32,801 nt of DNA from Chromatiales bacterium (GCA_020631335.1 JAHDHK010000004.1:1-32801); one strand, 5' to 3'. Positions 1 to 32,801 are shown, counted from the stretch's first letter. Numbers and translations: made by a program. Notes: generated by a model not told the origin, from the letters alone.

Positions 1-1
1 A

Positions 2-397
2 GCAGCCGCAGTTTTTTTGTACACCGCCCTCTGTTTTGTTACAACCACTGCCCATGCCCAGAATACACAACCGCAGACAGCGCAAACCGAGGCCGCCCAG
101 CATTTAACGAATAACGCGTGCTTTATGCAACTGCAGGACAGAGACAAGGTTATTGTTACCGCGGCTTTTCACAGAGGTGCAGAAGGGTTTAAACAGCTGC
201 AGCAACTGGTCAGTCGCAAGCCCTGGGGTGAAGCGCTGACGTCAGTCCAGCGCGAAGAGATCAACAAACTCAAAAAAGAAGCCAGTCCTTTTTTAATCAT
301 GATCTTGTCAAAAAAGCAGGCGCTGGTGCTTGAAGATCATCGGGATTTAATCAAGTGGATATTGGTGCAGAGCACCACTACGCCCTGCACCTCCTGA
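2..397 (+). CDS. Secreted hypothetical protein, 5' end cut by window edge
   Basis: The frame is open from base 2, so the real start lies outside the window. The first visible residues (AAAVFLYTALCFVTTTAHAQ) look like the hydrophobic core and AHA|Q cleavage site of a Sec signal peptide, so the product is probably periplasmic or outer-membrane associated. About 112 mature residues follow, polar and predicted helical, with one Cys near the start (ACFM) and one near the end (TPCTS) that could form a disulphide. I do not recognise the family. It converges on the pilus-like operon, whose last gene stops 14 bases away, with no clear terminator between them. A link to that operon is only positional. 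The in-frame TTG at 17 is not a credible start because it would cut into the signal peptide. Confidence 0.6.
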   Translation, partial: AAAVFLYTALCFVTTTAHAQNTQPQTAQTEAAQHLTNNACFMQLQDRDKVIVTAAFHRGAEGFKQLQQLVSRKPWGEALTSVQREEINKLKKEASPFLIMILSKKQALVLEDHRDLIKWILVQSTTTPCTS

Positions 398-411
398 TTA
401 ATACAAAGGCT

Positions 412-1065
412 TTATAACGGCAATTTCAATACTCCTGCGCAATTAGCAAAGCCACCGACCACATTCCACTCGTTACCGTTCACGCAACCATTATGCGGTG
501 TTGCATTGAAAGCGCGCAGCCTGCCAGTGTTCGGACGGCCATCGTCCATTTTCAGGTCCAGCTCATACATCACTTCAACCGGAATATTGCCCCCGGTAGC
601 AAGCTCATGGGTCGCCACGGTCGCGCCCAGAGCATTATCGGTGTTGCTGATTTTATAGAATCCATTAAAAGGGTTTACCGGACAGGTTGCCTCGACACAG
701 GCGGTGTCATCCAGTGCAGCCACAGCGGCACCATTAAAGTCTCCACTGATAAACCCGGCACGGGCAAGATGCTGCCACACCGCACCGGCTTCCGCCGCGC
801 TGTCTACAATCGCATTGGCATTACCGTCAACAGACCCGGCAGCGATGTGGGTTGACGCTCTGGCGTAGTCTCCGGGAATCGAGCGATAGCGATCTCTGAA
901 GGACACCCATGCCGCCTCGATACCGGACAGATCATTGGCGATGCTTCTGACTCGTGCGCTGTTGATCAACGACTGACCTTTCATCACGCCACCAAGCAGC
1001 AGCCCGATAATCAACAATACAATGGCTATTTCAATCAGTGTAAATCCACGTTGTCGTTTTTTCAT
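412..1065 (-). CDS. Type IV prepilin-like protein (candidate major pseudopilin)
   Basis: A 217-residue protein starting MKKRQRG|FTLIE, a classic class III prepilin leader: short basic leader, Gly before the cleavage site, Phe+1, Glu+5 and a hydrophobic helix to about residue 30. The globular part has the motif FRDRYRSIPGDY followed by a Gly/Asn-rich loop (GSVDGNANAI) and WQHLARAGFISG, a pattern typical of a large prepilin family next to type II secretion-like genes. I chose the ATG at 1065 because GAGG lies 11-14 bases upstream and the leader begins there; the frame could extend to 1155 but those residues do not fit a leader. It is last in the operon and, unlike the tightly overlapping genes before it, is separated by a 157-base gap, which would allow its own transcript and higher expression. 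That it is the major subunit is inference. Confidence 0.85.
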   Translation of the reverse strand: MKKRQRGFTLIEIAIVLLIIGLLLGGVMKGQSLINSARVRSIANDLSGIEAAWVSFRDRYRSIPGDYARASTHIAAGSVDGNANAIVDSAAEAGAVWQHLARAGFISGDFNGAAVAALDDTACVEATCPVNPFNGFYKISNTDNALGATVATHELATGGNIPVEVMYELDLKMDDGRPNTGRLRAFNATPHNGCVNGNEWNVVGGFANCAGVLKLPL

Positions 1066-1222
1066 TGTTACTAATACCTCAAAATACTTCGTTAACGTTT
1101 TCCATTTCTGATTAACTGCTCCTGCATTCATTACCCGCATGTTGCGACTACACACAGTTTCGGTACTTCATAGACGTGTAAGGTGCTCACTGAAAAATAG
1201 ATCTGTGCTGCACAGGGTGGTT
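1066..1222. other. 157-base gap before the last prepilin gene, with a 13-base palindrome
   Basis: This is the only gap longer than 20 bases inside the pilus-like operon. It holds a perfect inverted repeat CTGTGC-T-GCACAG at 1203-1215, just downstream of the preceding stop codon, and the 8-base palindrome CGTTAACG at 1090-1097. No convincing -35/-10 pair was found by eye. The repeat could be an RNA hairpin that stabilises or processes the last cistron, or an operator. Confidence 0.4.
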
Positions 1223-1912
1223 TCAGGGTAGTACACCGGCACGTATCAAATGCGTATACAAGCTGTTTTCGGAAATCCACACCAGCAGATCATCGAATTG
1301 ATCGGCGCCTGCACTATCGGGCTCTCTCATCACGAAGCGTGTATCACTGTCAGTATTTTCTGACTCATCTACCGATCGCGACGTTGCATTCGGACCCGTA
1401 GAGTAGATCACCACCGGCACTTGATTGGCTCGCAACTCAGAACAGTCTGCAGCAGAATCACAAATCTCGAATTCCGGCGAAAGCAAAGGCATGCCTGTAT
1501 TCTGCATGCCAAAGGCCGTGGTAAAGTCAGCAAGGCCGTCCTTGTTACCATCTGCGCTGGTCACGCTATACCGAAATGGGGCTCCCCAGGAATCGACCAG
1601 TAGACCCTCCTCGTTGTATCTTCCGTCAATGCCCAGCAACGCAGCAGGTACAAAACCATGTTGTCTGGAACAATCACCGTAGGGGGCGGTACTGTCTAAT
1701 ACCGGACAGGGTAATCTGCTATTGGCAGCGCTGAAGCCCAGTAACGCACGCTGTATATTTTGCAGCTGGGTACGGGTATCTGTCCGTTTCCGCTCAACCA
1801 GATGTGTCCCGTAAGGTTGCAGCATCGCCCCCATCAGCACACCGGTAATCAACAACACAATCGCTATCTCAAGTAGTGAAAAACCTCTGCATTGCAACAG
1901 TCTGCGCGTCAC
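1223..1912 (-). CDS. Prepilin-like minor pseudopilin with LPCP motif
   Basis: A 229-residue protein with leader MTRRLLQCRG|FSLLE (Gly-1, Phe+1, Glu+5) and a hydrophobic helix to about residue 30, so it is a prepilin peptidase substrate exported to the periplasm. The globular domain has an ordered motif set: SRLPCP at 65-70, Cys81, GFVPA at 86-90, DSWGAPFRYSV at 107-117, VPVVIYSTG, ESENTDSD, and DDLLVWIS near the C-terminus. The paired Cys69/Cys81 probably form a disulphide. The same motifs recur in the neighbouring 405-residue protein. The start is GTG at 1912, overlapping the upstream TGA by four bases (GTGA), which implies translational coupling. It is probably a minor subunit at the pilus tip, by analogy with GspH/I/J or MshO/P; the exact role is unknown. 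Confidence 0.85.
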   Translation of the reverse strand: MTRRLLQCRGFSLLEIAIVLLITGVLMGAMLQPYGTHLVERKRTDTRTQLQNIQRALLGFSAANSRLPCPVLDSTAPYGDCSRQHGFVPAALLGIDGRYNEEGLLVDSWGAPFRYSVTSADGNKDGLADFTTAFGMQNTGMPLLSPEFEICDSAADCSELRANQVPVVIYSTGPNATSRSVDESENTDSDTRFVMREPDSAGADQFDDLLVWISENSLYTHLIRAGVLP

Positions 1913-3126
1913 GGTATCACCACATACTGATCATTAGAGGCAAGCACATTTCGAATGGCAGACAAATCATATATCAGGTCCGCTTCCAGCAATAATGCAG
2001 AGTCCAGATAGCTCGAAGCGTCATCAGGTTTCACCTTCCGGTTCTGCATCACGCCCGCATAGTCGGATACGATCTCACGACCAACCGACACCAATAGTGT
2101 CTTGACAGGCTGTTGATTCACCACCAGGTGTGAGTCTGTCAGCGAGCCCTGACACTCGAGCACAGTGTTATACAAAGTCGCACAGGCGCTCTCGACATGA
2201 TAGTAAATAAATGCCGACCATCCATATCTTCCAAACCAGGTTTCACTGACCAGACGGTTCTTAGGCACATACTCACTGACCAGTTCACCCAATGAAGGCG
2301 TACTACAGTTACCCCGGGTCATCGCTACTGTGCCAACCAGCAAACCCTCTTCACAAGCAGCATCCGGGTCTCCGATTCGTGCGGCAAAAGGCATACGGCT
2401 GAACTGTGTGTAATACTCAAGCAGCCATTCCTTAACAACGCCGAGTACGCGGCGTTCCATCAGCGGCATCAGTTCCTTTCTGGAAATAGTAATCAGCCGG
2501 TCATTACTATCCAGCCCCGACTCAAACACGGCATCTCCGTCTGCATTCTCTGACTCCAGATAGTGTCGAACGTCGTTAGGGCTTACGCTTCGTTGCTGCC
2601 CCTGCATTTCAACACCGGGGTGAATAATAACCGCGACAATATCATCTCTGTCACCAACCGTTAAAAACTTGTTTACATCCGGGTTCAGTGCATTGTATGC
2701 AGGGTTATACCGAAACTCCTCGGACACCGCATACCATAGATCCTGATTGAGAAAAAACTCCCGATAGTCAATGTCAATTCTCTTTCCACCCCGGTTCCAG
2801 ACGGCAGGCATGAAACCAATAGCATTTTTGCCGCAGCTCAATGACGGCGAGCTATGGCGATACCTTGATGGACAGGGCAGTCGACCTGCTCCGCCACGTG
2901 TGTTATGACCATAATTGTCCGTGTAGGTCACTGCGTAACTGATGAGTGCTTCTTTGGCTTTGGCCAGTGTTTGAGTTACTTCGTCGTGAGTTGCAAGCTT
3001 CGAGCGCATAGACACATGCTGGGTCAGTAAACTTACGCCACTGACCATTAACATACTGAGCACCAGGGCCACCAGCACAGCACCTCGCTGACCTACAGAT
3101 AAGCTATAGCACGACAAATACTTCAT
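1909..3126 (-). CDS. GspK/PilX-like large pseudopilin with duplicated LPCP-type domain
   Basis: A 405-residue protein with N-terminus VGQRG|AVLVALVLSMLMVSG, a prepilin-type leader and helix lacking Glu+5, as in GspK and PilX-type minor pilins. The first globular unit has RLPCP at 82-86, Cys98, GFMPA at 104-108, LWYAVSEEFRY at 130-140, DIVAVIIHPG, ESENADGDAVF and NDRLITIS, matching the adjacent 229-residue pseudopilin motif by motif. A second, diverged copy follows: SRMPFAA at 243-249, Cys258, WFGRYGWSAFIYYHV at 297-311, KTLLVSVGR, then SYLDSALLLEADLIYDLS. Its ATG overlaps the upstream TGA (ATGA). Known minor pilins lacking Glu5 cap the pseudopilus tip, and a tip role here is an inference. Its length is above the usual 300-340 residues of GspK. 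Confidence 0.8.
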   Translation of the reverse strand: MKYLSCYSLSVGQRGAVLVALVLSMLMVSGVSLLTQHVSMRSKLATHDEVTQTLAKAKEALISYAVTYTDNYGHNTRGGAGRLPCPSRYRHSSPSLSCGKNAIGFMPAVWNRGGKRIDIDYREFFLNQDLWYAVSEEFRYNPAYNALNPDVNKFLTVGDRDDIVAVIIHPGVEMQGQQRSVSPNDVRHYLESENADGDAVFESGLDSNDRLITISRKELMPLMERRVLGVVKEWLLEYYTQFSRMPFAARIGDPDAACEEGLLVGTVAMTRGNCSTPSLGELVSEYVPKNRLVSETWFGRYGWSAFIYYHVESACATLYNTVLECQGSLTDSHLVVNQQPVKTLLVSVGREIVSDYAGVMQNRKVKPDDASSYLDSALLLEADLIYDLSAIRNVLASNDQYVVIP

Positions 3127-3593
3127 GGACGAATAACCTCGTCTGAAACAGTCACTGCAACAGAATGTGAGTGACCGGGCTTGATATAAAGTGTCCGCTT
3201 ACCCGTGGTGACTTTATGCTGGTACTCGTCAACCGCATCACCTGTCCAGGCTTTCGGTTGCCCGGCCTCACCATTAATCCAGACAACAGATGTAGCCGCT
3301 TCTTCCCCGGAATGCCGAATGACAATTCCATCAAAAGAAACGGTGTGTTTTCTGACTACGCCAGACGGTGCTGCCGATTCTGACACTTCTTTCAATTCAC
3401 TTCGTGGTTCTGTAGATATCGAGGCATTGTTAACAGACACAGGCGATACAACTGCAGCTTTATCTGCTTCCAGCTGTTGTCGCTCTGTCGGAGTAAAAAA
3501 TAACCGCTTGCCCGTGAATGAGTCGCCTGCTACTGAAACCTCGAAAACAAAAAGAGGAAAAAGAGCCATAACCAGATGAATAGCAGACTTCAT
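3123..3593 (-). CDS. PilP/MshK-like periplasmic protein of the pilus-like operon
   Basis: A 156-residue protein with an N-terminal signal sequence (MKSAIHLVMALFPLFVFEVSVAG). It then has the segment RLFFTPTERQQLEADKAA, a low-complexity linker with Ser, Val and Glu, and a small C-terminal domain with VSFDGIVIRHSG and VVWINGEAG. FFTPxER followed by a VxxxGxVxR...VWxNG unit is, to my memory, typical of unnamed proteins in type IV pilus-like clusters, and the position matches PilP/GspC/MshK: directly after the PilO-like gene, before the pseudopilins. Such proteins link the inner-membrane platform to the secretin. The ATG at 3593 overlaps the upstream TGA in an ATGA, which decides the start; a longer reading frame to 3635 is ignored. 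The family assignment is inference from order and motif. Confidence 0.65.
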   Translation of the reverse strand: MKSAIHLVMALFPLFVFEVSVAGDSFTGKRLFFTPTERQQLEADKAAVVSPVSVNNASISTEPRSELKEVSESAAPSGVVRKHTVSFDGIVIRHSGEEAATSVVWINGEAGQPKAWTGDAVDEYQHKVTTGKRTLYIKPGHSHSVAVTVSDEVIRP

Positions 3594-4201
3594 ATCACCG
3601 CACTGCCTGCGCCTTTGGGCACCAACACCAGCCACACCAGCTTTAAAACGAAAGTTAAAGACTCGTTTGTATCAAAAGGATCGCCTTCATCCAACGACGT
3701 ATCCACAGTTTGATGTACTCTGGATACATCCATTGCCTCAAAATACCATGCTCGGGATGTGTGCTCTGCCAATAGAGTGAATAACTGCATCAACACCCCA
3801 TCATGCAGCAAATTGCCGCGAATACTGATCTCTACCTGCTCTGTTGTCATGTCACCCGGGCCGGATACCGCCACCACCGGGCTGAATTCAAATTGAAGAT
3901 TTTTAATATCCAGTTGTTTACCGGCAAATGCCAGTAGATCTATCCAGATCAACGAATCAGACACGCCAACAACGCCTGAATCGTGTAACTGTTGATAATA
4001 ACTGCTGTTAGCACGTACCCAGTCATATTCAGTGGTCAACTGATAAAGCTGACGGGAGTTGTCGGCATAGGTTTGCTTCAGGTGCTGGTAACTCAAAAAA
4101 TTACGATACAGCAGATAAGCAGAGCAACAGCAAAGTAGTACACTCGCCGCACAAGTGAGCAGAAAAATCACCCTCAATCGCCGAACATTCATGGCTTTCA
4201 C
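3590..4201 (-). CDS. PilO/GspM-like inner-membrane protein
   Basis: A 203-residue protein: short basic N-terminus (MKAMNVRRLR), one membrane helix at about residues 11-32 with a striking run of cysteines (LLCCCSAY), a helical stretch of likely coiled coil (residues 35-75), then a periplasmic alpha/beta domain. This is the architecture of PilO, GspM and MshJ, the second half of the inner-membrane assembly platform that pairs with PilN or GspL. Sequence identity to those families is not obvious by eye; the assignment rests on topology, size and position. The GTG at 4201 overlaps the upstream TGA (GTGA); an ATG at 4192 is the alternative. Confidence 0.65.
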   Translation of the reverse strand: MKAMNVRRLRVIFLLTCAASVLLCCCSAYLLYRNFLSYQHLKQTYADNSRQLYQLTTEYDWVRANSSYYQQLHDSGVVGVSDSLIWIDLLAFAGKQLDIKNLQFEFSPVVAVSGPGDMTTEQVEISIRGNLLHDGVLMQLFTLLAEHTSRAWYFEAMDVSRVHQTVDTSLDEGDPFDTNESLTFVLKLVWLVLVPKGAGSAVI

Positions 4202-5667
4202 TGCTCCAGCCGCTCGTTCAATACAACCCTGATTGAAAATTGCTTCGCATGCAGTCGGGTTTGTGAATCGAAACCTGAGCCGTACCCATACTGCCCGAGT
4301 GGTGAATCCTCAATATCAACGTTATCTATCAATGCAGATTTTTCCAATGCGCTGACAAAACTGTTGAAACTTCTGGCCAAAGCCGGCATTCCATCATCAG
4401 GATTTTTAATATAACCACGAATATAGGCGTGATAGACCGCTTCATCTGCCAGCCCGGCAACGACGGTATCTGTCTGGAGCTTCCAGTCGACTGCGCTGAT
4501 ATTTATTTCCGGAAAACGGGACAATTCAGTGGCCAGTGGAGTCAGGAAACGAACCGGCGTATACGCATTGAGCTGATCAATCCTGCGTCCGATCTGCAGG
4601 GTTTGTCGCATCGCCTCTATTTGATTATCTTCAACAGGAAGGTCGAGCCGCTGCTTCACCATCCGCTCGTCGAGCATTACCATTTCGTGCTCTATCTGCC
4701 TGGTTAAAACATTCAGGCTTTCTGTCACTTTCACCGCTGCAATACCCGTCGCTGCGGAAAACAGCACAGCGCAGATAGTCCCCGCCATCAAGCCGTGTCT
4801 TGTTCTGCGATTCTCAAAACACTGGCGGAAGTCTCCGCGCAACATGTTGGCCCGTGTTATTTTCCGCAACAGCATTGTGCGCATTAAAAACTCAATGCAA
4901 TCACTACCGGTACTATGTTCTGCAGTTGCGCCTGACACTAAATCGGCGGGAGATATAACAACAATGTTGCTCTTTTCAAGCTCGGCCCTGACTGAAGGGG
5001 TTGTCCGGCCAATGAATACACTACCGTGCGCGAGATCATCTTCACCTGAAGCTCGCGCCATATATTGTTGTGTTTTTTCTATTTCTGCTAACAATTCATT
5101 TGCAGAATCATCCATCACCACCAGCTTTCTGGCAATAACCGGTGCGTGACTACCGATGCCGAAAAGCCGGAACTCACCCTCCATAACGGGAACAACAATG
5201 ACTGATGCTTTAAAGTCATTCCGATGTAGCACTTCAACACACAAATCAGACATCAGACACATGTCAGGCATTAAGATTTTGTGATGCTGAAGTATGCCCA
5301 GCCAGCGGGAACACCGTGAAGCTTCACTGATCGTGGTCACAGCAACCTCCGTAACCCGGCGATCATCTTCCTCAACCGATCTCACGCAACAACGCCACAG
5401 AGCTGCGGCTTCTGCCAGCCTATGCACAATATTATCTATGGCTTTTTTTGTATCACGACTACCCAGACGCGGTAGTCGTTCAACATGATATTCCTCATCC
5501 GTAGAATCGAGTATCGCACTGAACACTGATCTGCTGCGCTCTGATAGATACTCGGCAAAGCGGGCCCTTCCCGCTTCATCATTCTCAAAAACCACTCCGC
5601 CAGCACCGTTACTGCCAAGTGCACGGGCAAACACAAACTCTTCAGAAATAAAAAGTAGATACCGCAT
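4198..5667 (-). CDS. Fused PilM-PilN / GspL-like inner-membrane protein
   Basis: A 489-residue protein. Residues 1 to about 290 are cytoplasmic and should be the PilM-like (actin-fold) part, although no phosphate-binding motif of the actin family is obvious. A single membrane helix spans about 292-313 (GLMAGTICAVLFSAATGIAAV), followed by a coiled-coil stretch (about 315-360) and a periplasmic domain resembling the ferredoxin-like fold of PilN/GspL. A protein that is PilM-like inside and PilN-like outside is the GspL or MshI arrangement; in the classical type IV pilus these are two genes. The ATG at 5667 shares a base with the preceding stop (TAATG), which decides the start over an upstream in-frame start at 5736. 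It would couple the ATPase to the platform in the inner membrane. Confidence 0.7.
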   Translation of the reverse strand: MRYLLFISEEFVFARALGSNGAGGVVFENDEAGRARFAEYLSERSRSVFSAILDSTDEEYHVERLPRLGSRDTKKAIDNIVHRLAEAAALWRCCVRSVEEDDRRVTEVAVTTISEASRCSRWLGILQHHKILMPDMCLMSDLCVEVLHRNDFKASVIVVPVMEGEFRLFGIGSHAPVIARKLVVMDDSANELLAEIEKTQQYMARASGEDDLAHGSVFIGRTTPSVRAELEKSNIVVISPADLVSGATAEHSTGSDCIEFLMRTMLLRKITRANMLRGDFRQCFENRRTRHGLMAGTICAVLFSAATGIAAVKVTESLNVLTRQIEHEMVMLDERMVKQRLDLPVEDNQIEAMRQTLQIGRRIDQLNAYTPVRFLTPLATELSRFPEINISAVDWKLQTDTVVAGLADEAVYHAYIRGYIKNPDDGMPALARSFNSFVSALEKSALIDNVDIEDSPLGQYGYGSGFDSQTRLHAKQFSIRVVLNERLEQ

Positions 5668-6890
5668 TAGAACTGTCCACCACTCATACCGAACACCAGG
5701 TCGTAAATCGGCCCGATAACCGAAACAACGACCCACATCATGATGACACCGACAATGATGGTCATGATCGGCCCCAGACTTTGTTCAAGCTTCTCTGTCA
5801 GTTCCCGGGATTCCCGATCATAGATGCTGCTGAGCTGATTAAACGACACATCAAGAGCACCGGTACTTTCTCCGACCTTTAATACCCTCGGCACCAGAGC
5901 CGGCAGACCCTTCGCACCGGCAAAGCTCACCGCAACGCCCTGTCCGTCGATCATTCTCCGCCCCACCTTGCTGATTTCCTGCTCCAGCAGACGGTTTTCC
6001 AGCGTGCCCTGCGAGTAGCGCAATGCATCAACGATATTGATACCGGCGCTATACATCATCGAGGCACAACGGGAAAACCGCGCCAGCCGGGTTTTCAACA
6101 GCAATGGTCCGATCAGCGGCGCTCTGAGTATCCAGCCATCCAGTAACACCTTGAGCCCCGGCCTTGCAGTGATCAGTACGGGATACGCAAATACACCCAG
6201 CGCGATCATAACCACAGCAAATATCCAGTAGCGGGTAACCACTTCGGAGGTAGTGATAAGCGCCCTGGTATGCCACGGCAATTCCGCGCCAGCTGCACTG
6301 ATAAACGACACCAGCCCCGGCACCAGCCATGTCATCACAAAGAAAATAACCACCAACAGCACCACTGCCACAAACGCCGGATAAATCATCATGCGTTTTA
6401 GACGGGTAGCCGATTCATCCTGCCACTTCAGGAGATCTCCCAGTTCACGCAGTACCTGCTCCAGCCGGCCGCTCTGTTCACCAACCTGCAGCATGCTGAC
6501 GATAAGTGAGTTAAACACTTCCGGTCTGCCTGCACACGCCTGGGACAGGCTGCGCCCGGTATCAATTTCATCGACCAGTCGGCTTACGATGGCCACCTGA
6601 TGCTTGACTCCCGATGCCAGACAGTATTCATTTAGAGCTTCTAACAATGGTATCCCTGCAGATAACATCTGTTCTAAATGAAAAATAAACCCCGCCATTT
6701 CCTTACGCGACCACTTTGCTGTTCCGGGACCAGCAACACGCCATGAACGGCGACAGCTCAGCACATTCAAACCACTTGATGACAGACTTTGTGTTAACTG
6801 CAAAGCACTGACGGCACTGGCCGTCCCCCGGGTTACCTGTCCCGATGCAGATACTGCCTTGTAGGAAAAATACTTCAACGAACTACTCAC
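5667..6890 (-). CDS. PilC/GspF-family inner-membrane platform protein
   Basis: A 407-residue protein with the two-domain GspF layout. Two related cytoplasmic helical domains are visible: FIFHLEQMLSAGIPLLEALN with LQVGEQSGRLEQVL, and FSRCASMMYSAGINIVDALR with VGESTGALDVSF. Hydrophobic segments lie at about 170-195, 220-240 and 375-398. It ends SVIGPIYDLVFGM, like many GspF proteins. It anchors the ATPase at the inner membrane and probably moves pilin subunits into the fibre. The start is GTG at 6890, 17 bases after the ATPase stop codon, with no strong ribosome binding site, so it may depend on coupling. Length and domain repeat match the family (about 400 residues), so confidence is high. Confidence 0.93.
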   Translation of the reverse strand: MSSSLKYFSYKAVSASGQVTRGTASAVSALQLTQSLSSSGLNVLSCRRSWRVAGPGTAKWSRKEMAGFIFHLEQMLSAGIPLLEALNEYCLASGVKHQVAIVSRLVDEIDTGRSLSQACAGRPEVFNSLIVSMLQVGEQSGRLEQVLRELGDLLKWQDESATRLKRMMIYPAFVAVVLLVVIFFVMTWLVPGLVSFISAAGAELPWHTRALITTSEVVTRYWIFAVVMIALGVFAYPVLITARPGLKVLLDGWILRAPLIGPLLLKTRLARFSRCASMMYSAGINIVDALRYSQGTLENRLLEQEISKVGRRMIDGQGVAVSFAGAKGLPALVPRVLKVGESTGALDVSFNQLSSIYDRESRELTEKLEQSLGPIMTIIVGVIMMWVVVSVIGPIYDLVFGMSGGQF

Positions 6891-6907
6891 TTCAGTAAAG
6901 ATGCGAA

Positions 6908-8590
6908 CTACACTACAGATTGAATTTCCACGGTACTGACCGCGCGCCCGGGGACTTGCGACAGATCAACTACCCGGGATGCTTCACCATAGGTGGTAAT
7001 ACCACCCTGCACTTTATCCAGCGCATCCTCCGCTATTAACCGGAAACTATTTTTCAACGCGTAACTCTTCAGCGCGGCAGGCGAAGCACCCGACAGAAAC
7101 ATCGATTCGATTTCATCAGTTATCTTCAGTATTTCAACCACAACTTCACGACCTCTAAAGCCCTGCCAGTCACAATGGCGACAGCCTGTTGCTTCAAAAC
7201 CCGGGAGAGTCTGATTGTTTGCTTCCGACACCGGTTGCTTACAATGCTCACACAGTTTTCTCACCAGGCGCTGTCCAATAATGCCGATCACATTACCTGT
7301 AAGGTCATCTTTACTGACGCCGAGTGAGTGCAGACGGAACAATGCACCTATAGCTGAATTAGCATGCAGGGTGGAATACACCTGATGACCGGTCATAGAG
7401 GCTCGCAACGCCATGGTGGCGGTCTCTGCATCTCGAATTTCTCCTATCAGTATCACATCGGGGTCCTGCCGTAAGATGGCGCGGATACCGCTGGCAAAAT
7501 CCAGTTTCACCTGATCGTTCACAGACGTCTGTCGCAACAATGCAAGCGGGTATTCAACCGGATCTTCCATTGTCATAATGTTGATACGTTCAGTACTGAT
7601 TCGACTGAGCAATGAATACAGTGTTGTCGTTTTTCCACTGCCGGTCGGACCGGTGACCAGTATCATTCCTTCCGGCTGGGCAAGCATGGAAGTGATTAAT
7701 GCCAGTGACGTCTGCGCAAGGCCCAGCGATTCGAGTTTTACGATGCCTTTCTGACGGTCAAGAATACGCAGCACGATGTTCTCGCCGTGTATGGTGGGAA
7801 GAATGGACACTCGAAACTCCACCCGCCCCCCGGCGATAGCAAACGACATACGACCATCCTGCGGTGCTCTGCTTTCAGCAATATCAAGCGTGGACAACAC
7901 CTTAAGGCGTACCGCCATTGCCGGCCAGTGGCTGTGGTGCAGGCTGCGTATCTGACGCAAGGTACCGTCAATACGAAATCGGATCCGAAGGAACCCGGCA
8001 TCCGGTTCAAAATGAATGTCAGACGCCCCGCGCTTTACGGCGTCAGTTAAAATAGCATCTATCAATCTGACAAACGGATGACTGTGATTGTCTTTATCAG
8101 CACCCGACAACTGTACCTGACTGTCTATAGATCCGATTTCTTTTAAAATGCCATCGATCGACAGTTCAAAGCCATAAAATCGATCCAGCGCTTCAGCAAT
8201 GTCCCTTTCACTGGCGAGCAAAGCCTGTATTTTCAATTTGCCGTCAAGCAGCTGATCAAGCCGGTCAAGTACGCGTAGATTTTGCGCATCGGTCAGTGCC
8301 ACCTGCAAACGCTGTGCATCGACAGACACGGGCACCACCGAGTGATGACGGGCAAGCTGTTCCGGAATTAATTCAAGCGCACGCTGATCCGGTAATACAC
8401 TGGACAAATCAATAGCCTGAGCACCTGTTTCATCGCTTTTGACATCACGCAGTAAATCACTGGTTATAAAACCCAGGTCAACGAGCGTCTGTTCTAACGA
8501 ATTACCGGTGGATTCAGATTCGGCCAGGCCAATCTGGAATTGATCACTGCTGATGAGGCCTCGTTCGGTGAGGCTGGATACTATCGACAC
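6908..8590 (-). CDS. PilB/GspE-type assembly ATPase
   Basis: A 560-residue AAA-like secretion ATPase that powers pilus or pseudopilus assembly from the cytoplasmic face. In order: an N-terminal helical segment resembling an MshEN half (about 1-50), a T2SSE_N domain (about 55-140), the N2 domain with DIHFEP at 191-196 and RFRIDG, Walker A GPTGSGKTT at 314-322, Asp box (MTMEDPVEY), Walker B DPDVILIGEIRD at 377-388, a His box (STLHANSA), and a zinc site made by Cys447/Cys450 and Cys470/Cys473. The catalytic motifs are all intact. The zinc site is typical of extension ATPases and not of PilT. The start is GTG at 8590 with AGAAGAAG just upstream. It opens the operon, 163 bases after purK on the same strand. 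Confidence 0.95.
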   Translation of the reverse strand: MSIVSSLTERGLISSDQFQIGLAESESTGNSLEQTLVDLGFITSDLLRDVKSDETGAQAIDLSSVLPDQRALELIPEQLARHHSVVPVSVDAQRLQVALTDAQNLRVLDRLDQLLDGKLKIQALLASERDIAEALDRFYGFELSIDGILKEIGSIDSQVQLSGADKDNHSHPFVRLIDAILTDAVKRGASDIHFEPDAGFLRIRFRIDGTLRQIRSLHHSHWPAMAVRLKVLSTLDIAESRAPQDGRMSFAIAGGRVEFRVSILPTIHGENIVLRILDRQKGIVKLESLGLAQTSLALITSMLAQPEGMILVTGPTGSGKTTTLYSLLSRISTERINIMTMEDPVEYPLALLRQTSVNDQVKLDFASGIRAILRQDPDVILIGEIRDAETATMALRASMTGHQVYSTLHANSAIGALFRLHSLGVSKDDLTGNVIGIIGQRLVRKLCEHCKQPVSEANNQTLPGFEATGCRHCDWQGFRGREVVVEILKITDEIESMFLSGASPAALKSYALKNSFRLIAEDALDKVQGGITTYGEASRVVDLSQVPGRAVSTVEIQSVV

Positions 8591-8753
8591 TGCATACTTC
8601 TTCTGTAACTACTGCTGACGTCAGACTAACCCCGATTCCGATACAAGAGCAATACCCGGTGCATAATTAACACAAGGCTTGGGAATCAAGTGCAGCGCGA
8701 CAGGAAGCACTTCGGACAGTACAGACGATGCACTATTCAATGCAACAGCAAAA
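8591..8753. other. Gap between purK and the pilus-like operon
   Basis: This stretch should hold the end of the purK transcript and the promoter of the pilus-like operon, both on the minus strand. A weak inverted repeat, AAGTGC (8688-8693) and GCACTT (8707-8712), is visible. There is no T-run typical of an intrinsic terminator and no good -35/-10 pair, so read-through from purK cannot be excluded. Confidence 0.3.
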
Positions 8754-9905
8754 TCAAAAGGCCTGAGGGAAACCTGCCCGATAGTCTGCAACTTCACTTA
8801 ACAGCAGATCAACAGTGTTACCGACGAAGTTTACATGGGCCATTTTCCGGCCGTGTCTGGCGGACGACTTGCCATACACATGGACCCTGCAATCGTTGCG
8901 GCCCAGCAATGGCTGCCAGCTGAATCCATCATGCAACACCAGATCACCAAGCACGTTCAACATGACCACCGGACTATGCTGAGTAATGTCTACCGGCGGC
9001 AGACCACACATCATGAGTACCTGCAAATCAAACTGGGAGTAATTGGTCGCATCCATTGTGTAGTGACCACTGTTATGTGGTCGCGGTGCTATTTCATTCA
9101 CCAGCAATTCATCACCGGTTACAAACATTTCGATGGCCAGCACACCGACATAGTTCAACGCACCGGCAACCTGACGTGCAATATGCTCGGCTTTTTGCGC
9201 AACTACATCGCTGACGCGAGCCGGCACAATAGTTAGATCGAGTATGCCGTTGCGATGCTGATTTTCTGCCAGCGGAAATACCGCTGAGTTACCGGCAAAA
9301 TCACAGGCAATAATGACTGATACTTCCGCATCGAAGGCGACAAAGTCTTCGACAAGACACTCAACCGCCCCGAACGATTCGAACGCGCTTTGCATTTCAG
9401 CGACGTCGTTACACACTTGTTGTCCCTTGCCGTCATAACCCAGCCGTGTGGTTTTAATGACCGCTCTGCCGCTCATCTGTGCAAATGCATCTGCGATCTG
9501 ATCGACACTTGATACCAGACAATGATGGTTGGTGGGGATACCATTGTCTACGAAAAAAGATTTCTCACGAATCCGGCTTTGCGCCACTTCCACCGCTTGC
9601 GGATCAGGTGATACCGATACGCGACTTTGCAGAAAGCGCAAACTTTCAGCCGGTACATTTTCGAACTCAGTGGTGACCGCATCGCACAGCGCTGCAAGCT
9701 CGGCCAGGCCCTGCTGATCATCATAAGCGCACCGTATATGATGGGTAGACACATCGGCTGCCGGACCGCTTTCGGCAGGGTCGAGCACCGCCACGTGATA
9801 GCCCATTCGGGTTGCCGCATGGGAGAACATTCTGCCAAGCTGCCCGCCACCCAGAACGCCCAGTGTCGCGCCCGGCAGGATAGGAGCCGAGGGTGCGTTC
9901 ATCAT
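8754..9905 (-). CDS. purK: N5-carboxyaminoimidazole ribonucleotide synthase
   Basis: A 383-residue ATP-grasp enzyme that carboxylates AIR with bicarbonate and ATP to N5-CAIR in purine synthesis. Visible features are the N-terminal nucleotide-binding start [13 protein letters not shown], the ATP-grasp core with [11 protein letters not shown] and [14 protein letters not shown], and the signature [14 protein letters not shown] followed by DATNYSQFD. Length is close to the usual 355-385 residues. It starts ATGATG, overlapping the purE TGA by four bases, and makes an operon with purE, whose product takes over its unstable product. Cytoplasmic. Confidence 0.97.
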
Positions 9906-10390
9906 GCGGGTAACTCCATGGATTCCACTTTGCTTTTCAGGTCCTGACGGTACTTGATTAGCTGCGCGGCCAGCACGGTGTCTGTGGTTGCCAGCTGCGC
10001 CACCGCAAACAATGCGGCATTGGCGGCGCCGGCATCACCGATCGCAAACGTGGCCACCGGTATTCCCTTCGGCATCTGCACAATCGACAGCAATGAATCA
10101 TTGCCCGCCAGATGTTTTGACGGCACCGGCACACCGAGCACCGGCACAGTCGTTATTGCTGCGAGCATGCCCGGCAGATGCGCTGCACCACCGGCGCCGG
10201 CAATAATGGCTCGCAAGCCACGGTTTTCCGCCTCGTTTGCATATTGGTACAACAAATCGGGTGTGCGGTGCGCAGACACCACCCTGCACTCATGTGCAAT
10301 GTCGAACGACTCAAGCACTTCATGCGCGTGCTGCATCACCCGCCAGTCACTGTCGCTGCCCATCACTACGCCGACTATCGGCTTCTGCAT
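9902..10390 (-). CDS. purE: N5-CAIR mutase (class I PurE)
   Basis: A 162-residue protein, normal length for class I PurE, which converts N5-CAIR to CAIR. Substrate-binding motifs are visible: VVMGSDSDW near the N-terminus, VVSAHRTPD (the catalytic His and Arg region), [14 protein letters not shown], and GVPVPS with [19 protein letters not shown]. It is the first gene of the purE-purK operon; the ATG at 10390 opens with [12 protein letters not shown], the expected beginning. It is divergent from purC across a 75-base gap with an inverted repeat. Confidence 0.97.
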
Positions 10391-10465
10391 CCTGTTGCAC
10401 CATTGCTGTAAAATACCAATGGTGACTAATTTTGCCGCCTGGCGCTACAGAAACCTGGAATTCGT
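10391..10465. promoter_or_regulatory. Divergent purE/purC promoter region with inverted repeat
   Basis: The 75-base gap must hold promoters for both directions. It contains a perfect 8-base inverted repeat, CACCATTG at 10398-10405 and CAATGGTG at 10417-10424, with an 11-base spacer. The symmetry and position suit a dimeric regulator acting on both operons. It does not resemble the E. coli PurR box. No confident -35/-10 pair could be assigned. Confidence 0.45.
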
Positions 10466-11362
10466 TTGTCCTACACCGCCATCACTGAAACCACTATCCG
10501 TTCACTGCCACTGGTTCACCGGGGCAAAGTTCGGGACATCTACGCCATCGGGGACGACCATCTGCTGATGATCGCCACCGATCGTGTCTCCGCATTCGAT
10601 GTCGTTCTTCCCGAGCCCCTGCCGGGCAAAGGTATTTTGCTGACTAAACTGGCGATGTTCTGGTTTGAGCTTATCGGCAACCTGATCCCCAATCATCTTT
10701 GCGACACGCTCACCCTTGCCGACGTGCTGCCCGACGCATCGGAAAGACGGCAGGCGCAGGATCGCAGCATGATTGTAAAAAAACTCGATGCGCTCCCGGT
10801 AGAGGCAGTAGTGCGAGGCTATCTGATCGGTTCCGGATGGCTGGATTATCAGCACACCGGCAGCGTCTGCGGCATCGAGTTGCCACCGGATTTAGTGCTG
10901 GCGCAACAGTTACCCGAGCCGATCTTCACGCCTGCCAGTAAAGCTGATGTCGGCGATCACGACGAAAATATCACGTACACGCAAATGCAGGAGGTTATCG
11001 GCAGTGAACGGGCCGCCGCAGTAAAAGAGATAAGCCGGGAAATCTATGCAAAAGCCGCATCCCATGCACTTGCACGCGGAATTATCATTGCCGATACCAA
11101 ATTCGAATTCGGTGTGGATAGCAACGGCACTCTGACACTGATGGATGAAGTACTCACACCGGACAGTTCACGCTTCTGGAACGCGACTACCTACCGCCCC
11201 GGCCACAACCCCGAGAGTTTTGACAAGCAGTTTGTGCGCGACTATCTGGAAACACTGGACTGGGATAAAACCGCACCCGGCCCTGTTCTGCCGGCCGAAG
11301 TGCAGCAGAAAACACTGGCGCGATATGAAAAAGCGTATGACACGCTCACCAGCGCTACATAA
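10466..11362 (+). CDS. purC: SAICAR synthetase, long form
   Basis: A 298-residue phosphoribosylaminoimidazole-succinocarboxamide synthase, which joins aspartate to CAIR using ATP, the step after PurE. Motifs are HRGKVRDIYAIGDDHLLMIA at the N-terminus (ATP-binding region), TDRVSAFD, EAVVRGYLIGSGW, TPASKADVGDHDENI, and DTKFEFG followed by DEVLTPDSSRFW. It is the longer type of about 300 residues found in yeast and several proteobacteria, not the 237-residue E. coli type. The only suitable start is TTG at 10466, after GGAATTCG; no in-frame ATG or GTG lies between there and the conserved HRGKVRD. A strong terminator follows. Confidence 0.95.
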   Translation: MSYTAITETTIRSLPLVHRGKVRDIYAIGDDHLLMIATDRVSAFDVVLPEPLPGKGILLTKLAMFWFELIGNLIPNHLCDTLTLADVLPDASERRQAQDRSMIVKKLDALPVEAVVRGYLIGSGWLDYQHTGSVCGIELPPDLVLAQQLPEPIFTPASKADVGDHDENITYTQMQEVIGSERAAAVKEISREIYAKAASHALARGIIIADTKFEFGVDSNGTLTLMDEVLTPDSSRFWNATTYRPGHNPESFDKQFVRDYLETLDWDKTAPGPVLPAEVQQKTLARYEKAYDTLTSAT

Positions 11363-11381
11363 AACTGCCATTCCAGCGGAA

Positions 11382-11415
11382 GTTACCTGCATAAAGAAGT
11401 TGCCTGCATAAAAAA
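11382..11415 (+). repeat. Tandem direct repeat of a 17-base unit
   Basis: Two adjacent copies, GTTACCTGCATAAAGAA (11382-11398) and GTTGCCTGCATAAAAAA (11399-11415), differ at two positions. The second copy's A-run forms the upstream arm of the purC terminator. It looks like a local slippage duplication. Confidence 0.6.
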
Positions 11416-11437
11416 GGGAGCCTGAGCTCCCTTTTTT
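11410..11437. terminator. Bidirectional intrinsic terminator between purC and aldolase
   Basis: A perfect stem, GGGAGC (11416-11421) with GCTCCC (11426-11431), loop CTGA, is flanked by six A on the left and six T on the right, so it works on both strands. It serves purC (+) and the convergent aldolase gene (-, stop at 11502). Confidence 0.92.
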
Positions 11438-11501
11438 ACTACTGAATGACTGTTGCAGTCGCTAATTAGCACTGACCGCAACGTACTGTTGCACTAACGC
11501 A

Positions 11502-12395
11502 TCAGGCTCTGGACGCCTGATAGATGCCATCGATCGCCTTGTCGAGATGACCATTGAATTCGTCATCTGACATCTGCGCAGTCAAACCCTCGACTAAGGC
11601 TCTGGAAAAGCTCGCAACCATGCGCGGGTTTTTCTCCAGCCGGCCATTTGCCTCATCACGGGAATACCCGCCGGAAAGTGCCACGACCTTCACCATATTG
11701 CTGTGGTCGATGCATTCTTTGTAGTGACCCGGTGTTTCAGGCAGAGTGAGCTTGAACATGACCAGCTCATCGGCGGGCAGCTGTTCCAGTCCGGCGAGCA
11801 GTTGCTCCTTGAGCATTTCTTCTGCTTTCTGTTTGTCGGGACAATGGATATCTACCTCGGGCTCGAGTATCGGCACCAGTCCTTTCGCGACGATCTGACG
11901 TCCGACAGCAAACTGCTGTTCGACAATTTCTTTAATTCCATCGGCATTTGCCTGCTTGATGACCGAACGCATTTTGGTACCAAACACGCCTTTGTCACGC
12001 GCCCGATCAAGCAGTGCATCCAGACCGGGCATGTCCTTCATTAACTGCACACCGTTGTTTTCATCTTCCAGTCCTTTGTCGACCTTCAGAAACGGCACCA
12101 CGTTTTTTTCAGACCACAAATACTCTGCCGACCCTTTGCCTTCGATATCACGATCCATGGTGCCTTCAAACAATATCGCACCGATAATCCGCTCGCCGCT
12201 GAACGCAGCTGTTGTCACTATTCGCGTTCGCATCTGGTGGACCAGATCGAACATCTCGTCGTCATTGCTCCACTGATTTTCACTAACGCCGTATTGACCC
12301 AGTGCTTTCGGGGTACTGCCGCCGCTTTGATCCAGTGCTGCAATAAAGCCTGATTCATTGCGAACCTTGGCTAATTGCTGTGTAAAGTTGCTCAT
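11502..12395 (-). CDS. fda: Class I fructose-bisphosphate aldolase
   Basis: A 297-residue protein close to the bacterial class I aldolases of the Staphylococcus FdaB type. It should split fructose 1,6-bisphosphate into dihydroxyacetone phosphate and glyceraldehyde 3-phosphate by a Schiff base, without metal. Motifs are [13 protein letters not shown] (20-32), ILFEGTMDR (74-82), PFLKVDKGL (101-109), FGTKMRS (138-144), EPEVDIH (178-184), the probable Schiff-base Lys215 in FKLTLP, and [14 protein letters not shown]. The ATG at 12395 was chosen because family proteins begin MxxFxxQLxKV and AGAGA lies just upstream; a TTG at 12410 is the alternative. It ends the tkt-gap-pgk-pyk cluster, where a class II aldolase is more often found. 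Cytoplasmic. Confidence 0.93.
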
Positions 12396-12426
12396 AAGAG
12401 ATTCTCTCAATAGGAGGTGGACTGAC

Positions 12427-12451
12427 GATGCCTGCTCCTGTTCCAGGCATC
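12427..12451. other. Hairpin in the aldolase leader / pyk-aldolase gap
   Basis: Perfect inverted repeat GATGCCTG (12427-12434) and CAGGCATC (12444-12451) with a 9-base loop, 32 bases upstream of the aldolase start. There is no T-run, so it is more likely an mRNA leader hairpin or processing element than a terminator. Between it and the start the minus strand reads CCACCTCC, an anti-Shine-Dalgarno-like run, and the aldolase ribosome binding site lies in the small palindrome AGAGAATCTCT (12397-12407). Together these could modulate aldolase translation. Confidence 0.4.
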
Positions 12452-12569
12452 ACTCGCAAAAATCTGATTACGTTGTCAATTCAAAATAAGGGCCACCCCT
12501 TCCGGGACAACGTCGTAAATCTGACATCTGAACAGGTTCGGCAATCAACCGCGAGCTTCACAGCACACG

Positions 12570-14009
12570 TTACTGCTCTTCGGTCCAGTCGCCGACCCGT
12601 ACTATTTTCATCGAATTGGTGCCGCTTGCCACCCCGAACATATCGCCTTTCGTAATAATAACGATATCGCCATCATCGACCTTGTGTTGATTAACCAGCA
12701 TCTGTACCACTGCCTGATTGGCCTCGTATGAAGATTCAAGCCGCTTTTCGAACGGCACCGGATAGACGCCCCGGTACAGGGTTACACGAGTTTGAGTCGC
12801 TGGGTTCGTGGTGACTGCGTAGATCGGAATGCCGGAACTGATGCGCGACATCCACAACGCCGTCGATCCGGTTTCGGTCAGTGCACCGATAGCTTTAACG
12901 TCCAGATGATTCGCCGTGTACATCGTTGCCATCGCAATCGACTCGTCGATGCGATCAAATTCCGAATGCAGACGGTGCGCTGATTCAGTGACTTTCGGTT
13001 GCTTTTCGGCTTCTTCACAAATGCTGCTCATGGAAATCACCGCGCGATCGGGATACTCGCCAACCGCTGTTTCAGCAGACAACATCACCGCGTCGGTCCC
13101 GTCCAGTACCGCATTTGCCACATCAAACACTTCAGCGCGGGTCGGTATGGGGCTGCTGACCATCGATTCCATCATCTGTGTTGCCGTAATGACGACCTTG
13201 TTTGCCGAACGCGCTTTATTGATCAGTGTTTTTTGCACCGCAGGTAATTGCGGGTCACCGATTTCGACGCCCAGATCACCACGTGCCACCATGATCGAAT
13301 CGGTAACTTCCAGAATTTCGTCAATATTTTCTACCGCTTCGGCGCGTTCTATCTTCGCCACAATGGCCGCATTACTACCAGCCTCATTCAACAATTTCCG
13401 CGCGTGGTTGATATCCGCGGCATCACGCGGAAACGATACACCCAGATAATCGATACCCAGCTCGACCGCAACCTGCAGGTCTTCCATGTCTTTTTCGGTA
13501 ATCGCAGGCGCTGACAAGCCACCGCCGCGAAGGTTGATCCCTTTGCGACTGAACAAGGTGCCGCCCACTACCACTTTGGTTCTCACCTTACCGCCTTCTA
13601 TATCGGTGACTTCAAGGACAATACGGCCGTCATCCAGCACCAGCACACTGCCGGTCTTGAGGTCTTTGGGCAGATCCTGATACACACAACCTACGATTTC
13701 GTCGGTGCCACCCTTATCGTTGTAGTCCACATCGAGAGTGAACGCCGCACCTTTGGCAAGCTCGGCCGATCCATTGGTGAAATTGGAAACCCGTATCTTC
13801 GGCCCCTGCAGATCTCCGAGTATGCCCACTACTACACCGAGCTCAGCGGCAAGACGGCGCACCGTATCTACACTGTTGCGATGGTCATCAGCCGAGCCAT
13901 GCGAAAAGTTGATGCGAACGACATTCACACCCGCCTTCAATAGATCGCGCAGGGCGCTCTCTGTACTGGTGGCAGGACCAAGGGTGGCGACTATTTTTGT
14001 TCTTCGCAT
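12570..14009 (-). CDS. pyk: Pyruvate kinase
   Basis: A 479-residue pyruvate kinase, the same length as E. coli PykA, converting phosphoenolpyruvate and ADP to pyruvate and ATP. Features are MRRTKIVATLGPATS at the start, VNVVRINFSHG, GDLQGPKIR, the catalytic KIERAEAVENI, MVARGDLGVEIG, ITATQMMESM and AVMLSAETAVGEYP, then the C-terminal allosteric domain ending GTNSMKIVRV. I chose the ATG at 14009 because family proteins begin there and because a promoter with -10 at 14040-14045 would not transcribe the longer reading frame that runs to 14111. Own promoter, downstream of a pgk terminator-like hairpin. Confidence 0.97.
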   Translation of the reverse strand: MRRTKIVATLGPATSTESALRDLLKAGVNVVRINFSHGSADDHRNSVDTVRRLAAELGVVVGILGDLQGPKIRVSNFTNGSAELAKGAAFTLDVDYNDKGGTDEIVGCVYQDLPKDLKTGSVLVLDDGRIVLEVTDIEGGKVRTKVVVGGTLFSRKGINLRGGGLSAPAITEKDMEDLQVAVELGIDYLGVSFPRDAADINHARKLLNEAGSNAAIVAKIERAEAVENIDEILEVTDSIMVARGDLGVEIGDPQLPAVQKTLINKARSANKVVITATQMMESMVSSPIPTRAEVFDVANAVLDGTDAVMLSAETAVGEYPDRAVISMSSICEEAEKQPKVTESAHRLHSEFDRIDESIAMATMYTANHLDVKAIGALTETGSTALWMSRISSGIPIYAVTTNPATQTRVTLYRGVYPVPFEKRLESSYEANQAVVQMLVNQHKVDDGDIVIITKGDMFGVASGTNSMKIVRVGDWTEEQ

Positions 14010-14039
14010 AAATTCGAGACTGTAGTGAGGGCAATGCGT

Positions 14040-14068
14040 ATTATAGCCAGTTGCGTGTCCGGCGTCAG
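14040..14068 (-). promoter_or_regulatory. Sigma-70 promoter of pyk
   Basis: On the minus strand a perfect -10 TATAAT (14045 to 14040) lies 17 bases from a -35-like CTGACG (14068 to 14063; four of six matches to TTGACA). Transcription would begin near 14033, leaving a leader of about 24 bases to the pyk ATG at 14009. Confidence 0.65.
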
Positions 14069-14129
14069 GAAAGAGACTTGCGCCGGTGCGGAACAGCTGT
14101 TTGTGCAGCACTTACGTTATACAAGTGTT

Positions 14130-14159
14130 GAAAAACAACTGCGCTCGCGCTGACGCAGT
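14130..14159 (-). terminator. Terminator-like hairpin after pgk
   Basis: On the minus strand ACTGCG (14159-14154) and CGCAGT (14043+100 to 14138; i.e. 14143-14138) form a six-pair stem with a 10-base GC-rich loop, followed by TGTTTTTC. It sits about 190 bases after the pgk stop and just before the pyk promoter. The stem is short, so efficiency is uncertain. Confidence 0.45.
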
Positions 14160-14346
14160 CACCTCACAACGGCTATACCTGCGGTTCAACGGGCGATTTT
14201 GTAACCGATTAACAATGCTTTATCGGTGGAGTCTGCATTGTCAGCACTGAGCTCAATATCTTTTTTAATATTCAGCTACTACTGAACGGTAAAACACACG
14301 CCACCACTATTCACACCGAACATCCCGATACCGCGTTATATGAACG

Positions 14347-15522
14347 CTACGATTGCGAACGTGACTCAAGCATCGCCACGGCCGGCAACTGCTTACCTTC
14401 CAGAAACTCCAGAAAGGCACCACCACCAGTTGAGATATAGCTGATTCTATCGGTCAGACCGAATTGATCGACCGCAGCCAGTGTGTCTCCACCCCCGGCA
14501 ATTGAAAAAGCATCTGACGCGGCGATTGCCTCACCGACTATGCGTGTGCCATCGGCAAACTGATCAAACTCAAACACCCCGACCGGACCGTTCCAAACGA
14601 TGGTACCGGCACTTTTCAGCAATTCGGCATACTGCATGGCGGTAGCAGGGCCGACATCAAAAATCATATCGCTGTCGGCAACAGCATCTACCGACTTGGT
14701 GGTCGCGGGGGTTTGATCGGAAAACGCTTCGCCACACACCACATCAACCGGCACCGGAATATCTCCGCCACGTGACTGAGCAGCTTCTCGAAGACGCGTT
14801 GACTCTTTCAGCAAATCTTCTTCATACAGAGATTTACCAACGTTGTGTCCCTCTGCGGCAATGAAGGTATTGGCAATACCGCCACCGACAATCAGCTGAT
14901 CCACCACGCCGGACAAAGACTCGAGTACCGTCAGTTTTGTCGACACTTTAGAACCGCCGACCACCGCCACCAATGGCCGCGCCGGGTTATCAAGTGCTTT
15001 ACCCAAAGCGGCAAGTTCACCTGCCAGCAACGGTCCGGCACAGGCTACCGGTGCATACTTTGCCACGCCATGTGTGGATGCCTGCGCCCGGTGCGCAGTA
15101 CCAAACGCATCCATCACAAACACATCACACAGGGATGCATATTTTTTCGACAGCGTTTCTTCATCGGCTTTTTCACCGGTGTTAAAGCGCACATTTTCAA
15201 GCAGCGAAACACTGCCGGGTGAAACCTCGGGCGTGTTATCGAGATAGTCTGCCACCAGCGAGACAGGCTGCCCCAGCAGTGCTGACAGATGCTCAGCTAC
15301 CGGCAGTAAAGAAAACTGTGCTTCAGGCTGCCCCTCTACCGGTCGCCCCAGGTGCGACATCACCATCACCGCAGCACCTTTTTCCAGCGCCAGTTTGATG
15401 GTTGGCAATGATGCAACAATGCGAAGGTCCGAGCTGACCTTGCCGTCTTTGATTGGCACATTAAGATCGGCGCGAATCAACACGCGCTTGTCTTTCAGTT
15501 CGAGCGTATCAAGTGTTTTCAT
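14347..15522 (-). CDS. pgk: Phosphoglycerate kinase
   Basis: A 391-residue protein of normal length, transferring phosphate between 1,3-bisphosphoglycerate and ADP. Motifs are [16 protein letters not shown] near the N-terminus, [46 protein letters not shown], and the C-terminal nucleotide-binding [19 protein letters not shown] and [14 protein letters not shown]. The ATG at 15522 starts with the usual [14 protein letters not shown]. Second-last in the tkt-gap-pgk unit, 127 bases after gap with a hairpin between, suggesting that gap and pgk levels are set separately. Confidence 0.98.
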
Positions 15523-15600
15523 GGTTACAGTATTACCGGATTAGCTGGATGTGAAGCGCAACGGTGGTTCAACACATTGCCGACAGTGAGTTCAAAACGA

Positions 15601-15624
15601 CAACGCCGGGTATCCCCGGCGTTG
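15601..15624 (-). terminator. Hairpin after gap (terminator or attenuator)
   Basis: A perfect 10-pair stem, CAACGCCGGG (15601-15610) with CCCGGCGTTG (15615-15624), loop TATC, lies 25 bases after the gap stop codon. On the minus strand it is followed by TCGTTTTGAA, a weak U-tract. It probably ends part of the gap transcripts and protects their 3' end, while some read on into pgk. Confidence 0.7.
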
Positions 15625-15649
15625 AATTTTGCTATTACAAAGTTGCGCG

Positions 15650-16651
15650 CTAGGCGTTCATTAGCGCCACAGTGGTATCGAGCATACGATTGGAGAATCC
15701 CCACTCGTTGTCGTACCACGAGCATACCTTCACCAGACTACCGCCGGAGACCCGGGTCATGCCCGCATCAAAGTTAGAGGTGGTGCTGGTGTGGTTGAAA
15801 TCTATCGATACCAGTGGCGCATCTGAGTAGGCCAGAATTTTGCCATCAGCCGCCGACTTCATGATGTCGTTGATTTCTTCAACAGTGGTATCGCGAGCCG
15901 CCTGAAAAGTCAGATCAACAATAGACACATTGATGGTCGGTACACGAACCGCAAAACCATCCAGCTTGCCGTTCAGCTCGGGAAGCACCAGACCCACCGC
16001 CGCCGCTGCACCGGTATTGGTAGGTATCATCGACATCGTAGCCGAACGCGCTCGACGCAGATCACTGTGATAAACATCGGTCAGCACCTGATCATTTGTG
16101 TAGGCATGAATGGTGGTCATCAATCCGCTGACAACACCGATCTTGTCGTGCAGAGGCTTGACCATCGGCGCCAGACAGTTGGTGGTGCAGCTGGCGTTCG
16201 AGATCACCTGATCAGTAGACTTAAGCACCCCTTCGTTTACCCCGTAGACAATCGTGGCATCCACGTCCTTGCCACCCGGTGCAGAGATCACCACCTTTTT
16301 TGCACCACCGGCAATATGGGCACCCGCTTTTTCTTTGCTGGTGAATAAGCCGGTGCACTCAAGTACGACATCCACACCCAGCTCACCCCACGGCAGCTTG
16401 GCTGGATCGCGCTCGGCAAACACCCGGATGCGATCGCCGTTAACAATAATATCGTCGCCGTCAACAGAGACTTCGCCCGGGAAACGACCGTGAGCGGTAT
16501 CGTATTGAGTCAGGTGGGCGTTGGTGGCCGGATCGCCCAGGTCATTGATCGCCACCACATCGAACTCATTGTTTCGACCCGATTCAAACAGTGCACGAAG
16601 CACATTTCTGCCAATGCGCCCGTAGCCATTGATCGCCAGTTTTATAGCCAT
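15650..16651 (-). CDS. gap: Type I glyceraldehyde-3-phosphate dehydrogenase
   Basis: A 333-residue NAD-type GAPDH. Visible are the Rossmann start [15 protein letters not shown], the ND of VVAINDLGD, the strongly conserved CTGLF, the catalytic [12 protein letters not shown] with its nucleophilic Cys, the His-containing THAY region ([10 protein letters not shown]), [13 protein letters not shown] and the C-terminal [13 protein letters not shown]. Start ATG at 16651 has GGAG eight bases upstream. The Asp after ND is not at the usual NADP-switch position, so NAD preference is assumed. It lies 77 bases after tkt. The assignment as gap and not epd (erythrose-4-phosphate dehydrogenase) rests on the overall resemblance to GapA-type sequences. 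Confidence 0.97.
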
Positions 16652-16727
16652 GATTGATCTCCAAAGAAAGAGTGCAAGAGTTTGTTTTAATGCCCGTTGC
16701 CTGGCGCACTGCCCTAGTGCCGACCGA

Positions 16728-18716
16728 CTACAGGAGTGACTTCACCTGATTGACCACATTTATAGTGTTAAAACCGAAATGTTCAAATACTTCACCTGCC
16801 GGCCCGGATTCCCCAAACGTGTCCAGACAGACCATTGCACTGTTCGATCCGGCATACTTATACCAGCCTCCGGATACGCCTGCTTCAATGACAACCCTGG
16901 CACTGATGGTGGCCGGTAGAACAGACAATCGGTAGCTTTCCGGCTGACGATCGAAAACATTGGTCGATGGCATCGAAACCACCCTGGTGCTAATACCCTC
17001 AGCGGCCAGTTGAGTGTGCGCTTCAATCGCAAGCCCCACTTCAGAGCCGGTAGCAATAAGAATGGCCTGAGGGTTATCTGCATCGCGCAGCACGTACCCG
17101 CCTTTTTCTATGTCCGCTATCTGCTGTTCGGTGCGTTGCTGATGAGGCAGACCCTGGCGACTGAAAAGCAGGGAGGACGGGCCGTCTTTACGTACCAGCG
17201 CCATCTTCCAGCTTACCGCCGATTCGACCGCATCACACGCACGCCAGACATCCATATTCGGCATCAGCCGCAAGGTGGCCGCCTGCTCCACCGGCTGGTG
17301 CGTCGGCCCGTCTTCACCGAGCCCGATCGAATCATGCGTGAACACATGGATTGCCGGTATTTTCATCAACGCCGCCATGCGCAATGCATTTCGGGCATAT
17401 TCAGAAAACATCAGAAAAGTAGCACCGTAGGTTTTGAACCCGCCGTGCAGCACCATACCGTTAATGATTGCCGCCATACCGAATTCGCGCACCCCGAAGT
17501 AGACATAATTGCCAGCCGGGTGCGTTTTTATATCTTTGCTGCCGGACCAGATCGTCAGATTAGATCCCGCCAGATCAGCAGATCCGCCAATCAGCTCAGG
17601 CAGATCCGGGCCAATAGCGTTCAACGCATTCTGCGAGGCCTTTCTCGAGGCAATCTTCTCAGCACTGGCATCGGTTGCCTTGATGTAATCGTCAACCGAC
17701 TGCAAAAAGTCTGCGGGCAGCTCACCCGCCATGCGTCGGAGAAATTCCGCGTGCTCCTGCGGATACTGTTCGCCGTAGGCCTGCAGTTGCTGTTCCCAGG
17801 CCTGTTGTTTATCGGTGCCCGTCTCACGTGCATCCCAACCGGCATAGACTTCCTGAGGCACTTCAAACGGCGGGTGTGCCCAGCCGAGTTTTTCGCGCAC
17901 CAGTGTTATTTCATCATCCCCCAGTGGCGCACCATGTGACGACTCTTTTCCACCTTTGTTCGGCGAACCATAACCGATAGTGGTTTTACACATGATCAGA
18001 CTGGGTTTTTCTGATTGCGCGCGCGCCTGAGCAATCGCCGCAGAGACAGCTTCGCGGTTGTGGCCGTCTATGTCTCGAATGACCTGCCAGCCATAGGCCT
18101 CAAACCGGGCTGCCGTGTCGTCGGTAAACCAGCCCTCGACTTCTCCATCGATGGAAATGCCATTGTCATCGTATATACCGATCAGCTTGCCCAGCCCGAG
18201 GGTGCCGGCCAGCGAACACACTTCATGAGAAATGCCTTCCATCAAACAACCATCCCCCATAAACACATAGGTATGGTGGTCAACCAGTGACATATCCGGC
18301 TTGTTGAATTGTGCGGCCAGCGTGCGCTCGGCGATAGCCATTCCCACAGCGTTAGCCAGACCCTGTCCGAGCGGTCCGGTGGTGGTTTCAACGCCGGGCG
18401 CATAACCATATTCCGGGTGACCCGGCGTTTTAGAATGGAGCTGCCGAAAATTCTTCAGCTCTTCTATTGGAAGGTCATAGCCACTGAGATGCAGCAGAGA
18501 ATAAAGCAGCATTGACCCGTGACCGTTTGACAGCACAAACCGGTCACGATCGGCCCAGAGTGGATCCGATGGATTATGTTTCAGGTAATCGTTCCACAGC
18601 ACCTCGGCGATATCGGCCATACCCATCGGTGCCCCGGGGTGTCCGGAGTTTGCCTGCTGAACGGCATCCATACTCAGCGCGCGAATCGCATTTGCCAGCG
18701 TTCGATGATCAGACAT
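16728..18716 (-). CDS. tkt: Transketolase
   Basis: A 662-residue thiamine diphosphate enzyme, normal length, moving two-carbon units between sugar phosphates in the pentose phosphate or Calvin cycle. Motifs are [29 protein letters not shown], the diphosphate-binding [15 protein letters not shown] with the downstream [10 protein letters not shown], the pyrimidine-binding [27 protein letters not shown], and ATGSEVGLA in the C-terminal domain. The first gene of the glycolytic cluster, divergent from rpoD. No ribulose-1,5-bisphosphate carboxylase or phosphoribulokinase gene is in the window, so a Calvin cycle role cannot be claimed. Confidence 0.98.
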
Positions 18717-19123
18717 GTCGGGTGTCGGTTCCTGTAGCGGTGTGAGTTGTGCCAGGCTGTGCGTGTGAAGTCAGCATGCGGCACAAAATTACGTGATTCG
18801 GCGGAAAGCTATGCGCGCAGGTAACCACCCGATTATGGCGCACAACACTTCGCTTGTTGAGTTAAGCAGACAATTTTAGCATTTGTGACATAGCCTCGAA
18901 ACTGCATCTGCCCGTGTCAACTGTCAGTCACACTGATAAAAAGCCGATAACACTCTGAATAAATGCAAAAAACTTGAATAATTTCAAATTCCCCCTACCT
19001 TCTCCGGACCGCCGCATCCATCAACAACGCCATAGACATGACATGTCTAATTCGCTAAACTGGTGGTTTGGCTTTCAATAAGGTGTCACATTCGTGAATG
19101 CTAGATCCGCGCGAAAAACATCA
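18717..19123. other. Divergent tkt/rpoD regulatory region
   Basis: About 400 non-coding bases. Towards rpoD there is a candidate sigma-70 promoter within a palindrome (given separately). Towards tkt, the minus strand shows a -10-like TAAAAT (18878 to 18873) with a poor -35, and a perfect TTGACA (18920 to 18915) at an unsuitable distance. The stretch 18950-19010 is A/T rich and may be an UP element or DNA-bending region. I see no coding frame in the rest. Confidence 0.4.
19033..19061 (+). promoter_or_regulatory. Candidate rpoD promoter with palindromic operator over the -35
   Basis: A -35-like TAGACA (19033-19038, five of six) is 17 bases from a -10-like TAAACT (19056-19061, four of six). The -35 lies in a perfect 17-base palindrome, TAGACATG-A-CATGTCTA (19033-19049). 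A dimeric factor bound there would occlude the -35. Transcription would begin near 19068. Confidence 0.5.
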
Positions 19124-20941
19124 ATGGACCAGAACCAACAGTCTCGTCTGAAGGAACTGATTGCCAAAGGCAAAGAGCAGGGTTACCTGACCTATGCCGA
19201 AGTGAACGATCACTTGCCCGAAGGCATTGTCGATCCGGATCAGGTCGAAGAGATCATCGCAATGATCAACGACCTCGGCGTCAATGTATTCGAGGCTGCC
19301 CCCGACTCCGACACACTCATCCTCAACGACTCCAGCGCCGCCCCCGATGAAGACGCCGCTGACGAAGCTGCTGCTGCACTGGCCAGCGTTGACGGTGAAT
19401 TCGGTCGCACCACGGACCCTGTTCGCATGTACATGCGTGAGATGGGCACCGTCGAACTGCTGACCCGCGAGGGCGAAATTGAAATCGCCAAACGTATCGA
19501 GGAAGGCCTCGGCCAAATGCAGGCCGCCCTGTCAGCCTACCCGTCCACCGTTCAGAAAATCCTCGATCGCTATGCACGCGTAGCCAACGAAGAAGCCCGC
19601 ATGAGCGATCTGCTGGTGGGCTTTATCGACCCCAACGCGCCCGACGAAATCCCCACTCCGGCACAACAGCAGGCAAATAAAGAAGAATCCGATGACGACG
19701 ATGAAGAAGAAGTCGTCGACACCGGCCCCGATCCCGAAGAAGTCAGGCAACGCATGCTTGACCTGGAAAAAGCACATCGCAAAGCGATGACCGGCATCGG
19801 CAAAATAAAAGACGGCAGTTCGGCAAAACTGGTAGAGGCAACGACCAAAACCACCGAAATGATCATGGAGCTGAAAATGTCTCCGAATTTCGTCGATGAA
19901 CTGACCCGTGATCTTCGCGAACGCGTTAACCGCATTCGTGAGCAGGAAAAATCTATTCGCGATATCTGCGTGCGCTACAGCAACATGCCACGCAAAGTGT
20001 TCATCGAAACATTCCCGGGCAATGAAGTCAGCCCGGACTGGCTGAAACAGCATTTAGACAGTGGCAAACCCTATGTTGAAAAACTGATCAGCTATCAGGA
20101 AGACATTGAACGCCACCAGAGACGACTGGCCAAAATAGAAGAAGAAACCTCGATCACGGTCGGCCAGATCAAAGAAATCAGCCGTCGTATGTCGATTGGT
20201 GAAGCAAAAGCACGGCGCGCCAAAAAAGAAATGGTTGAGGCGAACCTGCGCCTGGTTATTTCGATCGCTAAAAAATACACCAACCGCGGACTGCAGTTCC
20301 TCGATCTCATTCAGGAAGGCAACATCGGCCTGATGAAAGCGGTAGACAAGTTCGAGTATCGACGCGGCTACAAGTTTTCAACCTATGCCACCTGGTGGAT
20401 TCGCCAGGCGATCACCCGTTCTATTGCCGATCAGGCACGCACGATTCGAATTCCGGTGCACATGATCGAAACCATCAACAAGCTCAACCGCATATCACGG
20501 CAGATGCTGCAGTCGATGGGCCGCGAGGCAACTCCGGAAGAACTGGCTGAAAAGATGGAAATGCCGGAAGATAAAATCCGCAAGGTGCTGAAGATCGCCA
20601 AAGAACCCATCAGCATGGAAACCCCTATTGGCGACGACGAAGACTCACATCTCGGCGACTTCATCGAAGATCAGAACATCCTGTCTCCCATTGAGTCAGC
20701 CACCTCCGGCGGACTCGGTGAAACGACTCATGAAGTGCTGGCCAGCCTGACGCCGCGAGAAGCCAAAGTACTTCGCATGCGCTTCGGTATCGATATGAAT
20801 ACTGACCACACACTCGAAGAGGTGGGCAAGCAGTTCGATGTCACCAGAGAGCGCATCCGGCAGATAGAAGCCAAAGCGCTGCGAAAGTTGCGACACCCGA
20901 CCCGTTCGGAGCAACTTCGTAGTTTTCTGGACGGCGAATAG
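19124..20941 (+). CDS. rpoD: RNA polymerase primary sigma factor RpoD (sigma-70)
   Basis: A 605-residue housekeeping sigma factor. Region 1.1 is at about 1-80 ([17 protein letters not shown]), region 1.2 has [21 protein letters not shown], then the acidic non-conserved insert typical of proteobacteria (ESDDDDEEE near residue 190), region 2 with [20 protein letters not shown] and [20 protein letters not shown], region 3, and region 4.2 with [21 protein letters not shown] chose ATG 19124 because the sequence [13 protein letters not shown] lines up with the start of other RpoD proteins (E. coli MEQNPQSQLK). A GTG at 19094 would add ten residues and has AAGG upstream, so it cannot be ruled out. 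tRNA-Ile(CAU) follows, as in other gammaproteobacteria. Confidence 0.97.
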
Positions 20942-20945
20942 CGAA

Positions 20946-20974
20946 TATACTTAGCAGCGTAAGCGCTAGGTATA
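20946..20974 (+). other. Hairpin between rpoD and tRNA-Ile
   Basis: TATACTTAGC (20946-20955) pairs with GCTAGGTATA (20965-20974) over ten positions, one of them a G-U pair in RNA; the loop is 9 bases. No T-run follows. It begins five bases after the rpoD stop codon and ends 11 bases before the tRNA, so it may be a processing site of a joint transcript or protect the rpoD mRNA end. Confidence 0.5.
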
Positions 20975-20985
20975 GCAAAAGTCAG

Positions 20986-21062
20986 GGGCCTGTAGCTCAG
21001 TTGGTTAGAGCAGTGGACTCATAATCCATTGGTCGTAGGTTCAAATCCTACCGGGCCCACCA
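20986..21062 (+). tRNA. ileX: tRNA-Ile (anticodon CAU, lysidine-modified)
   Basis: A 77-base cloverleaf with encoded CCA. The acceptor arm GGGCCTG (20986-20992) pairs with CGGGCCC (21052-21058) with one U-G pair, D stem GCTC/GAGC, anticodon stem GTGGA/TCCAT, loop CTCATAA with CAT at 21020-21022, and T arm GTAGG-TTCAAAT-CCTAC. A CAU anticodon may be Met or Ile2. I call Ile2 because the acceptor and body resemble Ile2 tRNAs (GGSCCYT type) and because the gene after rpoD in E. coli is the Ile2 gene ileX. TilS would change C34 to lysidine so that it reads AUA. Confidence 0.88.
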
Positions 21063-21434
21063 TTTTACCTCTCACATGCCTACCCTCCTCACGGTAGCCA
21101 GCGCGCTACTGAAACGGCATAGCGCTCGTAAAGATGGCTTTGCACAGCAGTTTAAGGCCGCTACACACCACCTGCTTTTGCCGATGCCCGGGGTGCGCTT
21201 TTACCAACGTTCATTTGTGACACCCATGCGGCACTGCGTGAGCAACACATTGAACTCCTGAGCACATCTCAAAGATATCGCTTTATAGACTCGAGCCGGC
21301 AGGTTAAATTTTAAACCACCACCGCAGGCCTGCTCGTCATCCAGTCACCGCTGGACGGTAAGCCTCAACCGCACAAACCTTTGCATCCCGGGCAGTTTGT
21401 GATCAATCAGCTTCAATATCAGACTGACATAACC
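21063..21434. other. 372-base region between tRNA-Ile and the ElyC-like gene
   Basis: Nothing recognisable. An open frame at 21076-21261 would encode 61 residues, but it has no ribosome binding site and no family resemblance. No terminator with a T-run was seen after the tRNA, and no duplicate of the tRNA 3' end that would mark an integration site. Confidence 0.4.
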
Positions 21435-22205
21435 ATGTTCGATGGCTTCGTTTTAAAAAAACTGATTTCAATGTTTGTCCAGGTGATCCCCGGTGTGCCA
21501 ATACTGCTACTGATCTCACTGTTGTTACGGCGCTGGTTACCGAAACTCAGCTATGAATTAAGTTTGTTCCTGACGATACTGCTGATCGGATTGTCCCTGC
21601 CATCCGTTAGCAACCACTTTGTCGCCAAACTCGAAAACAGCTACCCGCCCCTGGCAGAAACACCATCGGATACAGCGGCAGTACTGGTTCTGGGATACGG
21701 TCACAACGAGGCGCCGGACAGACCACCGAACTCTATACTCACAGCTGGTGCACTGTCGAGATTAATGGAGGGAATACGATTATGGCAGAGCAAACCGGAC
21801 ACGTTGCTCATCGTCAGCGGCGCAGGACTCTACGGCTCAGTCAGCCATGCTCAAGCCATGAAAAATATGGCACTGACACTGGGCGTACCCGACAATAAAA
21901 TAACCACTTTTCATCACACCAGAGACACTGCAGAAGAAATTTTGGCGGCAGTCCAACTGGTACAGCAAAGCGACCATGCCAGTGATACCGCAAGACTGGT
22001 GGTCGTCAGCTCCGCCACCCACCTGCCCCGTGCCGCTACCATGCTCAACAGGCACAGTATTGCTTTTTCTATGGCACCCACTGATTACCTCGCCGGTTAT
22101 GCACCGTGGTACCGCGCCGACAGCAACTATGTAACCAACTTCGACCGGGCTCTGCACGAATGGGTCGGCATGCTATGGTTCCATCTCAAACATGCCTTTC
22201 AGTAA
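21435..22205 (+). CDS. elyC: ElyC/YdcF-type DUF218 envelope protein
   Basis: A 256-residue membrane protein. Two N-terminal hydrophobic segments (about 12-33 and 38-58) precede a periplasmic DUF218 domain with VLVLGYGHN, the motif SRLMEGIRLWQ, LLIVSGAGLYG, DTAEEILAAVQLV, and the diagnostic VVSSATHLPRAATML. Layout and motifs (including LENSYPPL after the second helix) match E. coli ElyC, which acts in peptidoglycan synthesis and lipid carrier recycling; the biochemical activity of the domain is not settled. The ATG at 21435 is chosen because the hydrophobic region follows directly, as in ElyC; a TTG at 21381 is the alternative. No strong ribosome binding site. Confidence 0.8.
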   Translation: MFDGFVLKKLISMFVQVIPGVPILLLISLLLRRWLPKLSYELSLFLTILLIGLSLPSVSNHFVAKLENSYPPLAETPSDTAAVLVLGYGHNEAPDRPPNSILTAGALSRLMEGIRLWQSKPDTLLIVSGAGLYGSVSHAQAMKNMALTLGVPDNKITTFHHTRDTAEEILAAVQLVQQSDHASDTARLVVVSSATHLPRAATMLNRHSIAFSMAPTDYLAGYAPWYRADSNYVTNFDRALHEWVGMLWFHLKHAFQ

Positions 22206-22454
22206 GCCCACGCTCAATGCACTGATTCCAGCGAAATCACGACCGCCGCTAACGCCTCCTTGCGGCATACGCAACACTTATTCTCAGACCATTACACGAA
22301 TTGCCGTGTCGCCGGCACTTGTAACTCAGCAATACAGTAACTACGTTTGCCTGTGCTCCGGAAGTTTTGCGCTTTCGACAGTATTCAGTCGATCAGAACC
22401 ATAATTATCTCTTTTTCAATATACTGTTAAATTACTTATCTCAGGAGAACTGCA
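22206..22454. other. Gap before the rhodanese gene
   Basis: A 249-base stretch without a credible gene. A -10-like TATACT lies at 22420-22425 without a good -35; it is placed correctly for the rhodanese gene (start 22455). An open frame at 22192-22404 overlaps the ElyC-like gene, lacks family resemblance and was left out. Confidence 0.35.
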
Positions 22455-22826
22455 ATGAAAACTGCCAAAGATTATCTGGATGAAGCCAACCAGTCTGTGA
22501 CTAAACTGGCTGCAAAAGAAGCCATTGAACAACATGGTAAAGGCGGTATCTTCATAGATGTCAGAGACTCATCGGCAATTGCAGAATCCGGCACCATTGC
22601 CGGTGCACTGCGGATTCCCCGGGGTTTTATTGAGTTTGCCGCCGATGACAACACCCCTTTTCATAATGAGGCACTGAAGAAAGAAGCCGATATCTACCTC
22701 GTTTGTGCAGCCGGCGGAATGGCGGCACTGGCCGGAAAAACACTTAAAGATATGGGATATGAATCAGTGACAAATGTCGGCGGATTCTCCGACTGGAAAG
22801 ACGCTGGCGGCCCGACCGAAAGCTGA
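22455..22826 (+). CDS. Single-domain rhodanese-like protein
   Basis: A 123-residue cytoplasmic rhodanese. The motif FIDVRDSSAIAESGTIAGA (33-51) is the usual DVR...G.I.GA start, and the active-site loop begins at Cys84 (VCAAGGMAALAGKTL), ending in GYESVTNVGGFSDWKDAG. Cys84 fits a sulfur-carrying persulfide; the loop CAAGGMA lacks the CRKGxT/S pattern of classic thiosulfate sulfurtransferases, so the natural donor is unknown. The SD AGGAGA lies eight bases upstream of the ATG. It converges on the MFS gene, sharing a hairpin. Confidence 0.9.
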   Translation: MKTAKDYLDEANQSVTKLAAKEAIEQHGKGGIFIDVRDSSAIAESGTIAGALRIPRGFIEFAADDNTPFHNEALKKEADIYLVCAAGGMAALAGKTLKDMGYESVTNVGGFSDWKDAGGPTES

Positions 22827-22840
22827 AACCAGGCAACATT

Positions 22841-22868
22841 AGCGCAGTAAATACACTTTTACTGCGCT
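22841..22868. terminator. Shared hairpin between rhodanese and MFS genes
   Basis: A perfect 11-pair stem, AGCGCAGTAAA (22841-22851) with TTTACTGCGCT (22858-22868), six-base loop. It follows the rhodanese stop codon by 14 bases, with TGTTTCG downstream. The TAA stop of the convergent MFS gene (22861-22859) lies in the stem. A symmetric stem would serve both convergent genes, though T-runs are poor. Confidence 0.65.
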
Positions 22869-24442
22869 GTTTCGCTGCCTTGGGTAAGAGGACCATCCTG
22901 CACACGCTTCTGCGACAGAGCCAGTGCACTACACGCTGCCAGCATTGCAAATAAACTGGCAACAAGCATCACTTCGATAAACGCCGAATCCAGCGCATCG
23001 ATTACAGTACGACTGGCCGGTTCCCGCAAGTGTGCAGGCAGCGCGCCCAGATCAATTTGTGTAATCGACCTGGCCGCATCGTCTATCACCTCGCGTATTT
23101 TATGCATACTACCTTCATCAGCCACATTGGCGACCAGACTACCGGACAGATGTTGCTGGTAACGCAGTGCGAGCGCCGCACCGAAAATCGCCACCGATAT
23201 CAGATTGCCTATTCTCGACACCGCATGATTGATACCCGAGGCCAGGCCGCTGTCCTGTGTTTGCACACTGTTCAACACCCCCGTGGTCAGCGGGGTAACC
23301 ATTAACCCGGCTGATATACCCAGCAAGGTCATCGCAAATGCACCGGCCCAGGGGGTGCGCAGCCACACCACCAGCCCGGAAAGCGCCGTGGCAAATGCGA
23401 TCCCGACCGCACCGTAAATCATTGGTGTACGATACCCTGCCCTGTCTGCCCATGCCCCTACTGGCGTCGCCATCAGACTAATACAAACACCCAGAGGCAG
23501 CATGTTCACAGCCGCCTGTGATGCGCTTAATCCAAGTGACGTAATCATGATATACGGCACTAGAAATAGCATCGCAGCAAATGAAGCGAATATCGTAATA
23601 CAGTACAAATTAAGTAAAACAAACTCACGGTTAGCCAGTAAACGGGCCGGCAGGATCGGCTGCGCAATGCGTCGCTCCCAGTGAAAAAAACCAACCAGTA
23701 ACAGCGCGCCGATGATCCACCCCGGCCACACCTGCAATGCGTGTAACGGGTAGAGCGATACATTAATCGTTGCGAAAACAAAAGCACCCAGACCCGACAC
23801 CAGTAACACAGACCCCGGCCAGTCCAGCGGCACGTCTTTGCGTTGATTACCCCTGGGCACCGCATAGATTGTCAGTAACAGCGCCAGCACACCCAGTGGC
23901 AGGTTGACCCAGAAAGCATAGGCCCAGCCTCCATTATCCACCAGAAAGCCACCGAGCACCGGACCCGCTGCTGCCGACGCAGATGCCGACATAGACCAGA
24001 TACCCACAGCTTTGCCACGCTGTTGTGGTGGATACAGCCGGGCAATAATCGACAATGACTGCGGCAGCATCAGTGCCGCACCAATGCCCTGCAACAATCT
24101 GGCAGCCACCAGCCAGGGACCACTCGAGGCTGCTGCACAAGCCGCAGACGCTAGCGTAAAGCCTGCTATGCCAATAATAAAAAGCCTGCGCGGCCCGTAG
24201 CGATCACCCAGAGCCCCGCTGATCACCATCAGCGCGCACAGTGCCAACAGGTAGCTGTTCGCTATCCATTGCAGCGATGCAAAACTGGTATCCAGATCAC
24301 GTTGAATATCGGGTAAGGCGATGTGCACGACCGTACTATCGATAAACCCCATACTCGACGCGATAATCGTCGCAGCCAGCGCCAGTCCGCGCTGTAATTT
24401 TCCCGGCGGTGCTAGCCGGGCCTGCGAATCCGTTACCGTCAT
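22859..24442 (-). CDS. DHA2-family (EmrB/QacA) MFS transporter
   Basis: A 527-residue protein with about 14 hydrophobic segments, the usual DHA2 drug:proton antiporter layout. Motifs are the helix-1 motif (SMGFIDSTVVHIALPDIQRDL), the helix 2-3 loop GALGDRYGPRRLF, LLQGIGAALMLPQSLSIIARL, and the antiporter motif C-like stretch AAGPVLGGFLVDNGGW. It probably exports a hydrophobic compound from the cytoplasm; the substrate cannot be told. No TetR/MarR regulator or membrane-fusion partner (EmrA) lies next to it, so it may function alone. A GTG/ATG choice was not needed: ATG at 24442 is well placed before the first helix. Confidence 0.93.
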   Translation of the reverse strand: MTVTDSQARLAPPGKLQRGLALAATIIASSMGFIDSTVVHIALPDIQRDLDTSFASLQWIANSYLLALCALMVISGALGDRYGPRRLFIIGIAGFTLASAACAAASSGPWLVAARLLQGIGAALMLPQSLSIIARLYPPQQRGKAVGIWSMSASASAAAGPVLGGFLVDNGGWAYAFWVNLPLGVLALLLTIYAVPRGNQRKDVPLDWPGSVLLVSGLGAFVFATINVSLYPLHALQVWPGWIIGALLLVGFFHWERRIAQPILPARLLANREFVLLNLYCITIFASFAAMLFLVPYIMITSLGLSASQAAVNMLPLGVCISLMATPVGAWADRAGYRTPMIYGAVGIAFATALSGLVVWLRTPWAGAFAMTLLGISAGLMVTPLTTGVLNSVQTQDSGLASGINHAVSRIGNLISVAIFGAALALRYQQHLSGSLVANVADEGSMHKIREVIDDAARSITQIDLGALPAHLREPASRTVIDALDSAFIEVMLVASLFAMLAACSALALSQKRVQDGPLTQGSETAQ

Positions 24443-24575
24443 TGATTACAGCCACAGGACAACAGATTTACTTTTTTGAAGGCAGATTTCATTATCGTCC
24501 AAAGCCAGACGATCACGCCTGCACTGAGGTTAAGTACCGACGCAGTTTATGCCGCCCGGCAAATGTCAGTAGTAC

Positions 24576-25502
24576 TCAATGCGTCATTGCATAAATCAGG
24601 TAATTAATACCAAACCGGTAACCCAGGGAGGTCATCGTAACGGGATAGACCGGATCATCAGCATGCTCCCAGGAGTCTCCCATATCCATATTAAAGTTTA
24701 TTGCAACCATCAGGCGCTGTTTATCATCATAGATACCCCGCCAGCGGGGAGGCGAATGCGGCATTTCTACTATCGTACCTGCTCCACTGCTGTACAAATG
24801 CCGGCGCCCCGGTATTTGCGTGCGTTGCTCAAGTTCATACAGTACGTGCAGCAACGCATCACCGGGTGGTATATCAATGATGTCAAACTCAGGCAGCACC
24901 CTGGTTAATACGCTGGCGAATACGTCCCACTGCACCGGTCCGTGAAAATCATCGACCACCATAAAGCCGCCACGCAGGAGATATTCGCGCAGCTGCTGAA
25001 TTTCCAGGTTCGACAACTGCCACCGGCCGACCTGCTGCACAAACAACCATGGGAAATCAAATATCGCCTCATCAGTCAAACGGATATGCCGACTGTCAGC
25101 GGCGATATCGATATTCGTGTATCTCAACACGCCGTCAGTGAAATGCTGCTCGGCATCCGGCCAGTCGATTGCCCACCAGGGTCGACCGGGCCCCCAGGAA
25201 CTCATCAGGTTGTGATCAAAAACAAGTCGGGCAATCTCAAGTTCTTTGACTGGTGGTCTGGAGGTATCCCGGTTGTCCGCAGCGTACGTTAAGTTTATGC
25301 ACAATAAACATAAACAAAGTGCGTACAACCCGCTTACGCTCAAGCGTCTGATACAGCGCAGACAAATTTCAGACAAGGTTAACCCGCAATTGATACAGCA
25401 GGCTAACATTCCCCGATTCGACAGAGATCTGCCCACGCCCAAACCAGCCAACGCTGTCCATCTCCATAAAGTTGAATTTCCGGTAAAGGCGTCATTGTGC
25501 AT
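24576..25502 (-). CDS. Secreted DUF4159 protein
   Basis: Up to 308 residues; the start is unsure. The mature part is a clear DUF4159 domain: ARLVFDHN, RPWWAIDWPDAEQHFTDGVL, RLTDEAIFDFPWLFVQ, LREYLLRGGFMVVDDFHGPV, RGIYDDKQRLMVAINFNMDMGD and FGINYLIYAMTH at the end. A signal peptide ends in CLLCINLTYAA|D (about residue 75 of the longest frame). Starts at 25502 (ATG), 25409 (ATG) and 25343 (TTG) are all possible; the last two place the signal peptide nearer the start, and none has a good ribosome binding site. Elsewhere the domain often sits in clusters with MoxR-type ATPases and VWA/DUF58 proteins, none of which are here. The function is unknown; a class-I-glutamine-amidotransferase-like fold has been proposed for the family. 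Confidence 0.8.
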   Translation of the reverse strand: MHNDAFTGNSTLWRWTALAGLGVGRSLSNRGMLACCINCGLTLSEICLRCIRRLSVSGLYALCLCLLCINLTYAADNRDTSRPPVKELEIARLVFDHNLMSSWGPGRPWWAIDWPDAEQHFTDGVLRYTNIDIAADSRHIRLTDEAIFDFPWLFVQQVGRWQLSNLEIQQLREYLLRGGFMVVDDFHGPVQWDVFASVLTRVLPEFDIIDIPPGDALLHVLYELEQRTQIPGRRHLYSSGAGTIVEMPHSPPRWRGIYDDKQRLMVAINFNMDMGDSWEHADDPVYPVTMTSLGYRFGINYLIYAMTH

Positions 25503-25531
25503 ACGCTAAGGATATTATCGATTAAAAACCT

Positions 25532-25559
25532 ATCGTAAAACCGCATCTGTGGCAGACAA
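25532..25559 (-). promoter_or_regulatory. Possible promoter of the DUF4159 gene
   Basis: On the minus strand TTGTCT (25559 to 25554) and TACGAT (25537 to 25532), each four of six matches, are 16 bases apart. Transcription would begin near 25525, about 23 bases before the ATG at 25502. Confidence 0.3.
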
Positions 25560-25578
25560 AAAAATTAAAAATCACGGG

Positions 25579-26463
25579 CTAGGCTTCACTGCGGATAGTG
25601 ATAAGCACCATACCCACAGCCACCATAATGGTGCCGATAATTACGGTAGCATTCACCGATTCGCCTAACAACAGAGCCGCCAGCAGCACACCACTGATCG
25701 GTGCCAGAAAATTGTAGCCTGCCATCACACTCGGCTGGTATTTGCTGATAAGCCACAAAGAGGCCATAAAACCGAAACCGGCAACTACCACCCCCTGATA
25801 CAGTAACCCGGCAACCACCGTGTAATCCATGTTATGCCATCGAATCGTTTCGGTAAACAACGCCAGCAGCAGATAGCCCGGCAGAGAAAAAAGCATTTGC
25901 CAGATTGAGAGTTTTATCGGATCAATCTGCTTCATGGTCGAGGCGCTGACAATCAGCCTGAAGCCGAGTAACCCTGCACTGAACAAACAAATCCAGTCAC
26001 CGACACTACCGATAGCAGAGACTTCATCACCGGATTGCAGCAACGTGATACAAACACCTGCAAAAGCCACCGCCAGGCCGACACCACGCAGCATTGTTAT
26101 ACGATCATTGCCCAATAGCAGGTGTGCGAACAACGCGGCAAAAAGCGGATTGGTGGATATAAGAATGGCAGCATTAATTCCACTGGTGTTATCAAACCCG
26201 ATATTCATCAGTAATATCTGTATAAAAAACAGAAACGCAATTTTAAGCATCGGCCACCATTCACTGCGTGACGGCCACAACGGGTGCTTCTGCCAGTAGC
26301 ACCACAATACAATAGTGACTACGCCAATAACAAAACGGATGAACGCACTCCACGCCGGTGGAAATACTTCAAGCCCGAATTTCACACCGATAGGGTTACC
26401 TCCCCAGAGCGTATGTATGACGACAGACAACAACACCGCTTTTATGGGAACACTAGTGTGCAT
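25579..26463 (-). CDS. EamA/DMT-family transporter
   Basis: A 294-residue protein with ten hydrophobic helices in two EamA repeats. Repeat 1 has HTLWGGNPIGVKFGLEVFPP, and both repeats end in the typical FAALFAHLLLGNDRIT / SGVLLAALLLGESVNA motif. Drug/metabolite transporters of this type move amino acids, metabolites or purine-like compounds; the substrate cannot be predicted. The ATG at 26463 precedes helix 1. It runs on the same strand as the aminotransferase upstream, but a 167-base gap makes co-transcription uncertain. If the aminotransferase makes or uses an amine, this transporter could handle that compound, but that is speculation. Confidence 0.9.
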   Translation of the reverse strand: MHTSVPIKAVLLSVVIHTLWGGNPIGVKFGLEVFPPAWSAFIRFVIGVVTIVLWCYWQKHPLWPSRSEWWPMLKIAFLFFIQILLMNIGFDNTSGINAAILISTNPLFAALFAHLLLGNDRITMLRGVGLAVAFAGVCITLLQSGDEVSAIGSVGDWICLFSAGLLGFRLIVSASTMKQIDPIKLSIWQMLFSLPGYLLLALFTETIRWHNMDYTVVAGLLYQGVVVAGFGFMASLWLISKYQPSVMAGYNFLAPISGVLLAALLLGESVNATVIIGTIMVAVGMVLITIRSEA

Positions 26464-26630
26464 TTATTTTCATTTTCAGTAGTGAAGGTGTTGCCGGAAC
26501 TGCGAGCAAAATCAGTTCGAGCCTGCAATTTACAAATCTGCATGGTTCAGTGGAATAGATTCAACGCTGACTTCAATGGCACTTATTGATAGGTCGATGG
26601 GCTCACCACTGAAAGTTCGATTATGCATAA

Positions 26631-27536
26631 TTAATAACACACGGCTTCACTCATTGCCGGGTCGTTGTGCAGTTGCCAGTAGCTATCTCTCAGCCGGCTG
26701 GTTATTTCACCCGGTGCATCGTTAGAAAATACATGGTTATTTATTCGTGTCACAGGAATAATGCCGCCACCGGTGGTGGTAGCAAATAATTCATCAGCCT
26801 GAAGCGCCTGATCAAGACTAACGTCAGTCACCTGCACCGTTACACCATTGGCAGCGCATATTTCCATTGCTACCTGACGGGTAATTCCCTCCAGCACACC
26901 ACTACGGGGTGTATAAACAATACCGTCCTGAATAATAAAAATATTAAACCCGGGACCTTCAGTTAAATTACCGCGCTCATCAAGCAACAGAGTATTGTCA
27001 AAACCAGCGTCCTTAGCAGCAAACAATGCCCGGGTAAAATCACCCCAGTGATAATTCTTGGCTGTCGGGTCTACGGCGTGCTGTTCAATGCGCCGCACCT
27101 GTTCATCTACATGCAGCCTCACACCACGCTCGATGACATCCTCGGTAAACACCCAGACAAAAGGCACACACCAGGCATAAAAATGATTGGCACATTCCCT
27201 CGGATCGCGACAACCTGCCACCAGAGGCTGACCCCGGCTTGCCACAAAAGACACATAGGCATAGCGCAAACCGGATCGAGCCACAATCTGATGCAGAATA
27301 TGTCGCATATCCTGGCGCGACTGTTCCACCGATAAGCGGCACTTGCGCAGGCTGTTTTCAAAACGGAGCAGATAGTCATCCAGCCGGAAGAATTTTCCAT
27401 CCCACACATGAACCACATCGTAGGTGATGTCTGAATGTGTCAGCCCCCAGTCGGTCACCGGCACACTGGCCTGAGACACAGGTATCAGCTCCCCTTTCAT
27501 CCAGGCTGCGCCAGCTTCCCAATTGATCTCATTCAT
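26631..27536 (-). CDS. Class IV aminotransferase resembling (R)-selective amine transaminases
   Basis: A 301-residue PLP enzyme of fold type IV. The catalytic Lys is probably Lys160 in DPTAKNYHWGDFTRA. The phosphate-binding end has EGPGFNIF, PRSGVLEGITRQ and ATTTGGGIIPVT. Comparison from memory with the Aspergillus terreus (R)-amine transaminase shows shared features: THSDITYDVVHVWDG near residue 33 (holding His34 and Tyr39), FVWV around 126-129, Trp164 four residues after the Lys, and an end ...YWQLHNDP. The usual Phe-x-Glu of the small pocket looks like Tyr94-x-Ser96. The ATG at 27536 is chosen from family starts; the frame runs to 27578. It may use an (R)-amine or D-amino acid; annotation as a branched-chain aminotransferase is the main alternative. 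Confidence 0.85.
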   Translation of the reverse strand: MNEINWEAGAAWMKGELIPVSQASVPVTDWGLTHSDITYDVVHVWDGKFFRLDDYLLRFENSLRKCRLSVEQSRQDMRHILHQIVARSGLRYAYVSFVASRGQPLVAGCRDPRECANHFYAWCVPFVWVFTEDVIERGVRLHVDEQVRRIEQHAVDPTAKNYHWGDFTRALFAAKDAGFDNTLLLDERGNLTEGPGFNIFIIQDGIVYTPRSGVLEGITRQVAMEICAANGVTVQVTDVSLDQALQADELFATTTGGGIIPVTRINNHVFSNDAPGEITSRLRDSYWQLHNDPAMSEAVCY

Positions 27537-27896
27537 CACTGTGAACCGTCGGTTTCCATGCCCTCTATTGTCACACAACCAACCGGTTAAGCAGCCTCAT
27601 TCCGGTTAGAACAAGCGCCCGTGTTGAATGCTGGAAAAAACACTGCCATCACGATAAAACGGAATATATTCCGCCACTTACAGTGTAATTGTGCAAAATC
27701 GGCATCGGAAAATCATTGAGAATTTCGCCTCTAAGCGATAAAAATCACCAACAACATGTTTCATTTATGAAACTTTTCTCGTCTCATCCCAAACTATGAG
27801 AAATATGCAGTGGTTTGTTCAGCGTTTCCGTACCGACTCAATTGACTGATTGAAACTATTTGTTACGATCACTGTGTTCGGTAAAGAGGAAGTATC
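27537..27896. promoter_or_regulatory. Divergent region with three inverted repeats
   Basis: A 360-base gap between the aminotransferase (-) and a small membrane protein (+). It holds a perfect 14-base palindrome CGGAATATATTCCG (27660-27673), a 16-base one, GTTTCAT-TT-ATGAAAC (27758-27773), and TCTCAT/ATGAGA separated by 8 bases (27782-27801). The first is 124 bases upstream of the aminotransferase start. The other two are upstream of the small gene's promoter. These could be operators; no coding frame is credible in the region. Confidence 0.45.
27842..27869 (+). promoter_or_regulatory. Sigma-70-type promoter of the small membrane protein
   Basis: TTGACT (27842-27847, five of six) and TACGAT (27864-27869, four of six) are 16 bases apart. 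Transcription would begin near 27876, followed by the ribosome binding site AAAGAGGAAG and the ATG at 27897. Confidence 0.55.
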
Positions 27897-28139
27897 ATGG
27901 ACAACGCAACTTATCCACGCAGGCACTACGAGCGGGACTATCGCAGAGAAGTCCGTCAGGAGCGTCGAAAGCGCCGCAGCAGACGAGTCCAGAAGCGATA
28001 TAATTTTCGCGGTGTCATGGGTTCTATCGGGCTGGTGGTACTTTGCATGTGTGCCGGTGTCGTCCTTTGGTTTGCATTAAACCTGCTTGTACAGTTCTTT
28101 CAGTTTCTATCCAATGTCAACCTCAAAGAGGTTGCCTGA
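27897..28139 (+). CDS. Small Arg-rich single-helix membrane protein
   Basis: An 80-residue protein. Residues 1-38 hold 16 Arg/Lys, with Tyr and Glu mixed in (YERDYRREVRQERRKRRSRR), followed by one membrane helix at about 40-67 (VMGSIGLVVLCMCAGVVLWF and on) and a short tail. The basic side should stay in the cytoplasm by the positive-inside rule. The strong SD GAGGAAG lies eight bases upstream of the ATG, and a promoter is seen. A second frame starting at 27850 overlaps it but has no SD and no such structure. I do not recognise the family; binding of nucleic acid or acidic lipid by the basic segment is only a guess. Confidence 0.75.
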   Translation: MDNATYPRRHYERDYRREVRQERRKRRSRRVQKRYNFRGVMGSIGLVVLCMCAGVVLWFALNLLVQFFQFLSNVNLKEVA

Positions 28140-28380
28140 TACTGCCCTGATACTGCTCATTGCAAACGCGCTCCCCGGACCGCACTTAGCCTCGTGTCGC
28201 AAACTCAAATCCCCGGTTACGTATGCACGTAGTAAATTGCTTATCGTTATCTAACCGAAACGTCTTCACATCATTGTTGCGGCACATACCGAAGACCAGT
28301 GACATGATGATGAAAGACTGTTGCCCGCACCCGCAGGTGTTAACGTGCTCGTCAACAAAGGCTAATTAACCAGGCGACAA
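28140..28380. other. Gap between convergent genes
   Basis: 241 bases between the small membrane protein and the cytochrome c peroxidase gene. A short hairpin CAACCTC-AAA-GAGGTTG (28118-28134) overlaps the small gene's end but has no T-run. Nothing else recognisable. Confidence 0.35.
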
Positions 28381-29595
28381 TTAGTCTCCTCCCGGCCTCA
28401 GCCCGCTTGGCACACTGTCGGGCTTATTTGTATCAAACTGCCCGTCATTCAACGCTTTTAGAAAATCTATAATGATCGCTCCTCTGCCATCATCCATTTC
28501 AGGCAGAGATAAAAAGTCTTCAGCCAGATCCGCTCGTGATACAAGCGGGTTTGACGAGCCGCCTGGCTCGTCATAAAAATCAATCGCCTGTGCCAGCGTT
28601 TCAAACTGCCCTCCATGAAAGTATGGTGCAGTAAATTGAAGTTGCCGCAAAGAAGGCGTTCGAAACGCAAAACTGCCGTCACCGTCATCTGCAACACTTA
28701 ACCCGTCTGCCTCCGGCACGCCGAGCCTGTGCAACGCAAAGTCTGAAAATAGCGGACCACTGTGGCAGTTTGCACAACCGGCAATCACAAACTCCTGCAG
28801 GCCGGACACCTGCCGTTGTGTCATCGCAGTATCATCCCCTCGCATCCAGCGATCAAAAGGTGTATTCGCAGCAACCAGTGTCGATTGAAAAGCGGCAAGC
28901 GCATCTGCAACCAGTGTTTCAGTTATCAGTTCAACACCGTAAGCCTGACTGAACAGAGAGACATATTCGCCGTTTGCGTTCAGCCGGTTAACTACTTCAG
29001 TTAGTATCTGCGTCTGTGAATACACACCACCACGCATTTCTTTTTCGGCAAGCAGTGGTTCTATCGCCTGGGCTGCCAAACTGTTTTTTCGATTGTCCCA
29101 GAACATCGGCGCCTGACTCTGATCAAACAGCCCGACTTCATTAATACCATTCCATACAACATTCACCAGTGCTTGCGCATTGCGCTCAACCGGTATGGCT
29201 GAGTTAGTGACCCTTGTCGCCCCACTGCCGGAACCGCCGGTACCAATTGAGCGGGGCAGCCCGTCAGAATAGGCCATCTCAGGCAGATGACACGTAGCAC
29301 AAGCCGTGTCCATATTGCCGGACAACAGCGGGTCCCAGAACAATAACCGTCCCAGCTCCACATGGTTTTGATCTGTCTGCGGCGGTGTCTGCGGCAGTGA
29401 ACTCACCATCGTACCGCGAATATCAAGCGTTGCTACCTCCCCGACCGTGACTACATCCTCTACCCCGAAATCCACGGGTGCAGGAGTAAAATTGTCACAG
29501 CCGGTCAGACACCATGGCATCAGGCACAACAGCGCTCGCGCGATATGCAGATTCCTACTTTTACGTGAATTGCAGATATAGCCGGATAGATTCAT
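28381..29595 (-). CDS. Dihaem cytochrome c peroxidase / MauG-family lipoprotein
   Basis: A 404-residue protein. The N-terminus carries a lipoprotein signal (ARALLCLMPWCLTGC, lipobox LTGC with Cys33), so it is tethered in the periplasm. Two c-type haem sites are seen, CATCH at 99-103 and CANCH at 274-278, as in the CCP/MauG family. Between and after are LGRLLFWDPLLSG, SLAAQAIEPLLAEKEM, FRTPSLRQLQFTAPYFHGG (the family's T-P-x-L-R-N-like segment) and a C-terminal LPEMDDGRGAIIIDFLKAL. It may reduce H2O2 or oxidise a substrate, as MauG does. The ATG at 29595 has AGGAG upstream; the frame goes to 29625. Divergent from a membrane-bound LuxR-type regulator, a possible regulator of this gene. Confidence 0.9.
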   Translation of the reverse strand: MNLSGYICNSRKSRNLHIARALLCLMPWCLTGCDNFTPAPVDFGVEDVVTVGEVATLDIRGTMVSSLPQTPPQTDQNHVELGRLLFWDPLLSGNMDTACATCHLPEMAYSDGLPRSIGTGGSGSGATRVTNSAIPVERNAQALVNVVWNGINEVGLFDQSQAPMFWDNRKNSLAAQAIEPLLAEKEMRGGVYSQTQILTEVVNRLNANGEYVSLFSQAYGVELITETLVADALAAFQSTLVAANTPFDRWMRGDDTAMTQRQVSGLQEFVIAGCANCHSGPLFSDFALHRLGVPEADGLSVADDGDGSFAFRTPSLRQLQFTAPYFHGGQFETLAQAIDFYDEPGGSSNPLVSRADLAEDFLSLPEMDDGRGAIIIDFLKALNDGQFDTNKPDSVPSGLRPGGD

Positions 29596-29736
29596 ACGCC
29601 TGCTCCTACAAAGAATTGTTGGCAAAGAATGATTGGCGTAGTGTCGGCTTACCTATCCGGTGGTGCCAGAGTACATATGTGACATACCCCCGCTCGAAGC
29701 ATCCGGCTAATACCCGATAAGGCGTTTCGGTCATTT
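29596..29736. promoter_or_regulatory. Divergent gap: cytochrome c peroxidase / HTH regulator
   Basis: 141 bases between divergent starts, so both promoters must be here. I found no inverted repeat or -35/-10 pair good enough to call. Confidence 0.25.
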
Positions 29737-30306
29737 GTGCGATACTCCCAGCCGGTTGATTTAGCATGGAATTCCACAGTGCATTTGTCCTTGAAGCAGA
29801 TACCGGGTCGACGGGCGATATTCGCAGGCTTCGCCGCTTTTGTGCTGTATTCCAGCCTGACGGATATCATTGAAGAATTCGGTTCGGGTGAATCTCCCAT
29901 GGAGATGCTCGATGACATCGGCCTGTTTGTTGTCAGCGCAGTGCTGCTGATTATCTTCTTTATCGATTACGTTGATCAGCAGCGGGCACTGCAAAACCTG
30001 AGTACCCAGCTTGCTTCCACCAAAGGTCAGCTGGAAAAACTGGATGCCCGCAGCGGTGAGATCGCGCGCCAATACCGCACAGTGATTCAAAAGCAATTCG
30101 AACAATGGAAGCTCTCTCCCGGTGAACAGGAAATCGCACTCGCACTGATAAAAGGCCTGTCATTCAAAGAAGTGGCACAACTGCGCGACACGCGTGAAAA
30201 AACCGTGCGTCAGCAAGCAGCCAGTGTCTATAAAAAAGCGGGCTTGTCGGGGCGACACGAACTGGCCGGATGGTTTTTTGAAGACCTGCTAAGCCCCGAT
30301 CAATAA
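29737..30306 (+). CDS. Membrane-anchored LuxR-type HTH regulator
   Basis: A 189-residue protein. Two membrane helices at about 28-44 (AIFAGFAAFVLYSSL) and 60-78 (DIGLFVVSAVLLIIFFIDYV) enclose a short acidic loop (EEFGSGESPMEMLDD). A coiled coil follows (about 80-120: QQRALQNLSTQLASTKGQLEKL), and then a LuxR/GerE-type HTH (about 125-180) with LSPGEQEIALALIKGLSFKEVAQL, REKTVRQQAASVYKKAGLSGRHEL. This makes a DNA-binding domain tied to the membrane with no receiver or ligand domain. Start codon is GTG at 29737; an in-frame GTG at 29779 is possible, and neither has a good SD. It lies divergent from the cytochrome c peroxidase gene and converges with the LysR gene 11 bases away. A redox or membrane-state sensor is inference. 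Confidence 0.8.
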   Translation: MRYSQPVDLAWNSTVHLSLKQIPGRRAIFAGFAAFVLYSSLTDIIEEFGSGESPMEMLDDIGLFVVSAVLLIIFFIDYVDQQRALQNLSTQLASTKGQLEKLDARSGEIARQYRTVIQKQFEQWKLSPGEQEIALALIKGLSFKEVAQLRDTREKTVRQQAASVYKKAGLSGRHELAGWFFEDLLSPDQ

Positions 30307-30317
30307 CATCACTAACG

Positions 30318-31223
30318 CTATGGTTTTACGTAAGACAGAATCCAGTCTCTTACCCGACGTGCATTCACAGACAGTGGCAAGGTTCTCGACCACACCAGAT
30401 AGATCCCCCGCCCCGTATGCCATCCCCAGTCCTCTCGCGCAGCTAGTAAACCGCGATCAATCAGATCTCTGGCGATATGCTCCCAGCCAAACGCAAAGCC
30501 CTCGCCGCTTTGCGCCGCCTGAAGCACCAGCGCATAGTCGTTTAAACGCATACCATCAGCCACATCTGCATCAGTAATTCGATGGTACTCAAACCATTGC
30601 AACCAGGTGGGTCGCATGCGCACGGGCTCCTCCAGATGAATAAGGCGCTGATCCAGCAGGCTCGATACACTGTCGAGATGCCCGGCGCTTTTCATCACCG
30701 CAGGACTTGCCACCGGGTAGATGATTTCATCGGCGAGTTTCTCTGCATAGCAGTCCGGCCAGTCTCCCGCACCCAGACGAACGGCAATACTGATGTTTTC
30801 AACATCCAGTGCCGGCTCCTGAATACTGCTTTGCAGGCGCAAATCAATTTGCGGGTACTGCTCTCTCAACTCGTGCAACTTGGGCATCATCCAGTAATGC
30901 GAAAAGGCAGACGATGAATTCAGCGTGACATACTCCGAGCGCCCCATACTGTGCACCGCCTGCGCGGCGTTTTCGATACCACGTAGTGCCTGTGATACAT
31001 CTGCATAAAAACGCGATCCGGCATTGGTCAACGCAATCTGCCTGTGCCCGCGGTCAAACAGCCTCACTTCAAGGCTCTGCTCCAACTGCTTGATGGCAGC
31101 ACTCACTGATGGCTGACGCATCCCCAGTTCGTCTGCAGCCAAAGTAAACGATTCCAGACGGGCGGCAGCCTCAAACACAAACAGATTACGTGGCGAGGAG
31201 ATCAGCTTTAACGTGTTACGCAT
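30318..31223 (-). CDS. LysR-family transcriptional regulator (GcvA-like)
   Basis: A 301-residue LysR protein. The N-terminal winged HTH is clear at about 11-70: LFVFEAAARLESFTLAADEL, QPSVSAAIKQLEQSLEVRLFDRGHRQIALT. The effector domain has the GcvA-like marks LRLQSSIQEP, ISIAVRLGAGDWP, ADEIIYPVASPAVM and a Trp-rich C-terminus. It is divergent from the MttB-family gene, 94 bases apart, and so probably regulates it in response to a methylamine or betaine-like compound, the usual LysR logic. No T-N11-A box was clear by eye in the gap. Confidence 0.93.
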   Translation of the reverse strand: MRNTLKLISSPRNLFVFEAAARLESFTLAADELGMRQPSVSAAIKQLEQSLEVRLFDRGHRQIALTNAGSRFYADVSQALRGIENAAQAVHSMGRSEYVTLNSSSAFSHYWMMPKLHELREQYPQIDLRLQSSIQEPALDVENISIAVRLGAGDWPDCYAEKLADEIIYPVASPAVMKSAGHLDSVSSLLDQRLIHLEEPVRMRPTWLQWFEYHRITDADVADGMRLNDYALVLQAAQSGEGFAFGWEHIARDLIDRGLLAAREDWGWHTGRGIYLVWSRTLPLSVNARRVRDWILSYVKP

Positions 31224-31317
31224 AGCCTCAGTCTATGCAAATCATCAAAAATTTCAACGGTTACAAGCGCTGGGCCTGCCGCTATCATCTGTTCAGCCAA
31301 TCTCACTGGATAGACCT

Positions 31318-32801
31318 GTGACGAAAAGAACCCGCAGAGGGCGCCGCAGCCGCAGCGACAGCAATACCAGCGCAAAGGCACCCGCCTACATCCGCAGGCA
31401 GTTATCTTTTTTTGACCCACTGGATGAAGAGCAACTGATCCGGATCGAAGCACAGGTCGACTGGATGCTGGAGAACATCGGCTTTGCCTTCCGCGATGAC
31501 CCGCAGGCGCTGCGTATATGGCAGCAAGCCGGTGTAAAAATAGATGGAGACAAAGTATTCGCCGACGCGCAATGGGTACGTGCGCAATGCGCAAAAGCAC
31601 CATCGGAATTTACCCAGCTAGCACGTAACCCCGAACGCTCGGTGAAGATCGGTGGCAATAATCAGGTATTCGCCCCGATTTATGGTGCTCCTTTTGTTCG
31701 TGATCTTGAAGGCGGCCGACGCTACGCCACCTTTGCCGATTTTGAAAAGCTGGTAAAACTCACCTATCTGCATCCGAACCTGCACCATAGCGGACTGGTT
31801 ATTGCCGAGCCGACTGATGTCCCGGTTTCCAAACGCCATCTCGATATGGTGTATGCCCACATGACGTTAAACGACAAACCCCACCTCGGTGCGATCACCG
31901 AAAAAAGCCGTGCGCAGGACAGTGTCGACATGGCAGAAATACTTCATGGCAAAGACACCATGGATAACAACGTTGTGATCATGGCTAACGTCAACACAAA
32001 CTCGCCACTATTGATTGATAGGGTCGTCACCGAAGCGATTCAGGTTTACTCATCACGCGGCCAGGCCATGGTCATTACACCGTTCATTCTTACCGGCGCA
32101 ATGGGGCCTGTCTCTACCGTGGCGGCAGTCGCACAGGCCATTGCAGAAGTCATGATTACAATTGCTTTCGGTCAGCTGGTTAAACCCGGCGCACCGTTTG
32201 TGATGGGTAACTTTTTGTCCTCGATGAGCCTCAAGTCAGGCGCGCCCACATTCGGCATGCCCGAACCGGTGTTATCCAACTACATCATTGGACAAATGGC
32301 ACGCCGACTCGAGCTGCCTCTGCGGTGTGGCGGATCACTGACTGCATCAAAAATAGAAGATGCACAGGCAGCCTACGAAAGTGCTGACTCCATGCACTCC
32401 ACCGCGTTGGCCGGCTCCCACTTTACCTTGCACGCGGCGGGCTGGCTTGAAGGGGGCCTTGCAACCGGTTTTGAAAAACTGATTATGGATGCCGACAGAC
32501 TTGGCAGCTATCAAAAGATCCTTAATGGTCTGGACATGACAGAAGATCAGTTTGCCCGCGACGCCTACGAAGAAACCGAACCCGGCGGACACTTCCTCGG
32601 CTCTGCACACACTATGCGGCATTACCAGAGCGCCTTCTATGATGCCACGTTAAGCGACAGTGAAAACGTTGAAAGCTGGGAGGAGAAAGGCAGTCATGAC
32701 ATGCGCAAGCGTGCATTCGATAAATGGAATGCAATGCTCGACAGTTATACACCGCCACCGATGGACCCGGCCATTAAAGAAGCACTGACTGACTACGTGG
32801 T
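31318..32801 (+). CDS. MttB-family (trimethylamine/betaine) methyltransferase, 3' end cut by window
   Basis: The frame is open from GTG 31318 to the window end: 494 codons without a stop. The N-terminus is a basic, Arg-rich tail (TKRTRRGRRSR) as in many proteobacterial MttB homologues, then ENIGFAFRDD, IYGAPFVRDLEGGRRYATFA, and the barrel segments VVIMANVNTNSPLLIDR, FILTGAMGPVSTVAAVAQAI, FVMGNFLSSMSLKSGAPTFGMPEP and GGSLTASKIEDAQAAYESA. There is no in-frame TAG, so it is a non-pyrrolysine member, like the glycine betaine methyltransferase MtgB. Such enzymes give a methyl group to a corrinoid protein. The substrate may be a quaternary amine such as glycine betaine or carnitine. Usual length is about 510-520 residues, so little is missing. 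Start GTG has a weak GGATAG upstream. Confidence 0.88.
   Translation, partial: MTKRTRRGRRSRSDSNTSAKAPAYIRRQLSFFDPLDEEQLIRIEAQVDWMLENIGFAFRDDPQALRIWQQAGVKIDGDKVFADAQWVRAQCAKAPSEFTQLARNPERSVKIGGNNQVFAPIYGAPFVRDLEGGRRYATFADFEKLVKLTYLHPNLHHSGLVIAEPTDVPVSKRHLDMVYAHMTLNDKPHLGAITEKSRAQDSVDMAEILHGKDTMDNNVVIMANVNTNSPLLIDRVVTEAIQVYSSRGQAMVITPFILTGAMGPVSTVAAVAQAIAEVMITIAFGQLVKPGAPFVMGNFLSSMSLKSGAPTFGMPEPVLSNYIIGQMARRLELPLRCGGSLTASKIEDAQAAYESADSMHSTALAGSHFTLHAAGWLEGGLATGFEKLIMDADRLGSYQKILNGLDMTEDQFARDAYEETEPGGHFLGSAHTMRHYQSAFYDATLSDSENVESWEEKGSHDMRKRAFDKWNAMLDSYTPPPMDPAIKEALTDYV

Follow-up and report, generated by a model that had tools for sequence, protein, structure and literature searches.

The eight-gene operon described here quite probably makes up the greater part of a filament system of the rearranged MSH type, the other half of which, an MshL secretin and a TPR protein, is encoded on a different contig (C64), and which would form an adhesive surface pilus. 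The operon lies in a stretch of 32,801 nucleotides from a Chromatiales bacterium, hereafter the window, which is contig C74 of a draft genome of 5.58 Mb in 368 contigs with a completeness of 93.5%.

Genes and products of the operon

The eight minus-strand ORFs reported in the first-pass annotation are all present within positions 412-8590 of the window, and their frames are all intact; they are referred to here as W8 to W1. The overlaps of 1-4 bases reported to join six of the genes were also recovered, i.e. W7 to W2 are chained end to start via the junctions TAATG (5667), GTGA (4198), ATGA (3590), ATGA (3123) and GTGA (1909). The start codons were refined to ATG at 5667 for W6, ATG at 3593 for W4 and ATG at 1065 for W1 (MKKRQRGFTLIE). 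A scan for promoters and terminators gave fewer sites than in shuffled sequence and was not used.

On the W1 side, a gene for a small secreted protein (2-397), which is cut by the contig start, is convergent with W1, and its homologue beside W1 is kept within the genus (L037, L038, L040, L041). In the other direction, a central carbon-metabolism cluster (11502-18716, minus strand) encodes a class I aldolase-like protein, pyruvate kinase, phosphoglycerate kinase, GAPDH and transketolase.

By their Pfam matches, the identities of the first two products are certain, as the first-pass annotation had it. W8 (6908-8590, minus strand, as all system genes below; 560 aa) is an assembly ATPase of the MshE/PilB/GspE type (PF00437, 4.8e-126) with conserved ATPase core motifs and an MshEN domain (PF05157, 4e-17), the c-di-GMP motif of which is degenerate by motif comparison. 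W7 (5667-6890; 407 aa) is a platform protein of the MshG/PilC/GspF type with two T2SSF domains (PF00482 twice, 1.2e-41). The trees described below agree with both assignments.

No Pfam or NCBIfam family was matched by W3, W4, W5 or W6, and a PHROGs search with W2-W5 gave no family for W3-W5. For W6 (4198-5667; about 489 aa), an AlphaFold model (pLDDT 77) predicts an actin-like cytoplasmic domain, a TM/long helix and a periplasmic domain. Using Foldseek, this model matched PilM (2ych, 5eou) and EpsL (1yf5, 4pht) with E values of 1e-9 to 1e-7; thus, the predicted fold resembles PilM and the cytoplasmic domain of GspL/EpsL, supporting the initial reading of W6 as GspL-like and its assignment as a GspL/PilM-like alignment-complex protein. 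Profile comparisons gave a weak match of W6 to MshI1 (E 4e-5) and no match to the PilN-like MshI2.

The PilO-like character proposed for W5 (3590-4201; 203 aa) agrees with its position, which is that of PilO/MshJ, and with its topology of one TM helix, but the comparison with the MshJ profile was not significant. Similarly, the proposal that W4 (3123-3593; about 156 aa) is a PilP/MshK-like protein finds a match to the MshK profile, but a weak one (E 3.5e-4); we refer to W4 as a periplasmic protein in the MshK position. The FFTPxER motif pointed out in W4 is a trait of the whole family, in which an alignment gives it the general form LFxTxxER, at times preceded by R, i.e. (R)LFxTxxER. W6, W5 and W4 evolve fast, with about 16-30% identity within the genus.

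Three prepilins had been proposed. W2 (1223-1912; 229 aa) and W1 (412-1065) are prepilins with the N_methyl domain PF07963 (above the cut-off for W2; 3.8e-8 for W1), and W3 (1909-3126; 405 aa) is a third pilin-like protein, but one without Glu5. W2 is an LPCP minor prepilin with a C-terminal LP that is invariant in the class alignment. W1 is the most conserved protein of the system within the genus (68-75% identity) and, judged by its sequence, the likeliest candidate for the major pilin. At one related locus (L087:10772-12636), W4 and W3 are separated by two additional prepilin genes of opposite orientation.

The halves of W3 align with each other at E 6e-14, indicating an internal duplication, and its first half, including the N-terminal helix, aligns with W2 at E 4e-22; therefore, the two LPCP proteins are paralogues. 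Compared with W2, W3 has a second head and lacks Glu5. The W3 model (pLDDT 78) has a 60-residue N-terminal helix and gave no significant match in the PDB, for which reason we claim no homology to GspK. W3 homologues range from about 300 to >1,100 aa, and no known domain was found in the large ones. A tip adhesin would be expected to be just such a large pilin of varying size, and W3 is a candidate for this tip component.

The ancestral operon is split between mshN and mshE

The genome encodes three secretins, i.e. GspD beside gspC-E-F (C298), PilQ (C79) and a 611-aa lipoprotein on C64. On the MshL model TIGR02519 (cut-off 250.2 bits), the C64 protein scored 268.2 bits, PilQ 98.6 bits and GspD 125.8 bits, and the C64 mshL gene is followed by the gene for an MshN-like TPR protein with one predicted membrane helix. 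In a secretin tree, the C64 MshL groups with the operon-linked MshL proteins of its own family (SH-aLRT 100). The genome also encodes one prepilin peptidase, which adjoins pilC and not the window operon, as well as PilT/PilU at C35 (503.8 and 452.9 bits; cut-off 319.1). A further assembly ATPase (L020:6638-8353, G000:C257) is nearest TfpB (808.6 bits; cut-off 850) and runs into the contig end; no platform gene was seen beside it.

Thus, the absence of a secretin, a peptidase and a retraction ATPase noted in the first-pass annotation holds for the locus but not for the genome, and the genome search that it proposed for an unlinked secretin and peptidase found both. MSH loci have been published without a peptidase and may borrow that of another system (PMC6668835), and V. 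cholerae MSHA relies on an unlinked PilT (PMC9815625); therefore, the absence of these two genes from the locus is expected.

Ten further genomes, nine from the window's genus, encode relatives of W6. When named genomes were scanned using only W6, no locus was recovered because W6 diverges fast, while a scan with the ATPase alignment, from which the window's own and very near records were excluded, gave 80 loci. In a genome of another family (G046), a single operon encodes MshL, TPR, ATPase, platform, W6, W5, W4, W3 and W2. The order from MshL to W2 is present in about 13 of 20 further loci of the class, several of the others being cut by contig ends. Among the 58 named loci for which 6 kb or more of upstream sequence was available, mshL is upstream of the ATPase gene in 55 and an mshM-type ATPase is encoded in 47, and the contiguous order M-L-N-E-G-W6 and onwards is present in 48 of the 80 named loci. 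The order of the family is M-L-N-E-G-W6-W5-W4-W3-W2(-W1), and the E-G-W6-W5-W4-W3-W2 part is identical in order and families in the window and in its class and named relatives. Such recurrence of the eight-gene order across genus and class far exceeds what chance would give; the first-pass annotation had named a loss of this order among relatives as evidence against its reading, and instead the order is strongly conserved. The W3 marker is present in 76 of the 369 sampled genomes of the class, i.e. about a fifth.

In three named loci from Thiobacillus, Tepidiphilus and a Burkholderiales (L184, L203, L224), E-G-W6-W5-W2 is present without an upstream secretin gene, and these may be independent splits. 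In sister genera of the family (L081, L117, L232-L235), the operon is contiguous, with strong divergence of the ATPase, mshM and W6-W4, and a number of the ATPases have just about 480-500 aa.

In the sister genus genome G018, the gene order is cpa2, a rhodanese gene, secB, gpsA, trmL, mshM, mshL, ATPase gene, platform gene and onwards to W3, W2, W1, ntrC, ntrB, DUF4124 and glnA. In the window's genus, trmL/gpsA/secB remain beside mshL and the TPR gene, ntrC/DUF4124/glnA remain beside W1, and the neighbours of the ATPase gene are new, i.e. in the window as well as in L035 and L036 it adjoins purK (8754-9905 in the window, minus strand), which was gained at the breakpoint end and is outside the system. 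Because each half keeps one ancestral outer flank, we conclude that a single break separated mshN from mshE. In total, synteny shows that, in the window's genus, the ancestral operon mshM-mshL-mshN-mshE-mshG-W6-W5-W4-W3-W2-W1 has come apart at this point. The suggestion of a compact machinery that does without a secretin does not hold, MshL and the TPR protein being the unlinked second half of this operon. An assembly artefact was considered as the source of the split and rejected: on the ATPase side the contig continues for ~24 kb with other genes, and elsewhere in the genus the two loci are found, with unchanged flanks, on different contigs (180 and 209 kb).

The machinery encoded in the window could instead use PilQ or GspD of another system, with the C64 MshL serving something else. 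We regard this as very unlikely: while the secretin gene is unlinked in the window's genus and a peptidase is known to be shared among systems of this kind (PMC6668835), the C64 mshL has no further ATPase or platform gene nearby, the flanks of both halves match a single operon of the sister genus, and mshL and the ATPase gene co-occur within the genus. We infer from these comparisons that the window machinery uses the C64 MshL.

mshM does not adjoin mshL in the window's genus, and in a draft that is 93.5% complete it could sit in a gap. ExeA-like ATPases on C5 and C292 were considered as the missing MshM and rejected, as they scored only 37 and 43 bits on the mshM profile of the family. In V. 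cholerae, deletion of mshM or mshN leaves surface pili unreduced, while deletion of mshE or mshL abolishes them (PMC4624765); therefore, loss of mshM need not be fatal. In many relatives, the gene for a sigma-54-dependent response regulator (receiver, AAA and Fis HTH domains; about 480 aa) adjoins mshM, e.g. upstream of mshM in L137, L139, L140, L141, L142 and L181, several of them beside metF, ahcY and metK; this protein is a candidate regulator of the system and was not seen at the window's loci.

Relation to MSHA, T2SS and type IVa pili

MSH systems have been defined by mandatory mshA, E, G, L and M genes, nearly always at one locus (PMC6668835, Denise et al. 2019). Judged by Pfam domains, W8 (PF00437, MshEN) and W7 (T2SSF) correspond to MshE and MshG, and the C64 protein (TIGR02519) to MshL, albeit unlinked. 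W1 is a plausible major pilin and a possible counterpart of MshA; mshM was not found in the window's genome. The window's genus has two loci instead of one, while the absence of a peptidase gene from the locus agrees with the definition.

With canonical V. cholerae MSHA, encoded by the mshI-F and mshB-Q operons (PMC4624765), the system has in common MshL, an MshE with MshEN, MshG, a locus without a peptidase gene and an unlinked PilT, and its relatives also have MshM and MshN. By contrast, canonical MSHA has I-J-K upstream of L, whereas the rearranged family has W6, W5 and W4 downstream of G; where the rearranged system has the single PilM/GspL-like W6, canonical MSHA has two proteins; and the canonical pilins are B-A-C-D-O-P-Q as opposed to the LPCP pair W2/W3. 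The canonical order was seen only in L226, L228-L230 and L115. Two genomes contain both types, which are directly adjacent in G115 (L093, L115; G115:C1:80000-112000) and also occur together in G046 (L042, L225). Because the two types coexist, we conclude that they are two separate systems.

In the ATPase, platform and secretin trees, the proteins of the window's genome fall with the rearranged family (W7 within its clade at 100/100), the canonical MSHA sequences form a clade of their own (E, 100/100; G, 98/94; L, 99), and the split between rearranged and canonical sequences is supported at 91 (L), 100/100 (G) and 94/82 (E). For the ATPase, a joint clade of the two types has a support of 78/76, at which exclusive common ancestry of the rearranged and the canonical MSHA clades is unsupported by these sequences. 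Rooting of the ATPase tree with PilT was discarded on account of the extreme PilT branch.

MSH clusters with significant gene rearrangement were mentioned in 2013 for Sideroxydans ES-1 and Gallionella ES-2, with data not shown (PMC3770913). In loci from Gallionellaceae and related bacteria (L163, L167, L188), the order M-L-N-E-G-W6-W5-W4-W3-W2 and the families are as in the window; judged by these loci, the rearranged system of the window has very probably already been seen, unnamed, in that report. Compared with this type of cluster, in which M-L-N is just upstream of E, the window's genus has the operon split between N and E, with L-N kept at the ancestral trmL locus, lacks mshM at the secretin locus, and has lost the c-di-GMP motif.

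The operon could instead encode a T2SS-like exporter, with W6/W5/W4 in the roles of GspL/M/C, a short endopilus made of W3/W2/W1, and MshL as the gate through which proteins are secreted. The window's system and T2SS belong to the same superfamily. W6 has the architecture of GspL and not that of a separate PilM and PilN, W3 lacks Glu5 as does GspK, and W2 and W1 match the GspG/GspH models weakly. However, W2 and W1 are far under the cut-offs of the Gsp equivalog models, the secretin is of the MshL and not of the GspD type, operon relatives have mshM and mshN, and the genome has its own gspC-D-E-F. Altogether, these observations make an exporter an unlikely reading. The type IVa pilus (PilB/C/M-Q/T) is also a member of the superfamily and probably has PilD and PilT/PilU in common with the system; here, too, PilB, PilC and PilQ are encoded separately in the genome, and the window genes are paralogues that form a set apart from these.

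In total, we classify the system as a variant, split in two, of the rearranged type of MSH filament, which is widespread in Beta-/Gammaproteobacteria, and not as canonical MSHA. The earlier views that it is closest in logic to MSHA, distinct from T2SS and Pil, and poorly named are borne out. What is new is the absence of mshM at the secretin locus, the loss of the ATPase c-di-GMP motif in the sampled family members, and the identity of W3 as a duplicated-head paralogue of W2. More tentatively, M-L-N-E-G-W6-W5-W4-W3-W2 may represent a separate and unnamed class of type IV filaments that is widespread in Beta-/Gammaproteobacteria, coexists with true MSHA, has a two-headed LPCP tip pilin, and is independent of c-di-GMP and mshM in the window's genus.

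Loss of the c-di-GMP motif, proposed working and meaning

The MshEN c-di-GMP receptor has two 24-residue RLG...Q motifs and no longer binds when Gly11 is changed (PMC5013675). In the rearranged family, RIG/RLG...Q is retained in at least one motif by most relatives. In the window ATPase, the motifs read SIV...S and LEQ..., i.e. R, G and Q are lost, and the rest of the genus is alike. The published relaxed motif had no match in the window-genus or window-family sequences tested and did match in most rearranged relatives, in an imperfect scan that also misses a few relatives (L077, L092, L194), and the NCBIfam c-di-GMP motif model scored 35.3 on W8, just under its cut-off of 38. These sequences suggest that c-di-GMP control has likely been lost in the window's genus.

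A degenerate MshEN motif, a split operon, a missing mshM and the fast evolution of W6, W5 and W4 (about 16-30% identity in the genus) might also be read as signs of a decaying, non-functional remnant. We consider this extremely improbable, as the eight frames are intact with tight overlaps, the core motifs of the ATPase are conserved, and the identity of W1 at 68-75% across the genus indicates selection.

Based on the sequence comparisons above, the product of the two loci would most likely be an adhesive surface pilus that draws on the PilD and PilT of the type IVa pilus. PilD would cut W1, W2 and probably W3. W8 would power the polymerisation of W1 via the platform protein W7 and the alignment complex W6-W5-W4, and c-di-GMP binding by W8 has apparently been lost. 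W2 and the two-headed W3, the candidate adhesin, would form the priming/tip complex; the fibre would exit through MshL, assisted by the TPR protein, and would be retracted by PilT/PilU of the type IVa pilus.

With four genes that have no family model, annotation pipelines label half of the system as hypothetical and may score the split operon as lacking a secretin. The filament with the W3 marker has no proper name. The two loci provide a clean case of an MSH-type operon that was broken in two with both halves kept. Moreover, with the c-di-GMP motif lost in one family and present in most relatives, regulation of such pili is open to testing, and the W2/W3 pair is a concrete tip-adhesin candidate.
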